A stretch of DNA of 64,000 nt from an uncultured Alistipes sp. (GTDB lineage Bacteria > Bacteroidota > Bacteroidia > Bacteroidales > Rikenellaceae). Both the position numbers and the translations under genes were made by a program. Location: NCBI GenBank assembly GCA_947364365.1, contig CANASP010000002.1, forward strand, positions 62,001 to 126,000, read 5' to 3'. Shown here in pieces: positions 1 through 64,000 of this stretch; position 1 is the first letter of the stretch; every line of letters starts with the position of its first letter. Under the pieces are notes generated by a model that saw only the letters and a list, made by a program, of their open reading frames with translations, was not told where the DNA came from and did no database searches.

Positions 1-1
1 G

Positions 2-2044
2 AAGCTCAACTCGGTGGAGCTGACGGACAAGGGCCACGAGGCGCTGTCGAAGTTCTTCAACGAGGACGGCTTCTTCGTGCTGCCCGACATCGGCGCCGAG
101 GTGGCCGAGATCGAGAAGAGCGACCTCACGGCCGAGGAGAAGGCGCAGCGGCGCGACGCTGTGATCAACGACTACTCGGTCAAGTCGGAGCGCGTCCACA
201 CCGTCCACCAGCTGCTGAAGGCCTACGCCATGTTCGAGAAGGACATCGAGTATGTGGTGATGGACAACAAGGTGAAGATCGTCGACGAGCAGACGGGCCG
301 TATCCTCGAAGGGCGCCGCTACTCCGACGGCCTGCACCAGGCCATCGAGGCCAAGGAGCACGTCAAGGTCGAGGCCGCGACGCAGACCTTCGCGACGATC
401 ACCTTGCAGAACTACTTCCGCATGTACCACAAGCTGGCCGGTATGACCGGTACGGCCGAGACGGAGGCTTCGGAGTTCTGGTCGATCTACAAACTGGACG
501 TCGTGGTGATCCCGACCAACCGGCCCGTGCTGCGCGACGACCGTCAGGACCTGATCTACAAGACCAAGCGCGAGAAGTACAACGCCGTGATCGAGGAGGT
601 CGTCAAGCTCGTCGGAGAGGGCCGGCCCGTGCTCGTGGGCACCACGTCGGTGGAGATCTCGGAGCTGCTGAGCCGCATGCTGAAGCTGCGCGGCATCAAG
701 CATAACGTACTGAACGCCAAGCAGCACGCGCTGGAGGCACAGGTCGTGGCCGAGGCCGGCCGCTCGGGCCAGGTGACCATCGCCACCAACATGGCGGGCC
801 GCGGTACCGACATCAAGCTCACGCCCGAGGTCAAGGCCGCGGGCGGTCTGGCGATCATCGGCACCGAGCGCCACGAGAGCCGCCGCGTCGACCGCCAGCT
901 GCGCGGCCGTGCCGGCCGTCAGGGCGACCCCGGATCGTCGCAGTTCTTCGTCTCGCTGGAGGACGACCTGATGCGTCTGTTCGGCTCGGGCCGCATCGCC
1001 ACGATGATGGACCGCATGGGTCTGAAGGAGGGCGAGGTGATCCAGGCCGGGATGATGACCAAGGCGATCGAGCGCGCGCAAAAGAAGGTCGAGGAGAACA
1101 ACTTCGGCATCCGCAAGCGTCTGCTGGAGTACGACGACGTGATGAACTCGCAGCGCGAGGTGATCTACACGCGCCGCCGCCACGCATTGTACGGCGAGCG
1201 GGTGGAGATCGACCTGAACAACATCATGTACGACTACGCCGAGAACTTCGTCGAGGAGCACCGCGGCATCGAGCTGGAGGATTTCCGCTTCGAGCTGATC
1301 CGCGAGGTGGCCGTCGAGCCGTCGATCGACGCGGCGACCTACGCCTCGGCCAAGCCCGAGGAGCTCGTCGAGGCGATCGTCGCTGACCTGAAGGCCGCCT
1401 ACGCCCGCCGCGCCAAGGCCGTGGCCGACACGGTGCGTCCCGTCATGGAGCGCATCTACGAGGAGCGCCGCGAGCAGCTCGATTCGAACATCTACTTCCC
1501 GCTGACCGACGGCCACCTGGGCTACAACGTGCCGGTGAACCTGCGCCGCTGCCAGGAGACCGACGGAGGGGAGATATATAAGGTATTCTCGAAGGTGGTG
1601 ATGTTCACCTCGATCGACGACGCATGGCGCGAGCACCTGCGCGAGATGGACGACCTGCGCCAGAGCGTGCAGAACGCCTCCTACGAGCAGAAGGACCCGC
1701 TGCTGATCTACAAGTTCGAGTCGTTCGGGCTCTTCTCGAAGATGCTCGTGAAGGTCAACCGCGAGGTGCTCTCGATCCTGGGCCGCGCTTACGTGCCCGT
1801 GAGGGAGCAGCGCCCCGACGAGGCCGAGCGCCAGCGCCAGATGCAGCTGCAACAGCAGCGCGAGCGCGCCAAGGTCGACGTCAACAAGTTGCAGGCCTCG
1901 CGCATGCAGGCCGCCGCGCAGGCCGGGCAGGGCGAGCGGCAGAAGCCCATGCCGATCCAGGCCGAGAAGAAGGTCGGACGCAACGACCCCTGCCCGTGCG
2001 GTTCGGGCAAGAAGTACAAGAACTGCCACGGAAAGGGATTGTAA
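2..2044 (+). CDS. secA: Protein translocase ATPase SecA, C-terminal part (5' end outside window)
   Basis: SecA is the cytoplasmic ATPase that drives unfolded preproteins through SecYEG. The frame is open from base 2, so the start lies outside the window and about 680 codons are visible. What remains covers the end of NBD1 and preprotein cross-linking region, NBD2 with MAGRGTDI (near base 795) and the arginine-rich [16 protein letters not shown], the helical scaffold and wing, and a C-terminal zinc motif [13 protein letters not shown]. That tail normally binds SecB or ribosomes. A short Gln/Arg-rich linker precedes the zinc motif. The nearest upstream ATG or GTG codon should not be taken as a start, because the reading frame continues to the window edge. 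Identification is certain. Confidence 0.98.
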
Positions 2045-2064
2045 CCGATTGAAAATTTAAATTC

Positions 2065-2088
2065 AAGGGCGGGCTGCGGCCCGCCCTT
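2065..2088 (+). terminator. Hairpin after secA
   Basis: A perfect 10-bp stem (AAGGGCGGGC / GCCCGCCCTT) with a TGCG loop lies 21 bases after the secA stop. No T-run follows, so it may be a weak terminator or an mRNA 3' stabiliser. Confidence 0.5.
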
Positions 2089-2106
2089 GCTGCAAACGAC
2101 GCAGAG

Positions 2107-2541
2107 ATGGGATACCAGGAAGAAAAACAACGGCAGCTGGACATGCGCTACCTGCGCATGGCCCGCATCTGGGCCGAGAACTCCTATTGCGTGCGACGCA
2201 AGGTCGGGGCGCTGATCGTCAAGGACAAGATGATCATATCGGACGGCTACAACGGCACCCCCTCGGGATTCGAGAACGTCTGCGAGGAGAACGACCGCAC
2301 GAAGCCCTACGTGCTCCACGCCGAGGCCAACGCGATCACCAAGGTGGCCAAGTCGGCCAACAACTGCGACGGGTCGACGCTCTACATCACGGCGGCGCCC
2401 TGCATCGAGTGCTCGAAGCTCATCATCCAGGCGGGCATCCGCCGCGTGGTCTACTCCGACGACTACCGCTCGGAGGAGGGGCTCTCGCTGCTGCGCCGCG
2501 TGGGCATCGAGTGTGTGAAATACGACCTGGCTACGCTCTGA
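2107..2541 (+). CDS. Deoxycytidylate (dCMP) deaminase family protein
   Basis: This 144-residue cytoplasmic zinc enzyme probably deaminates dCMP to dUMP, feeding thymidylate synthesis. The zinc site is complete: H71-A-E73 with E73 as the proton shuttle, and P98-C99-I-E-C102. The segment DGYNGTPSGFENVCE (residues 46-60) is typical of dCMP/ComEB-type deaminases rather than cytidine or tRNA adenosine deaminases. Length matches the family. The gene follows secA after a hairpin and ends 14 bases before the start of a GH76 lipoprotein, so the two may share a transcript although their functions look unrelated. Confidence 0.9.
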   Translation: MGYQEEKQRQLDMRYLRMARIWAENSYCVRRKVGALIVKDKMIISDGYNGTPSGFENVCEENDRTKPYVLHAEANAITKVAKSANNCDGSTLYITAAPCIECSKLIIQAGIRRVVYSDDYRSEEGLSLLRRVGIECVKYDLATL

Positions 2542-2555
2542 CAAACCGAAAATTC

Positions 2556-3884
2556 ATGCGATTCGACTCTTTTCACGCAGCCGTCGCGGCGTGCCTGCTG
2601 GCGGCGGCGGTATCGTGCGGCTCGCGCGACCTGCCATCGGCGATCACGCCCGACGACGCCTGGAAGGCCTACGATGCCTTCAACAGCACGTACCTCGACC
2701 CGGTCAAACACATCTACAAGAACACCGACCGCGATTCGGCCGCCGTCGACCGGTGGAACGGCGCCGCCGCCATCTGGTGCCAGCCCATGTATGTCGACAT
2801 GGCGATGAACGCCTCGGAGCTCGCCGCGCGGGCCGGCGACGCCCGCCGTGCCGCCCGCTACCGCGACCTTGCCGCGCGACTGCTCCGGGGCAATATCGAC
2901 CACTATGCCGGATTCGACTTCGACGACGGGAACACCAACACGGGATGGTTCATCTACGACGACATCCAGTGGTGGACCATCACGCTGGCACGTGCCGCGA
3001 AGTTCTTCGGCGACGACAGCTACCGCGCTCTCGCGGCCCGGAGTTTCGCCCGCGTGTGGTACGGCTCCCCGCGCATAGGCGACACGGGATCCTATGCCGA
3101 CCCGTCGAAGGGGCTCGGAGGCGGGATGTTCTGGCAATGGCAGCCGCTCGAAAATCCCGAGGCCAACCAATCCGGCGACGGCAAGATGTCGTGCATCAAT
3201 TTCCCCACCGTCATCGCCGCCATGCTGCTTCACGATCTTACCCCCGAGACACAGGAGGCCGACGACGATCCCGACCGATGGAGCAACCGGCACGGCGATT
3301 TCGTCCGCCCGCATTTCGAGACCAAAGCGCGTTATCTCGAAATAGCGCGCGAGATCTACGACTGGTCGGTGGAGAATCTGACCGATCCGGCGTCGGGCAT
3401 GGTGCACGACCACCGGCACGGCGACCGCCCGGGCGGGCATCCGCTGCTCTACAACCAGGGCACGTTCATCGGCGCCTCCGTCCTGCTCTACGAGGCGACT
3501 TCGGATCGGCGCTACCTCAACCATGCCGTAAAGGGGGCCGACTACAGCGTGGAGCGGCTCGCGACAGCCGACGGATACCTCCCCTGGGCCCACAGCGAGG
3601 AGGAGCCCTACGCGCAGGGGAGCCTCGAACAGGGCATCTATCCGGCGATATGGGCGCAGTACATGAAACGGCTCGTCGAAGCGTGCGGGGAGGAGAAGTA
3701 TCTGCCCTTCATCGAGAAAAACATGGCCGACGGATGGAAACACCGCAATGCCGAGACCTCCGTCTGCGACGGAGAGGCGGGACGGCAGACCGCCGCCGAC
3801 AACGTCATCGGCAGCTACGCCGCCTCGTCGACCCCCGCGCTGATGCTGCTCTTCACTCCGGCAGAGGCTAAAAAGCGCGATTGA
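2556..3884 (+). CDS. Glycoside hydrolase family 76 lipoprotein (alpha-1,6-mannanase-like)
   Basis: A 442-residue predicted lipoprotein: the N-terminus has a hydrophobic stretch ending at C21 (LLAAAVSC). The rest matches the GH76 (alpha/alpha)6 barrel. The hallmark adjacent acid pair is D135-D136 in IYDDIQWW, and the motif YNQGTFIGASVLLYE near residue 305 is also typical. GH76 enzymes cleave alpha-1,6-mannan backbones such as fungal mannan. The start at 2556 is chosen because it gives a normal signal peptide; the open frame extends further upstream but only as antisense-free overlap with the deaminase gene. No SusCD pair is adjacent, so this copy stands outside a classic PUL. Family call strong, exact substrate inferred. 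Confidence 0.88.
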   Translation: MRFDSFHAAVAACLLAAAVSCGSRDLPSAITPDDAWKAYDAFNSTYLDPVKHIYKNTDRDSAAVDRWNGAAAIWCQPMYVDMAMNASELAARAGDARRAARYRDLAARLLRGNIDHYAGFDFDDGNTNTGWFIYDDIQWWTITLARAAKFFGDDSYRALAARSFARVWYGSPRIGDTGSYADPSKGLGGGMFWQWQPLENPEANQSGDGKMSCINFPTVIAAMLLHDLTPETQEADDDPDRWSNRHGDFVRPHFETKARYLEIAREIYDWSVENLTDPASGMVHDHRHGDRPGGHPLLYNQGTFIGASVLLYEATSDRRYLNHAVKGADYSVERLATADGYLPWAHSEEEPYAQGSLEQGIYPAIWAQYMKRLVEACGEEKYLPFIEKNMADGWKHRNAETSVCDGEAGRQTAADNVIGSYAASSTPALMLLFTPAEAKKRD

Positions 3885-3903
3885 GGAGCGACCGCTGCAA
3901 AAG

Positions 3904-3943
3904 ACGAAGCGCGCCCTCCCCTGTCGGGAAGGGCGCGCTTCGT
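3904..3943 (+). terminator. Strong hairpin terminator after GH76 gene
   Basis: A 14-bp stem (ACGAAGCGCGCCCT / AGGGCGCGCTTCGT) extended by CCC/GGG around a bulged A begins 20 bases after the GH76 stop. Only a short TTT follows. Confidence 0.75.
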
Positions 3944-3961
3944 TTGCCGGCAAAGGCCGGG

Positions 3962-4087
3962 GCGGACGGGGAGCAGACAGGAGCGGACGAGTGCGGACGG
4001 AAGCGGACGGGGAGGACGGGAACGGACGGGAACGGACGGGAACGGACGAGTGCGGACGAGTGCGGACGAGTGCGGACGGGAGCGCGG
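3962..4087 (+). repeat. Intergenic tandem array with 10-bp period
   Basis: About twelve imperfect decamers of the type GAACGGACGG or GTGCGGACGA run head to tail between two convergent genes (GH76 and DUF1349). The period of 10 is kept although the first three bases vary. Read from the minus strand the array is C-rich and poor in G, which would leave an unstructured RNA at the 3' end of the DUF1349 message. Confidence 0.8.
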
Positions 4088-4126
4088 ATAGAGTGCCCGG
4101 CCGCACCGAGCCGCCCGACCGCTACC

Positions 4127-4783
4127 CTACTGCCGCGCGGCCCACTCCAGGCGCCGCTGGTCGGGCAGGTGCGTCACCGAGAAGTGCTCGAAGAGGGCCT
4201 CGAACCCCTCGCCATCGGGCGAGGCGGCCATCAGCCCCACCTGCACGGGACAGCGGTCGGACAGGTAGCAGGTGCGCACCGTGCGGAAGCACTCGCCGTC
4301 GAGCGAGTAGGCCACCTCCACCGCATCGAGCCGGCGCACGGCACGGATCCAGAGCGAGCGGGGCGCCTCGCCGAGCGCGACGACACTCCAGTCGGAGGTT
4401 TCGTGGGTCACCACCGTCGAGACGTTCTGCACGCCGTCGACGAACTCGACGCCGCACTTGATCCAATGCTCGTGGTCGATGCGCAGCATGAGGCCCATCT
4501 GGTCGAAGGTCGTGCGGTAGTCGCCCGTGATCTTCACCGTGGCCTCGAACTCGCCGCCGTAGGTGGCGTAACAGAAGGGCGCGTCGTCGACCGTGAAGCC
4601 GTAGTGGGTGATGCGCCAGTAGTCGGTCTTCGGGGTCACCCGCATCACCAGGGTCGCATCGTCGCGGATCTCCCACGACGAGGGCTCGTTGAACCATTGC
4701 ATGCGGTCGAGCCGCTGTGCCGAAACTTCGCCCGCACGAAGCAGTGCGAGGGGCGCGAGGAGCGCCAGAAACATCTTTTTCAT
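4127..4783 (-). CDS. DUF1349 (concanavalin A-like) exported protein
   Basis: A 218-residue protein with a signal peptide (about residues 1-22, ending VSAQ) followed by one DUF1349 domain, a jelly-roll fold of unknown role often linked to carbohydrate binding. Typical segments are DYWRITHYGFTVDDAPF, FDQMGLMLRIDHEHWIKCGV and the later VTHETSDWSV. There is no lipobox, so it is probably periplasmic or secreted. It is transcribed away from the LuxR-type gene at 4875, and both promoters appear to use one palindrome at 4837-4852. No terminator is obvious downstream apart from the decamer array. Confidence 0.85.
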   Translation of the reverse strand: MKKMFLALLAPLALLRAGEVSAQRLDRMQWFNEPSSWEIRDDATLVMRVTPKTDYWRITHYGFTVDDAPFCYATYGGEFEATVKITGDYRTTFDQMGLMLRIDHEHWIKCGVEFVDGVQNVSTVVTHETSDWSVVALGEAPRSLWIRAVRRLDAVEVAYSLDGECFRTVRTCYLSDRCPVQVGLMAASPDGEGFEALFEHFSVTHLPDQRRLEWAARQ

Positions 4784-4836
4784 ATATTATTAAGGTATCT
4801 GATGTCGTGTCCGGGCGGAATAACCACCCGATTGAT

Positions 4837-4852
4837 TACCTTTGCAAAGGTA
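4837..4852. promoter_or_regulatory. Palindromic divergent promoter (-7 element on both strands)
   Basis: TACCTTTGCAAAGGTA is a perfect 16-bp palindrome. Each half is a consensus Bacteroidetes -7 box (TAnnTTTG) facing outward. It ends 30 bases before the LuxR-type ATG (4875) and lies about 53-68 bases before the DUF1349 start. Confidence 0.7.
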
Positions 4853-4874
4853 AAACCCGCACGAAACAACCGCA

Positions 4875-5675
4875 ATGGTGAAAAATAACCATTTTGACCC
4901 GGCTCCGCTGCACCGCCTCGACGAAGCGTTGCGCGGACAGCGGTTCCACCGCGACGACCCGGCGACCATGGAACCCTACCGCCGCATCGCCGCGCTGTAC
5001 AGCCGAACCGAGGAGGCGACGGCCGTGCTGAGCGACCTGAAGAGCGACCGCAGCCAGCTGTTCCACGGCGGTTTCTCAACGGCGATGGGGCTCGACACCG
5101 CATCGCGGATCGACTCGATCTGGGAGGAGGCGATCTACGCACGCATCCACCCCGACGACCTGGCGGCGCGCCATCTGCTCGAACTGCAACTCTTCGGGCT
5201 GCTCAAGCGGCTCCCGCCTGCCGAGCGCACGCGCTACCACACGCGGAGCATCGTGCGCATGGCCGACGCCGCGGGACGCTACCGCGCGGTGGAGCACCGC
5301 ACGTTCTACCTGGCCTCGGATGCCGCGGGGGCGCTCCACCTGGCACTCTGCCTCTACTCCTTCGCTCCGACCGACCATCTGCCGGAACGATTCGAGGGGA
5401 TCATCCAGAACAAGGCCACGGGCGCAGTGATCCGCAGCGACGCGACGCAAGCCGAACGGCTGCTCACCCGGCGCGAGAAGGAGGTGCTGCGGGCCGTGGG
5501 CGAAGGGCTGGCGAGCAAGCAGATCGCCCTGCGGCTGGGGATCAGCAAGCACACGGTGGACCGCCACCGGCAGAACATCATGGAGAAGCTGCGCGCAGGC
5601 AGCGCGATCGAGGCGCTGCGCGTGGCCCGGAGCATCGGGGCGCTGGACGCCGATCCGGCGCAGGCCCCCGCATAG
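4875..5675 (+). CDS. LuxR-type HTH transcriptional regulator with N-terminal PAS-like region
   Basis: A 266-residue cytoplasmic regulator. Residues about 195-255 form a LuxR/FixJ-type helix-turn-helix (LTRREKEVLRAVGEGLASKQ, then KHTVDRHRQNIMEKL). The preceding 190 residues carry no phosphoacceptor-type receiver domain; their layout, with IHPDDL and an aromatic-rich strand region, resembles a PAS-type sensor as found in many Bacteroidetes LuxR proteins. The ATG at 4875 sits 30 bases after a -7 box. Its divergent partner encodes the DUF1349 protein, a candidate target. The ligand cannot be deduced. Confidence 0.85.
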   Translation: MVKNNHFDPAPLHRLDEALRGQRFHRDDPATMEPYRRIAALYSRTEEATAVLSDLKSDRSQLFHGGFSTAMGLDTASRIDSIWEEAIYARIHPDDLAARHLLELQLFGLLKRLPPAERTRYHTRSIVRMADAAGRYRAVEHRTFYLASDAAGALHLALCLYSFAPTDHLPERFEGIIQNKATGAVIRSDATQAERLLTRREKEVLRAVGEGLASKQIALRLGISKHTVDRHRQNIMEKLRAGSAIEALRVARSIGALDADPAQAPA

Positions 5676-5730
5676 CCGCGCGCGGGCACGGAATTTGGGC
5701 GGCATACGACAAACGCAAAAAAACACCGCT

Positions 5731-6465
5731 ATGAAACGTATCGTCATCGTAGGCGCCACGTCGGGCATCGGGCTCGAGGTCGCGCGCAAGTACATCGCCC
5801 GGGGCTGGCACGTGGGCGTCGCCGGCCGCAACGCCGAGGCGCTCGCGGCACTCGTGGCCTCGGCACCCGACCGGGTCGTCGCCGAACGCATCGACATCCT
5901 CGATGCGGAAGCGCCCGAGCGGCTCCGCTCACTCGTCGAACGGCTGGGCGGCATGGAGATCTACCTCCACTCGTCGGGAGTCGGCAGCCGCAACCTGGAG
6001 CTGGATCCAGCCGTCGAGATCGCCACGCTGCGGACCAACGGCGAGGGATTCGTCCGCATGGCGACGGCTGCCTTCGCCTGGATGCGCACCCACGGCGGGG
6101 GCCGCATCGCCGCCATCACCTCGATCGCCGGCACGCGGGGGCTGGGCAGCGCCCCAGCCTACTCGGCGACCAAACGCATGCAGTATGCCTACCTCGACGC
6201 GCTAGACCAGCTCGCCCGCATGGAGGGGCTCCCGATCCGCTTTACGGACATCCGGCCCGGCTTCGTCGCCACGCCGCTGCTCAACCCCGAGCACGGCTAT
6301 CCGCTGCTGATGCAACCCGAGGCCGTGGCCGCGCGCATTGTCGGCGCGCTCGACCGGGGCCGCCGGCGCGTGGTCATCGACCGCCGCTACGCGCTGCTCG
6401 TGGGGCTCTGGCGGATGATCCCCCAGTGGCTGTGGGTGCGGCTGAAGGTGCGCAGCGGGAAGTGA
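5731..6465 (+). CDS. Short-chain dehydrogenase/reductase (SDR)
   Basis: A classical SDR of 244 residues with a Rossmann fold. It shows the dinucleotide motif GATSGIG (residues 8-14), a catalytic Ser in the AAITSIAG strand near 130, and Y144-x3-K148 in YSATK. The start at 5731 gives the usual MKRIVIVGAT opening; an earlier in-frame codon at 5695 adds twelve unconvincing residues. The C-terminal basic, aromatic stretch (WRMIPQWLWVRLKV) could be an amphipathic membrane-associated helix. The substrate is unknown. It follows the LuxR gene on the same strand after 55 bases. Confidence 0.9.
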   Translation: MKRIVIVGATSGIGLEVARKYIARGWHVGVAGRNAEALAALVASAPDRVVAERIDILDAEAPERLRSLVERLGGMEIYLHSSGVGSRNLELDPAVEIATLRTNGEGFVRMATAAFAWMRTHGGGRIAAITSIAGTRGLGSAPAYSATKRMQYAYLDALDQLARMEGLPIRFTDIRPGFVATPLLNPEHGYPLLMQPEAVAARIVGALDRGRRRVVIDRRYALLVGLWRMIPQWLWVRLKVRSGK

Positions 6466-6584
6466 CGCCCGGCTCACCGGAGAGCACGACAGGTCCGCAG
6501 GCAGGTGATCTCGTATAAAATCGGTTCCGGCGCCCCGCCCGGCGCAAAGCCGCACAGGGATGCAAAAAATAATCCGCCTTTTTC

Positions 6585-6614
6585 TTGGAGGGGGGGGGTA
6601 TCGGGCTATCTTTG
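6585..6614 (+). promoter_or_regulatory. Promoter with G9 homopolymer in the spacer
   Basis: A TTGG at 6585-6588 and a consensus TATCTTTG at 6607-6614 are separated by 18 bases, of which 6590-6598 are nine consecutive G. The lipoprotein start follows at 6637. Slippage in the tract would change promoter spacing. Confidence 0.65.
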
Positions 6615-6636
6615 CACCGAAGACAACCCCGAAACC

Positions 6637-8154
6637 ATGAAACGCACGATCGACATCCCCGCATCCGTCCTACGGATGCTCATCGCACTTCCGCTGCTCG
6701 CCGCGACCGGCTGCGGCTCCGACGACACCGCGCTCCCGACGGAGCCCACGGCGGAGAGTATCGTCATTAGCGGCCGCATCGCCACGACCGGCGACGCTCC
6801 CCTAAGCCGCATACCGCTGCGCGTGGATTACGAGACGTGGAGCTCGGCTACCCCGCAGAGGCGCATCCGCAAGGCCGAAGCGGTCACCGACGACGACGGG
6901 CACTACCGCATCTTCTTCGACACCTCCGAGCCGACACCTCCGGCAACCCACCGGGCCTTTTACAACCTCTACGCCGACCTGGGCGGACTGTCGGCACGCG
7001 ACTACATCCTGCCGTCGGATGCCGATGCGGCGAACGGCACGGAGACGCTGCTCGTCCAGTCCTACACGGGACAGAACAAGGGGTCGGCCCAGGAAATAAA
7101 CCTCCACGTTCCACGGAAAAGGGTCCTCACCGTGCATCTGACGGGATATGACGAGGCCGACGACCTCTACGTCGGCAACACGATCCGATACGGCAACGAC
7201 CGGGCGAGGATGCTCTTCCCCGCGCGGCGCACGGCCGACGGAGACCGAACGGCCACGGTGACCTGCGCGCTGGGCGAGACCAACAGCCTGACGGTGGAGG
7301 GCCCGGGCAAAGAGCCGGAGGAGCCGCTGGAGCTCTTCGTCGACGAGGAGTGCGACACGCAGGTCACGATCGCAAGCCGCCGCGTGCCGAAGGCCGCCCG
7401 GTTCCGTCTGACGAAGGCGGGCCACTCCTCGCTGATGGGCGAGGAGTATCCGCTCCCGGCGCCGTTCGACCTCATAACGTTCCGCATCACCGCCCCCGAC
7501 GGCCGCTACGACCCGCTCGGCTTCCCCGACTACACGCGCTACTACGACTCGATCGTCTGGCGCGCCGAGGGGCTGCCCGACACGATGCCGATCTATCGCA
7601 GCCGGCACGACGGCCAGGGCTCGGAGGAGCGGTTCTCGTCGCAGTGGAGCAGCTACTTCTTCCGCAGCGGGCAGGTGACGAGCTACGCGGCGGGATACCG
7701 CGGCGGAGAGGCGGTGTATGCCGACACGCTGCGGCTCGCGCTCTACGAACGCGACTTCCTCTGCTTCGACTGGGAGGAGGGCAACGTCTCGCTGACGGGC
7801 GGCTACGACGGCGTCTACTGCCGGCTGGACCGGAGCCGCGAGTACCGGGTCTGCCACACCGAGCAGACCGACGGAACACGTTATGCACGGATCGCCGTCG
7901 CGCATGCCGGAGAGCTCGATGACGAAGCCTTCGCCGGCCATGCCCGCGAGGCGCTGCTCCGCCTGATGGAGGAGAACCTGGGCCGCGGGCAGTCGGGCGA
8001 GGGCAATGCCGGAGCGTTCGTATGCCTGCCCGAAGGGGCCGAGCCGGTATGGTACTGGGAGAACGCCACGACACGGATCATGCTGCTGCACGAACCGGCG
8101 ACGGAGTTCGAACGCGAGACCTACCGCCTGCACGTCGAGGCCGCACGGCCGTAA
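6637..8154 (+). CDS. Predicted surface or outer-membrane lipoprotein, function unknown
   Basis: A 505-residue protein with an SPII signal (LPLLAATGC, C26) followed by acidic residues, a pattern often seen on Bacteroidetes lipoproteins. Residues about 42-110 (SIVISGRIATTGDAPLSRI ... VTDDDGHYRIFF) look like a carboxypeptidase-regulatory/transthyretin-type beta-sandwich as in minor fimbrial and SusE-like surface proteins. The rest is not recognised; it is rich in Tyr, Arg and Glu and has no obvious catalytic motif. The start at 6637 is supported by the promoter 23 bases upstream and by the signal peptide. Its expression may be phase-variable because of the G9 tract in the promoter. It is monocistronic. 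Confidence 0.7.
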   Translation: MKRTIDIPASVLRMLIALPLLAATGCGSDDTALPTEPTAESIVISGRIATTGDAPLSRIPLRVDYETWSSATPQRRIRKAEAVTDDDGHYRIFFDTSEPTPPATHRAFYNLYADLGGLSARDYILPSDADAANGTETLLVQSYTGQNKGSAQEINLHVPRKRVLTVHLTGYDEADDLYVGNTIRYGNDRARMLFPARRTADGDRTATVTCALGETNSLTVEGPGKEPEEPLELFVDEECDTQVTIASRRVPKAARFRLTKAGHSSLMGEEYPLPAPFDLITFRITAPDGRYDPLGFPDYTRYYDSIVWRAEGLPDTMPIYRSRHDGQGSEERFSSQWSSYFFRSGQVTSYAAGYRGGEAVYADTLRLALYERDFLCFDWEEGNVSLTGGYDGVYCRLDRSREYRVCHTEQTDGTRYARIAVAHAGELDDEAFAGHAREALLRLMEENLGRGQSGEGNAGAFVCLPEGAEPVWYWENATTRIMLLHEPATEFERETYRLHVEAARP

Positions 8155-8407
8155 CGGAAGGCGCGGCCCGGACGGGTCCCGCGCGTCCGCAAGGGGCTGG
8201 AGCGGCAAAAGCGGCAGGGTGCGGACCGGTCCGCAGCCGGATGGAACGGCAGGGCGCAGGCTATTGCACTTCGGGTCGACCCGAAGTGCGGCGGCCCGCA
8301 GCCACCCGGCACGGAGGGCCGCTTCACTCGCATCCGCTCGAAAAGCTGCCTCCGCCGGCTGCGGACCGAAAAAGGAATAACCATTCGTCAATCGCCTTTA
8401 CCTATAA
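8155..8407. other. Gene-free interval between lipoprotein and ssb terminator
   Basis: No credible coding frame is seen here. The first 70 bases show nothing notable; the rest is occupied by the dispersed hairpin repeat (8266-8375) and an inverted fragment of its 3' end (around 8226-8240). Confidence 0.6.
8266..8375 (+). repeat. Dispersed hairpin repeat, copy 1
   Basis: It opens with a perfect 24-base palindrome (arms GCACTTCGGGTC), then a conserved block GGCGGCCCGCAGCCACCCGG, a second potential stem GCGGCCC/GGGCCGC, and ends CCGGCTGCGGACCG. The same order of elements occurs at 25725-25826 and 36725-36830 and, inverted, at 25587-25686. An inverted partial end (GGTCCGCAGCCGG) lies just upstream near 8228. 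Confidence 0.75.
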
Positions 8408-8438
8408 AAAGGGCTTCCCTCTACGAGGGAAGCCCTTT
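8408..8438 (-). terminator. Terminator for the ssb transcript
   Basis: A perfect 14-bp stem (AAAGGGCTTCCCTC / GAGGGAAGCCCTTT) with a 3-base loop. On the minus strand it runs into TTTTATA, so it fits the end of the ssb message, about 120 bases past the stop. Confidence 0.8.
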
Positions 8439-8556
8439 GGGGTTGTGTACGACGGCCAGCTGCCGCGAGCGGTCCATCCGATTCGCCCTATTCGGCATCC
8501 GAGTCCAGTCCGATTCGTCCGATCGGTCCGGCCCGGCAGTCTGCCGCTGCGACCGG

Positions 8557-9105
8557 TCAGAACGGCAAATCGTCGGGATCGTCGGCCGGAGCGGCGGGTG
8601 CCGCGGACTGCTGTGCCGGAGCGGCCGGTCGCGGCTGGCCGTATCCCCCGCCGAACGGCTGGGAGGCCGTCCCGCCCTGCTGCGCCGCGCCATAGGGAGC
8701 CGCGCCGCCCTGCGACGAAGCGCCGTAGCCGCCCGATGCCGAAGCGTAGCCCCCCTCCGCCGAAGCGGGATTGTCGGAGCGGCGGCCCAGCAGGTTCATC
8801 ACGTCGGCCAGCACCTCGGTCGTATAGCGTTTGTTGTTGTCCTTGTCCATCCACTCGCGGGTGCGCAGGCGCCCCTCGACGTAGATCTGCGAACCCTTGC
8901 GGACGAAGCGGTCGACCACATCGGCCAGCCCCCGCCAAAGGGTGACGGTGTGCCACTCGGTGTGCTCCTTCGTCTCGCCGGCCTGACGGTCGTAGATGCG
9001 CTCGGTCGTGGCCAGACGCACGCGGGCGACCTTGGCGCCCCCTTCGAGCGTGCGGACCTCGGGGTCGATGCCCACGTTGCCGATCAAAATCACTTTGTTT
9101 ACCAT
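8557..9105 (-). CDS. ssb: Single-stranded DNA-binding protein
   Basis: SSB coats single-stranded DNA during replication, repair and recombination. The 182-residue protein has an N-terminal OB fold (MVNKVILIGNVGIDPEVR to about residue 108), a Gly/Ala/Gln/Pro-rich linker, and the acidic tip DDPDDLPF that recruits partner proteins. Length and layout are normal. It sits 42 bases downstream of punA on the same strand, with a GC hairpin between them, and is followed by a terminator. The pairing with a nucleoside phosphorylase is probably only positional. Confidence 0.97.
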   Translation of the reverse strand: MVNKVILIGNVGIDPEVRTLEGGAKVARVRLATTERIYDRQAGETKEHTEWHTVTLWRGLADVVDRFVRKGSQIYVEGRLRTREWMDKDNNKRYTTEVLADVMNLLGRRSDNPASAEGGYASASGGYGASSQGGAAPYGAAQQGGTASQPFGGGYGQPRPAAPAQQSAAPAAPADDPDDLPF

Positions 9106-9121
9106 AGTCTATCGTTGCTGC

Positions 9122-9137
9122 GGGCCCCGCGGGGCCC
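9122..9137. terminator. GC palindrome between punA and ssb
   Basis: GGGCCCCGCGGGGCCC is a perfect 16-base palindrome 10 bases after the punA stop and 17 bases before the ssb start. It may attenuate readthrough or protect the message; no T-run is present. Confidence 0.45.
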
Positions 9138-9147
9138 TTCGTTTGTC

Positions 9148-9954
9148 CTACAACTCGCGGAGCATCCCGCAGAAGAGCTTCTCCATGCGCACGCCCGCGC
9201 GGCGGCCCTGCGCCTGCACGTCGTCGTGGTCGCCCACCTCGTCCGACAGGCCGCAGTTGGTGATGACCGAGACACCGAAGACGGGGATCGACATGTGGCG
9301 CGCGACGATCACCTCCGGCACGGTGGACATGCCCGCGGCATCGCCGCCGATGATTTTGAAGTAGCGGTACTCGGCCTGCGTCTCGAACGTGGGGCCCGTG
9401 CCGCCTACGTAGACGCCGTACTGGAGCTTGATCCCCTCGCGCTCGGCGATGGCCGTGGCCCGGGCGATGAGCACCTTGTCGTAGCAGTTGTGCATGTCGG
9501 GGAAGCGGGGGCCCAGCTCGGCCAGGTTGGGGCCGATGAGCGGGTTGGGCATCAGGTTGATGTGGTCGGTGATGACCATCAGGTCGCCCACGCGGAACGT
9601 GGGGTTGATGCCGCCCGAGGCGTTGGAGACGAACAGGCAGCGGATGCCCAGCAACGCCATGACGCGCACGGGGAAGGTGACCTGGCTCATGGCGTAGCCC
9701 TCGTAGTAGTGGAAGCGGCCCTGCATGGCCACGACACGGCGGCCTTCGACCTCGCCGAAGATCAGGCGCCCGGCATGGCCCTCGACCGTCGAGACGGGGA
9801 AGCCCGGGATCTCCTTGTAGTCGAACGCATAGCGGGTGTCGATGCGCTCGGCGAAACCGCCCAGGCCCGTGCCCAGGATGATGCCCACCTCGGGGCGGAA
9901 GCCTTCGATACGCGCCTCGATCCAGGAGGCGGTCTTTTTAATTTCCTCTGACAT
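9148..9954 (-). CDS. punA: Purine nucleoside phosphorylase
   Basis: This cytoplasmic enzyme splits guanosine, inosine or their deoxy forms with phosphate to free base and (deoxy)ribose 1-phosphate. The 268-residue protein is a trimeric-type PNP: it shows the phosphate loop ILGTGLGG (residues 26-33), the MQGRFHYYEGY phosphate/His segment, NASGGINP near residue 111, and a C-terminal SVITNCGL with the base-binding Asn. Its start overlaps the end of lpxK by 17 bases, which suggests translational coupling. Confidence 0.95.
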   Translation of the reverse strand: MSEEIKKTASWIEARIEGFRPEVGIILGTGLGGFAERIDTRYAFDYKEIPGFPVSTVEGHAGRLIFGEVEGRRVVAMQGRFHYYEGYAMSQVTFPVRVMALLGIRCLFVSNASGGINPTFRVGDLMVITDHINLMPNPLIGPNLAELGPRFPDMHNCYDKVLIARATAIAEREGIKLQYGVYVGGTGPTFETQAEYRYFKIIGGDAAGMSTVPEVIVARHMSIPVFGVSVITNCGLSDEVGDHDDVQAQGRRAGVRMEKLFCGMLREL

Positions 9955-10984
9955 CTTCTTCCAGTTTTTGCAGAAAATCCGTTGCCGAATCCTCTATGAA
10001 CGAAATATCGATGGGCAGGTAGTAGAGCCTGCTCCGCAGTTCGGGGGGAATCTTGTCGCGGTTGGTCAGCTTCACGGCGTCCTTCTCGGTGGTGACCACC
10101 ACGGCGTCGGGATGGCGCCGGACGAGCTCCGCGAGCGCCCGGATGTCGCCCACGCGGTAGACATGGTGGTCGTCGAGCGTCAGGTCGTCGACCAGCCGGT
10201 AACGCTCGCGCAGCGTGGCCAGGAAGGGCTTGGGGTTGCCGATGCCCGACAGCGCGATCACCTCGCGCCCGGCGGCGAACTGCCCCTCGGCGGCTTCGCC
10301 CGCGAAGAGCGGCCGCGGGTTGAACGACTCGAAGCGGGTGAAGTAGACCCGCTGGTAGGCGACCTGGATGAGCACCTTGCGCAGGATGCGCCGGTCGATG
10401 GGCGCCATCGGCTCGGGACACTTGGTCACCACGAAGTAGTGGGCGCGGTGCAACTGGTCGGGAAGGTCGCGCAGCGACCCCAGGGGCAGCATACGGTCGT
10501 GCTGGATGGGACGCGTGGCGTCGACCATCACCACGTTGACGCGCGGCTCGACGTAGCGGTGCTGGAAACCGTCGTCCATGACGATGAGGTCGACCTCGGG
10601 ATGGTCGGCCCGCAGGCGGCGGATGCCCTCGGCGCGGCGGGCGCACACGGCGACCACCGTATCGGGGAACTTGCGCTTGATCTGCAACGGCTCGTCGCCC
10701 ACGTCGCGGTAGCGGGCGTCGGCGAGCACTTCGAGGTAGCCCTTCGTCCGGCGGCCGTAGCCGCGCGAGAGGACCGCCACGCGGTGGTTCTGCGACATGT
10801 AGTCGACGATCATCTCCACCATCGGCGTCTTGCCCGTGCCTCCCACGGTGATGTTGCCCACGCAGACGATCGGGATGTCGAACCGCTCGCTGCGCAGCAG
10901 CCCCCAGTCGAAGAGGCGGTGACGGAGAGTCACCCCCCATTTGTAGAGGACGGCGGCCGGAGCCAGCAGGAATTTCAGCATCAT
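9938..10984 (-). CDS. lpxK: Tetraacyldisaccharide 4'-kinase
   Basis: LpxK phosphorylates the lipid A disaccharide at the 4' position on the inner face of the cytoplasmic membrane. The protein has an N-terminal membrane-associating helix (MLKFLLAPAAVLYKWG) and the LpxK P-loop GNITVGGTGKTP, then LSRGYGRR and DDGFQHR. Two adjacent ATGs (10984, 10981) are possible starts. The open frame reaches 11041, but those 19 extra residues lie upstream of a -7-like TACCTTTA at 11011-11018, so they are unlikely to be translated. The C-terminus overlaps punA. Confidence 0.95.
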   Translation of the reverse strand: MMLKFLLAPAAVLYKWGVTLRHRLFDWGLLRSERFDIPIVCVGNITVGGTGKTPMVEMIVDYMSQNHRVAVLSRGYGRRTKGYLEVLADARYRDVGDEPLQIKRKFPDTVVAVCARRAEGIRRLRADHPEVDLIVMDDGFQHRYVEPRVNVVMVDATRPIQHDRMLPLGSLRDLPDQLHRAHYFVVTKCPEPMAPIDRRILRKVLIQVAYQRVYFTRFESFNPRPLFAGEAAEGQFAAGREVIALSGIGNPKPFLATLRERYRLVDDLTLDDHHVYRVGDIRALAELVRRHPDAVVVTTEKDAVKLTNRDKIPPELRSRLYYLPIDISFIEDSATDFLQKLEEDVRGN

Positions 10985-11010
10985 CGGATCGGTTACGTAT
11001 GGATAACGGG

Positions 11011-11018
11011 TAAAGGTA
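11011..11018 (-). promoter_or_regulatory. -7 element for lpxK-punA-ssb
   Basis: Minus-strand TACCTTTA, one base off TAnnTTTG, about 27 bases upstream of the lpxK ATG. It fixes the start below the longer open frame. Confidence 0.5.
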
Positions 11019-11111
11019 GCGAAAATTACGCACACGGCCAAATATCGCGGGACAAATCGACGAAAAGGGCGGAGCGGAACAATAAAAAGGGCTATTCCGG
11101 AGTTTTTTTCT

Positions 11112-11119
11112 TAACTTTG
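11112..11119 (+). promoter_or_regulatory. -7 element abutting the M23 peptidase start
   Basis: TAACTTTG ends one base before the first ATG of the MMMK start. Transcription would begin at or after the first ATG, so the message is leaderless or starts at 11124 or 11127. Confidence 0.6.
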
Positions 11120-11120
11120 C

Positions 11121-12413
11121 ATGATGATGAAGCTGCTGAAAACATTGCTCGTCGCCGCGACGTTCGTCGCCGCGGCAGCCTGCCACCGCGCAGCGCCGGA
11201 TGCCGGCGCCGAGATCGAAGAGGCACCGCGCAACCTCGTATACGGCATCGACGCCGACCTCTACCGCACCCAGGAGGGCGAGATCGCCACGGGCGAGACG
11301 CTCGGCGGGATCCTCGCCCGCTACGGCGTCACGGCCGCCGCGATCGACCGGCTGGACCGCGCGGCCAAAGAGGAGTTCCCGCTGCGCAACATCCGCGCGG
11401 GACACCGCTACACCGCCTTCATCCACGAAGATTCGCTCAACGCGCCCCACCTCGACTACCTGGTCTACGAGAGCAACGTGACCGACTACGTGGTCTTCGG
11501 ATTCCACGACGACTCGGTCTCGATCCGCAAGGACTCCAAACCCGCCACGGTGCGCCGCGTGAAGAAGAGCGCCGTGATCGAATCGTCGCTCTGGGGCGCC
11601 ATCATGAAGGAGAAGCTGCCCTATGCGCTGGCGGCCGAGATCGAGGATATCTACCAGTGGTCGATCTCGTTCTTCGACATCCAGAAGGGCGACCGCTTCA
11701 CGGTCGTCTACGACGAGCGCTTCATCGACGACACGGTCTCGGTGGGCATCGGCCGCGTGTGGGGCGCCCGCTTCACGCAGGGCGGCAAGGAGATCTACGC
11801 CATCCCCTTCCGCCAGGGAGGCAAGATCCAGTACTGGGAGGCCGACGGCAAGAGCCTGCGCAAGCAGATGCTCAAGGCGCCGCTCAAATACACGCGCATC
11901 AGTTCGAAATTCTCCTACGCCCGCCTCCACCCCGTGCACAAGGTCTACCGCCCCCACACGGGCGTCGACTTCGCCGCGCCGAAGGGGACGCCCGTACACG
12001 CCGTGGCCGACGGCGTGGTCGTCTTCAAGGGCTGGGGCGGCGGAGGCGGCAACACGCTCAAGATCAAACATGCCAACAACATGCAGACGGGCTACCTCCA
12101 CCTGAGCGGCTTCGCCAAGGGCATCGCCCAGGGCGTGCGGGTGCAGCAGGGCCAGCTGATCGGCTACGTCGGTTCGACGGGCACCTCGACGGGTCCCCAT
12201 CTGGACTACCGCGTCTGGAAGGGAGGCAAACCGATCAACCCGCTGGCGATCCCCTCGGAACCCACCGAACCGATCACCGAGGAGAACCGCGCGCTGTTCG
12301 AATACGTCCGCGACCGCATCGTGGCCGAACTCGACGGCGAGGTGGACGATACGGAGCGCATCACGCGGCTCGATTCGCTGCGGCTGCCCGAGCGGAGCGA
12401 GAACCCGAAATGA
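11121..12413 (+). CDS. M23 (LytM-type) peptidase lipoprotein
   Basis: A 430-residue predicted envelope lipoprotein (AAAACH, C22) with an N-terminal region resembling the OapA/LysM-like segment of MepM peptidases, then a C-terminal LytM domain. This domain holds H279-x3-D283 (HTGVD), YLHLS and TGPHLDYR (H360-L-D362). In classic LytM the last motif is HxH, so the third zinc ligand here is Asp rather than His. The enzyme likely cleaves stem-peptide cross-links for cell-wall expansion, or acts as an amidase activator if inactive. Three ATGs in a row at the start, preceded directly by a -7 box, leave the exact start open. It leads an operon with ispD and a PH-like gene. Confidence 0.88.
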   Translation: MMMKLLKTLLVAATFVAAAACHRAAPDAGAEIEEAPRNLVYGIDADLYRTQEGEIATGETLGGILARYGVTAAAIDRLDRAAKEEFPLRNIRAGHRYTAFIHEDSLNAPHLDYLVYESNVTDYVVFGFHDDSVSIRKDSKPATVRRVKKSAVIESSLWGAIMKEKLPYALAAEIEDIYQWSISFFDIQKGDRFTVVYDERFIDDTVSVGIGRVWGARFTQGGKEIYAIPFRQGGKIQYWEADGKSLRKQMLKAPLKYTRISSKFSYARLHPVHKVYRPHTGVDFAAPKGTPVHAVADGVVVFKGWGGGGGNTLKIKHANNMQTGYLHLSGFAKGIAQGVRVQQGQLIGYVGSTGTSTGPHLDYRVWKGGKPINPLAIPSEPTEPITEENRALFEYVRDRIVAELDGEVDDTERITRLDSLRLPERSENPK

Positions 12414-12420
12414 CACGGAT

Positions 12421-13122
12421 ATGGAACGTACCGGCGTAATCATCGTGGCGGGCGGCAGCGGACGGCGCTGCGGCGGCCCGCGTCCCAAGCAATTCCAGCC
12501 GTTGGAGGGCCGCCCCGTGCTGGCGCGGACCATCGACGCCTTCGCCGCGGCGCTGCCCGGCGCCGAGGTAGTGGTGGTGCTCCCGGCCGAGTACGTCGCC
12601 TTCTGGCAGAACCTCGCGGCGCGCTTCGACGTGAAGCCCCACCGCGTGGCGGAGGGGGGCGCGGAGCGGTTCCATTCGGTGCGGCGCGGCATCGAGGCGC
12701 TGAAGAGCGCCCCCGCGCTCATCGCCGTGCACGACGGCGCGCGACCGCTCGTCTCGGAGGAGCTGATCCGGCGCGTGGCGGCCACGGCGGCGGCCGAAGG
12801 GGCGGCGATCCCCGTCCTGGAGCCCGCCGACTCCTACCGCATGCTCGACGGCGAAGGGTCGCACGCCCTCGACCGCCGGCAGCTGCGCATCGTCCAGACC
12901 CCCCAGATCTTCCGCGCCGAGATACTGCGCCGCGCCTACGGGGCGGAGTGGCGGGCGGAGTTCACCGACGACGCCTCGGTGGCGGAGGCCGCGGGCTACC
13001 CCGTGGCGCTCTGCGAGGGCGAGGCGATCAACCTCAAAATCACGCGTCCCGAGGACTTCGCGATCGCCGAGGGGCTGCTCGCGGCCCTGCGCACGGCCGA
13101 GCGGGAGCAGTGGGGCGCATAA
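12421..13122 (+). CDS. ispD: 2-C-methyl-D-erythritol 4-phosphate cytidylyltransferase
   Basis: IspD makes CDP-methylerythritol in the MEP route to isoprenoids. The 233-residue protein shows the nucleotidyltransferase opening VIIVAGGSGRRCGG...PKQF, the RFHSVRRG segment, HDGARPLV with the metal-binding Asp, and the C-terminal TDDASVAEAAG and EGEAINLKIT motifs. Length is typical. It begins 7 bases after the M23 gene and precedes a membrane PH-like gene by 13 bases, so it is the middle gene of an operon. Confidence 0.96.
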   Translation: MERTGVIIVAGGSGRRCGGPRPKQFQPLEGRPVLARTIDAFAAALPGAEVVVVLPAEYVAFWQNLAARFDVKPHRVAEGGAERFHSVRRGIEALKSAPALIAVHDGARPLVSEELIRRVAATAAAEGAAIPVLEPADSYRMLDGEGSHALDRRQLRIVQTPQIFRAEILRRAYGAEWRAEFTDDASVAEAAGYPVALCEGEAINLKITRPEDFAIAEGLLAALRTAEREQWGA

Positions 13123-13135
13123 CGACGCAACCGGA

Positions 13136-13810
13136 ATGGCATACACCTACAAATACCGTTTCGACCGCCGCACGCTTTACGCCACGGCGATCGGGCTGGT
13201 GCTGTTCGCAGCGCTGGGCGCGGGGCTCTACCTGCTCTACGAAGGGGGTTATCTCTCGGCGTGGTTCACCTCGTTCGTCGTGGCCGTGATCGCCCTGATG
13301 GCGCTCTCGATCCCGCAGCAGATCGTCGTGACCGACCGCACGGTGGAGGTACGCTGCCTGCTCGACATCACCGAGCTGCGGCGCGACGAGATCGCCGCGA
13401 TCCGGCGGGTCGACACCCGGAGGATGAAGTGGATCGTCCCGCTGTTCGGCAGCTACGGATTCTTCGGCTACTACGGCCACTTCTTCGACCTGAAACAATT
13501 CAAGCACGTGCGGCTCTACGCCTCGGAGTGGCGCGATTTCGTGGAGATCACCGACCTCTACGAGGAGCGGCTCTACGTCTCGTGCCGCGAGGCCGACCGG
13601 CTCGTCGGGGAGCTCACCCCCGCGGGCGGCAACCGCGCGATCGACGACGAGGACGAGGACGACGAGACGACGGAGGCCGCGATCGGAGCCGACGAGCGGA
13701 CCGCTGCCGGCTATGTCGACACCCGCCCCATCGAACGCTCGGCGGAGTGCGCCCCCGACCGCGCGGACGAGACCGGACACGAGGCAGGCCGCAACACCGG
13801 CGCGGCATAG
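13136..13810 (+). CDS. Membrane protein with PH-like domain and acidic tail
   Basis: A 224-residue protein with two closely spaced membrane segments (about residues 16-36 and 41-61), then a soluble part (QIVVTDRTVEVRCLLDITEL to about residue 150) resembling the bacterial PH (bPH) fold common in Bacteroidetes membrane proteins. The C-terminus is an acidic, low-complexity tail (DDEDEDDETTE). No enzymatic motif is visible and the role is unknown. It is the last gene of the M23-ispD operon and is followed by a perfect palindromic terminator. Confidence 0.7.
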   Translation: MAYTYKYRFDRRTLYATAIGLVLFAALGAGLYLLYEGGYLSAWFTSFVVAVIALMALSIPQQIVVTDRTVEVRCLLDITELRRDEIAAIRRVDTRRMKWIVPLFGSYGFFGYYGHFFDLKQFKHVRLYASEWRDFVEITDLYEERLYVSCREADRLVGELTPAGGNRAIDDEDEDDETTEAAIGADERTAAGYVDTRPIERSAECAPDRADETGHEAGRNTGAA

Positions 13811-13836
13811 AGCGGAGCAGCACAGAGCGGAGCACG

Positions 13837-13866
13837 AGCGGCCGGCCGGGATCCCGGCCGGCCGCT
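13837..13866. terminator. 30-base perfect palindrome between convergent genes
   Basis: Each arm is AGCGGCCGGCCGGGA, with no unpaired loop. It separates the plus-strand PH-like gene from the minus-strand flavodoxin gene and would form the same hairpin from either side. Confidence 0.75.
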
Positions 13867-13884
13867 GACATTGCGGACAGATTA

Positions 13885-14511
13885 TTATTCGGGTCGGATG
13901 AAATGCGTGCGCAGGCGCGGCTCGTAGCGGGGAGCGGCGATGCCGTCCCGGCGGGCCGCGTCGATCGACCGGAGCATCCACGCCATGTTCTCGCCCAGCG
14001 TGCGCATGGTCTGCAAGCCCTCCTCGTCGCGGCGCACGTCATCGGGCGTGAAGCCGTGCACCGAATTCCAGTATTGCGACGGCACGACGGGCATGTTGGA
14101 GATGGTGAAGAACTGGTTGAGCGCCTCGAACGCCGCCGAGGCACCGCCCCGGCGGCACGAGACGACCGACGCCCCGAGCTTGCCCGCCAGCGCGTTCTCC
14201 TTGCAGAAGAACAGACGCTGGGCGAACGAGAGGATCTGCCCCGTAGGGTTGCCGTAATAGACGGGCGATCCGAGGACGATGGCGTCGAACTCGTCGAGCC
14301 GCTGCTGCAACGCCCGAACGGCGTCGTCGCGGAAGCAGTGCCCCGTCTCGAAACACTTCATGCAGGCGATGCAGCCCGCCACGGGTTGACGGCCGAGGTA
14401 TACCAGCTCGGTCGCGATATCGTGCCGGTGCAGCGTCGCGGCCAGCTCCGACAGGGCGGTGTAGGTGCAGCCGCGCTCGTTGGGGCTGCCGTTTATCAAC
14501 AGGACTTTCAT
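13885..14511 (-). CDS. Flavodoxin-fold NAD(P)H-dependent FMN reductase
   Basis: A 208-residue soluble protein of the NADPH-dependent FMN reductase / iron-sulfur flavoprotein group. It shows the phosphate-binding LLINGSPNERGCTYTAL, a Cys cluster GCIACMKCFETGHC (as in iron-sulfur flavoproteins) and the FMN ring loop GSPVYYGNPTGQ. It may reduce quinones, disulfides or other acceptors; the substrate is unknown. It sits in an island of redox genes under a possible HxlR regulator, directly downstream of a decayed relative. Confidence 0.88.
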   Translation of the reverse strand: MKVLLINGSPNERGCTYTALSELAATLHRHDIATELVYLGRQPVAGCIACMKCFETGHCFRDDAVRALQQRLDEFDAIVLGSPVYYGNPTGQILSFAQRLFFCKENALAGKLGASVVSCRRGGASAAFEALNQFFTISNMPVVPSQYWNSVHGFTPDDVRRDEEGLQTMRTLGENMAWMLRSIDAARRDGIAAPRYEPRLRTHFIRPE

Positions 14512-14551
14512 ACCGGGACTTTTTTCGCAAAGTTAGCGTTTTTCCGAGAAA

Positions 14552-14715
14552 TCAGAATTTTCCGGCCAGCTCCGCCGCTCGGCGGCAGCCGTCGGTCTTG
14601 TCGATGACGCCCTCGATCTGCGCCGGGATCGAATACCAGTAGAGCGGCACGGCATAGACCACGGCGCCGGCATCGAGGAGGTGCGGGGCAAACCCGTAAT
14701 CAGCGCGATCTTCAT
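14552..14715 (-). pseudogene. Remnant of a second flavodoxin-family oxidoreductase
   Basis: The minus-strand ATG at 14715 begins MKIALITG, the usual flavodoxin-reductase opening. The frame then breaks, and in the next frame HLLDAGAVVYAVPLYWYS continues to a stop at 14552, which matches the middle of the same family (the FMN loop region). About 60 codons between these parts and the C-terminal half are missing. The ATG overlaps the stop of the upstream NTF2-fold gene (ATGA), so an intact gene was once translationally coupled to it. The intact homologue lies just downstream. This looks like an internal deletion with frameshift rather than sequencing error alone. Confidence 0.7.
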
Positions 14716-15095
14716 CTTTTTATCGTATCGGAGTTCTGGTTATAGGCCTTGGCCACGCACCTCCACTCGCCGTCGAGTTTGAGCAGCAGCAGGAAGTCGG
14801 TGAAGTCGATGCGTCCGCCCCACCCCTCTTCCAGCACGCGCACCACGGCCACGGTCTCCTCCACGGCCACGACGTCGATGCGGGCCTTGAACCGGTCGCC
14901 GGCACCTACGGTGTCGACATTGCGGTAAAACTGCTCGATCGAGCCGCGCTCCAGCACGCCGTCGAGCATGCCGAACAACACGGCATCCTCCGTAAAGAGG
15001 CTCTTCGCATAGGTACTGTCGCCCTCGGCGACGCTCCGGACGAATTTCTCGGCGGCAGCCTGCACCGCCTCGTACTCCTTGATCTCGTTTCTCAT
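14712..15095 (-). CDS. NTF2-fold (SnoaL/DUF4440-like) protein
   Basis: A 127-residue protein with the alpha+beta cone layout of SnoaL/lumazine-binding-like proteins: AAAEKFVRSVAEGD, LFTEDAVLFGMLDG, IDFTDFLLLLKLDGEWRCVAKAYN. Such proteins bind small hydrophobic molecules or act as isomerases; no specific catalytic set can be assigned. The open frame starts at 15131, but the promoter TAACTTTG at 15129-15136 overlaps that ATG, so the start at 15095 (MRNEIKEY) is chosen. The stop overlaps the ATG of the flavodoxin remnant. Confidence 0.8.
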   Translation of the reverse strand: MRNEIKEYEAVQAAAEKFVRSVAEGDSTYAKSLFTEDAVLFGMLDGVLERGSIEQFYRNVDTVGAGDRFKARIDVVAVEETVAVVRVLEEGWGGRIDFTDFLLLLKLDGEWRCVAKAYNQNSDTIKR

Positions 15096-15128
15096 GACAA
15101 ATCGGTTTTCAGGTTGATTTTTCCGCTG

Positions 15129-15136
15129 CAAAGTTA
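15129..15136 (-). promoter_or_regulatory. -7 element for the NTF2-fold/flavodoxin operon
   Basis: Minus-strand TAACTTTG, a consensus match, about 34 bases before the ATG at 15095. The TACCGAA half-sites of the HxlR operator lie just upstream. Confidence 0.65.
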
Positions 15137-15160
15137 CGCGGGTACCCCGGATGAAACAAG

Positions 15161-15207
15161 TACCGAAAAATTCTTCATATACCGAAAATTTATTCGGTAT
15201 ACCGAAT
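15161..15207. promoter_or_regulatory. Repeated TACCGAA half-sites, probable HxlR operator
   Basis: Four copies of TACCGAA occur at 15161, 15180 and 15200 (plus) and 15193-15199 (minus). Two form TACCGAA-N6-TTCGGTA (15180-15199) and two form the perfect palindrome ATTCGGTATACCGAAT (15192-15207). The cluster lies between the two divergent -7 boxes (15129-15136 and 15223-15230), where a regulator could control both operons. Confidence 0.7.
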
Positions 15208-15222
15208 CCGGACGATATTGCT

Positions 15223-15230
15223 TACCTTTG
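15223..15230 (+). promoter_or_regulatory. -7 element for the HxlR operon
   Basis: TACCTTTG, 17 bases before the ATG at 15248 and directly downstream of the TACCGAA operator cluster. Confidence 0.65.
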
Positions 15231-15247
15231 CGAAAAAATCGGAAACG

Positions 15248-15604
15248 ATGGCCTACGAAAAGAAGATTCCCGTGGATCTGGACTGTCCGCTGCGGCTGAC
15301 GATGAGCCTGATCGAGTCGAAATGGAAGTCGTGCATCCTCGACGAGCTGCGCAGCGGCGAACCCCTGCGTCCGAGCCAGTTACACAAATGCCTGCCCGAA
15401 GCGGCGCCCCGCGTGCTCGACATCCAGCTCAGGGAGCTGGTCGAGGACACGCTGGTAGAGAAAACGATCTATCCCGAACTGCCCCCGCGGTCGGAATACC
15501 GGATCACCGAACTGGGCGCCTCGCTGCTGCCTATCATCGACGCCATGTTGCGCTGGGGCGAGGAGCATTACGAAGTCTTCGAAAAGAAATATGGGAAAAA
15601 GTAG
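15248..15604 (+). CDS. HxlR-family winged-helix regulator
   Basis: A 118-residue MarR-like winged-helix repressor/activator. It has the family signature CPLRLTMSLIESKWKSCILD with the conserved N-terminal Cys (C13), the LRPSQLHKCLP helix-turn-helix, the APRVLDIQLRELVEDTLVEK wing region and the YRITELGASLLPI helix. In relatives such as HypR and YodB the N-terminal Cys senses quinones or disulfide stress. The start at 15248 is chosen because the earlier in-frame codon at 15218 is upstream of the -7 box. It overlaps the next gene by 14 bases. The neighbouring flavodoxin, rubredoxin and ABM genes support a redox role. Confidence 0.9.
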   Translation: MAYEKKIPVDLDCPLRLTMSLIESKWKSCILDELRSGEPLRPSQLHKCLPEAAPRVLDIQLRELVEDTLVEKTIYPELPPRSEYRITELGASLLPIIDAMLRWGEEHYEVFEKKYGKK

Positions 15605-16106
15605 GTTTTTATCCGTCCGTTTTTTCGTCGCGGCGGCAGCGTGCCTGGCGGCGTGCAGTCATCCGGCGAGAAACGACGCAGCGACGACCGACGACATGGA
15701 AACGAATGCGATGGCAGAAAAGCTGCCGATGGAGACCGACGGCATCGTGCGGCTGTCGAAAGTAGAGGTCTACCCCGAGTATCTGGACGAATACCTGCGC
15801 CATGCGGTCGAAGTGGGCGAGACGTCGCTGCGCACCGAACCGGGCGTGCTGACGATGTATGCGGTGCAAGAGCGGGACAATCCGTGCCGCATAACGATCC
15901 TCGAAACCTATGCCAGCCGGGAGGCATATCGCAGGCACATCGCCTCCGAACACTTTCAAAGATACAAGCAGGGCACGCTCCACATGGTGAAAAGTCTCGA
16001 ACTGTGCGACCAGGTGCCGCTCAACCCGAGAAACCGCATCGACAATTACATACGGCAAGAATCCCCCGCCGACGAAGGCGCAACGGACGGCCCGGACGGC
16101 CGATGA
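15591..16106 (+). CDS. ABM (antibiotic biosynthesis monooxygenase)-domain lipoprotein
   Basis: A 171-residue predicted lipoprotein (ACLAAC, C22) carrying one ABM ferredoxin-like domain from about residue 52 to 145: VRLSKVEVYPEYLDEYL, EPGVLTMYAVQERDNP, ILETYASREAYRRHI, HFQRYKQGT. YgiN-type ABM proteins act on quinols. Its placement outside the cytoplasm is less usual for this fold. It overlaps the end of the HxlR gene and so should be co-translated with it, which suggests that the regulator controls its own operon in response to quinone-like compounds. Confidence 0.82.
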   Translation: MGKSRFLSVRFFVAAAACLAACSHPARNDAATTDDMETNAMAEKLPMETDGIVRLSKVEVYPEYLDEYLRHAVEVGETSLRTEPGVLTMYAVQERDNPCRITILETYASREAYRRHIASEHFQRYKQGTLHMVKSLELCDQVPLNPRNRIDNYIRQESPADEGATDGPDGR

Positions 16107-16163
16107 CGCAGGGCCGCGCGACGGCATGCGGCAAGACCGCGACGGCGGCGGCGACGAACGGCG

Positions 16164-16283
16164 GACGGGAACGGCAGAGCAGCTGCTGACGGGAACGGCA
16201 GAGCGGCCGCGGACGGGAACGGCAGAGCAGCTGCTGACGGAAACGGCAGAACGGCGGCGGACGGAAACGGCAGAGCGGCGGCG
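16164..16283 (+). repeat. Five-unit tandem array with 24-bp period
   Basis: Five consecutive 24-base units begin GACGGGAACGGCAGAG or GACGGAAACGGCAGA and end in AGCAGCTGCT, CGGCCGCG or CGGCGGCG. Units start at 16164, 16188, 16212, 16236 and 16260. Units 1 and 3 are identical. The array lies between the ABM gene and rubredoxin and shares CGGACGGGAACGG with the decamer array near 4.0 kb. Confidence 0.85.
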
Positions 16284-16350
16284 GTTTGGCGCGGTTGTTG
16301 CGACCAGGGGGGATGAAAACAATCGTCAACCGACCAAAAACCGTTAAAAG

Positions 16351-16515
16351 ATGAAAAAGCACCGTTGTACCGTATGTGACTGGATCTACGACCCCGCCGT
16401 GGGCGACCCGCAAGCCGAGATCGCGCCCGGCACCCCGTTCGAGGAGCTTCCCGAAGACTGGCGCTGCCCGCTCTGCGGCGTAGGCGTGGAGATGTTCGAG
16501 GAGGAGGCCGAATAG
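16351..16515 (+). CDS. Rubredoxin
   Basis: A 54-residue electron carrier with one Fe bound by four Cys: [10 protein letters not shown] near the start and [12 protein letters not shown] near the end. The aromatic residues and the PxD/W pattern are those of standard rubredoxins ([12 protein letters not shown]). Rubredoxins pass electrons to peroxide- and oxygen-scavenging enzymes such as rubrerythrin in anaerobes. It has its own ATG after a short AAAAG stretch and is followed within 8 bases by a palindromic terminator. Its position next to the HxlR/flavodoxin cluster suggests use in stress defence. Confidence 0.95.
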
Positions 16516-16522
16516 AAAACGA

Positions 16523-16552
16523 GGGGAGCGTCAGCCATGGCTGACGCTCCCC
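16523..16552. terminator. 30-base perfect palindrome, bidirectional terminator
   Basis: Arms are GGGGAGCGTCAGCCA and its exact complement. It is followed on the plus strand by TTGTCTTT. It lies between rubredoxin (plus) and the peptidase gene (minus). Confidence 0.85.
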
Positions 16553-16573
16553 TTGTCTTTGCTCCCGGGCGGA

Positions 16574-18589
16574 TCAGTTGACCAGCGGCAGGAACGAATA
16601 GTTCTTCGAGTAGTCCATCATCTGCGCGGCGTAGTCGGCCGGGTAGGCGATCTTCACGTCGACGATCCGGCCGTCGCGCTCGACCGGCTCGTATTCGGGG
16701 TTGACGAAACCGCCGTAGGGCTCGATGCCCAGCGCGGCGTAGCGCGCGCGGACCTCGGCGTGGAGCGCGGGATCGACCGCGACGGCATAGCGCTCGACCA
16801 GCGCCTTGCCCGCCTCGTAGTCGCCCTCGCTCTTGATGCGCTGGACCTCGCGCAGCAGCCGGCCGAACAGGCCGCGCAGCGCCTCGAAGTCGTTGACCAC
16901 CACGTAGCGCTTGCCGCCCTCTTCGACCCACTCGATGACGTTGTCGGCACGGCCCTGCTCGTAGCACCAGGCGGCGATGAGCTGGCGGTTGCGCATGTGC
17001 GACTCCTCGACGTTCTTGCCCGGCTCGATGCGCGCGAGCTGGGTCATCAGGCCGTTGAGGATGTATTTGGCATAGCCCGCCCGGGCCACGTCGAACGACG
17101 GCGTGAGCCCCAGCTCGACCAGCTTGGGATCGCCCAGGTAGTAGAGGCCGAACAGGTCGGCGCGCGCCTCCTCCAGCGTCGAGGAGTAGCTGCGCAGCTC
17201 GCCGCCCGCGACGCCCGGAGCCAGCTGGCCCGAGCCGTGGCCCAGACACTCGTGCAGGTCGGTGTGCAGGTCGTCGGCCAGCTTGCCGTAGGCCGCCATG
17301 CGCTCGCGGTCGTCGGCGCGCAGGACGAACTCCCGGTCGAAACCGCTGCCCTGCGCCGCCTTGTCATAAGCGTAGGTGATGTTGTCGATGGTGACCGACT
17401 TGGAGCCGTGCTCCTTGCGGATCCAGTCGGCGTTGGGGAGGTTGATGCCGATGGGCGTGGCCGGGTAGCAGTCGCCGCCCAGCATGGCCACGGTGATGAC
17501 CTTGGCCGAAACGCCCCTGACCTCCTTTTTCTTATAGGCGGGATCCACGGGCGAGTGGTCCTCGAACCACTGGGCGTTTTCCGAGATCACGGCCGTGCGG
17601 TGGCAGGCCGAGCTGTCGATGAAGTTGACGTTGGCCTCCCACGACGCCTTGCGGCCCAGCGGATCGCCGTAATCCTCGATGAAGCCGTTGACGAAGTCGA
17701 CGTTCGACACCGTGTCCTTCACCCAACCGATATTGTAGCGGTCGAAGCATTTCAGATCGCCCGTGCGGTAGTATTCCACCAGCGCCTCGATGTTGCTCTT
17801 CTGCGGCTCGGCAGCCACCGCGGCGGCCTTCTCCAGCCAGTAGACGATGCGCTCGATCGCCGCCGAGTACATGCCGCCGACGCGCCACGTGCGCTCGACG
17901 ATCTCGCCTGCGTCGTTCTTGGTCAGCTGCGAATTGAGCCCGTAGGAGACCGGCTCGGGATTGCCCGCATCGGCGGCGGCCATCGCGGCGTAGAAGCGCT
18001 CGGCCTCAGCCTGCGTCACGCCGCGGTAGTAGTTGCTCGACGAGGTGACGAGCAGGTCGTCGCCCGCCCGCTGGTTAAGGCGCGTGGGATAGGCCTCGGG
18101 GTCGAAGATCGCCCGGCAGACGTCGCCGCGCAGGGCGTTGAGCTCCGCGCCGAAGCGCTCCTCGGGGATCGACTCGATGGCTTCGAGCAGGAACAGCTCC
18201 GAGAACTCGGGCGTGAACTTGTCGTTGGAGTAGTGGTGGTGGATGCCGTTGGCGAACCACACCTTCTTGAGGTATTTCTCCAGCGCCAGCCACTCGGGGG
18301 CGGTGCGGTCGCCGGCGTAGTGCTCGTAGAGGGTCTCCAGCGTGCGCCGCACGGGGAGGTTCATCGGGCAGTTCTGGTCGAAGAGGATGTCGCGTCCGCA
18401 CTTGGCGGCCTGGGCGAGGTAGTAGACGAGCTCTTTCTGGTCGAGCGGCAGCTGCTCGAAGCCGGGGACTTCGTAGCGGATCACCTTGACGTCGTCGAAG
18501 CGGTCGACGATCCACGGCGTCTCGCTCGACGGCGACTGGCAGGCGGCCAGCGCGAAAAGGGAACCGGTCATGGCATAGATGGTTTTCAT
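16574..18589 (-). CDS. Dipeptidyl peptidase III-type metallopeptidase (M49), lipoprotein
   Basis: A 671-residue M49 peptidase that removes dipeptides from peptide N-termini. The zinc motif is H446-ECLG-H451 followed downstream by EEARAD, the second ligand motif. HECLGH, rather than HELLGH, matches the Bacteroides type of DPP III. The N-terminus has a lipoprotein signal (FALAAC, C17), so the enzyme likely acts in the periplasm or at the outer membrane on imported peptides. The gene stands alone; a TATCTTTG promoter lies about 30 bases upstream and a palindromic terminator follows. Confidence 0.93.
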   Translation of the reverse strand: MKTIYAMTGSLFALAACQSPSSETPWIVDRFDDVKVIRYEVPGFEQLPLDQKELVYYLAQAAKCGRDILFDQNCPMNLPVRRTLETLYEHYAGDRTAPEWLALEKYLKKVWFANGIHHHYSNDKFTPEFSELFLLEAIESIPEERFGAELNALRGDVCRAIFDPEAYPTRLNQRAGDDLLVTSSSNYYRGVTQAEAERFYAAMAAADAGNPEPVSYGLNSQLTKNDAGEIVERTWRVGGMYSAAIERIVYWLEKAAAVAAEPQKSNIEALVEYYRTGDLKCFDRYNIGWVKDTVSNVDFVNGFIEDYGDPLGRKASWEANVNFIDSSACHRTAVISENAQWFEDHSPVDPAYKKKEVRGVSAKVITVAMLGGDCYPATPIGINLPNADWIRKEHGSKSVTIDNITYAYDKAAQGSGFDREFVLRADDRERMAAYGKLADDLHTDLHECLGHGSGQLAPGVAGGELRSYSSTLEEARADLFGLYYLGDPKLVELGLTPSFDVARAGYAKYILNGLMTQLARIEPGKNVEESHMRNRQLIAAWCYEQGRADNVIEWVEEGGKRYVVVNDFEALRGLFGRLLREVQRIKSEGDYEAGKALVERYAVAVDPALHAEVRARYAALGIEPYGGFVNPEYEPVERDGRIVDVKIAYPADYAAQMMDYSKNYSFLPLVN

Positions 18590-18617
18590 AGATCGTACAG
18601 GATTCGGTTTTCGGGTG

Positions 18618-18625
18618 CAAAGATA
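18618..18625 (-). promoter_or_regulatory. -7 element for the DPP III gene
   Basis: Minus-strand TATCTTTG, 28 bases upstream of the ATG at 18589. Confidence 0.65.
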
Positions 18626-18689
18626 CGACAGAAGAGGCCAATAAAGAGCGCCGGGCCCGAAAAATAGGGTTCGGCCGAGGCAAAAGGGG

Positions 18690-19502
18690 CTATTCGGGCC
18701 GCAGCAGGAGCGCCGTCGCGTCGTCGTGGCGTTTCACGCAAGGATACTCCGCCTCGTCGCCGTGGCGCCGTTCGTAGTCGCGCAGCCGCGAGATCGCCTC
18801 GCCGAGCGGGAGCTGCCCTGCGAGCACCTCGCGCGGAGCGGCCAGGGCGAAATCGACGAACAGCCGGTCGAATCCGTCGCTGCATAGCAGGATCCGGTCG
18901 ACCTCCTCCGCGGCATAGCGCGCCGACAGGAACTCGGCTTCGTAGCCGGCCTCGTATCCGACGACCCAGTAACCGCCCGGCCGGTTCCGCCGGGACATGT
19001 TCTCGCAACGCTGCCGGACGATCTGCGCGGCATCGGCACGGCCGCTTCGGACCGCCTTCGCCGCGACGAGCGTCCGCGCGGCGAACGGCACGACCCGGTC
19101 GTCGTAGAACCGTACGATCCGCCCGTCGCGCAGAAGCAGGTAGACGGCGCTGTCGCCGATCGTGTCCAGCGACAACGTATCGCCCGCCAGACGGACCGAA
19201 GAGATCGTGAACGAGGGGCGGAGCGAGGCGTCGACGTCCTCCAGCGGACAAGCCGCCGCGATGCGCTCCATACACGCCCCGACCTGCCGGGGAAAGGGCT
19301 CGGAGGGATCGTAACGGCGCCCGAAGCACTCCCCGAACGACCGAACGAGCCATCGGGCGATCGAGGGATGCCCGCCGAAGGGACAATCGGCGACGGGCGA
19401 AGCGCCGTCGGCGACGAAACAGATGTCCCCCCGGGTGAAAAGCAGGTCCTCCGTATAGTCGCGCCCGCCCGGATCGACGACGGAATCCACGACCGTCAGC
19501 AT
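18690..19502 (-). CDS. PP2C-family protein phosphatase-like protein
   Basis: A 270-residue single-domain protein with the metal-binding landmarks of PPM/PP2C phosphatases: DYTEDLLF...FVADGASP, IGDSAVYLLLRDG, LLCSDGFDRLF and a final KRHDDATALLL. It would dephosphorylate Ser/Thr in the cytoplasm. The aspartates for the two-metal site appear kept. Its start overlaps the stop of the upstream TPR-membrane gene by 7 bases, so the two are translationally coupled and probably act together. No partner kinase is in the window. Confidence 0.85.
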   Translation of the reverse strand: MLTVVDSVVDPGGRDYTEDLLFTRGDICFVADGASPVADCPFGGHPSIARWLVRSFGECFGRRYDPSEPFPRQVGACMERIAAACPLEDVDASLRPSFTISSVRLAGDTLSLDTIGDSAVYLLLRDGRIVRFYDDRVVPFAARTLVAAKAVRSGRADAAQIVRQRCENMSRRNRPGGYWVVGYEAGYEAEFLSARYAAEEVDRILLCSDGFDRLFVDFALAAPREVLAGQLPLGEAISRLRDYERRHGDEAEYPCVKRHDDATALLLRPE

Positions 19503-20572
19503 GACCCTCCGGCGGCCCCCGCACAGTATCCCGCCGCGATCAGCAGGGCTCCGATCGTGAAGATGACGGCGGTTTTGAGGTAGGTGTGCCGGCTGCTGTT
19601 GTAGTCGATCAGCAGACGGAGCACCGAGAACGACAGGTTCAGCACGCCGCCCATGACGAGCAGCAGCGCCGCCGCCTCGCGGAACGAGAAGTTGCCGACG
19701 ATATTGATCGTGGCCATGATAAAGGCCAGCACCGAGGCGAAGAAGGCCAGCAGCTCCAGGTATTTCGACTTCACGGCATCCAGATCGCGGAACAGCCGCC
19801 CGGCCGTCTGTTTGCTGGTCGCCAGATCTTCGTTGATCGTCCGGGTGGTGGCGGCGAGCTTCGTATCGAGCTCCGTGAACATCTGTTTCGATTTGATCTC
19901 GATCAGATGGAAGTAGTATTGCGTGGTGCGCAACACCGAGTCTTTGTCGCTGAGCCGCTCAAGGTCGATCGCCTTTTCGAGCAGCTCGCACGCCTCGGCG
20001 AATTTGCCGCGCTGGAACAGCAGCCGTCCCTTCGTGCTGTAATATTTCGGATAGGACTTGCGGTCGATCGCCCGGTCGATAAGACGCAGCGCTTTGCGGA
20101 TCTTCTCCTCGGGAACACCCTCCACACCTTTCTCCAGCGCCAGCACGACGGCCGAGGCATAGGTCTGGTCGACGCCCGGGTTGTCGGCGATCGCGTCGAC
20201 GGCCTTTTCGGCACACTCGATCGAGGAGAGCAAATAATCCCAGTCCTCCGACGTGCGGTATTTATAGCGGAAATAGAGCGCCCGGTTGACCTGCGTGAGG
20301 GGATAGGCCTCCCTGAACCGATCGTTGTAGCGTTCGGTCAAAAGGCAGAAATCGGTGACACGCTCGTGGCGCCGGTAGAGAATCGACAGCGCATAATAGG
20401 CGTCGAAGCGGCGGCGCTCGTCGGCCGACGGATCGTCGAGAATCCGCTTCAGCACCGGCTCCGCCGCCTTGTCGTCGTCGAGTACCAGGTCTCTCAACCG
20501 GACGACGTATTCGTAGGATCCGGCCGCGAGATCGGCGATCCTGCTCAGTTCATTCAACGCGGATTCGTTCAT
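19496..20572 (-). CDS. TPR-like protein with three C-terminal membrane segments
   Basis: A 358-residue protein. Residues about 20-230 are all-helical and TPR-like (for example YYSTKGRLLFQRGKFAEACE, LLEKAIDLERL), followed by a helical linker (TKLAATTRTINEDLATSKQT) and three membrane helices near 272-293, 299-321 and 334-352. The layout is a cytoplasmic sensor or scaffold anchored at its C-terminus; proteins of this shape occur in bacterial signalling and immune effectors, but I cannot assign this one. It precedes and overlaps a PP2C phosphatase, and a TACATTTG promoter lies upstream. Confidence 0.7.
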   Translation of the reverse strand: MNESALNELSRIADLAAGSYEYVVRLRDLVLDDDKAAEPVLKRILDDPSADERRRFDAYYALSILYRRHERVTDFCLLTERYNDRFREAYPLTQVNRALYFRYKYRTSEDWDYLLSSIECAEKAVDAIADNPGVDQTYASAVVLALEKGVEGVPEEKIRKALRLIDRAIDRKSYPKYYSTKGRLLFQRGKFAEACELLEKAIDLERLSDKDSVLRTTQYYFHLIEIKSKQMFTELDTKLAATTRTINEDLATSKQTAGRLFRDLDAVKSKYLELLAFFASVLAFIMATINIVGNFSFREAAALLLVMGGVLNLSFSVLRLLIDYNSSRHTYLKTAVIFTIGALLIAAGYCAGAAGGSC

Positions 20573-20594
20573 AGCTGCGGGGGTATAGTAGGGA

Positions 20595-20602
20595 CAAATG
20601 TA
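20595..20602 (-). promoter_or_regulatory. -7 element for the TPR/PP2C pair
   Basis: Minus-strand TACATTTG, 22 bases before the ATG at 20572. Confidence 0.6.
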
Positions 20603-20686
20603 ATGAAATCGACGGTGGGATCCTACGCCCGCAGCGGATTTTTTACCGATTCGGCTCCGGCGGGGCGCAGACCGGAACGGCGGCTT

Positions 20687-20736
20687 TGAATTTTTAATTC
20701 TTAATTTTTCATTTTTAATTATCTTTTCTACCTTTG
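20687..20736 (+). promoter_or_regulatory. AT-rich block and promoter of panCD
   Basis: An AT-rich block beginning GAATTTTTAATT runs into the -7 box TACCTTTG at 20729-20736, 26 bases before the panC ATG. The AT-rich part resembles, in inverted orientation, 43417-43446 between kdsA and kdsB. Confidence 0.65.
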
Positions 20737-20762
20737 CGCCGCATTCGTTGCAAACAAAGGAG

Positions 20763-21599
20763 ATGAAAGTATTTCACAGCGTCAAGGAGCTCCGCGCCGC
20801 ACTGGACGGGCTGGAGCAGTCGGGGATCGGCTTCGTGCCGACGATGGGCGCCCTGCACGCCGGCCACCGCTCGCTGGTCGAGCGAGCGCGCCGCGAGAAC
20901 GCGACGGTCGTCGTCAGCGTCTTCGTCAACCCCACGCAGTTCAACGACAAGAACGACCTGAAGCACTACCCCCGCACCCCCGAGGCTGACGAGCGGCTGC
21001 TCGCCGAGGCCGGGGCCGACTACGTGCTCATGCCCTCGGTCGAGGAGATCTACCCCACGCCCGACGAGCGGCAGTTCGACTTCGGACAGGTCGACAAGGT
21101 GATGGAGGGCGCCACGCGCCCGGGCCACTTCAACGGCGTGGCGCAGGTCGTCAGCCGTCTGTTCGACATCGTGCGCCCGGCACGCGCCTACTTCGGCGAG
21201 AAGGATTTCCAGCAGATCGCCGTCATCAAGGCCATGGTCGGGCAGCTTCGGCTTCCCGTCGAGATCGTCGAGTGCCCGATCGTCCGCGGCGACGACGGGC
21301 TGGCCCTCTCCTCGCGCAACCAGCTGCTCGACGCCGCCCACCGCGCCGCCGCACCCCATATCTACGCCACGCTGCGCGCCGCCGTGGGTCAGTCGCACCT
21401 GCTCGCGCCCGCGGAGCTCAAGGCCTGGGTCAAGGCCGAGATCGAGCGCGAGGGGCTGCTCGAAGTGATCTATTTCCAGGCCGTCGACGCGCTGACCATG
21501 CAGGAGGTCGCCGCGTGGAGCGACAGCGACCGCATCCAGGGCTGCATCGCCGTCCAGGCGGGCGACATCCGGTTAATCGACAACATCCGCATCCGATAA
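20763..21599 (+). CDS. panC: Pantothenate synthetase
   Basis: PanC joins pantoate and beta-alanine with ATP to form pantothenate for CoA synthesis. The 278-residue protein has the HIGH-type motif [24 protein letters not shown], the [12 protein letters not shown] loop, the ERD-like GLALSSRN motif with [12 protein letters not shown] spacing, and a normal length. The ATG at 20763 has AAAGGAG directly upstream, one of the few clear Shine-Dalgarno-like sequences here, and is preferred over the TTG at 20748. The stop overlaps the panD start (TAATG). Confidence 0.97.
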
Positions 21600-21958
21600 T
21601 GAAATTCCAGATCGAAGTCATCAAATCGAAGATCCACCGCGTGACGGTCACCCAGGCCGATCTGAACTACGTGGGGAGCATCACCATCGACGAGGCGCTC
21701 ATGGAGGCCGCCAACATGATCGAGGGCGAGAAGGTCCAGATCCTGGACATCAACAACGGCGAACGGTTCGAAACCTACATCATCAAGGGGCCGCGCGAGA
21801 GCGGCTGCATCTGCCTCAACGGCGCCGCGGCACGCAAGGTCCAGGTGGGCGACGTGGTCATCATCGCCTCCTACGCCCTGATGGATTTCGACGAGGCGAA
21901 GCAGTTCCGCCCGTGGATCGTCTTCCCCGACACGGAGACCAACCGCCTCGTCGGGTAA
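21599..21958 (+). CDS. panD: Aspartate 1-decarboxylase
   Basis: PanD decarboxylates aspartate to beta-alanine, the co-substrate of PanC, using a pyruvoyl group. The 119-residue proenzyme has its self-cleavage site at G26-S27 (YVGSITID), the substrate Arg segment near residue 55, [12 protein letters not shown] and YALMD. The ATG overlaps the panC stop codon, so the two genes are coupled. A terminator follows. With PanC next to it, the last two steps of pantothenate synthesis are encoded together. Confidence 0.97.
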
Positions 21959-21993
21959 CGGACCGGAAAGACCATCATCGAATAATTTAGCAG

Positions 21994-22020
21994 AAAATCG
22001 CTCCTTTGGGGCGATTTTTT
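21994..22020 (+). terminator. Rho-independent terminator after panCD
   Basis: Stem AAAATCGC / GCGATTTT with a short CC/GG extension and a run of six T at the end, 35 bases after the panD stop. Confidence 0.85.
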
Positions 22021-22032
22021 GTTTGAAATGGC

Positions 22033-22040
22033 TATATTTG
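22033..22040 (+). promoter_or_regulatory. -7 element for the DUF456/M16 genes
   Basis: TATATTTG, 22 bases before the ATG at 22063. Confidence 0.6.
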
Positions 22041-22062
22041 CCGGTGTAATCGGTTGACAGCA

Positions 22063-22554
22063 ATGGACATTTTCCTCTCCATAGCGGCATGCGTGCTGGC
22101 ACTGGCCGGTATCGCGGGCTGCATCGTCCCGGCCATCCCGGGCGTCGTGGTGAGCTATGCGGCGCTGCTGTGCGCCGCGCTGACCGACTACTCGACCCTC
22201 GGCGCGACGGAGCTTTGGCTGTGGCTCGCGGCCACCGCGGCCGTCACCGTGGCCGACCTCTACCTCCCGGCGTGGATGACGCGCCGCCTGGGCGGTTCGC
22301 GCGCGGGGGCCGTCGGCGCCACGGCGGGGGTCTTCGTCGGCTTCTTCCTCTTCCCGCCCGCGGGAATCCTCCTCGGGCCCTTCGTCGGGGCCGTGGCGGG
22401 CGAGCTGCTCAACGACCGGCGCGACGCAGCCCGCGCGCTGAAGGTGGGCCTCGGATCGTTCCTCGCCTTCGCGGTGGGCACGGGGCTCAAGATAGCGGTG
22501 GCAATGGCCATCACGGCCCGCATCGTCGCCGAGATATGGACCGCAACATGGTGA
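22063..22554 (+). CDS. DUF456 integral membrane protein
   Basis: A 163-residue, very hydrophobic, Gly/Ala-rich protein with about four to five membrane segments. It has the repeated glycine-zipper patterns of DUF456: GCIVPAIPGVVVSY near residue 20, GGSRAGAVGATAGVFVG near 85 and GPFVGAVAGELL near 115. The function of the family is unknown; related small-residue repeats occur in TM proteins that associate laterally. The start at 22063 is chosen over a TTG 9 bases upstream. An M16 protease starts 16 bases after its stop and may be co-transcribed. Confidence 0.85.
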   Translation: MDIFLSIAACVLALAGIAGCIVPAIPGVVVSYAALLCAALTDYSTLGATELWLWLAATAAVTVADLYLPAWMTRRLGGSRAGAVGATAGVFVGFFLFPPAGILLGPFVGAVAGELLNDRRDAARALKVGLGSFLAFAVGTGLKIAVAMAITARIVAEIWTATW

Positions 22555-22570
22555 AACCAATTCCATTCAT

Positions 22571-25471
22571 ATGAAAAAACTTCTGTTTCTGACGGTGATC
22601 GTCGCAGCGATGCTCACCGCGGCTTGTAGCAAGTACAAGTACGAGACGGTCAAGGGCGACCCGCTCCAGACCCGCATCTACACCCTCCCGAACGGGTTGA
22701 AGGTCTACATGAGCGTCAACAAGGAGACGCCCCGCATCCAGACCTACATCGCCGTGAAGGTGGGCGGCAAGAACGACCCGGCCGAGACGACCGGTCTGGC
22801 CCACTACTTCGAGCACCTGATGTTCAAGGGCACCGAGCAGTTCGGCACGTCGGACTACGCGGCCGAGAAGCCCCTGCTCGACGAGATCGAGCAGCTCTTC
22901 GAAACCTACCGCAAGACCACGGACGAGGCCGAGCGCGCGGCGATCTACCACCGCATCGACTCGGTCAGCTACGAGGCCTCGAAGATCGCCATCCCCAACG
23001 AGTACGACAAGCTCATGTCGACCATCGGCGCCAACGGCACCAACGCCTACACGTCGCAGGACATGACCGTCTACGTCGAGGACATCCCCTCGAACCAGAT
23101 CGACAACTGGGCCCGCATCGAGGCCGACCGCTTCCGCAACCCCGTGATCCGCGGCTTCCACACCGAGCTGGAGACCATCTACGAGGAGAAGAACATGTCG
23201 CTCACGCGCGACAGCCGCAAGGTGTGGGAGGCGATGGACGCCGCACTGTTCCCCCACCACCCCTACGGCACGCAGACGGTGCTGGGCACGCAGGAGCACC
23301 TGAAGAACCCCTCGATCACCAACGTGAAGAACTACCACAAGACCTACTACGTCCCCAACAACATCGCCATCTGCCTCTCGGGCGACTTCGACCCCGAGAA
23401 GATGATCGCCACGATCGACAAGTATTTCGGCGACATGCAGCCCAACGAGAACCTGCCGAAGCTGCAGTTCGAGCCCGAGCAGCCCATCGCGTCGCCCGTC
23501 GTGCGCGAGGTGTTCGGTCCCGAGGCCGAGAACGTCATGCTGGGCTGGCGCCTGCCCGCCGCCACGGACGCGTCGTGGGACGTGGCCCAGATCGTCGGTT
23601 CGATCCTCTATAACGGTCAGGCCGGCCTGATCGACCTCGACCTCACGCAGCAGCAGAAGACGCTGCTGGCCTACGGCTACGCCTCGTCGCAGCCCGACTA
23701 CGGCACCTTCCTCGTGGCCGGCCGCCCGAAGGCCGGACAGACGCTCGAGGAGGTGCGCGACCTGCTGCTCGGAGAGGTCGCCAAGCTGCGCTCGGGCGAC
23801 TTCGACGAGAAGCTGATCCCGGCGACGATCAACAACCTCAAGAAGGAGATGATGCAGGCCTACGAGAACAACAGCTCGCGCGCCGACATGTACGTGCAGT
23901 CGTTCATCAACGGCTCCGACTGGGCCGACGAGGTGAAGGCGATCGAGCGCATGGAGCGGGTGACCAAGGAGGATGTCGTGGCATGGGCCAACCGTTACCT
24001 CGGTCCGGAGAGCTATGCGATCATCTACAAGCGCGTGGGCAAGGATCCCAACGAGCAGAAGATCGCCGCCCCGAAGATCACCCCGATCGTCACCAACCGC
24101 GACCAGCAGAGCGCCTTCCTGACGGAGATCCAGCAGACGGAGGTCGAGCCCATCGAGCCGCAGTTCGTCGACTTCGCGAAGGAGATGTCGCAGTTCGACG
24201 TGCAGCCCGGCGTACACGCCCTCTACAAGAAGAACGAGACCAACGACATCTTCCGCCTGAGCTACGTCTTCGACACCGGCACGGAGCGCGATCCGGCCCT
24301 CAACCTCGCCTTCGACTACATCAGCTACCTGGGCACCGAAGCCCTGACGGCCGAGCAGATGGCCTCCGAGATGTACGACATCGCCTGCTGGTTCTCGATG
24401 AGCGCCGGCTCGACGCAGTCGACGATCACCATCTCGGGTCTGAGCGAGAACATGGGCAAGGCCATCGATCTGGTCGAGCAGCTCCTCGCGGGCGCCCGTC
24501 CCGACGAGGCGATCCTCGCCAACATGAAGCAGGACCTGCTGAAGAGCCGCGTGGACTCGAAGCTCAACCAGCAGGCCAACTTCGGCGCCCTGCAACGCTA
24601 CGTCTTCTACGGTCCCGAGTTCATCAAGCGCACGACGCTCGACAACGCCGCACTCGGAGCGCTGACCTCCGAGGAGCTGCTGGCCAAGGTCCGCGAACTG
24701 ACGGGCAAGCAGCACGAGGTGCTCTACTACGGCCCGATGCCGGAGAAGGAGGTCGCCGCGACGCTCGCCGCGCACCACAAGACCGCCGGCGAACTCCAGC
24801 CGCTGGAGAAGGCGTACAGCACGACGCAGCCCACGGGCGACCCGAAGGTGATCCTCGCGCAGTACGACGCCAAGCAGCTCTACTACCTCCAGTACTCGAA
24901 CCGCGGCGAGGAGTTCGACGTGACCAACGACCCCGAAATCCGCCTCTACAACGAGTACTTCAGCGGCGGCATGAACTCGATCTGCTTCCAGGAGATGCGC
25001 GAGGCGCGCGGCCTGGCCTACTCGGCCTCGGCCTTCCTGAGCATGCCGGGCAACCTGAAGGACCACTACATGTTCTACGCCTTCATCGCAACGCAGAACG
25101 ACAAGATGCGCCAGGCGATCGAGGCGTTCGACCAGATCATCAACGACATGCCCGAGTCGGAGGCCGCCTTCGCCATCGCCAAGGAGTCGATGCTCTCGCG
25201 CATCCGCACGGCGCGCACCGTCAAGCAGGGCGTGCTGTGGTCGTACCTCTCGCTGCGCGAGCTGGGTCTGGAGGAGGACCGCTCGAAGCAGCTCTTCGAG
25301 AAGGTGCAGGCGATGACGCTCGACGACGTGAAGGCCGCCCAGCAGAAGTGGGTCAAGGACCGCAAGTATATCTACGGCATCCTGGGCGACATCAAGGATC
25401 TGGACATGAACTACCTGCGCACGCTGGGTCCCGTCCAGACCGTCTCGCAGGAGGAGATCTTCGGCTATTAG
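22571..25471 (+). CDS. M16 (pitrilysin-type) zinc protease, lipoprotein
   Basis: A 966-residue double-domain peptidase. The N-terminal half has the inverted zinc motif HYFEH (GLAHYFEHLMFKGTEQF, near residue 78) with the distal Glu in TELETIYEEKNM. The C-terminal half is the inactive partner, ending with the RxxY-type segment (MREARGLAYSASAF). A lipoprotein signal (MLTAACS, C18) places it in the periplasm or outer membrane. Such enzymes degrade peptides held in a closed chamber. It follows DUF456 on the same strand and ends before a strong terminator. Confidence 0.93.
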   Translation: MKKLLFLTVIVAAMLTAACSKYKYETVKGDPLQTRIYTLPNGLKVYMSVNKETPRIQTYIAVKVGGKNDPAETTGLAHYFEHLMFKGTEQFGTSDYAAEKPLLDEIEQLFETYRKTTDEAERAAIYHRIDSVSYEASKIAIPNEYDKLMSTIGANGTNAYTSQDMTVYVEDIPSNQIDNWARIEADRFRNPVIRGFHTELETIYEEKNMSLTRDSRKVWEAMDAALFPHHPYGTQTVLGTQEHLKNPSITNVKNYHKTYYVPNNIAICLSGDFDPEKMIATIDKYFGDMQPNENLPKLQFEPEQPIASPVVREVFGPEAENVMLGWRLPAATDASWDVAQIVGSILYNGQAGLIDLDLTQQQKTLLAYGYASSQPDYGTFLVAGRPKAGQTLEEVRDLLLGEVAKLRSGDFDEKLIPATINNLKKEMMQAYENNSSRADMYVQSFINGSDWADEVKAIERMERVTKEDVVAWANRYLGPESYAIIYKRVGKDPNEQKIAAPKITPIVTNRDQQSAFLTEIQQTEVEPIEPQFVDFAKEMSQFDVQPGVHALYKKNETNDIFRLSYVFDTGTERDPALNLAFDYISYLGTEALTAEQMASEMYDIACWFSMSAGSTQSTITISGLSENMGKAIDLVEQLLAGARPDEAILANMKQDLLKSRVDSKLNQQANFGALQRYVFYGPEFIKRTTLDNAALGALTSEELLAKVRELTGKQHEVLYYGPMPEKEVAATLAAHHKTAGELQPLEKAYSTTQPTGDPKVILAQYDAKQLYYLQYSNRGEEFDVTNDPEIRLYNEYFSGGMNSICFQEMREARGLAYSASAFLSMPGNLKDHYMFYAFIATQNDKMRQAIEAFDQIINDMPESEAAFAIAKESMLSRIRTARTVKQGVLWSYLSLRELGLEEDRSKQLFEKVQAMTLDDVKAAQQKWVKDRKYIYGILGDIKDLDMNYLRTLGPVQTVSQEEIFGY

Positions 25472-25510
25472 CCCGGTGCGGGGCGATGCGTCCCGCCCGC
25501 TTTTAACGAC

Positions 25511-25541
25511 AGCCCCGGCCATTTCTGGCCGGGGCTTTTTT
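25511..25541 (+). terminator. Rho-independent terminator after the M16 gene
   Basis: Stem AGCCCCGGCC / GGCCGGGGCT with loop ATTTCT and a run of six T. Confidence 0.92.
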
Positions 25542-25586
25542 CGGCGTTCGACGGACGCATACGGCACGGGCGCTCCCGAAGGGTGG

Positions 25587-25686
25587 CGGTCCGCAGCCGG
25601 CGGAGCGGCGCGATGAAGGCGCAGCCGACAGCGCGGCCCCCGCCCGGGGAGGCTGCGGGCCGCCCCGCTTCGGATATCCGAAGCGG
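25587..25686 (-). repeat. Dispersed hairpin repeat, copy 2 (inverted)
   Basis: Read on the minus strand it opens with the perfect 22-base palindrome CCGCTTCGGAT/ATCCGAAGCGG, then GGCGGCCCGCAGCCTCCC, a G/C stem region, and ends CCGCCGGCTGCGGACCG, matching copies at 8.3, 25.7 and 36.7 kb. Confidence 0.75.
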
Positions 25687-25724
25687 ACTTTTTATAACAA
25701 GGTCTGCCGGCAACCTTCTTTTCG

Positions 25725-25826
25725 GCTCTTCGGTATCGCCGAAGAGCTGCGGGCCGCAGCCACCCGGCGCGAAGGCCCGCTCTTCTCGCTACCGCTCGAA
25801 AAGCCGCCTCCGCTGGCTGCGGACCG
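25725..25826 (+). repeat. Dispersed hairpin repeat, copy 3
   Basis: Hairpin GCTCTTCGG-tatcg-CCGAAGAGC, then GCGGGCCGCAGCCACCCGGC, ACCGCTCGAAAAGCCGCCTC and the end GGCTGCGGACCG. It faces copy 2 head to head, 38 bases apart. Confidence 0.75.
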
Positions 25827-25873
25827 CCGCGGAAATCTCCCAAGCGGGCGATGCCGAATCGGAAGAAGCACTT

Positions 25874-26074
25874 CGGAATCTGAAATATTTTCGATTTTAA
25901 GCGAGATCGTTTCGTGCTTCGTGAAGAACGGGGCGGATGGGTAGTACATGGGTACGTACGTCCCGCAGACCGCAGCCGGCGGACTGGGTTCGAGATGTTT
26001 TCGATCAGTGTGGTGCAGGTGTCGTGCATCGCGAAAAATCCCCGGACGGGTAGTACTTCAAGTACGTCCCGTTC
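25874..26074 (+). repeat. Diverged direct duplication of a 95-base unit
   Basis: Unit A (25874-25968) and unit B (25980-26074) align throughout. Shared blocks include CGGA, ATTTTCGAT/GTTTTCGAT, TCGTGC-TCG-GAA-AA, GGGTAGTAC and ACGTCCCG. Each unit ends in a hairpin-forming GGGTAGTAC...GTACGTCCC. Confidence 0.65.
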
Positions 26075-26090
26075 GGGGATTCGAGCGATG
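26027..26090. terminator. 64-base hairpin downstream of ahcY
   Basis: Nested arms CATCGC/GCGATG, AATCCCCG/CGGGGATT, ACGGG/CCCGT and GTACTT/AAGTAC form one long imperfect stem 30 bases past the ahcY stop (minus strand). It could end the long operon, but it also belongs to the duplicated unit. Confidence 0.5.
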
Positions 26091-26119
26091 TGCGGCAGAT
26101 GCGCCGCAATCATCGAAAA

Positions 26120-27529
26120 CTAATAGCGGTAGTGGTCGGCCTTATAGGGTCCCTCGGGCTTTACGCCGATGTAGTCGGCCTGCTTGGGCGTCAGCTGCGT
26201 GAGCTCGACGCCGAGGCTCGCCAGATGGAGCCGCGCGACCTCCTCGTCGAGGTGCTTGGGCAGGCGGTAGACCCCGACAGCCAGCTCCTTCTGCCACAGT
26301 TCGAGCTGGGCGAGGCACTGGTTGGTGAAGGAGTTGGACATGACGAACGAGGGGTGGCCCGTGGCGCAGCCGAGGTTGACCAGACGCCCCTCGGCCAGCA
26401 CGAAGATCGAGTGGCCGTCGGCGAAGGTATACTTGTCGACCTGGGGCTTGATGGTGGTCTTCACGGCGCCCGACGCGTCGAGGCGTGCCATCTGGATCTC
26501 GTTGTCGAAGTGGCCGATGTTGCAGACGATGGCCTGGTCGCGCATGCGCTCCATGTGTTCGAGGGTGATGATGTCGCAGTTGCCCGTGCAGGTGACGTAG
26601 ATGTTGCCCTCGGCCAGCGCGCTCTCGACGCTCTTCACCTCGAAGCCCTCCATGGCGGCCTGCAAGGCGCAGATGGGGTCGATCTCGGTGACGATGACGC
26701 GGGCGCCGTAGGAGCGCATCGAGCGGGCGCACCCCTTGCCCACGTCGCCGTAGCCGCAGACGACGACCACCTTGCCGGCGATCATCACGTCGGTGGCGCG
26801 CTTGATGCCGTCGGCCAGCGACTCGCGGCAGCCGTAGAGGTTGTCGAACTTCGACTTGGTGCACGAGTCGTTGACGTTGATGGCCGGGACGAGCAGCTCG
26901 CCCGCCTCCTGCATCTGGTAGAGGCGGTGTACGCCCGTGGTGGTCTCCTCGCTCACGCCCCGCCACTCGGCCACCGTGCGGTGCCACTTGCCGTGGTCCT
27001 CGGCGAGGATCCGCCGCAGCGTCGAGAGGATCACCTCCTCCTCGTAGGAGGAGGGGGCGTAGTCGAGCGTCGAGGCGTCGTTCTCGGCCTTGTATCCCTT
27101 GTGGATGAGGAGCGTGGCGTCGCCGCCGTCGTCGACGATCAGCTGCGGGCCCTTGCCGCCGGGGAACGACATGGCCATGGCCGTGCACCACCAGTACTCG
27201 GGCAGCGTCTCGCCCTTCCAGGCGAAGACGGGCACGCCGCGCTCGGCGACGGCCGCGGCGGCATGGTCCTGCGTCGAGAAGATGTTGCACGAGCACCAGC
27301 GCACGTCGGCGCCCAGCTCGACGAGCGTCTCGATCAACACGGCGGTCTGGATGGTCATGTGAAGCGAGCCCATGATGCGCACGCCACGGAGCGGTTTTTC
27401 GGGGCCGTACTTGCGGCGCACGGCCATCAGACCGGGCATCTCGTGCTCCGAGACCTCGATCTCCTTGCGGCCCCACTCGGCCAGCGACATGTCGGCCACC
27501 TTGTAGGGAATCGTAGAATCCAAATACAT
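26120..27529 (-). CDS. ahcY: S-adenosylhomocysteine hydrolase
   Basis: AhcY reversibly splits S-adenosylhomocysteine to adenosine and homocysteine, relieving methyltransferase inhibition. The 469-residue cytoplasmic enzyme has tightly bound [20 protein letters not shown] is the Rossmann loop, with [13 protein letters not shown] active-site segment and the C-terminal [10 protein letters not shown] that reaches into the neighbouring subunit. Length is right for the bacterial form with the extra insert. It begins 12 bases after the upstream membrane protein and is the last gene of the long minus-strand operon. A separate promoter cannot be excluded. Confidence 0.97.
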
Positions 27530-27541
27530 ATTCAGTTGGGT

Positions 27542-28981
27542 TTAGTCGTTATCGTCCAGATAGATTTTCCGGCCGGGATGCCGGGCGCCCCAGGCGCGGA
27601 TATCGCTGCGCAGCTTCTCGCGCAGCGCCTTGTTTTCGAGCAGATGCCAGTAGTTGCACAGGAACGACTTCTCGACCTCGAACGTGTGGCGCGTGAGCCA
27701 GGGCAGGAGCCGCCGCGTGATGCGCGCCTCGAAGAAATGGTAGGCGATGCGCAGGCGCTGCCCCTCGGCGGCCCGGGTCTGCGGCGTGCAGAAGTAGACG
27801 CGGCGGTCGCTGTCGAACTTGTAGGTGCGGATCATCCGGCGGTACTCGTCCATGTATTCGCGCAGGAAGTCGTCGAGCGAGAGGTTCTTCATGTAGACGG
27901 CGTAGTAGAGGTGGGGCTTTCCGCCCTCGTAGACATTGCGGCCCACGCCCAGCAGGTAGATGTCCATCTCGTCGAGCGGCAACGGTTGCCTGCGGCCGGG
28001 CGTGCTCGTGCGCTTGTCGTAGATGCCCAGGCGGTCGATCAACCCCTGACGCACGGGCGCGACGAGCAGGTCGTAGGCCGAGAGCGGGCGTGCCGGCTCG
28101 TCGAGATCGATCTTCATGGCGATACTCGACGTGAGCATCCCCTTGGAGATCGTCGCCGTGCCGCTGCGCTGCTTGTAGAGCATCGTGCCGTCGCTCAGGT
28201 AGACGATGGCGTTGATGCCGATGTGGTTCGAGAGGTCGGACGTGCGGAGCGGCTTGAGCAGCGGGCCGTACTCGAAAAGCGACCGCACCGACACCACGTC
28301 GTCGATCACGAAGTCCATGGCGCGGTTGGTCACCAGGTGGTTGAAATAGGTGCTGCGCATGGTCTCGAACCGCAGCTCGGTCGCGCCGTCGCCGACCGGG
28401 CGGACGGCGAAGTCGGCCAGACGCAGCGTGGGATAGTTGCGCAGGAAGCACCCCCGGTGCGCCCGGAAGATCTTCAGGAAGAGCGTCTCCAGCATGTTGT
28501 TCAGCCGGAACATCCGCTCGGGATGGTCGTCGAGCGCGATCCGCAGGCGGCCGTCGGCGCTGCCCACCTCCGGCTGTCCGTCGGGCGAGGCGGCATCGGG
28601 CGCGACGCAGCGCAGGGGCGAGACCGAGGTGTTGTGGAACAGCGGGTCGTAGAAGAAATCCGTCGAGGTATCCCCGTAGAGCTCCAGGCGGCGGACATAC
28701 GATGCGTCGTAGCACTCCGACAGGTCGTCGTGGTCCTCGTGGATCTTGCGTTTGTCCTCCCAGAACAGGAGCAGCAGGTCCCACAGGTTGGAGAGAATCC
28801 ATGCGGCCAGCACACCGATGACCACCGAGACGATGATCTCCCACCGGCTCTCGGGGGCCAACAGGTAGATGGACAGTCCCCCCGAAAAGAGGCAGAAGAA
28901 GACGATAAACGTCTTGCGCGCGCGGAGCGAGAAACTGTTCGGCCGGCCTATTCGGCGGAAAATGGTATGGCGGATCGACAT
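27542..28981 (-). CDS. Membrane-anchored protein with a degenerate Nudix-like region
   Basis: A 479-residue protein of no family I recognise with certainty. Two N-terminal membrane helices (about 24-42 and 47-73) are followed by a large cytoplasmic part. Residues 250-320 (HIGINAIVYLSDGTMLYKQR ... VRQGLIDRLGIYD) resemble a Nudix fold: a strand pair, a Lys-Gly turn and a helix ending LGI. The acidic residues of the catalytic Nudix box (GX5EX7REUXEEXGU) are not conserved, so it would be binding rather than hydrolytic. The C-terminal 130 residues are rich in Arg, Tyr and Leu. It lies between a flavin kinase/dehydrogenase fusion and ahcY, 12 bases from each. Confidence 0.6.
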   Translation of the reverse strand: MSIRHTIFRRIGRPNSFSLRARKTFIVFFCLFSGGLSIYLLAPESRWEIIVSVVIGVLAAWILSNLWDLLLLFWEDKRKIHEDHDDLSECYDASYVRRLELYGDTSTDFFYDPLFHNTSVSPLRCVAPDAASPDGQPEVGSADGRLRIALDDHPERMFRLNNMLETLFLKIFRAHRGCFLRNYPTLRLADFAVRPVGDGATELRFETMRSTYFNHLVTNRAMDFVIDDVVSVRSLFEYGPLLKPLRTSDLSNHIGINAIVYLSDGTMLYKQRSGTATISKGMLTSSIAMKIDLDEPARPLSAYDLLVAPVRQGLIDRLGIYDKRTSTPGRRQPLPLDEMDIYLLGVGRNVYEGGKPHLYYAVYMKNLSLDDFLREYMDEYRRMIRTYKFDSDRRVYFCTPQTRAAEGQRLRIAYHFFEARITRRLLPWLTRHTFEVEKSFLCNYWHLLENKALREKLRSDIRAWGARHPGRKIYLDDND

Positions 28982-28993
28982 GGTGCGGAGGTT

Positions 28994-30268
28994 TTATTGC
29001 AGCAGCAGCCCGTGAAGCCGCAGCGCCGCCTCGGAAGAGGTCAGCGGGTGTCGGCCGAACGAGGCGTAGAAGTTGATATAATGCGTCGCCAGCCGATCGT
29101 CCGTGGCGCCGTCGAACAGCACCCGGCCGTCGACTGCGACCCGCTGGCGCGTGTGGTCGATCACGATCGTGCGGCCGTCGCAGGTCTCCACCTCGGTGCG
29201 CTTCTCGTCCGACGGACGCGACCAGTCGATCTCGATCTCGACCTCGGCGCCGTCGCATGCGAAGCGGCGCAGCGCGCGACGCTCGTATCCGGCGGCATCG
29301 CGCTCCGAACGGCATTCGACGGGTACCAGCCGGTCGATCGCCAGCAGCGGCTCGTAGAACGAGAGCACGTTGATCCCCCCGTCGAGCCAGGCGCCGCACA
29401 GCACCCGCCGATCGGCCCGGACCTGCCCCGCAGCGTCGCAATAGGGATCGCACGAAAGGGTGCGGATCCGCCGGATGCCGCCGGCCAGCCACTCGGCGCA
29501 CCGGGCGTAGAACCACTGCGCCTCGTTGCCGTACTGCCAGTGGAACATCACGCGGCAGGCAACGTCGGACGCCGCACCGAGCAGCGCCTCGCAGGCGGCG
29601 TAGTCGGTCGCCAGCGGCTTTTCGCACAACACGTCGCACCCGGCATCGAGCGCCGCGCGCACCGTGGCGGCATGGTGCTCGGCGGGAACGGCCACCACGA
29701 CCCACTCGGGACGCACGGCGGCGATCATCGCCCGGCAGTCGGCGTAGAAGGGCACTCCGGGGGCTTTCGAGGCGCACGAAGGATCGACGTCGCACACCCC
29801 GACCAGCTCGGCATGCGGCGAACGCCCGATGCCCAGCAGGTGCTTCTCGCCGATGACCCCCAGGCCGACCAGCGCCAGCCGCACGGGGCGCGGCGGGGCG
29901 ACGAGCGACTCGACGAGCCGCCGGTCGGCCTCGATCTGCCGGCGCAGGGCCTCGATCGAGGCGAAACACCGCTCGCCGCGGATGCGGTCGACGAGTTCGA
30001 CACGCAGGCGGCGGCCGTAGAGGTCGCCCGAAAAGCCCAGAAGATGGGTCTCCAACCGGCGCTCGGCCCCGCCGACCGAGGGGTTGCAGCCGAGGTTCGA
30101 CAGGGCGTCGAAGACAACGCCGTCGACCTCCGCACGCGAACGGTAGACCCCGTCGTCGAGCGGCAGATCCTGCGGCACGTCGAGATTGGCCGTGGGGAAA
30201 CCCAGCTCGCGGCCCAGATGCCGTCCCTGACGGACGACCCCTTCGATGATCGGGTGCGGTGCGGTCAT
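28994..30268 (-). CDS. Riboflavin kinase domain fused to Gfo/Idh/MocA oxidoreductase
   Basis: A 424-residue two-domain protein in one uninterrupted frame. Residues 7-122 are a riboflavin kinase module as found in the C-terminal half of RibF: GRELGFPTANL (20-29, with T26 and N28), LSNLGCNPSVGG, catalytic-type E73 in ETHLLGFSGDLYG, and FASIEALRRQIEAD. The usual FAD synthetase half is absent. Residues 127-424 are a Gfo/Idh/MocA dehydrogenase: VGLGVIGEKH (134-143) binds NAD(P) and CEKPLATD holds K217. The usual DxxxH catalytic pair reads D296-GGI-N300, so the His is Asn. It overlaps the permease gene by 4 bases (ATGA). Each half is clear; the joint role is unknown. Confidence 0.85.
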   Translation of the reverse strand: MTAPHPIIEGVVRQGRHLGRELGFPTANLDVPQDLPLDDGVYRSRAEVDGVVFDALSNLGCNPSVGGAERRLETHLLGFSGDLYGRRLRVELVDRIRGERCFASIEALRRQIEADRRLVESLVAPPRPVRLALVGLGVIGEKHLLGIGRSPHAELVGVCDVDPSCASKAPGVPFYADCRAMIAAVRPEWVVVAVPAEHHAATVRAALDAGCDVLCEKPLATDYAACEALLGAASDVACRVMFHWQYGNEAQWFYARCAEWLAGGIRRIRTLSCDPYCDAAGQVRADRRVLCGAWLDGGINVLSFYEPLLAIDRLVPVECRSERDAAGYERRALRRFACDGAEVEIEIDWSRPSDEKRTEVETCDGRTIVIDHTRQRVAVDGRVLFDGATDDRLATHYINFYASFGRHPLTSSEAALRLHGLLLQ

Positions 30269-31371
30269 ATCTTGTCGGTAAGCTGGCGCACGAGCCGGAA
30301 CTGGGAGAAGAACTCCTTGGCAAAGACGCGCAGCACGGTGTAGGAGGGGATCGCCAGCAGCATCCCGAGGATGCCGGCGACGGATCCCGCGACGAGAATC
30401 ACGAGAAAGATTTCGAGCGGATGGGCCTTCACCCGCTCGGAGTAGAGCGTCGGTTGCAGGATGAAGTCGTCCATCCCCTTGAGGATCAACAGCGATCCGG
30501 CGACGACGAAGGCCGTATGACCCGCCGTCATCCCCTCGATCGGCGAGACGATGCCCACCGCGACCGACACCACGCCGCCGATGAGCGGCCCGGCATAGGG
30601 GACGACGTTCATCACGCCCATCGTCAGTCCGATGAACGATGCGTCGGCGGCCTGCATGCCGAAGGCCATCATCACCAGCATGGAGGCGACGGTCAGCAGC
30701 AGGCTCTCGGCCAGGATCCCCGTGAAATAACGCGAGAGCAGCACGGTCACCTCGTCCAGCGCGCGGGTGACATTGGCGTGGTAGCGCTCGGGGAAGATCG
30801 CGGCGACCATCTCGTAGAAGAGACGGTCGTCCTTGAGGAAGAAGAAGGTGATGAACGACACGGAGAAGATCGCCACGACGATCGAGAGCGTGAGCCCCAC
30901 GATCGAGGCGACGAGCGCGTTGACGCGGTCGAGACTCACCAGACCGTGGACCGCCTCGGCGATGGCGTCGGAGAGCGAGAAGGCGCTGTCGGGAAGGGCG
31001 AGCAGATCGCCCAGGCAGCGCTGAACGCCCGCCAGAGGTTCGGCGACGCCCTCCATCGCGGCGGTGAAGTCAAGCGTGGCGAGCTGGTGGACCTTGTGGA
31101 AGACCAGCGGCACGAAGAGCGAGCCGAGCAGCGCCGCGACGGCCCAGATCACCGCGAGCGTCACCAGGGCCGCCAGCGAGCGGGGCACCTGCCATCCGCG
31201 CAGCCGCAGCCGCGAGAGACGCCCGACCAGGGGCGCGCCGACGACGGCCAGCACCGCGGCGACGAGGATGTAGACGACGATCGCCGAAAAATACCACACG
31301 AGAAACAGCGCGAGCGCGACGGCAGCCGCACCCGCGAGCGTTTTCCACACGGTCTGGGAGGTCACCTGCAT
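30265..31371 (-). CDS. AI-2E/PerM-family membrane permease
   Basis: A 368-residue integral membrane protein with about seven to eight membrane segments, including an N-terminal pair (ALFLVWYFSAIVVYILVAAV) and the family's central stretch SFITFFFLKDDRLFYE and the later GVMNVVPYAGPLIGG. Members export small molecules or act as Na+/H+ antiporters; the name AI-2E comes from one exporter of autoinducer 2 and is not proof of that substrate. It lies between psd and the fusion gene, 13 bases after psd and overlapping the fusion by 4. Confidence 0.9.
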   Translation of the reverse strand: MQVTSQTVWKTLAGAAAVALALFLVWYFSAIVVYILVAAVLAVVGAPLVGRLSRLRLRGWQVPRSLAALVTLAVIWAVAALLGSLFVPLVFHKVHQLATLDFTAAMEGVAEPLAGVQRCLGDLLALPDSAFSLSDAIAEAVHGLVSLDRVNALVASIVGLTLSIVVAIFSVSFITFFFLKDDRLFYEMVAAIFPERYHANVTRALDEVTVLLSRYFTGILAESLLLTVASMLVMMAFGMQAADASFIGLTMGVMNVVPYAGPLIGGVVSVAVGIVSPIEGMTAGHTAFVVAGSLLILKGMDDFILQPTLYSERVKAHPLEIFLVILVAGSVAGILGMLLAIPSYTVLRVFAKEFFSQFRLVRQLTDKI

Positions 31372-31384
31372 CGCGACGCTGCGT

Positions 31385-32050
31385 TTAGGCCTTGTGCAGG
31401 CGGGCGATGGGGGTCTGCGACCCGACGACCGAATCGCCGATCTCGACCAGCAGCTCGCTCTCCTTGGGGATGAGCACGTCGATGCGCGAACCGAACTTGA
31501 TGAAGCCCGAGACGCTGTTCTGCTCGACCTTCTCGCCCACCTTCATGTACGACACGATGCGGCGCGCCAGGATGCCGGCGATCTGCCGGAAGAGGACCTT
31601 GCGGCCCGAGTCCATGCGGATGACGGTGGTCGTGCGCTCGTTCTCGGTCGACGACTTGGGATGCCACGCCACCAGGAAGCGGCCCGGGTGGTACTTGTAG
31701 TACTCGACTACGCCGCCGACGGGGACCCAGTTCATGTGGACGTTGGTCACCGACATGAAGATCGAGATCTGCATCATCTCCTCGCCGAGGTACTCGGTCT
31801 CCTTGACGGCCTCGGTCACCACCACGCGGCCGTCGCAGGGCGAGAAGACCAGGTCGGCGTCGTGGATGCGCACGCGGCGCGGCTCGCGGAAAAAGGCCAC
31901 GATGAAGAACCAGAACAACAGCAGGAACAGCGTGCCGCCCCACAGCAGGGCCTGGGGCGAGGCGAGCAGCTGGTAGAAGATCCACCAGATCAAAAGGCAG
32001 ACGACACCCGAGATGCCGATAATCGTATAGCCTTCCTTATTTATTCTCAT
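31385..32050 (-). CDS. psd: Phosphatidylserine decarboxylase proenzyme
   Basis: Psd turns phosphatidylserine into phosphatidylethanolamine, the main Bacteroidetes phospholipid. The 221-residue protein is the short, archaetidylserine-type form with two N-terminal membrane helices (IIGISGVVCLLIWWIFYQLL, then LLWGGTLFLLLFWFFIVAFF). Later come DGRVVV, FMSVTNVHMNWVPVGG with its conserved His, and the pyruvoyl cleavage site F-G-S in FIKFGSRIDV near the C-terminus. It lies 21 bases after cdsA, which makes its CDP-diacylglycerol precursor, so the operon links two steps of one pathway. Confidence 0.95.
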   Translation of the reverse strand: MRINKEGYTIIGISGVVCLLIWWIFYQLLASPQALLWGGTLFLLLFWFFIVAFFREPRRVRIHDADLVFSPCDGRVVVTEAVKETEYLGEEMMQISIFMSVTNVHMNWVPVGGVVEYYKYHPGRFLVAWHPKSSTENERTTTVIRMDSGRKVLFRQIAGILARRIVSYMKVGEKVEQNSVSGFIKFGSRIDVLIPKESELLVEIGDSVVGSQTPIARLHKA

Positions 32051-32071
32051 AACGGTTGGGGTTAGCGAAGG

Positions 32072-32920
32072 TTACATGACGAACAACATATAGACGAAGA
32101 CGAAGGGCGCCGAGAGCAGCATGGCGTCGAAGCGGTCGAGCACGCCCCCGTGGCCGGGGATGAGCGCCCCCGAGTCCTTGACGCCGGCGGCCCGCTTGAA
32201 CATCGACTCGGCCAGATCGCCCGCCACGGCCACGACGGCGGCCACCAGGGCCAGCCCGGCCCACGCCGCGGGCGACGCGCCCAGCAGACGGCCCGCGGCG
32301 AAACCGGCGGCGACGGCCCCGACGAGCCCGCCGAAGAACCCCTCCCACGACTTCTTGGGCGAGAGGCGCTCGAAGAGCTTGCGGCGGCCGATCGTCATGC
32401 CCACCAGGTAGGCGCAGACGTCGTTGGCCCAGATGATGACCACGTAGGCGACCATCACCCACGGGTTCCACGCATCGGAGGCGAGCAGCGGCACGTAGCA
32501 CAGCAGCGAGAAGGGCAGCGCCACGTAGACGATGCCCAGCACCGTCGCGGCGATGTCGGCCGCGGGATCCTCGCGCTTGCGGTAGAGTTCGCACACGAAC
32601 ATCAGCGGCAGGAGCAGCAGCAGAAAGGCCATGGCGCAGCCGAACGGCCCGCTCGCCGCACCCAGGATGCGGATGTCGTCCGATACGAAGGCGAAGTTGA
32701 GCCCCAGGAGCACGAGGCCCGCCAGCAGGCCCAGCAGACGCTGGGGCGCGGCGCCCCGGCGTTCGCACAGCGCGTAGAATTCGTGCATGCCCACGAGGGT
32801 CAGCACCGCGAGCAGGGCGCCGAAGCTCCACTGCGACCAGAGGATCGCGCCCAGCATGACCGCGGCCAGCGCCGCGCCGCTCGCCGAGCGGACCGCGAGG
32901 TTTTTCATCTTATCGTTCAT
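32072..32920 (-). CDS. cdsA: Phosphatidate cytidylyltransferase
   Basis: CdsA makes CDP-diacylglycerol from phosphatidate and CTP in the cytoplasmic membrane. The 282-residue protein has about eight membrane helices and the complete family signature near the C-terminus: SMFKRAAGVKDSG, then PGHGGVLDRFD. The start overlaps the ftsH stop by four bases (ATGA), so the two are translationally coupled. Length is normal. Confidence 0.96.
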   Translation of the reverse strand: MNDKMKNLAVRSASGAALAAVMLGAILWSQWSFGALLAVLTLVGMHEFYALCERRGAAPQRLLGLLAGLVLLGLNFAFVSDDIRILGAASGPFGCAMAFLLLLLPLMFVCELYRKREDPAADIAATVLGIVYVALPFSLLCYVPLLASDAWNPWVMVAYVVIIWANDVCAYLVGMTIGRRKLFERLSPKKSWEGFFGGLVGAVAAGFAAGRLLGASPAAWAGLALVAAVVAVAGDLAESMFKRAAGVKDSGALIPGHGGVLDRFDAMLLSAPFVFVYMLFVM

Positions 32921-35067
32921 CGTTTGTCGGTTTCAGGGTTGGCAGAGTCGGCCGCGGCATCGGTTGCGGACGGCCGGGCGGCAGGAGCCGCGGAGTCGGC
33001 GGAGTCGGCGGAGTCGGCCGGGGCGGCGGACACGGCGGACGCATCCGTCGCTTCCGGGGCGCTGTCGTCCGCTGCCCGCACAGCGGCTTCGCGCGCCGCC
33101 TCGGCATCCGCTTCGCGGCGCAGGGCGGCGGCTTCGGCCTCGCGGCGCTCGCGCTCGATGTCCTTCTTGCGGCGGCCGAAGATGCGCTCGACATCCTCGG
33201 TGAAGACCACCTCGCGGGCGAGCAGCAGCTCGGCGAGCTCCTTCACCCCGGCGGCGTGGTCGCGCAGCACGCGCTCGGCCATGGCCAGCGCCTCGTCGAC
33301 CAGCCGGCGCGCCTCGGCGTCGAGCAGCTCGGCCGTATGTTCGGAATAGGGTTTGGTCAGCGCCATGTCGCTCTGCCCCGTCGAATCGTAGAACGAGAGG
33401 GCTCCCACGGCCTCGCTCATGCCGTAGTAGGCGACCATGGCGTAGGCCTGGCGCGTCACGCGCTCCAGGTCGTTGAGCGCACCGGTCGAGAGGTGGCCGA
33501 AGTGGATCTGCTCCGACACGCGCCCGCCCAGCGTCGCGGCCAGCTGATCCATCATCTGCCCGCGCGTGGTGATCTGCCGCTCCTCGGGCAGGTACCACGC
33601 CGCACCGAGCGCCTTGCCGCGCGGGATGATCGTCACCTTGATGAGCGGATTGGCGTTCTCCAGGATCCAGCTCACGGCGGCATGGCCCGCCTCGTGGTAG
33701 GCGATGATGCGCTTCTCCTCGTCGGTGATGATCTTGTTCTTGCGTTCGAGGCCCCCCACGATGCGGTCGATCGCGGCGAGGAAATCCTCCTTCGAGATGA
33801 ATTTCTTGTCGTGGCGCGCGGCGATCAGTGCCGCCTCGTTGCAGACGTTGGCGATGTCGGCGCCCGAGAAGCCGGGGGTCTGGCGCGCCAGGAACGAACG
33901 GTCGAGCGCCGGGTCGAGCTTCAGCGCGCGCAGGTGGACCTCGAAGATCTCCTCGCGCTCCTTGACGTCGGGCAGCCCCACCTCGATCTGACGGTCGAAG
34001 CGGCCGGCGCGCATCAGCGCCTTGTCGAGAATGTCGGCGCGGTTGGTGGCGGCCAGCACGATCACGCCCGTGTTGGTCTGGAAGCCGTCCATCTCGGTGA
34101 GCAGCTGGTTGAGCGTGTTCTCGCGCTCGTCGTTGCCCGAGAAGCCGGCGTTCTTGCCGCGGGCGCGGCCGATGGCGTCGATCTCGTCGATGAAGACGAT
34201 GCAGGGGGCCTTCTGCTTGGCCTGCTCGAAGAGGTCGCGCACGCGCGAGGCGCCCACGCCGACGAACATCTCCACGAAATCGGACCCCGAGATGGAGAGG
34301 AACGGCACGTTGGCCTCGCCCGCCACAGCCTTGGCCAGCAGCGTCTTGCCCGTGCCCGGAGGGCCTACGAGCAGCGCCCCCTTGGGGATCTTGGCGCCCA
34401 GCTCGCGGTATTTGTCGGCCTTGCGGAGGAAGTCGACGATCTCCATGATCTCGACCTTGGCCTCCTCCAGGCCGGCCACGTCCTTGAAGGTCACGCGGCG
34501 CGCGTTGTCCTTGTCGAAGACCTGCGCGCGGGCCTTGCCCACGTTCATGATGCCGCCGCCCCCGGCACCGCCGCCGCGCGACATCGAGCGCATGAGGAAG
34601 AACCACACGCCGATGATGAGCAGCCACGGCAGGAAGTTGACCAGCAGCGTCGTCCAGTCGTTGGCCCGGTTCTCGTAGACGACCGGCACGACGTGGCCCG
34701 AGCGCTGCTCGACCGCGCGCAGGTCCTCGCGCAGGGCGTCGACCGAACCGATCGTGAAGGTCATCTGCACGCCCCGTTCGGGCAGGCGCTTCAGGCGCGT
34801 GTCGACCGAATCGCGGCGGTAGCGCTCCACGGCCTCGCGGTGCAGGTAGACCTGCGCCTCGGTGCGGTTGATGACCTGGATCTTCTCCACCTCGCCCTCG
34901 GCGACCATCCGCTCGACGGTCGTCCAGTCGCCCTGCAACGGCGTGTCGTTCTGCTCGCCGAAGAGCCACCAGCCGACGATCAGCGCGGCGATCATGCCGT
35001 AGATCCAGTAGGTCGGACGCGGCATATTGACGTTCATCCTGTTTTTATTGCGGTTCTGCGTTGCCAT
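32917..35067 (-). CDS. ftsH: ATP-dependent zinc metalloprotease FtsH
   Basis: FtsH is a membrane-anchored AAA+ protease for membrane and regulatory proteins. Over 716 residues it shows an N-terminal membrane helix ([18 protein letters not shown]), a periplasmic part, a second helix ([20 protein letters not shown]), the AAA module with GPPGTGKT and DEIDAIGR, and zinc motif H458-E-A-G-H462. The C-terminus is extended by about 60 Ala/Ser/Asp-rich residues, ending in a run of Ser-Ala-Asp repeats encoded by GGAGTCGGC units on the plus strand. It starts 3 bases after rsfS and overlaps cdsA. Confidence 0.97.
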
Positions 35068-35070
35068 ACC

Positions 35071-35436
35071 TTACATTTCGTATTCGTAGCGTTTCGCCGG
35101 GGCATCGGCCCACAACTCCTCCAGGCGGTAGAAGTCGCGCAGCTCGGTCTGGAAGATGTGCACCACCACGTCGACGTAGTCCATGGCGATCCACACGGCG
35201 TTCTGCTGCCCCTCGATGCGCCAGAGCTTCTCGCCCAGCTCTTCGAGCACCTTCTCCTCGATGCCCGCGGCGATGGCGGCCACCTGGGTCGTCGAGTCGG
35301 CGTTGCACACCACGAAATGGGAGCAGATCGCCCCGTCGAAACCCCGCAGGTCGAGCGATACGATGTTCTGCCCCTTCTTGTCTTCGATCGCACCGACGAT
35401 CGTCTCTATCAGTTTGTCCATGTTATCGTTTTCCAT
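35071..35436 (-). CDS. rsfS: Ribosomal silencing factor RsfS
   Basis: RsfS binds L14 of the large ribosomal subunit and blocks subunit joining when nutrients are short. The 121-residue protein carries the DUF143 core: KKGQNIVSLDLRGFDGAICS, HFVVCNADSTTQVAAIA, VWIAMDYVDVVVHIF and LRDFYRLEELWADAP. The start at 35436 (MENDNMDKL) gives the normal length; the same frame is open much further upstream but without homology. It is the first gene of the long operon, about 95 bases below a TACCTTTG promoter, and ends 3 bases before ftsH, as in many Bacteroidetes. Confidence 0.96.
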   Translation of the reverse strand: MENDNMDKLIETIVGAIEDKKGQNIVSLDLRGFDGAICSHFVVCNADSTTQVAAIAAGIEEKVLEELGEKLWRIEGQQNAVWIAMDYVDVVVHIFQTELRDFYRLEELWADAPAKRYEYEM

Positions 35437-35533
35437 ATAATCCCTAATTTTACCGTTCCGCCCGGGCCCGAAAACCGGGAGCGCAGGCGAGCGCCGCCCC
35501 GGCGATGTTCCGAACGAATGTCTTTGGCGCAGC

Positions 35534-35541
35534 CAAAGGTA
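35534..35541 (-). promoter_or_regulatory. -7 element of the rsfS-ftsH-...-ahcY operon
   Basis: Minus-strand TACCTTTG with an adjoining 7-bp inverted repeat CTTTGGC-GCA-GCCAAAG (35523-35539) that overlaps it. The untranslated leader to rsfS would be about 90 bases. Confidence 0.6.
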
Positions 35542-35660
35542 CGAAATAGAATCGACAATCGAAAATCCCGCGACAAAAACACCCCAGCAAAACCCGCGCC
35601 GAACCGCCCGGGCGGGGTGCGGAGAAGGCCCGCCCCGGGGCCGGCCGCCCGTTCCGGGGT

Positions 35661-36584
35661 TCAGCGCGCCGCGGCGACGACCTCCGCGGTTTCGCTCCGG
35701 CCCGTCCGTTCGAGGATCGTCTCCGACAACGCCCGGATGATCGAACTCTTGACATAGGTGCGCCGCACGGCCACGGCGATCTTGCGCGACATGGCCCCTT
35801 TGGCCAGCGGCTTGAGGCGGTCGCGCCGCTCGGCGGGGATGTAGTCGACGGCCATCTCGGGGATGATCGTCAGCGAGGCCGTGCAGTCGACGATGCGCAT
35901 GAGCGTTTCGAGCGACCCCGACTCGAAGGTGTAGTGCGAAGGCATCTCGCGCTTGGCCTGGCACAGTTCGATGATCTGGTCGCGCATGCAGTTGCCGGGG
36001 CTCAGGATCACGAGGTCCTTGAGGTCGATGTCCTCGATGCGCACGTTCTGCCGCTCGTAGAGCGGGTTTTCGGGCGAGACGTAGGCGTGGAAGCGGTCGT
36101 TGAAGAGCTCCTGTTCGAGAATCCCCTCGCCGCACGTGCCGCTGGCCACCAGCGCCGCGTCGATCCGGTCGCGCTTGAGCGCCTCGACGATCTCGGCGGT
36201 CTTCATCTCCGAGACCTCCAGCTCGACCTTCGGGTAACGGCGCACGAAGTCGGGGATGAAGCGGTGGAGCAGGTAGGGGGCGATCGTCGGGATCACGCCC
36301 AGACGCAGCTTGCCCGCCGTCTCGCCCTTGAGCTCGGCCACCGCCTCGCGGATGTTGTTGTAGGCCCTGAGCGCCTCGCGCGCCCTCTCGAGCACCACCT
36401 CGCCCGCCTCGGTGGGGATCACCGGTTTTTTCGAGCGGTCGAGCAGCACCACGCCCAGCTCCTCTTCGAGCGACTTGACCTGCATGCTCAACGAGGGCTG
36501 CGTCACGAAACAATGTTCGGCGGCCTGCGAGAAACTGCCGCAATTGGCCACGGCCAAAAGGTATTCGAGTTGAACGATCGTCAT
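35661..36584 (-). CDS. oxyR: Hydrogen peroxide-sensing LysR regulator OxyR
   Basis: OxyR activates peroxide-defence genes after disulfide formation. The 307-residue LysR protein has an N-terminal winged helix (YLLAVANCGSFSQAAEHC, then TQPSLSMQVKSLEEELG) and an effector domain with the redox pair in SPGNCMRDQIIELC, which aligns with the C-M/L-RDQ...C motif of known OxyR proteins. This distinguishes it from generic LysR members. Length is typical. The upstream region is AT-rich with TATATTTT as a possible promoter; no divergent target gene is directly adjacent except trpS 293 bases away. Confidence 0.93.
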   Translation of the reverse strand: MTIVQLEYLLAVANCGSFSQAAEHCFVTQPSLSMQVKSLEEELGVVLLDRSKKPVIPTEAGEVVLERAREALRAYNNIREAVAELKGETAGKLRLGVIPTIAPYLLHRFIPDFVRRYPKVELEVSEMKTAEIVEALKRDRIDAALVASGTCGEGILEQELFNDRFHAYVSPENPLYERQNVRIEDIDLKDLVILSPGNCMRDQIIELCQAKREMPSHYTFESGSLETLMRIVDCTASLTIIPEMAVDYIPAERRDRLKPLAKGAMSRKIAVAVRRTYVKSSIIRALSETILERTGRSETAEVVAAAR

Positions 36585-36646
36585 AACGGAGAATTATTTC
36601 ACACGACGAAAATATAAAATTATCCGATATTGACCAACTTTTTTAG

Positions 36647-38002
<1,356 letters not shown>

Positions 38003-38061
38003 CGACTGCCCCGCCGGACGGGCCGCGACCGCAGCGGTCCGCCGGCCGAATCCGACCGCCG

Positions 38062-39849
38062 ATGAACCTCCGTCTCCGCGCCGAGCGCATCTACGCCCTT
38101 TTCTACCGCCTCACGCGGCGGTTATCCCACAGCCAGATGCTCATGCTGCTGGCCGTGGTCGTCGGCGTGCTCGCCGGGCTGGGCACGTGGCTCTTCGAGG
38201 TGCTGCTCTACACCATCAAGGGGGGCCTGACGCGCTGGTTCCCGGTCGACAGCGCCCACTTCCTCTTCCTCGTCTACCCCGCCGCGGGCATCATCCTCGC
38301 CACGCTGTTCGTGCGCTACGTCGTGCGCGACAACATCTCCGAGGGGGTCACGCGCGTGCTCTACGCCATGTCGCGGCGCAATTCGCGCATCGCGCGCCAC
38401 AACTGCTGGACCTCGATCGTGGGCGGCGCCACGACCATCGGCTTCGGCGGCTCGGTGGGCCCCGAGGCCCCGATCGTGCTGACGGGCGCCGCCATCGGCT
38501 CGAACGTCGGCCGCCTGGCGCGCCTCAACTACAAGCACACCACGCTGCTGCTGTGCTGCGGCGCGGGCGCCGCCCTCGCGGCGATCTTCAAGGCGCCGAT
38601 CACGGGCGTGGTCTTCGTCCTCGAAATCCTGATGCTCGACATCACCGCCGGCTCGGTCATCCCGCTGCTGATCGCCTCGATCACCGCCACGACGATGGCC
38701 TTCATGCTGCGCGGATTCGACCCCATCCTCGCCGTGACGCTCGCCCCCGAGGATGCCTTCGAACTGTGGCAGATCCCGCTCTACATCCTGCTGGGCGGGC
38801 TGTGCGGCCTGATGGCGTGGTACTTCACCTCGATGAACGCCCGTGTGGGAGGCTGGTTCAAGCGCTTCGACAGGCAGTACAAGAAGTGGATCGCCGGAGG
38901 CGTCATCCTCGGCGTGCTGATCTTCGTCTTCCCGCCCCTCTACGGCGAGGGCTACGAGGGCTTCACGTCGCTCATGCACGGACGCGCCTACGAGCTGTTC
39001 GACAACTCGCTCTTCTACCGCTTCCGCGACATCGACTGGGTGGTGATCCTCTTCGTCGTGGCGACCATGTTCTTCAAGGTCGTCGCCATGGCCTCGACCA
39101 ACGCCGCGGGCGGCGTGGGCGGTACGTTCGCCCCGTCGCTTTTCGTCGGCGCCTTCACCGGCGCCACGCTGGCCCTGCTCTGCAACTTCGTCTTCGAATG
39201 GCAGGTGCCCATCGTCTCGTTCACGCTCGTGGGCATGGCAGGGGTCATGGCGGGGGTGATGAACGCACCGCTCACCTCGATCTTCCTCATCGCCGAGCTC
39301 TCGAACGGCTACGGGCTCTTCATCCCGCTGATGATTACGGCCTGCATCTCGTTCGCCGTCGACTACTGGCTCGACCCCGACTCGATCTACACCAAGCAGC
39401 TGCGCCAGCGCGGCGAGCTGCTCACCCACGACAAGGACCAGTCGGTCTTCGTCTTCCTCCGGCTCGAGGAGCTGATGGAGACCGACTTCCTGCGCATCAA
39501 GGAGCACTTCACGCTGGGCGACATCGTCCACATCATCTCCACGGCGCGCCGCAACATCTTCCCCGTGATCGACAACTTCGGCCGCCTGCTGGGCGTCGTC
39601 CAGCTCGACGACCTGCGCGAGGACATGTTCAAACACGAAAAATACGGGCTGCCGATCTCCCACTACATGATCCAGCCGCCCGACAAGATTCTCGAACACG
39701 AGTCGATCCAGAGTATCCTACCCAAGTTCGAGGACAACCACACCTGGATGCTGCCCGTGGTCGACAAGCAGAACCACTACCTGGGCTTCATCTCCAAGTC
39801 GCGTATCCTGAACGCCTACCGCGAGCAGCTGGTGAAGATCCAGCAGTAG
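38062..39849 (+). CDS. ClC-family chloride channel with C-terminal CBS domains
   Basis: A 595-residue membrane protein. Residues about 20-440 form the ClC core with many helices and the pore motifs GFGGSVGPEAPIV (127-139), AAGGVGGTFAPSLFVG and the N-terminal WFPVDSAH region. The final 135 residues hold two CBS motifs (IVHIISTARRNIFPVIDNF, then ILPKFEDNHTWMLPVVD) that may bind adenylates. At the place of the external gating Glu of ClC exchangers (GREGP) this protein has Val132 (GSVGP), which favours channel over antiporter behaviour. The start at 38062 follows trpS by 59 bases. Confidence 0.9.
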   Translation: MNLRLRAERIYALFYRLTRRLSHSQMLMLLAVVVGVLAGLGTWLFEVLLYTIKGGLTRWFPVDSAHFLFLVYPAAGIILATLFVRYVVRDNISEGVTRVLYAMSRRNSRIARHNCWTSIVGGATTIGFGGSVGPEAPIVLTGAAIGSNVGRLARLNYKHTTLLLCCGAGAALAAIFKAPITGVVFVLEILMLDITAGSVIPLLIASITATTMAFMLRGFDPILAVTLAPEDAFELWQIPLYILLGGLCGLMAWYFTSMNARVGGWFKRFDRQYKKWIAGGVILGVLIFVFPPLYGEGYEGFTSLMHGRAYELFDNSLFYRFRDIDWVVILFVVATMFFKVVAMASTNAAGGVGGTFAPSLFVGAFTGATLALLCNFVFEWQVPIVSFTLVGMAGVMAGVMNAPLTSIFLIAELSNGYGLFIPLMITACISFAVDYWLDPDSIYTKQLRQRGELLTHDKDQSVFVFLRLEELMETDFLRIKEHFTLGDIVHIISTARRNIFPVIDNFGRLLGVVQLDDLREDMFKHEKYGLPISHYMIQPPDKILEHESIQSILPKFEDNHTWMLPVVDKQNHYLGFISKSRILNAYREQLVKIQQ

Positions 39850-39991
39850 CGCCGAAAGGGCAGCCCCGGCCCTCCGGCGGAACGGCTCCCTGCCCAGCTA
39901 CTCCCGCGGAACGGTCGCCGGCCCGTCGCCGGAATACCTGCCCCCGAAACGACATCCTCCGGCCACGCCCGGAACAACACGAAACCGCATG

Positions 39992-40318
39992 ATGAACATC
40001 GAACTCTTCGACCGGACCGACTGCGCCGTCACGGCGTGCGACACCGAGGGCACGGTCCTCTACCAGAACGAACGCTCCGTTGCCGTCAACGGCGACGTGC
40101 GGGGCCGCTCGCTCCTCCCCTGCCACAACGAGCGCTCGCGCGCGACGATCGCCCGGCTGCTCGCCGAGGGCGGCCGCAACGTCTACACCATCGAGAAACA
40201 CGGCATCCGCAAGTTGATCTACCAGACGGTCTGGCGCCGCAGCGAGGGCGCAATCGGCGGTCTGGTCGAGTTTTCGATGGAGCTCCCCGACGCGATGCCC
40301 CACTACGTGCGGGGGTGA
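39992..40318 (+). CDS. Small single-domain PAS-like protein
   Basis: A protein of 108 residues that is all PAS fold: ELFDRTDCAVTACDTEGTV, LYQNERSVAVNGD, the turn GRSLLPCHNERSRATI and the closing strands VYTIEKHGIRKLIYQTVW. It has no output domain or membrane part, so it may bind a small ligand or dimerise with another PAS protein. Two ATGs (39989, 39992) are possible starts. It is followed by a terminator and no partner is adjacent. Confidence 0.75.
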   Translation: MNIELFDRTDCAVTACDTEGTVLYQNERSVAVNGDVRGRSLLPCHNERSRATIARLLAEGGRNVYTIEKHGIRKLIYQTVWRRSEGAIGGLVEFSMELPDAMPHYVRG

Positions 40319-40373
40319 TCCCCTCTCCGGCCCGGGAAAGCAGCCGCCAACTACTTTCGCGTGCCCGAATTTT

Positions 40374-40402
40374 CGGAGGACAGGTTATGCCCTCCGTTTT
40401 TT
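40374..40402 (+). terminator. Terminator after the PAS gene
   Basis: Stem CGGAGG / CCTCCG with an 11-base loop and six T. Confidence 0.7.
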
Positions 40403-40425
40403 ATTCGCAAAATTTGTCGTGTTTG

Positions 40426-40457
40426 TTTGTCGATATGTAAATTATTCTTTACATTTG
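40426..40457 (+). promoter_or_regulatory. Full Bacteroidetes promoter for the membrane/XRE pair
   Basis: TTTG at 40426-40429 and TACATTTG at 40450-40457 are spaced by 20 bases, the textbook -33/-7 arrangement of Bacteroidetes sigma-AB, 29 bases before the ATG. Confidence 0.75.
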
Positions 40458-40486
40458 CAGCAGGTCACCCCCCCTAAAACTTCGCA

Positions 40487-40936
40487 ATGATGAAAAAAGA
40501 CCTTCTGCTGCCCCACGGTTGCCGAAAGATCGGCTGGGCGATGCTTATCCCCGCGGCCGCACTGGGCTTCGCGCTGAAATTGGCCGACTTCGACCTCGAA
40601 TGGCTCGCCGCGGCCTTCGACCGCTGGCTTCCGGGCATGCCGATCATCGAGACCCTCAACAACGTCGCCCTGATCGGCACGCTCGCCGGACTGCTGCTCG
40701 TCGCCTGCTCGCGCGAGCGGGTCGAGGACGAGATGATCGGACGCATGCGGCTCAACGCGCTGCTCGTGGCGCTCTACGCCAACTCGGCCTACATCGTCGC
40801 AGCCGCCCTGACGACCTACGGGTTCAAGTTCTTCAACGTAATGGTCTACAACCTGCTGACCCTGCCCGCGATCTTCCTCGCGGTCTACCGCTGGCAGCTC
40901 TGGCAGGCAAGAAAGGAGGCCGTGGATGAAGAATAG
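40487..40936 (+). CDS. Four-helix membrane protein (DUF2975-like)
   Basis: A 149-residue protein with four membrane helices near 15-35, 55-77, 88-110 and 114-135 and short loops. Its pairing with a small XRE regulator that overlaps its last codons by 11 bases is the same arrangement as DUF2975/YozG-type pairs, so I place it there tentatively. The helices carry few charged residues, and there is no transport or catalytic motif. It may act as a membrane sensor that holds or silences its partner regulator. Confidence 0.6.
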   Translation: MMKKDLLLPHGCRKIGWAMLIPAAALGFALKLADFDLEWLAAAFDRWLPGMPIIETLNNVALIGTLAGLLLVACSRERVEDEMIGRMRLNALLVALYANSAYIVAAALTTYGFKFFNVMVYNLLTLPAIFLAVYRWQLWQARKEAVDEE

Positions 40937-41126
40937 GATCCGCGTCGCGCGCGCCGAGGTGCGCCTCACGCAGCAGCAGCTGGCCGACGCCGTGGGCGTC
41001 AGCCGCCAGACGATCAACGCCATCGAGGCCGGACGCTTCGTCCCCTCGACCCTGCTGGCGCTCAAGATCGCCCGGCAGTTCGAAAAACCCGTCGAGGAGC
41101 TCTTCCAGCTCGACGAGGAGGATTGA
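40926..41126 (+). CDS. Small XRE-family HTH regulator
   Basis: A 66-residue single-domain Cro/CI-type helix-turn-helix: RVARAEVRLTQQQLADAVGV, SRQTINAIEAGRFVPS and the C-terminal helix LKIARQFEKPVEELF. It belongs to the YozG/xenobiotic-response small-regulator group. It overlaps the membrane protein gene by 11 bases and is followed by a strong hairpin, so the two form a self-contained unit. The target operator is unknown. Confidence 0.92.
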   Translation: MKNRIRVARAEVRLTQQQLADAVGVSRQTINAIEAGRFVPSTLLALKIARQFEKPVEELFQLDEED

Positions 41127-41182
41127 CCCTCCGCACGGGTCGTCGCGCCGAAAAGCGGCACAACCCGCCCGAAACCCAAACG

Positions 41183-41217
41183 AAAGGGGTGAACCGCTCG
41201 ATACGGTTCACCCCTTT
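41183..41217 (+). terminator. Terminator after the XRE gene
   Basis: Perfect 14-bp stem AAAGGGGTGAACCG / CGGTTCACCCCTTT with loop CTCGATA, extended by CCCAAA/TTTGGG-like flanks. Confidence 0.75.
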
Positions 41218-41222
41218 GGGTT

Positions 41223-41701
41223 CGCGCCGGCAAGGCCCGGCCTATTATGGTTCGGAAGGAGCCCCTGCACCTTTCAATCCGCAACAGGCGAAAACAGCTC
41301 ATCCCGAGGATTTTACGCGGCGTGTTGTTCCCTTTGCAGGCTGGGGCGGTCGCGCCGAAGGCGCGAGCCGGCAATGGGATGAAGCCAAAGGCTTCGATTT
41401 TCATGTGATTGCTCAAATTTGCAGACGTCCGCCCGGAGTGGCTGCGGGCTGCACGGCCTTAAAGGCCGCCTCTTGCCTCCTAATTCGAGTCGTAACCTGC
41501 GAAGACACGAACGAACCACCGAAGCTGCGGGCTGCGCAGCTCGAAGAGCCGCTGTTTTTCCACCAAAGGGCCTTCGCCGCCGGCCGCATCCCGAAGAGAC
41601 CGCTCCCCCCCCGACAGCAGATGGCAGCCCGGCGGGCTGCCATCTGCAATCGTATTTACGTTCATCTGTCCCGGGCCGACCCGGGCCGGCGGACCGCTCC
41701 G
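41223..41701. other. Gene-free gap with degenerate hairpin repeats
   Basis: No credible coding frame is seen in about 480 bases. The stretch 41425-41470 reads, on the minus strand, as a hairpin GGCCTTTAAGGCC followed by a CCCGCAGCCACTCCGGGCGGAC block, a decayed copy of the dispersed hairpin repeat. A second fragment (hairpin CTCTTCGAG plus GCGCAGCCCGCAGC) lies around 41520-41552. Confidence 0.55.
41617..41647. terminator. Strong palindrome near the kdsD 3' end
   Basis: Arms GCAGATGGCAGCCC / GGGCTGCCATCTGC are perfect over 14 bp with a 3-base loop. It lies 55 bases past the kdsD stop on the minus strand and may end that operon. Confidence 0.65.
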
Positions 41702-42670
41702 TCAGAGCTTGATGTCGTAGATCTGGATCACCCCCTGCAAGCGGCCGGCGGCGTCGGTGACGAGCAGCGAGGTGATCTTGTTGCGCGTCATCATCTTCTC
41801 GGCCTCGATAAGCTTCTCGTCGGCGGCGATGGTCTTGGGCGAGGGGGTGGCGATGTCGCGGGCCGTGATGTTGAAGAACTCGGCGCGGCGGCGCTCCATC
41901 GTGCGGCGGATGTCGCCGTCGGTGACGATGCCCTCGATGCGCTCGCCGTCGCAGACGACGATCAGCCCCAGTCCCCCCTTCGAGATGGCGTGGATCATCT
42001 CCGCAGCCGGGCAGTCGGGCGCCACTACCGGTAGGTCGTGGTCGCGCATGACGTTGCCCACGGTCATCAGCAGGCGCCGGCCCAGACTGCCGCCGGGGTG
42101 CAGGCGCGCGAAATCGACGCTCGTGAAGCCGCGCAGGTGCATAAGCGACACGGCCAGCGCATCGCCCATGGCGATCTGCGCCGTCGTCGAGCTCGTGGGG
42201 GCCAGGTGGAGGATGCAGGCCTCCTCCTTGACCCCGACGTCGAGGTGCACGTCGGAGTTGCGCGCCAATGCCGAGTCGGGATTGCCCGTCATCGAGACCA
42301 ACCGGTTGCCGTTGGAGTGGATGAAGGGGACGATCTTGAGGATCTCGTCGGTCTCACCCGAGTAGGAGAGCGCCAGCACGACATCCTCCGGAGAGATCAT
42401 GCCCAGGTCGCCGTGGAAGGCCTCGCCGGGGTGGAGGAAGAAGCTCGGCGTGCCGGTCGAGGCGAGCGTCGCGGCGATCTTGCGCCCCACGAGGCCCGAC
42501 TTGCCCATCCCCGTGACGATGCACTTGCCGCGGGCCGCGAGGATCAGCTCCACGGCCCGCGCGAAGTCGTCGCCCAGGGTCGCCTCCATGTCGCGGAGGG
42601 CCAGCATCTCGGTACGGATGGCCCGGCGGGCCACCTCCACGATCTGCCGTTTGTCGTTGTCGTTCATCAT
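41702..42670 (-). CDS. kdsD: D-arabinose 5-phosphate isomerase
   Basis: This enzyme makes arabinose 5-phosphate from ribulose 5-phosphate, the first step to Kdo. The 322-residue protein has an N-terminal SIS domain (CIVTGMGKSGLVGRKIAATL, STGTPSFFLHPGEAFHGDLG, SYSGETDEILK) and two C-terminal CBS domains (VVAPDCPAAEMIHAISKGG, then IAADEKLIEAEKMMTRNKIT). The start ATG overlaps the kdsA stop (TAATG), so it is coupled to kdsA. KdsD and the capsule-type KpsF/GutQ isozymes look alike; the kdsA-kdsB neighbours favour KdsD. Confidence 0.95.
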   Translation of the reverse strand: MMNDNDKRQIVEVARRAIRTEMLALRDMEATLGDDFARAVELILAARGKCIVTGMGKSGLVGRKIAATLASTGTPSFFLHPGEAFHGDLGMISPEDVVLALSYSGETDEILKIVPFIHSNGNRLVSMTGNPDSALARNSDVHLDVGVKEEACILHLAPTSSTTAQIAMGDALAVSLMHLRGFTSVDFARLHPGGSLGRRLLMTVGNVMRDHDLPVVAPDCPAAEMIHAISKGGLGLIVVCDGERIEGIVTDGDIRRTMERRRAEFFNITARDIATPSPKTIAADEKLIEAEKMMTRNKITSLLVTDAAGRLQGVIQIYDIKL

Positions 42671-43416
42671 TATAGCAGGGTTTTGATGAGGTTTTCCAGA
42701 TCGTCGAGCCGCAGCATGTTGGGCCCGTCGCTCTTCGCCGCATCGGGGTCGGGATGGACCTCGAAGAAGAAGCCGTTGGCACCGAACGCCTTGGCGGCAC
42801 GGGCCATCGCCGGCACGAACTCGCGGTTGCCGCCCGTCTTGCCCCCGGCGGCGCCGGGGCGCTGCACCGAGTGGGTGCAGTCCATCACCACCGTCGGGGC
42901 GATCGCGAGCATGTCGGGGATGTTGCGGAAGTCGACCACCAGGTTGTTGTAGCCGTAGATGTTGCCCCGCTCGGTGAGCCAGATGTCGGCGGCTCCCGCC
43001 TCGCGGGCCTTCTCGTAGGGGTAGCGCATATCGGCGCCCGAGAGGAACTGCGCCTTCTTGATGTTGACCGTCCGGCCCGTCTTCGCGGCGGCGACGAGCA
43101 GGTCGGTCTGGCGGCAGAGGAATGCGGGGATCTGCAACACGTCGACCACCTCGGCGGCCGGCGCGGCCTGCCACGCCTCGTGGATGTCGGTCAACAGGCC
43201 GAGGCCCCACTTCGACTTCACGTCGGCGAGCATCTGCAACCCGCGGTCGATGCCCGGCCCGCGGAACGAGGCGATCGACGTGCGGTTGGCCTTGTCGAAC
43301 GACGCCTTGAAGAGGATCTCCACACCCAGCGAACGGCGGATGGCCACCAGGCGCTCGGCCACCGTATCGAGCAGTTCGGCCGATTCGATCACGCACGGCC
43401 CGGCAATGAACTTCAT
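42670..43416 (-). CDS. kdsA: 3-deoxy-8-phosphooctulonate synthase
   Basis: KdsA condenses arabinose 5-phosphate with phosphoenolpyruvate to Kdo 8-phosphate. The 248-residue TIM-barrel protein opens FIAGPCVIESAELL and carries FKASFDKANRTS, DVLQIPAFLCRQTDLL, LTERGNIYGYNNLVVDFRN and VMDCTHSVQRPG. Presence of the DCTHSVQRP motif and the absence of extra DAHP-type segments separate it from DAHP synthase. It ends in the kdsD start and is preceded by kdsB with a 23-base AT-rich gap. Confidence 0.97.
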   Translation of the reverse strand: MKFIAGPCVIESAELLDTVAERLVAIRRSLGVEILFKASFDKANRTSIASFRGPGIDRGLQMLADVKSKWGLGLLTDIHEAWQAAPAAEVVDVLQIPAFLCRQTDLLVAAAKTGRTVNIKKAQFLSGADMRYPYEKAREAGAADIWLTERGNIYGYNNLVVDFRNIPDMLAIAPTVVMDCTHSVQRPGAAGGKTGGNREFVPAMARAAKAFGANGFFFEVHPDPDAAKSDGPNMLRLDDLENLIKTLL

Positions 43417-43439
43417 AATTAAGAGTTAAGAATTACAAA
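43417..43439. repeat. AT-rich spacer resembling the panC upstream block
   Basis: This short AT-rich gap between kdsB and kdsA, continuing a few bases into kdsB to 43446, reads on the minus strand GAATTTTTAATT...CTTAA...TTAATTAT. The same pieces occur in the same order at 20687-20722. Confidence 0.45.
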
Positions 43440-44207
43440 TTAAAAATTCCGCATCCGGAGGAAGGCTTCGGCCCGCTCCAGATCCTCGGGGGTGTCGATC
43501 CCCACGGTCTCCACGTCGCAGATGCCCACGCCGATGCGGTAGCCGTTCTCCAGCCAGCGCAGCTGTTCGAGCGACTCGGCCACCTCGAGCGACGACGGCG
43601 GCAGCGCGGTCACCGCCCGCAGCGCTTCGGCACGGAAGGCGTAGAGGCCGATGTGCTTGTAGAAGGTGTGGCGCGCGAGCCACTCCTCGCGCGGGATGCC
43701 GCGCAGGTAGGGGATCACCGAGCGCGAGAAACAGAGCGCCCGCGACCGGGCGTCGAGCACCACCTTGGGCGAGTTGGGATTCTCCAGCGCCGCAAGGCCG
43801 TCGGCCTCGGTGAAAGGCTTGACGAGCGTGGCGATGTCGGTCGCCGGATCGTCGAAGCAGCGCTTCACCGCCTCCAGCTGCTCGGGGCGGATGAAGGGCT
43901 CGTCGCCCTGGACGTTGACCACCACGTCGTAGTCGCACCCCCCGGCGGCGCACACCTTGTCGTAGGCCTCGCGGCAGCGGTCGGTGCCGCTGCGGTGGTC
44001 GGGCGAGGTCATAACGACCTTACCGCCGAAGGCCTCGACGGCCGCGCGGATGCGCTCGTCGTCGGTGGCCACGACGGCCTCGTCCAGCACGCCGGCCACC
44101 TGCTCGTAGACCCGCCGGATGACGGGCTTGCCCCCCAGCATCGCCAGCGGCTTGCCGGGAAAACGCGTCGACGCGTAACGCGCCGGAATGATTGCGATGT
44201 ATTTCAT
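43440..44207 (-). CDS. kdsB: 3-deoxy-manno-octulosonate cytidylyltransferase
   Basis: KdsB activates Kdo with CTP to CMP-Kdo for lipid A glycosylation. The 255-residue protein begins [20 protein letters not shown] and shows [31 protein letters not shown] and [10 protein letters not shown]. All are normal for the family. It is the first gene of kdsB-kdsA-kdsD, which together supply activated Kdo. Together with lpxK at 10 kb, the window holds several late lipid A genes. Confidence 0.97.
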
Positions 44208-44305
44208 ATGACTGTTCCTATTTCACACCGGATCGGTTTTCGGGCCCGGGCGGGACGAGCGGTCCTCCGCCCGTGCGGCTCCGGGAAGCCGCCTCCGTCG
44301 GGCGC

Positions 44306-46726
44306 CTACTCCAGCGCCAAGGCCAGCACCTCGTCGTTGGTCCGCACGTAGCGGAACGTCAGCCCCTCGACATACTCGGGCTTGATCTCGGCGATATCCT
44401 TGCGGTTCTGCTCCGAGAGGATGATCGTGTCGATGCCGGCGCGCTTGGCCGCGAGGATCTTCTCCTTGACGCCGCCCACGGGCGTCACGCGGCCGCGCAG
44501 CGTCGTCTCGCCCGTCATGGCGATCCGCTCGCGCACCTTGCGCCCGGTGTAGGTCGAGACGATCGAGGTGACCATGGTGATGCCGGCCGACGGGCCGTCC
44601 TTGGGGATCGCCCCCTCGGGCACGTGGATATTGAGGTCGCGCGTCTCGAAGAGCTTGGGATCGATGCCCAGCTCCTCGTGGTGGGCCATCACCCACTCGT
44701 GGGCGATCGTCGCCGACTCCTTCATCACCTCGCCCAGGTTGCCCGTCAGGCTCAGCTTGCCCTTGCCCGGCGTGAGCACCGACTCGATGTAGAGGATGTC
44801 GCCGCCGACCTCGGTCCACGCCAGACCCGTCACCACGCCCGTCAGCCCGCCGACCTCGTACTGGTCGCGCAGGAACTTGGGCATGCCGAGGATCTTCTCG
44901 ACCTCGCCCGCCGACATGTCGGCGGCGAAGGGCTCGTCGAAGGCGATCTGCTTGGCACGGGCGCGGGAGAGCTTGGCCAGCAGCTTGTCGAGCGTGCGCA
45001 CGCCCGCCTCACGCGTATAGCAGGCGATGATGTGCTCCACCGCCTCGGGCGCGAGACGCATCTCCTCCTCCTTGATGCCGTGGGCCGCGCGCTGCTTGGG
45101 CAGCAGGTGGTCCAGCGCGATGCGGATCTTCTCCTCGGTCAGATAACCCGATATGTCGATCATCTCCATGCGGTCGCGCAACGCCGGGGCGATGTTGCCC
45201 ACGTTGTTGGCCGTGGCGATGAAGAGCACCTGCGACAGGTCGTACTCCATGTCGATGTAGTTGTCGTGGAAGGTGGTGTTCTGCTCGGGATCGAGCACCT
45301 CCAGCAGCGCGCTCGACGGGTCGCCGTGGTTCGACACGGTGAGCTTGTCGACCTCGTCGAGGATGATGACCGGGTTGGACGAGCCGCAGCGCTTGATCGT
45401 CTGGATGATCCGGCCGGGCATGGCGCCGATGTAGGTGCGGCGGTGTCCGCGGATCTCCGACTCGTCGTGCAGGCCGCCCAGCGAGATGCGGCCGAACTTG
45501 CGGCCGAGGGCCGCCGCCACCGACTTGCCCAGCGACGTCTTGCCCACGCCCGGAGGGCCGTAGAGGCAGAGGATGGGCGACTTGAGATCGCCCTTGAGCT
45601 TCAGCACGGCCAGGTGCTCCAGCAGGCGCTCCTTGACCTCCTCCAGACCGAAGTGGTCGCGGTCGAGCTGCTCGCGGGCGCACGTCAGGTCGAGGTTGTC
45701 CTTCGTCACGTCGCACCACGGCAGTTCGAGCAGCAGCTGCAGATAGGTCATCTGCACCGAGTACTCGGCCACGGCGGGGTTGAGCCGCTCGACCTTCTGC
45801 AACTCCTTGTGGAAGGTCTCGCCCACCTCCTTGGGCCAGTTCTTCCCGGCGGCCGCCTCGCGCATCTTCTCGATCTCGGCGTCGGTGCCCTCGCCCAGTT
45901 CCTCCTGGATCGTGCGCACCTGCTGCTGGAGGTAGTAGTCGCGCTGCTGCTTGTCGATCTCCTGCTTGACGCGCTCCTGGATCTGGTTCTTGAGCTCGGC
46001 CAGCTGCTGCTCGCGCACGAGGATCTCCAGCAGCTTGCGGGCACGGGCCAAAAGGCCGGGCGCCTCCAGGAGCGACTGACGGTCCTCGTCCGAGAGTTCG
46101 AGGTTGGAGCAGATGAAGTTGATGATCCCGCGCTTCGAGTCGATGTTCTTGATGGCGAAGGCCGCCTCCTTGGGCATCGAGGGCGAGATGTTGATGATCC
46201 CCAGCGCCACGTCGCGGATCGAGTCGACCAGCGCCTCGAACTCGACGCTCGACATGTCGGGCGTCGTGTCGCGCAGCGCCGTCACGCGGGCCTTGAGGTA
46301 GGGCTCCGTGGCCACGTATTCGTTGATCTCGACCTTCTCCAGGCCGTTGAGTATCACGGTCAGATTGCCGTTGGGCATCTCGAGGATCTTGATGATGCGC
46401 GCCGCCGTGCCCACCTTGTACATGTCGTCGGGCCCGGGGTCCTCGACGTCGCTCTCGCGCTGCAACACGGCACCCAGCATGCCCCCCTCGGCATTGACCG
46501 CCCTGACGAGCGAGATGCTCTTGTCGCGGCCCACGGTGATCGGGGTGATGGCTCCGGGGAACAGCACCGACGAGCGCAGCGTGAGGATGGGGATGATCTC
46601 GGGGACCTCCACCTCCTCCACGGGCTCGTCGCCGCCCGTCACGATGGGAATCACGCGGTGATGCCCGTCGAGCAGCTCGGGCGCGAAGATCGAATCGTCG
46701 GTTTCCTGCTTATCTTTTTTGCTCAT
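44306..46726 (-). CDS. lon: ATP-dependent serine protease Lon
   Basis: Lon degrades misfolded and regulatory proteins in the cytoplasm. The 806-residue protein has an N-terminal substrate-binding domain ([20 protein letters not shown]), an AAA+ module with [16 protein letters not shown] and a [11 protein letters not shown] Walker B, and a C-terminal protease with catalytic S713 in [14 protein letters not shown] and the Lys of [14 protein letters not shown]. It is a standard LonA. Its TACCTTTG promoter lies at 46750-46757, divergent from valS. Confidence 0.98.
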
Positions 46727-46749
46727 GTCTTACATATTATAAATGTTCG

Positions 46750-46808
46750 CAAAGGTAACGTTTTTTCGCGTAATTTATTTCATCTTTGACATAATGTTAA
46801 TAACTTTG
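46750..46808. promoter_or_regulatory. Divergent promoters for lon and valS
   Basis: Minus-strand TACCTTTG at 46750-46757 is 24 bases before the lon start. Plus-strand TAACTTTG at 46801-46808 is 36 bases before the valS ATG. The 43 bases between are AT-rich and available for the -33 elements; no heat-shock motif such as CIRCE is seen. Confidence 0.7.
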
Positions 46809-46843
46809 CCGTTCTGAAAACGCTGAACAATAAAACATACACC

Positions 46844-49471
46844 ATGCAGATCGCAGACAAATATTCGCCCCGCGAGATCGAGGCCAAATGGTACGACTAC
46901 TGGATCGAGCGCCGGCTCTTCCACTCCGAACCCGACGCCCGCCAACCCTATACGATCGTCATCCCGCCCCCCAACGTCACGGGCATGCTCCACATGGGCC
47001 ACATGCTCAACAACACGTTGCAGGACGTGCTGGTGCGCCGCGCCCGCATGTCGGGCCGCAACGCCTGCTGGGTCCCGGGCATGGACCACGCGTCGATCGC
47101 CACCGAGGCCAAGGTCGTGGCGATGCTGCGCGAGCGCGGCATCGAGAAGTCGCAGCTTTCGCGCGAGGAGTTCCTGCGCTACGCCTGGGAGTGGAAGGAG
47201 CAGTACGGCGGCGTGATCCTCCGCCAGCTGCGCAAGCTCGGCGCCTCGTGCGACTGGGACCGCACCTGCTTCACGATGGACGAGGCCCGCACCGAGAGCG
47301 TCCTGCGCGTCTTCTGCGACCTCTACGACAAGGGCAAGATCTACCGCGGCGTGCGCATGGTCAACTGGGACCCCGCGGCACAGACCGCACTGTCGGACGA
47401 GGAGGTGATCTTCAAGGAGTCGCACGGCAAGCTCTACTACCTGCGCTACCGCCTCGAAGGCACCGACCGCAACATCATCGTCGCCACGACGCGTCCCGAG
47501 ACGATCTTGGGCGACACGGCGCTCTGCGTCAACCCCGAGGATCCGCGCTACGCCGACCTGCCGGCCGACGCCCGCGTCATCGTCCCGCTCGTGGGCCGCT
47601 CGATCCCCGTGATCCGCGACACCTATGTCGACATCGAGTTCGGCACGGGCGCACTGAAGGTCACCCCGGCCCACGACGTCAACGACTACATGCTGGGCGA
47701 GAAATACGGGCTGGAGACCATCGACATCTTCAACGACGACGGCACGATCAACGACAAGGTGGGCCTCTACGTCGGCGAGGACCGCTTCGACGTGCGCCAC
47801 CGCATCGAGGGCGACCTGGCTGCCGCCGGCCTTTTGGAGAAGACCGAGGAGTACACCAACAACGTGGGCTACTCGGAGCGCACGGGCGTGGCGATCGAGC
47901 CCAAGCTCTCGATGCAGTGGTTCCTCTCGATGGGCGAGCTGGCCGAGCCCGCGACGAAGGCCGTCATGGAGGACGCGATCCGCTTCGTGCCCGAGAAATA
48001 CAAGAACACCTACCGCCACTGGATGGAGAACATCAAGGACTGGTGCATCTCGCGCCAGCTGTGGTGGGGCCAGCGCATCCCGGCCTGGTACCTGCCCAAG
48101 GGGGGCTTCGTCGTGGCGCCGACGGCCGAGGAGGCGCTGGAGAAGGCCCGCGCCAAGGCGGGCGACGCGTCGCTGGAGCTCGCGGACCTGCGTCAGGACG
48201 ACGACGTGCTCGACACGTGGTTCTCGTCGTGGCTGTGGCCCATCTCGGTCTTCGACGGCATCCGCCGCCCCGACAACGACGAGGTGAAGTACTACTACCC
48301 CACCGACGATCTGGTGACGGGTCCCGACATCATCTTCTTCTGGGTGGCCCGCATGATCATGGCCGGATACGAGTACCGCGGCAGCGAGCCCTTCCGCAAC
48401 GTCTACTTCACGGGCATCGTCCGCGACAAGATCGGCCGCAAGATGTCGAAGCAGCTGGGCAACTCGCCCGACCCGCTCGACCTGATCGACAAGTACGGCG
48501 CCGACGGCGTACGCATGGCGATGCTCATCTCCTCGTCGGCCGGCAACGACGTGATGTTCGACGAGGCGCTCTGCGAGCAGGGCCGCAACTTCGGCAACAA
48601 GATCTGGAACGCCTACCGCCTCGTCGGCGGCTGGTCGGTCGACGCCGCGGCCGCACAGAGCGAGAACGACCGGCTGGCCGTCGAGTGGTTCAGCCAGGCG
48701 CTGGGCCGCTCGCTGCGCGAGATCGCCGACGACTTCCGCAGCTACCGCATCTCCGAAGCCTTCAAGGAGGCCTACCGCCTCTTCTGGGACGACTTCAGCG
48801 GCCTCTATCTGGAGATGGTCAAGCCCGCCTACGGCTGCCCGACCGACGCGGCGACGATGGAGGCGACGCGCGGCTTCTTCGACACGCTGATGCGCCTCGT
48901 CCACCCTTTCATGCCCTTCGTCACGGAGGAGATCTGGCAGGACCTCGCCCCCCGCGCCGAGGGCGACTCGATCTGCACGGCGCAGATGCCCTCTCCCTGC
49001 GAGGAGCGCCCCGAGGTACTCGCCCGCTTCGAGCTGGCCAAGGAGGTCATCTCGTCGGTGCGCAGCATCCGCAACCAGAAGCAGCTGCCGCAGAAGGAGG
49101 CGCTGACGCTCCGGGTGGTCGTCGACGAGAACTACCCCGCGGAGTACGCCCCCGTGATGATGAAGATGGCCAACCTCACGGCGATCGAGCCCACGACCGA
49201 GAAGGACCCCGCGGCCGCCGCATTCCTCGTCAAGACCACGCAGTATTTCGTCCCGATGGCCGGGCGGATCGACGTCGAGGCCGAGCGCAAGAAGCTCTCC
49301 GACGACCTGAAATACTACGAAGGGTTCCTCGCCTCGGTGATGAAGAAGCTGTCGAACGAGCGCTTCGTCGCGTCGGCACCCGAGAAGGTCGTGGCCAACG
49401 AGCGCGCCAAGCAGACCGACGCCGAGGCCAAGATCGCGGCGCTCAAGGAACAGCTGGCGGCACTCGAATAG
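46844..49471 (+). CDS. valS: Valyl-tRNA synthetase
   Basis: ValS charges tRNA(Val). The 875-residue class I enzyme has [20 protein letters not shown] (HIGH motif), the CP1 editing domain with [12 protein letters not shown], the core motif [32 protein letters not shown] as KMSKS loop, an anticodon-binding domain and a C-terminal coiled coil ([30 protein letters not shown]) that contacts tRNA. Length is right. RNase HI begins one base after the stop. Confidence 0.98.
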
Positions 49472-49472
49472 G

Positions 49473-49931
49473 ATGCCCGCCGTCACCATCTACACCGACG
49501 GCTCGGCCCTCGGAAACCCGGGGCCGGGCGGCTACGGCGTGGTGCTCCTCTCGGGGCCCCACCGCAAGGAGCTCTCGGCGGGCTTTCGCCTGACGACCAA
49601 CAACCGCATGGAGCTCATGGCCGTCTGCGCGGCGCTCGAGGCGCTCCGGGTCGAGGGCTGCGACGTGACGATCTATTCCGACTCGAAATACGTCGTCGAC
49701 GCCGTCACCAAGGGCTGGGTCTTCGGCTGGGTCAAGAAGGGCTTCGCCGGCAAGAAGAACCCCGACCTGTGGATGCGCTTCCTGGGGCTCTACCGCCGCC
49801 ACCGCGTGCGCTTCGTGTGGGTCAAGGGCCACGCCGAGACCGTCGAGAACAACCGCTGCGACTGTTTGGCCGTGGCGGCAGCCGGCGACCGCACGCGCCA
49901 TGCCGAGGACACGGGCTACCGGCCCGAATAA
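49473..49931 (+). CDS. rnhA: Ribonuclease HI
   Basis: RNase HI removes RNA from RNA-DNA hybrids. The 152-residue protein keeps the DEDD set: D8 in IYTDGSALGNPGPGGYG, the Glu of NNRMELMAVCAAL, the Asp of IYSDSKYVVDAV and the Asp of NNRCDCLAVAA, with the WVKGHAE His loop. It follows valS by one base, so the two are co-translated; a strong terminator lies about 150 bases downstream, after a short tandem array. Confidence 0.95.
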   Translation: MPAVTIYTDGSALGNPGPGGYGVVLLSGPHRKELSAGFRLTTNNRMELMAVCAALEALRVEGCDVTIYSDSKYVVDAVTKGWVFGWVKKGFAGKKNPDLWMRFLGLYRRHRVRFVWVKGHAETVENNRCDCLAVAAAGDRTRHAEDTGYRPE

Positions 49932-49953
49932 CCGAGGGAAGGGGCCGCGACAA

Positions 49954-50020
49954 ACAGCCGGACCGAGCAGCCGGACCGAGCAGCCGACCGAACAACCGGA
50001 CCGAGCAGCCGGACCGGATT
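49954..50020 (+). repeat. Intergenic tandem array with a 12-13-bp period
   Basis: Five units of the type CAGCCGGACCGAG (variants CAGCCGACCGA and CAACCGGACCGAG) lie between rnhA and its terminator. Confidence 0.7.
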
Positions 50021-50078
50021 GCCGGCCGCCGCACCGAACCGAAAGGGAGGAAAAGCCCTGCCCTACCGACACGAACGA

Positions 50079-50115
50079 GAGAGGTCCGACCCTGCGGGGT
50101 CGGACCTCTCTTTTT
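50079..50115 (+). terminator. Strong terminator after rnhA
   Basis: Perfect 14-bp stem GAGAGGTCCGACCC / GGGTCGGACCTCTC with a TGCG loop and five T. Confidence 0.92.
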
Positions 50116-50152
50116 ATCGGACCGGTCGATCGCACGACCGATCGGGAAGGGG

Positions 50153-51745
50153 CTACATGCCGCTCCTCATCAGCTCGGGCGACACGCGGAAGAGCACCAT
50201 GCCGGGAGCGAACGAGGGCGGCGTATAGGGCATGCTCACGCCCGAACCGAACTCGGCGGCGATACCCGGCTCGAGGATGCGGAGATCGACCAGCGGCGCG
50301 ATGTCGAGGTTGTTGGGGATGTTGGCCACACCGTCCTTGGCAGCGTCCTGGTCGGGATTGCCGCCCCAGGGGTTGCGCACGGCGCACAGCGCCGAGGGAT
50401 CGGTCGAGTGCATGAAGGTGTAGGCGTGCAACGTCACCGTCTTCGTGTCGTCGAAGGGGATGTCGCCGGGGTTGAATCCGCCGACGATGAGTTTGCCCAT
50501 GAGCAGGCAGTTCTTCACCGCGCGGGCCAGCTCGGCGGGTTCGAGCACGCCGCGGCCGAAGGCGAAGGTGGTGCCGCAGCCCGTGAACAGCGGCGGAACG
50601 TTCTCCGTGGCGATGCCGCCGACATTGTCGTTCACATGGTATTCCAGGTTCCACTTCATGATCGCCTTCTCGAGCACGGTCGACCAGCAGGCCACGTTGT
50701 TCTTGCCCGTGCAGGCCTCGATCGTCTTGTTGTTCGCTCCCTTCCAGGTCATGAACTTCGAGCTCACCGTCACCTCGACGGGCTTGCCCTGGGGATCGAA
50801 CATCGCCACGGTGTAGGTCTTGTCGCCGTTGTCGGTGATGATCGACTTGATGAAGTCGGGATAGATGTAGGCCATCGAGGCGAAGGCGGCCAGCATGCAG
50901 CAGTCGCCGATGGCGTGCTGGTTGACATCGGCCGGCGAAGGAATACCAGCTGTCGGATAGAGGTCGACGCCCTTCTCTTTCCATTCCATGTCGTACATCT
51001 CCGCATCGGGCTCGAGGTTCGGGTTGGCGAGTCTCGCACGCATCGCATCCGTCGTCGGATAGTTGCGGGCGGCATTGGCATACATCGTACCCATAGGCGT
51101 CGACGACGTTTCGGTGAAGCTGCTCGCCTTGCCCATCAGGTCGTCGATGTCGAACGAGATCTTGCGGATGGTCAGCTCGGCGATGCGCGTCACGGCACCG
51201 CCGTTGTTGGCCTCGATCTCGAGCTTCAGGTAGCGGTAGGGCATCTTGTTGTCGAACTCGAATTCGCGCTTCTGCTTGCGCTCGGCGAACGCCTGGTCAC
51301 GGCGCGTGTCGAGCAGCGTCCAGTTCTGGTCGTCGGTCGAGCCGTAGAGCGACCACGAGCGGGGGTCGCACTCGGGCGCATCGGCGGCCGAGGTCAGCGA
51401 ATAGCAGTTGACGGCCGAGCTCTCGTAGCCGGTCCAGTGGATCGCAAACGAGGCGTGAGGCGTCTCGAAGACCGAATTGTTGTTGTTGTCGACAATCTGC
51501 GCGATACCGCTTCCCTCGGGCGAATCCTCGTACTCGGACGAGAGCACGCCGCCCGACGGCATGCGGGTGGTGTTGGAGGCGACCTTGACGGTCGAAGGCG
51601 CGGTCTTCACCGGAGTGTCGGGGCCGTCGTCGTCGCCGCCCGAAGAGCAGGCCGAAGCGAACGCCAGGGGCAGCGCAAGCGCCGCGATAACGGCAGTACG
51701 CCCCCACGCCGGGAGTTTCCCGGCGATCGAATGGATCAGTTTCAT
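50153..51745 (-). CDS. Lipoprotein with F5/8C-like domain and calpain-type (C2) cysteine protease
   Basis: A 530-residue predicted surface lipoprotein (AFASAC, C33, followed by a Ser/Gly/Asp run). Residues about 50-195 resemble an F5/8C (discoidin) carbohydrate-binding domain (WSLYGSTDDQNWTLLDTR, YRYLKLEIEA). Residues 270-530 are a calpain-type papain-fold protease: Q276-x5-C282 in NQHAIGDCCMLAAFASMAYI, H440 in TLHAYTFMH, N458 in AVRNPWGG. The catalytic Gln, Cys, His and Asn are all present, and calcium-site acids are suggested by DNGDKT. Calpain domains are rare in bacteria; Porphyromonas Tpr is a known case. It is the last gene seen of the PUL. Confidence 0.83.
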   Translation of the reverse strand: MKLIHSIAGKLPAWGRTAVIAALALPLAFASACSSGGDDDGPDTPVKTAPSTVKVASNTTRMPSGGVLSSEYEDSPEGSGIAQIVDNNNNSVFETPHASFAIHWTGYESSAVNCYSLTSAADAPECDPRSWSLYGSTDDQNWTLLDTRRDQAFAERKQKREFEFDNKMPYRYLKLEIEANNGGAVTRIAELTIRKISFDIDDLMGKASSFTETSSTPMGTMYANAARNYPTTDAMRARLANPNLEPDAEMYDMEWKEKGVDLYPTAGIPSPADVNQHAIGDCCMLAAFASMAYIYPDFIKSIITDNGDKTYTVAMFDPQGKPVEVTVSSKFMTWKGANNKTIEACTGKNNVACWSTVLEKAIMKWNLEYHVNDNVGGIATENVPPLFTGCGTTFAFGRGVLEPAELARAVKNCLLMGKLIVGGFNPGDIPFDDTKTVTLHAYTFMHSTDPSALCAVRNPWGGNPDQDAAKDGVANIPNNLDIAPLVDLRILEPGIAAEFGSGVSMPYTPPSFAPGMVLFRVSPELMRSGM

Positions 51746-51771
51746 AGCGGGTTTGTTAGGGTTGGTTTTCG

Positions 51772-51807
51772 AAAAAACCGGCCCCGGAACGGGTGCCCGG
51801 GGCCGGT
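51772..51807 (-). terminator. Terminator after GH38 alpha-mannosidase
   Basis: Stem ACCGGCCCCGG / CCGGGGCCGGT, ending on the minus strand in a run of six T. The calpain gene starts 26 bases beyond it, so it may depend on readthrough or its own promoter. Confidence 0.85.
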
Positions 51808-51836
51808 AATCGGGTTTTACGGGTTTCGTGCGGCCG

Positions 51837-54800
51837 TTAGTATACCGAGAACTCGTAGATGCGGACCGTGTTGCCCTCGCTCTGGTCGGGCTTGGTCACC
51901 TGAAGGCGCACGTAGCGGGCCTTGACCGGCTCGGCGAGCAGACGCTCGGTCTCCAGCGCCGTGTTGTCGTAGACCGTGTCGACGCTCTTCCACTCGCCCT
52001 GCTCGTCGCTCTTCACCTGGAGGCTGTACTCCTTGGTGATGTAGTCGAGGCTCTCCAGACCGGCGTGCATGACATACCAGCCGTGGATTTCGGTCTCGGC
52101 ACCCAGATCGACGGTGATGAACTTGGGCTTGGCACCGCTCACGTCGCACCACTTGGTGGTGATGTCGTCGTCCAGCGCGCACTCGGCACGCTCCGAACGG
52201 TTGACCTGACCCGAGCGCTCCATGACCGGCTTGCCCTGCACCAGGTTGCGGCGAACGCTCTCGGCCTCGTCGGCACCCTTGAGCGGAAGCTCGATACCCA
52301 GCAGGTCGGTAGCGGGCACGACGTCGTTGTTGCGGTCGTCGGCCACCGTGGCGGCGAAGACCACGATCCGCGGATCGTCGGGCAGCGTCAGCTCGCGGGC
52401 ACCCTTCGGGATGTCGATCGCGATGCCGAACAGGTAGGTCAGCTCGTAGGGCAGATCCTTGTTCTGGATCATGTTGTGGCGGTGGGTACCCACGAAGGCG
52501 ATGTCAGCCTGCTTGAGGTAGCCCTCGGTGTGGCCCGTGTGGCCCCACTGGCCTACGAAACCGCTGTAATAGGGCACCAGCACCTTGTGCTCCTTGCCGT
52601 CGACGGCGAACACGGCCGTGTTGTCGTGGCGCGTCGAGGTGGCGAGCAGGTAGAGCTTGTTGTAGTCGCCCTCGGGCAGCGCGATCTTCTCGCCGCGGCA
52701 CTTCACGCCGTTCTCCGTCTCGGGCGAGCCGATCTCGAAGCGGATGCCCTTGAAGTCGATGGCTGCGGGCAGCAGCTCGGCGGCGAACGAATTGCCCTTG
52801 CCGTCGAAGTTGGCATCCGAACGGAAGGCGTTGAACGATGCGGTCTTGGTGTTGTAGGGCAGCTCGACGGCCACGCTCTTCGAGGCGGCGAGCTTCGCGG
52901 CCGGAGCGGCGAGCTTCACCTTGAAGGTCTTCATGCCGAAGGGCTTCACGGCGAACTTGAGCTTGTTGCCGGCGAACTCGGCGGCACCGATCTCATCCTC
53001 GATACCGTTGAGCTCCTTGGCCGAGACGATGTCGGCGGCGAAGGCCACCTCGGTCTGCTGCGTCTGCTCGCCGGTCGTCTCGTAGAAACGAACGACATAC
53101 TCGTCCGACTTCTCGGCACGCTTGAGCGCACGCAGCGCCACGTTGTCGTTCTCGCTGCGGACGAACGAGAAGCTGCGGCCCAGCGAACCCTTGCCCTTCG
53201 GAGCGACGAACGCCCGGAGCGGCTGGTTGAGCACCTCGGCCTTCGTCACCGTCCCGCCATCGCGGTAGTCGCCCGCGTGGCCGACGATCGCGTAGGTGAA
53301 GGTGTGGTGGCCGAAGTCCTGATGATCCTGGTAGGCGTAGCCGCCGCGGGTCTTCGGCGTGTGGAGCAGCGTCAGACGGATGGTGTTGTCGGCAGGCTTG
53401 TCCCAGCCGTACTTGCAGTCGTTGAGCACCGAGACGCCGTACGAACCGTCCTTCTCCGTCAGGTCGGCCCACTGCTGGGCATAGACCTCGTAGGCGGTCG
53501 GGGTGTTGTTGCCGCGGGCTACCGAACCCACACCCAGGTCGTAGGTGGCCTTCTCGTTGGCGAACGAGAGGGGGAACTCGGCTTTGAGCAGCGTGTTGGT
53601 CGACTGCCAGTCGACGTCGTTGCGGATGTCGATGCGGTCCTCCTGGCCGCCGTCGGTCAGGCTGACATACTGGCGGAAGGTCGACTCGCCGTAGGTGCGC
53701 TCGACGCATACCGTGGCGCGGACGGGACCCTGCTCCACGACCGAGATGCGCACCTGGCCGTCGATGGCCACGGGCTCGCGGTCGATCGTGGTCTTGGTGA
53801 TCTCCCATGCGGGCCACGAGAACGACTCGTTCTCGGTGAACAGGGCCAGACGCACGGCCTTGCCCTCGGCGACGAGTTCGCGGCCGTTGCGCTTGTCGAC
53901 GATCGAGGCCAGGTCGCCGTTCTTGTCGAGCGTCACCTTGTAGATCGCATTCTCGATCGACGAGGTCGAGGCCTTCAGCACGGTCGAGGGCTTCGTGGCG
54001 GCGCCGTTGCGCACGTCGTAGACGGCATAGCCCACGGCGGGAGCCGAGACGCGCACGAGCATGCGGACCATGCCCTCCTCGCGCGAGAGGATCTGGCTTG
54101 CGACCGGCTTGCCCTTGGCATCGTAGACGGCCAGGTTGCCCTTGCCGGGCAGCGACACCTCGATGACATCGGTCACGGGGACGCCGGCGGCGTTGTAGAC
54201 GACCAGCGGGAGGCCCTTGACCTGGGTGTCGAGCGCCTGCGAGGCACCGCCCACCGAGGTCGTGAGCACATCGGCGAACTGGCCCAGCGAGATCAGCTCG
54301 TCGTTCCACGAGAACTCGTAGGCGCGGGGGATGCTCGTTCCGGTGAGGTCGTCGTGGAACTGGTGGAAGATGAAGCGCTTCCATGCCTCGGCGAGCGTCT
54401 CGGCGGGATAGGCCGCGGCACCCAGCCAGTCGGCGATGACGGCGCTGCGCTCGGCGGCGTCGGCCACGATCTCGTTGCGGCGGTTGTAGAGCTTCATGGC
54501 GGCCTGCGAGGTGTAGCAACCCGTGGCGTGGACGTCCATCAGCAGCTCACCGTCCCATACGGGCAGTTCGGGGTGCTTGTCGAAGGGCAGGTAGTCCTTG
54601 TAGAGCTGGTCGCTCGTGGCGCTGATGATCTCGATCGGACCGTCGCCCTTGAGGCTGCGCTCGACGGTGCGTACCGACTCGATGGTCGGCGCGCCGCCCG
54701 TGTCGCCCGTACCGTAGTAGTGGTAGATGGCGTCGACGGGGCTCGTGGCGAGGATGCGCTGGAGGTACTCGCTGTTGCTCAGGTCCTCGTAGCGCCACTT

Positions 54801-55433
54801 AGTGGTGTAGTTGTGGGCATCCATGACGGCCATGATGCGCGAGCCGTCGACACCCTGCCACAGACCCAGCTCGAAGGGGATCTTGCTGTTGCCGTGGAAC
54901 GGGCGGTGGCGCCACATGAGCTTCTGGGTCGAGAAGCCGATCAGACCGCAGTGCGCGGCCACGGTGGGCATCGTCCAGCCGAAGCCGAAGCAGTCGGGCA
55001 GGAAGATGTCGGTGCCCTCGACACCCAGCTCGTCGCGGTAGAAGAGCTGACCGTAGAGGATGTTGCGCGTGAACGACTCGGGCGAGGGGATGTTGGGATC
55101 GTTGGCGTCCCACGTGCTGCCCGTCACGTGCCAGCGGCCCTCACGGACGTATTTCTTCATCAGTTCGTACTCGTGGGGATAGTACTCCTTCATCCACTGG
55201 TACTTGATGCCGCCCTCGAAGTTGAATACGTAGTCGGGATAACGCTCCAGCAACATGAGGTTCTGGTTGAGCGTCTTGGGAATGTACTCGCTGATGGAGC
55301 GCTGGATGTCCCAGTTCCACTGCGTGTCGAAATGGGCGTTCGACACGATGTAGGCCTTGCCGGTTTTCTGCTGCGCGTCGGCGTTTCCGCCCAGGGCGAG
55401 CAGTGCGAGACCCAGTAAAAGCGTGCGTTTCAT
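51837..55433 (-). CDS. GH38 alpha-mannosidase with C-terminal F5/8C domain
   Basis: A 1198-residue secreted glycosidase with an N-terminal signal peptide (LLLGLALLALGGNADA). GH38 motifs are SNAHFDTQWNW (H34, D36 as zinc ligands), nucleophile-type D147 in LPDCFGFGWTMPT and WDANDPN. After the catalytic and beta-sandwich regions, the last 140 residues are an F5/8C carbohydrate-binding domain (LDDDITTKWCDVSG ... YSLQVKSDEQGEWKSVD). GH38 enzymes cut alpha-mannose from N-glycans and related mannosides. No lipobox is present, so it is probably periplasmic. It lies between GH29 and calpain genes. Confidence 0.93.
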   Translation of the reverse strand: MKRTLLLGLALLALGGNADAQQKTGKAYIVSNAHFDTQWNWDIQRSISEYIPKTLNQNLMLLERYPDYVFNFEGGIKYQWMKEYYPHEYELMKKYVREGRWHVTGSTWDANDPNIPSPESFTRNILYGQLFYRDELGVEGTDIFLPDCFGFGWTMPTVAAHCGLIGFSTQKLMWRHRPFHGNSKIPFELGLWQGVDGSRIMAVMDAHNYTTKWRYEDLSNSEYLQRILATSPVDAIYHYYGTGDTGGAPTIESVRTVERSLKGDGPIEIISATSDQLYKDYLPFDKHPELPVWDGELLMDVHATGCYTSQAAMKLYNRRNEIVADAAERSAVIADWLGAAAYPAETLAEAWKRFIFHQFHDDLTGTSIPRAYEFSWNDELISLGQFADVLTTSVGGASQALDTQVKGLPLVVYNAAGVPVTDVIEVSLPGKGNLAVYDAKGKPVASQILSREEGMVRMLVRVSAPAVGYAVYDVRNGAATKPSTVLKASTSSIENAIYKVTLDKNGDLASIVDKRNGRELVAEGKAVRLALFTENESFSWPAWEITKTTIDREPVAIDGQVRISVVEQGPVRATVCVERTYGESTFRQYVSLTDGGQEDRIDIRNDVDWQSTNTLLKAEFPLSFANEKATYDLGVGSVARGNNTPTAYEVYAQQWADLTEKDGSYGVSVLNDCKYGWDKPADNTIRLTLLHTPKTRGGYAYQDHQDFGHHTFTYAIVGHAGDYRDGGTVTKAEVLNQPLRAFVAPKGKGSLGRSFSFVRSENDNVALRALKRAEKSDEYVVRFYETTGEQTQQTEVAFAADIVSAKELNGIEDEIGAAEFAGNKLKFAVKPFGMKTFKVKLAAPAAKLAASKSVAVELPYNTKTASFNAFRSDANFDGKGNSFAAELLPAAIDFKGIRFEIGSPETENGVKCRGEKIALPEGDYNKLYLLATSTRHDNTAVFAVDGKEHKVLVPYYSGFVGQWGHTGHTEGYLKQADIAFVGTHRHNMIQNKDLPYELTYLFGIAIDIPKGARELTLPDDPRIVVFAATVADDRNNDVVPATDLLGIELPLKGADEAESVRRNLVQGKPVMERSGQVNRSERAECALDDDITTKWCDVSGAKPKFITVDLGAETEIHGWYVMHAGLESLDYITKEYSLQVKSDEQGEWKSVDTVYDNTALETERLLAEPVKARYVRLQVTKPDQSEGNTVRIYEFSVY

Positions 55434-55470
55434 CGGTTGTTGTTTGATTGATTTGGGTATTTAAAGGGTT

Positions 55471-56856
55471 TTACCTGCGTTCGTTGTAGACCCCCAGCTC
55501 AGCGATAGCGGGGGCGCCCGACGACTTGTCGACCCGCAGGCGCACGGCGTCGCCCCACACGGTGTCGAAGCGGTGGATCTTCACGCGGCCCGCCTTCGAA
55601 GCGGTCTCGATCGGGTGCCACTCGTCGCCCGCACGGTATTCGAGCGCGTACTCCTCCAGACGGGGACGGCCGTTCTCGGTGATGACGATCATGTTGAGCG
55701 GCGTCTCGCGGCCCAGATCGACCGACAGCCACGGGTGCTCGACCTCGGGGTTGGAGTTCCACGCCGTGTGGTAGTCGTCGTCGACGGCGAAGTCGGTGAT
55801 GGCGTAGTCGAAGCTCCACGTACCCTCCGCCGGGCGGAACTTGGCGATGTTCGACGAGATGATCGGCGCCTCGGCCTCGGGAATGTCTGCCACGTGGCCC
55901 GTGTTCTTCCACGCGCGGCCGATCGCCTTGAGCGCCTCGATGGCGTTGTCGTCGAAACGGCCCTCGCGGTTGGGCGCCACGTTGAGCAGAAAGTTGCAAT
56001 GGGCGTCGCCCATCGGCACGAGGTTGTCGCCGACGATGCGCTCGACGCTCTTCACGGGCGTCGTGGGGAAGTCGGTCTTCCAGAACCAGCTCGACTGCAA
56101 CGGCAGGCACGAGAGCGCCGGCAGGCGGTTGGTCTCCTTGGAGATGTGCTGGCCGGCACCCTGCTCATAGGCCTTGATGTCGGTGTAGAAGAGCGCCTCG
56201 GCCGGATACTTCGCGGCGTTGAGGTCCAGCACCAGACACTCGGGCTGGAGCGACTTGATGAAGCGGTAGATATCCTCGAAGGGCACCTCGTCGTAGGAGA
56301 TGCGCGACCAGGGGGCGTCCCAGCCGTCGATCACCAAAAGGCAGATCGGACCGTAGGAGGTCAGCAGCTCGCGCAGCTGCTCCTTGATCATGCGGATGTG
56401 GTCGGCGGTGATATGGCCCGGACGCAGGCGGTGGTGCGTGTCGAGAATCGAGTAGTAGAGGGCCACCTCCAACCCTTCGGCACGGAACGCGTCGGCGTAC
56501 TCCTTCACCACGTCGCGACCGTAAGGGCTCTGCATCACGTTGTAGGGCGTGGTCTTCGTGTCCCAGATGCAGAAGCCGCTGTGGTGCTTGGTCGTCAGGC
56601 AGCCGTAGGTCATGCCGGCCGTCTTCGCGGCGCGGGCCCACTGGCGGCAGTCGAGCTTCGTGGGGTTGAACAGCGCGGGCGAGGCGTCGGGATCGGGCCA
56701 GTCCTGGTTGGCGTAGGTGGGCATGTTGTAGTGGACGAACATGCCGAAACGCATATCCACCAGCCGCTGCTGCAACTCGCGCAGCGAACGGGTCTGCGCG
56801 CCGACCGACTGGCACACCAGTCCGAACAGCACGACGATCGAAAAGATTCTTTTCAT
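55471..56856 (-). CDS. GH29 alpha-L-fucosidase with C-terminal F5/8C domain
   Basis: A 461-residue secreted enzyme with signal peptide (MKRIFSIVVLFGLVCQSVGA). The GH29 barrel shows FGMFVHYNMPTY, TKHHSGFCIWDTKTT, VALYYSILDTHH, nucleophile-region LLVIDGWDAPW and NFLLNVAPNREGRFDD. A compact F5/8C domain (ITDFAVDDDYHTAWNSNP to the end) closes the protein. It removes terminal L-fucose from host glycans. The start at 56856 is chosen for its signal peptide; an in-frame ATG 12 bases upstream would lengthen it by four residues. The BSP-type protease gene ends 16 bases before its start. Confidence 0.93.
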   Translation of the reverse strand: MKRIFSIVVLFGLVCQSVGAQTRSLRELQQRLVDMRFGMFVHYNMPTYANQDWPDPDASPALFNPTKLDCRQWARAAKTAGMTYGCLTTKHHSGFCIWDTKTTPYNVMQSPYGRDVVKEYADAFRAEGLEVALYYSILDTHHRLRPGHITADHIRMIKEQLRELLTSYGPICLLVIDGWDAPWSRISYDEVPFEDIYRFIKSLQPECLVLDLNAAKYPAEALFYTDIKAYEQGAGQHISKETNRLPALSCLPLQSSWFWKTDFPTTPVKSVERIVGDNLVPMGDAHCNFLLNVAPNREGRFDDNAIEALKAIGRAWKNTGHVADIPEAEAPIISSNIAKFRPAEGTWSFDYAITDFAVDDDYHTAWNSNPEVEHPWLSVDLGRETPLNMIVITENGRPRLEEYALEYRAGDEWHPIETASKAGRVKIHRFDTVWGDAVRLRVDKSSGAPAIAELGVYNERR

Positions 56857-56872
56857 GAGGCAGTCCATCGTA

Positions 56873-57643
56873 TTATTCCTGAATATCGCCTACGGCGACC
56901 TGGTATTCGTGCCACAGCGAGTCGATGTCGTACTGCTCGCCCAGCACGTGCTTGATCGCACCGTCGAACGACCAGGGAATCACCTCGCGCGTACTCTTGT
57001 TGAACTTGTAGAGGAAGTCGGGATCCTTGTTGTCGCGCAGCCATACGAAGAAGTAGCCCGTCGTGCGGTAGCCGTCCATGTAGTTGCCGCCGCGGGGACG
57101 TGCGTCGGGACCGAAGCCGCCGTTGGCCGCGCGCACGGCGTCGGCCATACCTTCGATGAAGGCCCACACGACGCGGTTGTCGCCGTAGCCGCCGATACCC
57201 TGGGGTTCGAGCTGGAAGGCGTGGGTGAGCTCGTGGAGCAGCACGCCGCGCGTCTCGAAGAGCACACGCTCCTTATCCTCGTCGCGGTAGCTGTTCTCGA
57301 CGTGGCGCGTGCTGTAGAAGATATGCACGAAATCGCCGTGGCCGCTCTTGGCCGAAATGCCGTCCGAATCCTCCAGCGTGTAGTGGATCGTGCGGATGGC
57401 CGGGATGCTGTCCTCGGGCGAACGATAGAGCGTCGCCAGCACCGTGCGGGCCTGCTCGGTGATGTAGGCCGCCGGATCGGCGATGATCTCGTGATAGATT
57501 TGCGAACCGCGGGTTTCGGGAGCCTTGTCCTCGAAGCGGATTTGACCTACGTCGTAACCGTCCCACACCGAGGAGGGATTCATCGAGCAGGCGACAGCAC
57601 CGGCCAGCAGAGCGACGGCGGTACCCAGAAGCGTTTTTTTCAT
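56873..57643 (-). CDS. BSP-family (basic secretory protein-like) zinc protease lipoprotein
   Basis: A 256-residue lipoprotein (LLAGAVAC, C19) with the metalloprotease motif H137-E-L-T-H141 in VLLHELTHAFQLEPQGIGGY and the family-specific FIEGMADAVRAANGG helix. Plant BSPs and their bacterial relatives are zinc peptidases placed near M98-type enzymes; the substrate here is unknown. The start at 57643 is preferred because it gives the lipoprotein signal; a longer frame to 57715 is not needed. A promoter and a hairpin lie in the 90 bases upstream. Its presence inside a glycosidase locus suggests work on glycoproteins. Confidence 0.82.
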   Translation of the reverse strand: MKKTLLGTAVALLAGAVACSMNPSSVWDGYDVGQIRFEDKAPETRGSQIYHEIIADPAAYITEQARTVLATLYRSPEDSIPAIRTIHYTLEDSDGISAKSGHGDFVHIFYSTRHVENSYRDEDKERVLFETRGVLLHELTHAFQLEPQGIGGYGDNRVVWAFIEGMADAVRAANGGFGPDARPRGGNYMDGYRTTGYFFVWLRDNKDPDFLYKFNKSTREVIPWSFDGAIKHVLGEQYDIDSLWHEYQVAVGDIQE

Positions 57644-57682
57644 GACAAAATCGAGTTTATTAGGTTTCAACGGATAAAACGA

Positions 57683-57738
57683 GGGCCGGACACCGGCGTG
57701 TCCGGCCCCGTTCAAACATCATTTTGCCTGCAAAGATA
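57683..57738 (-). promoter_or_regulatory. Promoter and leader hairpin before the BSP protease gene
   Basis: TATCTTTG (57731-57738) begins 3 bases after the stop of the upstream FN3 lipoprotein gene. A perfect 11-bp hairpin (GGGCCGGACAC / GTGTCCGGCCC, 57683-57708) followed by CGTTTTAT then lies between promoter and start codon. The hairpin can serve as terminator of the upstream message or as an attenuator in the new leader. Confidence 0.55.
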
Positions 57739-57740
57739 GA

Positions 57741-59213
57741 CTATTTACCGTAAGCACGCAGATACATCCGCATCCAGGTGTTGCCCGTCTTCGAGATGGC
57801 GTAGTAGTAGTAATCGCCGTCGTTGGGCGTCGTGTCGTTCTTGGTCTCCTTGACGAAGATCAGACCGTCCTTCTGCGAGAAGAAGTCCATCATGGGCTGT
57901 ACCTTATCGCGAAGCTGGGAAACGTTCGCGTCGTCGCCGCCGTAAGGCATCACGTAGGTGTTGCCGAGGGTGAACTTGGCGACATCCTTGTCGACCTCGA
58001 TAATCGGGTTGCCGGCACCGTCGCGCTCGCACTGGAAGCAGGTATACCACATGTCGATGGCATCGTAACGTACCATGACGCCGACATAGGTACCGGCCCA
58101 CTCCGAACAGTTGAGATCAGCAAAGGCCTCGCTCATCGACGGATGGTAGGCGCGCAGCTCGTTGACACGGTTGACACCGCCGTGATCCGAATCGTTGAGC
58201 ATCGCCGCAATGTCGGTCGCCGACATCGCGCCTTTCAGGCTCAGGTTCGACGAACCGATCACACCGACACCGGCCAGTACATCGGCAGACACGCCGCCGA
58301 ACTCCACGTCGCCGATAGCAACGGGCTCCCACGTGAGCTCCGAATAGGTGTCGTTGAACTCGACGGGCAGCGTCACGTGCTTGGCATCCTTGTTGCCGTC
58401 GGCCTCGATCCAGGTGATCGTCACCGACTCGACGGTTTCGGCATCGACATCCACGTCGAACGTGTAGTGCATAGCCAGGTTGCTGCCCTCATACAGACCG
58501 CCATACCAAAGGTTGTCCTTGGAAATCATGTTGAAGAACAGCGTCTTGAGCTCCGAAGCCAGCAGGGTCGTCACCTCGATCTGGTCGCCGTAGACCGTGC
58601 CCTCGTCGTAGATGGCGTAGGGACGCAGGTAGTAGGTCTCACCCGACTCGCAGCCATCAATCGTCACGTCGAACTCGCCCTTACCGCCCGTCGCAGCCTT
58701 CACCTTCGTGCCGGCCGTGGTCGGATTGGGGGTCGTGCCGTAGCATACGCCCTTCTCGATGATCGTCCAGGTGCTCGCGCCGCCCTGCACCTCGGCCTTG
58801 GCCGTGATCACCGTGCAACCGGCTACATGGCTCTTGATCTTGGCCGAAACCAGCGGGTAGGTCGTGAAGTCGAACTGCGAGCTGTAGTAGGTGTGGTCCT
58901 GACCGATGGCATAGGCGCGGACATAGTACTTGGTGTCGGGCGTCAGGCCGTCGATGATCGCCGTGAAGGCGCCGCTGCCCGAACCCTCGTCCACGTATTT
59001 CGAGTCCTCGATGGTGGGATTCTGCGTCGTGGCTATGCACACGCCGCGCTCGGTGATGCCCACGCCGTAGATCTCGGCCTCGAATACGGCCGACGTGGTG
59101 CTCACGGAGTGGATCTCGGAAGCCGTGGCATGCACCTCTCCCGAATGGTCGATATCGTCTTCGCAGGCTACTGCCGCCAGCAGCGCCGCGCAAGCTATCA
59201 GAAGTTTTTTCAT
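57741..59213 (-). CDS. SusE-position surface lipoprotein with two FN3-type repeats
   Basis: A 490-residue lipoprotein (LLAAVAC, C17, then EDD, the surface-export pattern). Two tandem fibronectin III-like repeats follow: ERGVCIATTQNPTIEDSKYV...YYVRAYAIGQ and EKGVCYGTTPNPTTAGTKVK...YYLRPYAIYD. The C-terminal 280 residues are unassigned and contain MLNDSDHGG and a Trp/Tyr-rich patch. Directly downstream of SusD, the usual place for SusE/F-type glycan-binding proteins, it is likely a surface glycan- or glycoprotein-binding subunit. The start at 59213 gives the signal peptide; the frame upstream is not coding. Confidence 0.82.
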   Translation of the reverse strand: MKKLLIACAALLAAVACEDDIDHSGEVHATASEIHSVSTTSAVFEAEIYGVGITERGVCIATTQNPTIEDSKYVDEGSGSGAFTAIIDGLTPDTKYYVRAYAIGQDHTYYSSQFDFTTYPLVSAKIKSHVAGCTVITAKAEVQGGASTWTIIEKGVCYGTTPNPTTAGTKVKAATGGKGEFDVTIDGCESGETYYLRPYAIYDEGTVYGDQIEVTTLLASELKTLFFNMISKDNLWYGGLYEGSNLAMHYTFDVDVDAETVESVTITWIEADGNKDAKHVTLPVEFNDTYSELTWEPVAIGDVEFGGVSADVLAGVGVIGSSNLSLKGAMSATDIAAMLNDSDHGGVNRVNELRAYHPSMSEAFADLNCSEWAGTYVGVMVRYDAIDMWYTCFQCERDGAGNPIIEVDKDVAKFTLGNTYVMPYGGDDANVSQLRDKVQPMMDFFSQKDGLIFVKETKNDTTPNDGDYYYYAISKTGNTWMRMYLRAYGK

Positions 59214-59263
59214 GTCGAATGTTCTGTTTGTTTTGGGTTGTTTTTCCTGCGGGCGGGGTGCGC

Positions 59264-59282
59264 GAGCCCGGTCGCCGGGCTC
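59264..59282 (-). terminator. Intercistronic hairpin after susD
   Basis: Stem GAGCCCGG / CCGGGCTC with a 3-base loop, 22 bases past the susD stop, without a T-run. It could stabilise or partly end the susCD message. Confidence 0.45.
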
Positions 59283-59304
59283 ACGCATCGTCCGCGGGTG
59301 GGGT

Positions 59305-61260
59305 TTACTCCTCCTCTACCTGCCAGTCGTAGTTCTGAACCATCAGCGGGTTACGACGGACATCGGCATCGGGAATAGGCATGAAATAGTGACGGGGCTC
59401 GAAGTAGCGCGTCTGCATGACGACCTTCTCGAAGAACTCGGGAGCGTCGCTGCGGTAGTTGAGTCCGTGCAGGTCGCCGCCCTCGCCGCCTTTGTGGTAG
59501 GTCGGGTAGATCCAGCCGTCGCCCACGGCCATGTCGGCCACCTTCCAGCGGCGCACATCGAAGAAGTGGCTCGACTCGAGCGCCAGCTCGACCAGACGCT
59601 CGCGGCGTACCAGGTTGATGACGTCGTAGTTGCGCGCCACGTAGTCGACGCGGTCGAAGCCGTTGGGATCCTTGCCCGTGCCGTACTCGGGAACGCCCGC
59701 ACGGCGACGGATGTAGTTGAGCTGCTCGATGGCGCCAGGCGTGTCGCCGCACTCGGCCAGTGCCTCGGCGTAGCCAAGGTACATGTCACCCAGACGCAGG
59801 TTGTTCGAGTAGTGGTTGTCGCGGCCGACCTCCTTCGACGAACGGGCTGCCTTGCGGAAACCGTAGCCGGTGTAGGGGGCGTCGTGGCCCATCTTCTGGT
59901 TACCCGAGTTGCCGTTGTAGAAGAGCTCGGTGGTCACCTCGCCGGCAGTGGTCTCGGTGTTGAGCCACGTCGAACCGTTGTAGGTCACGCAGACGTAGAA
60001 GCGCGGATCGCGGTGCTCCCACTGCTTCAGGGTGAGGTTCGTGTTTGCCTTGAAGTAGTTGCGGCTCGGCACGACGGGGTCGTTGTAGTCCACGTCCGAA
60101 CCGTACTTGCTCTCGTCGGGCACACCCGTGTACTCGTTCTTCTGGTAGTCGGGGTCGTCGTCGATGCGCAGACCCTTGTCGGTGAAGAAGAGGTCGACGA
60201 GCTCCTGGCTCACGCCGAAGCCCAGACCGCCGCGGATCTCGCCGACGTCGGTCTGACGGTGACCCGGCGTCACGGCGTAGTTCAGGTCGCCGTGCCATAC
60301 GTTCTTGGCGCAGATGTTCTCCTTGCTGGCGTGGTAGCAGCCCGTGGTGATCTGGCGATACGACTCGTAGAAGTCGGTCTTGCCGTCGGTGGTCACCGTG
60401 TGCAGCTCGTAGTAGGTCGGGACGAACTCATCGAAGAAGGCCTTGTAGGCGTCGCGCGCCGTCTCCCACTTCTTGGGATCGTAGGTCTGGGGGAAGAGGT
60501 GCGTGCCGTCCGGGTTGACCAGGCTGCCGTACATCGTGTTGCCGTTGTAGAGCGGGCTGGCGGCGTAGAGCAGCACCTTGGCCTTGTAGGCCTTGCAGGT
60601 ACCGCGGTCGATACGGGTGAAGTTGGTACCCGTGTACTTGGCGGGCAGTTCGGCAGCGGCGGCGTCGAACTCCGAAACGATGTAGTCGATGCACTCGTCG
60701 ACGGTGTTACGTGCGCGGAGCAGCGAGCCGAGCTCCATGCCCGGATCCATCGGCTCGTCGCCCAGCAGGACGATGGGGCCGTAGGAGCGGAACAGGTGGA
60801 AGTAGTAGAGGGCGCGCAGCGCACGGGCCTGGGCCTTCCATACGGTCTTCTCCGTCTCGGTGATCTCGGGGTTCATGTCCACGTTCTGGATGAAGGTCGA
60901 GGCCTTGTTGATACCCTGGTAGAAGTGGTCGTACCAGAAGGTCACGTAGCTCGACGAAGCGGAGGTCTGGTTGAGGTTCCACTTGTGGCTGTTATGCCAG
61001 TCCCAGCTCCAGTTGGCCTCGATCGAACCGGCCATCCACACGCCGCCGTAACGGTCCGAGTAGTTGGTGTAGAAACGCTCGCCGGTGCAGTCGTCGGTGA
61101 TGTAGGTATAGACGTTGTTGAGGAACTGCTCGGTCTTGGTACGCGACTGGAACGTGTCGTTCAGGTCCAGCTGCACACCGGGAATCTCCTCGAAGAAGTC
61201 GCAGCCGACCATACCGAACATCGCCAGGGCCAGCGCTCCCGTTTTTATGATTTTGTTCAT
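59305..61260 (-). CDS. SusD/RagB-family nutrient-binding outer-membrane lipoprotein
   Basis: A 651-residue SusD-like protein that caps a SusC barrel at the cell surface and delivers glycan or peptide. The lipoprotein signal is ALAMFGMVGCDFF (C19). The TPR-like SusD core is visible in VWKAQARALRALYYFHLFRS and YLGYAEALAECGDTPGAIEQ. The closing RHYFMPIPDADVRRNPLMVQ is the family hallmark. A start at 61272 is also open. It lies 19 bases after SusC. Confidence 0.95.
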   Translation of the reverse strand: MNKIIKTGALALAMFGMVGCDFFEEIPGVQLDLNDTFQSRTKTEQFLNNVYTYITDDCTGERFYTNYSDRYGGVWMAGSIEANWSWDWHNSHKWNLNQTSASSSYVTFWYDHFYQGINKASTFIQNVDMNPEITETEKTVWKAQARALRALYYFHLFRSYGPIVLLGDEPMDPGMELGSLLRARNTVDECIDYIVSEFDAAAAELPAKYTGTNFTRIDRGTCKAYKAKVLLYAASPLYNGNTMYGSLVNPDGTHLFPQTYDPKKWETARDAYKAFFDEFVPTYYELHTVTTDGKTDFYESYRQITTGCYHASKENICAKNVWHGDLNYAVTPGHRQTDVGEIRGGLGFGVSQELVDLFFTDKGLRIDDDPDYQKNEYTGVPDESKYGSDVDYNDPVVPSRNYFKANTNLTLKQWEHRDPRFYVCVTYNGSTWLNTETTAGEVTTELFYNGNSGNQKMGHDAPYTGYGFRKAARSSKEVGRDNHYSNNLRLGDMYLGYAEALAECGDTPGAIEQLNYIRRRAGVPEYGTGKDPNGFDRVDYVARNYDVINLVRRERLVELALESSHFFDVRRWKVADMAVGDGWIYPTYHKGGEGGDLHGLNYRSDAPEFFEKVVMQTRYFEPRHYFMPIPDADVRRNPLMVQNYDWQVEEE

Positions 61261-61279
61261 ACTGATTTTCATTTAGGCA

Positions 61280-64000
61280 TTAGAAATTGAACTTCACACC
61301 GATCGAGTAGCTCGACGTGTTGGGATAGGAGGTACCGTTGTTGGTGTTGAGCTCCGGATCCCACAGCTTGAAGTCGGAAATGGTGAACAGGTTGGTACCC
61401 ATGACGTAGATCGAGGCGTCCTTGAGGAAGCACTTGTTCAGCCAGCGGTCGGGCAGACGGTAGGAGATCGTCAGGTGCTTCAGGCGCAGGAAGCCCACGT
61501 CCTTCTGCCACCAGGTGCTCGTCTGCGTGTTGTTGGTGTTCGACTCTCCGTTGTAGGTCAGACGGGGATAGAACACATCGGTGTTGGTCGGGTTCTCGGG
61601 GCTCCAGCGGTCGCCGATGTTGTCGTAGAGGTTGTCCAGACCGTTCTGGCCCGAGAAGGGATGGATCGAACGGCCCGAGAGGCAACGGTCGGCCTTGGCG
61701 ATACCCTGGAACAGGGCGCCGATCGAGAAGTTGTGCACCTGGAGGTCGAAGCCGAAGCCGTAGTAGATCTGCGGCACGTCGCCCTGGCCGATCAGGCACT
61801 TGTCGTTGTCGTCGATACGGCCGTCGCCGTTCAGGTCGCGGTACTTGATGTCGCCCGGATAGAGCTTACCGAACTGCGTGGCGTGCTCGTCGATCTCCTC
61901 CTGGCTGGTGAACAGACCGTCGGCGATATAGCCCCAGCGACCGTTGATGTTGGTGCCGCGGGTCTCCAGCCACGGGTAGGCGGGTGCCGGGGTGTCGTCC
62001 TCGACGATCTTGTCCTTGTTCCATGCGAAGTTACCGCGAACGGAGAGCATGACGTGCTTGCCGAGAGGCTGCGTGTACTCGAGCTGAGCCTCGATACCCT
62101 TGTTCTCCACGATACCCAGGTTGGCGTAGGGATTCTCCACGAAACCGGCGTACTCGGGGATGACGCGACGGCGCAGGAAGATCTTGTCGCGGTACTCGTG
62201 GAAGAGATCCACGGTCAGCGACAGGCGGTCGTTGAGGAAGTTGATGTCGATACCGAGGTCCTGCTTGCGCGAGCGGGCCCACGATACGTCGACGCCGTAC
62301 TTCGAGATACCCCAGCCGCTGGTCAGACCGTACGACTCGCCGAAGCGGCCGCCGTACTGCGAATCCATGATGGCCTGGTACATGAAACGACGGTCGGTCG
62401 TCGTGTCGCTACCTACCCAACCGATCGTGTAGCGCAGCTTGAGGTAGGATACGGGATTGTTCGGACCCCAGAACTTCTCGTTGGAGAGCACCCAGCCCAG
62501 ACCGAATGCGGGGAAGGTACCGTAGCGGTTCTCGGGCGAGAAGTTCTCCGAACCGTTGATACCGAGGTTGCCCTCGATGAAGTAGCGGTCGTCGTAGGAG
62601 TAGGTCAGACGGGCGGCGATACCCTTGTTCTTATAGGGCAGCGAACCCACCTTGTCGCTGGTCGTCAGGTCGCGGTAGATCTTCTGGTTGTAGAGCAGCA
62701 GACCGCCCACGCGGTGACGGCCGAAGGCGCGGTCGTAGTTGAGCGCCGCCTCAAGGTAGATCGTGCGGTTCGCAGCCGAGCCCTGGGAGAAGTCGAGCAC
62801 CTGGTTGCCCTGACGGACACGGTCGGTGCGGTAGTTGCCCTCCTCGTCGAACATCGTATCCTCCAGCCAGAGGCCCGTATTGGGATCCTTCGAGCCGGCG
62901 AAGTAGTACATGTCGTCCCAACGGTTGTAGTTGAGCGTACGCGAGTTATAGGCGTCGAATGCCAGCAGGGCCGTGATGTTCAGACCCTTCAGGCCCTCGG
63001 TGAAGCCCAGGTCCTGCGTCACGCGGATGTTGGAGTTGAGCGTGTTCTTGAACTCCTGGTAGTAACCGCGCAGGGCGAGGTCCATGTAGGGGTTGCGCAG
63101 GTCGCCGTTGGGGCTCAGACCCGAAAGCGAGCCGTCGGGCATGGTCTTGGGCAGATAGACGGGGTTGATCTCCATCGACGACGAGAAGAGCGTCGCTGCG
63201 CTCTGCTGCGGATAGTGGCCCGTCGACAGATAACCCGACATACCGATATCGACCGTCGTCGTCTTGGTAGGCTTCAGGTTGACGTTGGTCGTGAAGTTGT
63301 ATCGGTCGTAGTTCATTTCGGTGTTGTAGTTCTCCAGCTCGAAGTTGCGGGTCATACCCGTCTCGTTGTAGTAGCTCAGAGAAACGTAGTAGTTGGCGCT
63401 GGGCAGACCGCCTCGGATGCTCACGTTGGCGCGGCGGTTGTGGCCCCAGTCCTTGAAGATCTCCTTCATCCAGTCGACGGCCGGATAGAGATACTCGTTG
63501 TACATGCGGGGGTTGTCGTTGGGCAGCACGCCGTGGGCCTTCTTCGTAGCCACGATGTACTCGGGCGAGTAGAGCGGGCGGGCCGTGGGGTTGACGTTGG
63601 CATAAGCCTCGTTGGCAACCGTCATATAGGTATAGGCGTCGGCCATCTTCGGCACGTTGGTCATGCGCGTGAAGCTCTCGTAGTAGTCGAGGCTGATCGA
63701 CGGCTTGCCCACCTTACCGGGCTTGGTCTTGATGATGATGACACCGTTGGCACCGCGCACACCGTAAACGGCCGTCGCCGAAGCGTCCTTGAGCACGGTG
63801 AACGACTCGATGTCCTCGGGGTCGATGTTGTTGAAGCTGCGCTCCACGCCGTCGACCAGCACCAGCGGCGCCGAGCTCTGACCGGCGAGGGTCGAGATAC
63901 CGCGGATCCAGATATCCGAATCGTCGTGGCCCGGCTCGCCGCTGCGCTGTACCGAAACGACACCGGCGATGCGGCCCGAGATGGCCGACGAAAGGTTACC
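61280..64000 (-). CDS. SusC/RagA-family TonB-dependent receptor (5' end outside window)
   Basis: The outer-membrane barrel partner of SusD, which imports oligosaccharides or glycopeptides by TonB. The minus-strand frame is open to the window edge, so at least 907 residues are present and the signal and CarboxypepD_reg domain lie outside. Visible parts are the TonB plug (SGRIAGVVSV, IRGISTLAGQSSAPLVLVDG, VYGVRGANGVIIIKTKPG) and a 22-strand-type barrel ending TSSYSIGVKFNF. An ATG at 63862 is internal, not the start. Gene order SusC-SusD marks this as a PUL. Confidence 0.95.
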   Translation of the reverse strand, partial: GNLSSAISGRIAGVVSVQRSGEPGHDDSDIWIRGISTLAGQSSAPLVLVDGVERSFNNIDPEDIESFTVLKDASATAVYGVRGANGVIIIKTKPGKVGKPSISLDYYESFTRMTNVPKMADAYTYMTVANEAYANVNPTARPLYSPEYIVATKKAHGVLPNDNPRMYNEYLYPAVDWMKEIFKDWGHNRRANVSIRGGLPSANYYVSLSYYNETGMTRNFELENYNTEMNYDRYNFTTNVNLKPTKTTTVDIGMSGYLSTGHYPQQSAATLFSSSMEINPVYLPKTMPDGSLSGLSPNGDLRNPYMDLALRGYYQEFKNTLNSNIRVTQDLGFTEGLKGLNITALLAFDAYNSRTLNYNRWDDMYYFAGSKDPNTGLWLEDTMFDEEGNYRTDRVRQGNQVLDFSQGSAANRTIYLEAALNYDRAFGRHRVGGLLLYNQKIYRDLTTSDKVGSLPYKNKGIAARLTYSYDDRYFIEGNLGINGSENFSPENRYGTFPAFGLGWVLSNEKFWGPNNPVSYLKLRYTIGWVGSDTTTDRRFMYQAIMDSQYGGRFGESYGLTSGWGISKYGVDVSWARSRKQDLGIDINFLNDRLSLTVDLFHEYRDKIFLRRRVIPEYAGFVENPYANLGIVENKGIEAQLEYTQPLGKHVMLSVRGNFAWNKDKIVEDDTPAPAYPWLETRGTNINGRWGYIADGLFTSQEEIDEHATQFGKLYPGDIKYRDLNGDGRIDDNDKCLIGQGDVPQIYYGFGFDLQVHNFSIGALFQGIAKADRCLSGRSIHPFSGQNGLDNLYDNIGDRWSPENPTNTDVFYPRLTYNGESNTNNTQTSTWWQKDVGFLRLKHLTISYRLPDRWLNKCFLKDASIYVMGTNLFTISDFKLWDPELNTNNGTSYPNTSSYSIGVKFNF

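Follow-up and report, generated by a model that had tools for sequence, protein, structure and literature searches.

In bifunctional RibF proteins the riboflavin kinase (RFK) domain forms the C-terminal part of a chain that also carries a FAD synthetase domain, and such proteins are about 300–340 aa long. Other arrangements have been described: according to excerpts of PMC2972280, Alistipes putredinis has a monofunctional RFK plus a type II FAD synthetase, and the plant FMN hydrolase/RFK (FHy/RFK) combines its RFK with an enzyme domain of unrelated type, namely a HAD hydrolase that acts on FMN. The gene analysed here, located in a 64,000-nucleotide stretch of DNA from an uncultured Alistipes sp. 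(hereafter, the window), has the same RFK domain as bifunctional RibF, but at the N-terminus and in a chain without the FAD synthetase domain. It shows the same split of RibF as the stand-alone RFK of Alistipes with its separate FAD synthetase (PMC2972280, excerpts) but, unlike the latter, it carries a C-terminal dehydrogenase (DH). The fusion to an unrelated enzyme domain recalls FHy/RFK, although the partner here is a NAD(P)-type dehydrogenase instead of a hydrolase of FMN (PMC2972280, excerpts). The DH, in turn, is matched over nearly its whole length by L-arabinose 1-dehydrogenase, with Lys, His, Asp and Asn similarly spaced (PMC9795676, excerpts); however, the similarity is weak, and the DH of the window is fused to RFK and has a membrane-protein gene next door. 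In the same genus, frames joining RFK to adenosylhomocysteinase (RFK-AHCY) or to LuxS resemble our gene in that the last member of the same row of genes, RFK, runs into the gene that follows; these frames have kept the downstream ATG and its A+T-rich leader, whereas here a GTG in GC-rich sequence is found.

The fusion gene is a continuous frame of 424 residues on the minus strand (28994..30268, read from 30268 to 28994), which starts with ATG and contains no internal stops. It bears out the earlier note on this DNA, in which an RFK module followed by a DH had been recognised in one frame: Pfam placed Flavokinase (PF01687) at residues 8–120 (29909..30247, minus strand; E 8.5e-34, 116.9 bits, cut-off 19.6) and GFO_IDH_MocA (PF01408) at residues 130–241 (E 8.2e-23, 81.8 bits, cut-off 24), and the Gfo/Idh/MocA dehydrogenase part, to which four relatives align throughout, extends over residues 130–424 (28997..29881, minus strand). 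Nine residues lie between the two profile matches; read codon by codon, this joint (residues 121–129; 29882..29908, minus strand) ends in a GTG (codon 129, 29884-29882), possibly left over from a start codon that the DH once had. PTAN, the Glu (E73) and CEKP, which had been pointed out as motifs of the two modules, are all present. By sequence, the best solved relatives were 1MRZ, a riboflavin kinase/FMN adenylyltransferase, for the first half (E 1.3e-18), and 3C1A, a putative oxidoreductase, for the second (E 6.9e-14).

At the sequence level RFK-DH is a real two-enzyme chain, and it was seen in one genome, the metagenome-assembled genome (MAG) to which the window belongs (2.15 Mb in 38 contigs, 87% complete). 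A search of Bacteroidetes for the same two-domain order, covering 180 genomes of the genus and 268 of the family, revealed that the architecture is not conserved, the only relative of the DH being unfused; a widespread RFK-DH architecture was rejected in these genomes at E 1e-20. A related-locus search with the fusion as query gave no match. The domain pair is apparently undescribed so far: our literature search, in agreement with the claim that no enzyme of such architecture had been described, met no RFK-DH fusion among the matches listed, and found no RFK-adenosylhomocysteinase fusion protein either. We estimate at about 0.7 the probability that the window encodes a real polypeptide of two enzymes, most likely working independently, which were joined after a two-gene unit fell behind the RFK gene; within this reading we infer the activities, the independence of the halves, the horizontal transfer, the sequence in which the steps took place and the type of substrate.

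The fused RFK has retained all the 27 columns whose conservation reaches 96% or more among 51 further RFKs of the genus (27/27), including PTAN and E73, the Glu that we take to be the catalytic residue, and it is up to 67% identical to the stand-alone RFKs of the genus. In its own, 87% complete genome, the fusion was the one Flavokinase match at E values up to 10, and the one FAD synthetase over the cut-off was a stand-alone protein of 188 aa on another contig; no FAD_syn match was found by Pfam in the fusion chain. A separate bifunctional ribF, whose presence the earlier note had proposed to check, was not found in the 87% of the genome at hand, and the missing 13% could hold one. The fused RFK is most likely the housekeeping riboflavin kinase of the organism, converting riboflavin and ATP into FMN, which the stand-alone FAD synthetase would turn into FAD. 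The absence of the FAD-synthetase half from the fused chain had thus been noted correctly, but it had been considered odd for a kinase of this type, and this part of the claim did not stand, because RibF appears to have been split in or before the genus, and is also split in A. putredinis. In fact, Flavokinase was found in 145 of 151 genomes of the genus, one in each and mostly in short frames, and in 234 of 247 genomes of the order, where the frames, judged by their length alone, were mostly of about 300–340 aa among the matches listed. In the order, unusually long Flavokinase frames were also observed at G323:C34:63759 (694 aa), G474:C36:91644 (558 aa), G437:C127:23487 (524 aa) and G308:C5:106590 (414 aa); these four may be additional fusions of RibF, or frames whose flanks simply stay open. 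The stand-alone FAD synthetase comes after a gene, presumably Rex, whose product has the domains Put_DNA-bind_N and CoA_binding (L045 5060-6287).

As for the second half, the DH has retained K217, H243, D296 and N300, which are invariant in the five aligned DHs, and the EKP motif is present in 5/5 of them. An Asn had been correctly reported in place of the His of DxxxH (D296, N300), and this DxxxN is common to all the four aligned relatives. Few solved chains gave a match covering most of the DH, and one of them was the L-arabinose 1-dehydrogenase 7cgq (5-282 of 300, E 4.9e-8 by phmmer), with weak similarity; K, H, D and N at DH positions 93, 119, 172 and 176, invariant in the five, would be the counterparts, judged by spacing only, of its Lys91, His119, Asp169 and Asn173. 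In the Azospirillum enzyme, according to excerpts of PMC9795676, these four residues are included among the contacts to the sugar, the replacement of Asn173 by His or Tyr lowers the activity by three orders of magnitude, and the H119N mutant is still active. The substitution, which had been regarded as odd, is an invariant feature of this DH subfamily, and it need not mean a loss of function, because L-arabinose 1-dehydrogenase, a member of the same superfamily, has an Asn173 of importance for its catalysis. No Pfam match was obtained for the C-terminal domain of the DH. Our best guess is that the DH is a NAD(P)-dependent dehydrogenase of the aldose type, the kind of substrate being presumed. 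The possibility that it is a copy of another gene of the same genome was discarded, as no other match was found there at 1e-20.

The fusion gene overlaps by four bases at its start an AI-2E family permease (30265..31371, minus strand; PF01594), and it is followed by the gene of a predicted membrane protein of 479 aa, here named HYP479 (27542..28981, minus strand), and then by ahcY, encoding S-adenosylhomocysteinase (26120..27529, minus strand; TIGR00936, 625.1 bits, cut-off 497.6), which was assigned also by synteny. For comparison, ten RFK loci of relatives were used, corresponding to ten of twelve fetched stretches, the other two having been fetched for other genes. RFK lay behind the AI-2E permease in 10/10 of these loci, and the fusion keeps the same upstream neighbour; ahcY came next after RFK in 7/10, and DH or HYP479 were there in 0/10. 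The fused RFK occupies the place of the relatives' stand-alone RFK, and DH and HYP479, with a gap of 12 bases between them, sit between RFK and ahcY.

Relatives of the DH were rare: at E 1e-20 one was found among the other 179 genomes of the genus, and no further one in the 268 of the family. This sole relative in the genus (G140) is unfused, is not on the contig that holds the RFK of that genome, and a relative of HYP479 comes after it. When genomes were scanned with two aligned HYP proteins, four loci were found, in three Clostridiales MAGs and in the Alistipes MAG G140; DH and HYP were adjacent, in the same order, in 4/4, overlapping by four bases when the first ATG is taken as start, and RFK was absent from all four pairs (L050 5039-7209, L051 4997-7185, L052 1978-4175 and L053 5021-7188, from two phyla). 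Because of this constant arrangement, DH and HYP479 look like a unit of their own. The two window proteins are 29–35% identical to their relatives, and the base composition of their genes is unremarkable; the patchy distribution by itself suggests that the unit probably moved between lineages. The DH-HYP479 unit would have come to lie between RFK and ahcY, and the subsequent loss of the RFK stop and of the DH's own start region would have caused the DH to be translated together with RFK.

These observations bear also on the idea of a functional coupling, proposed in the earlier note, by which the kinase would make FMN, or monitor flavin levels, for some reaction, here that of the DH and HYP479. 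The two enzymes do share a chain, their profile matches lying just nine residues apart, and the DH seems to have lost a start leader of its own, so that its production together with RFK would be enforced. However, the four other DH-HYP479 pairs occur without RFK, RFK occurs joined to ahcY and to luxS as well, as described below, and what regularly accompanies the DH is the membrane-protein gene behind it. Moreover, NAD(P) is the cofactor of Gfo/Idh/MocA enzymes, and Pfam gave no match to a flavin domain in the DH. We consider such a coupling improbable, and nothing that we observed favours flavin sensing or channelling; the fusion looks like a by-product of the gene arrangement rather than a new flavin enzyme.

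The joining of RFK to the gene that follows is not confined to the window. RFK frames of at least 400 aa were present in 13 of the 145 RFK-bearing genomes of the genus, and all 13 were opened. In eight of them RFK runs into ahcY: L057 (G024), L058 (G143), L059 (G122), L060 (G054), L061 (G019), L064 (G045, whose frame ends at the contig end), L070 (G018) and L071 (G133); the rest were the window fusion and four frames open upstream only (G023, G042, G077, G108). Among the eight frames of 250–399 aa, all of them opened, one joins RFK to LuxS, S-ribosylhomocysteinase, in 284 aa (G003; L068, plus coordinates 2003-2854, minus strand). Pfam confirmed LuxS in this frame, and AdoHcyase in both of the ahcY frames that were scanned (2/8). 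RFK is therefore joined to the next gene in at least 10 of 145 genomes, with shorter frames opened in part and contig ends that may hide fusions. As a control, we counted how often neighbouring genes share a frame in 52 loci, obtaining 0/11 for FtsH-CdsA, 0/18 for CdsA-PSD, 0/49 for PSD-AI2E, 0/50 for AI2E-RFK and 8/25 for RFK-ahcY, where the last value is not a rate, since the set is enriched for long RFK frames. The 52 genomes are in fact a non-random sample, made of those with the 30 best-scoring RFKs, those in which the RFK frame is long, G140 and the window. Since RFK joins ahcY and luxS and the four pairs upstream share no frames in the loci examined, the 3' end of RFK in the genus seems to be what tends to merge with the following gene.

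The genomes with RFK-ahcY frames do not cluster but are scattered over the branches of the genus. In a tree built by a quick method from permease plus RFK (50 rows, the two genomes without the permease being left out), the fused or separate state of ahcY needed five changes, three of them forced by well-supported branches, and 42 of 500 label shuffles needed as few as observed. Because the tree needs five changes, gain, or loss, of the RFK-ahcY fusion would have happened repeatedly. The linker between the matched parts of these frames is of 5–35 aa, the ATG of ahcY is retained, and the A+T fraction of the ahcY leader is 0.73 (mean, n = 8), compared to 0.76 when ahcY is separate (n = 17); for luxS it is 0.90. 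As both the ATG and the A+T-rich leader have been kept, ahcY may still be made alone. The DH of the window differs from the fused ahcY, as only the GTG in GC-rich sequence remains.

The repeated joining might also have been selected, if tethering or co-producing FMN synthesis with a methyl-cycle enzyme or with a redox enzyme were of advantage; the window would then be the tightest case, its partner being one that can no longer be made alone. We regard selection of this kind as rather unlikely, if slightly less so than the coupling discussed above. In the reading of two independent enzymes, which we prefer, the split of RibF in the genus freed an end of RFK, and this end is found merged with ahcY in eight of the genomes examined, with luxS in one and with a dehydrogenase in one. 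The fusions of the genus form a natural series in which to ask at what point a stop codon lost within an operon leads to a lasting two-enzyme protein. They also call for caution, as a function should not be read from a fusion seen once.

The fusion in a single MAG leads one to consider an artefact, namely that RFK and DH are two adjacent genes whose stop was removed by a sequencing or assembly error; in addition, some codons of the linker, GAG and TCG among them, differ from a stop by a single base. On the other hand, the shifted frames run for 66 codons or are open to the end of the tested stretch, without a stop near the natural end of RFK, and a single indel, and with it the frameshift between two genes that the earlier note had mentioned, is thus unlikely. 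The flanks show the synteny of the genus, which also makes a chimeric contig unlikely, and the DH is without an A+T-rich start leader, unlike the genes after RFK elsewhere. One wrong base at a former stop codon may have arisen in this single MAG, but on the whole we find it doubtful that an error joined the two genes.

The same start region is relevant to whether most of the DH arises as a separate protein, by initiation at the GTG of codon 129, with the fused form as a minor product. This GTG is two residues past the position that aligns with the start Met of the relatives, and ahcY in the RFK-ahcY frames keeps its ATG and A+T-rich leader. However, the 20 bases before GTG129 contain 10% A+T, the lowest value of ten starts, against 30–65% at the nine other starts of the window, and this speaks for translation as a fusion. 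An internal start is accordingly no likelier, in our view, than an error in the assembly, and we keep to the translation of RFK and DH as one chain.

HYP479 was characterised mainly by hydropathy, which gave hydrophobic segments at 23-44 and 45-74, and by its position beside DH relatives in other genomes. The window protein matched no family in Pfam, NCBIfam, PADLOC and PHROGs at the limits used; a search against the PDB gave one match, at E 1.2, and a profile search none. A single weak PHROG match (E 0.052) was set aside, as were weak Pfam matches of the HYP relatives, the best being DUF5009 at E 0.0064, below its cut-off. A resemblance to Nudix proteins, suspected by eye, was not significant when eight of these were compared by hhalign (E 0.49 with five HYP sequences, 0.13 with eight). 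A role in defence was dropped, as PADLOC gave no match for HYP479, DH or the fusion, the Nudix comparison was not significant and HYP479 matched no phage record and no viral contig. Distant relatives of HYP479 were observed on four records of the plasmid collection, three of which were opened. In Acetoanaerobium, a distant relative of HYP479 is directly followed by another gene (L055 5500-7579), which by eye resembles, as we presume, a phosphatase of the PP2C type.
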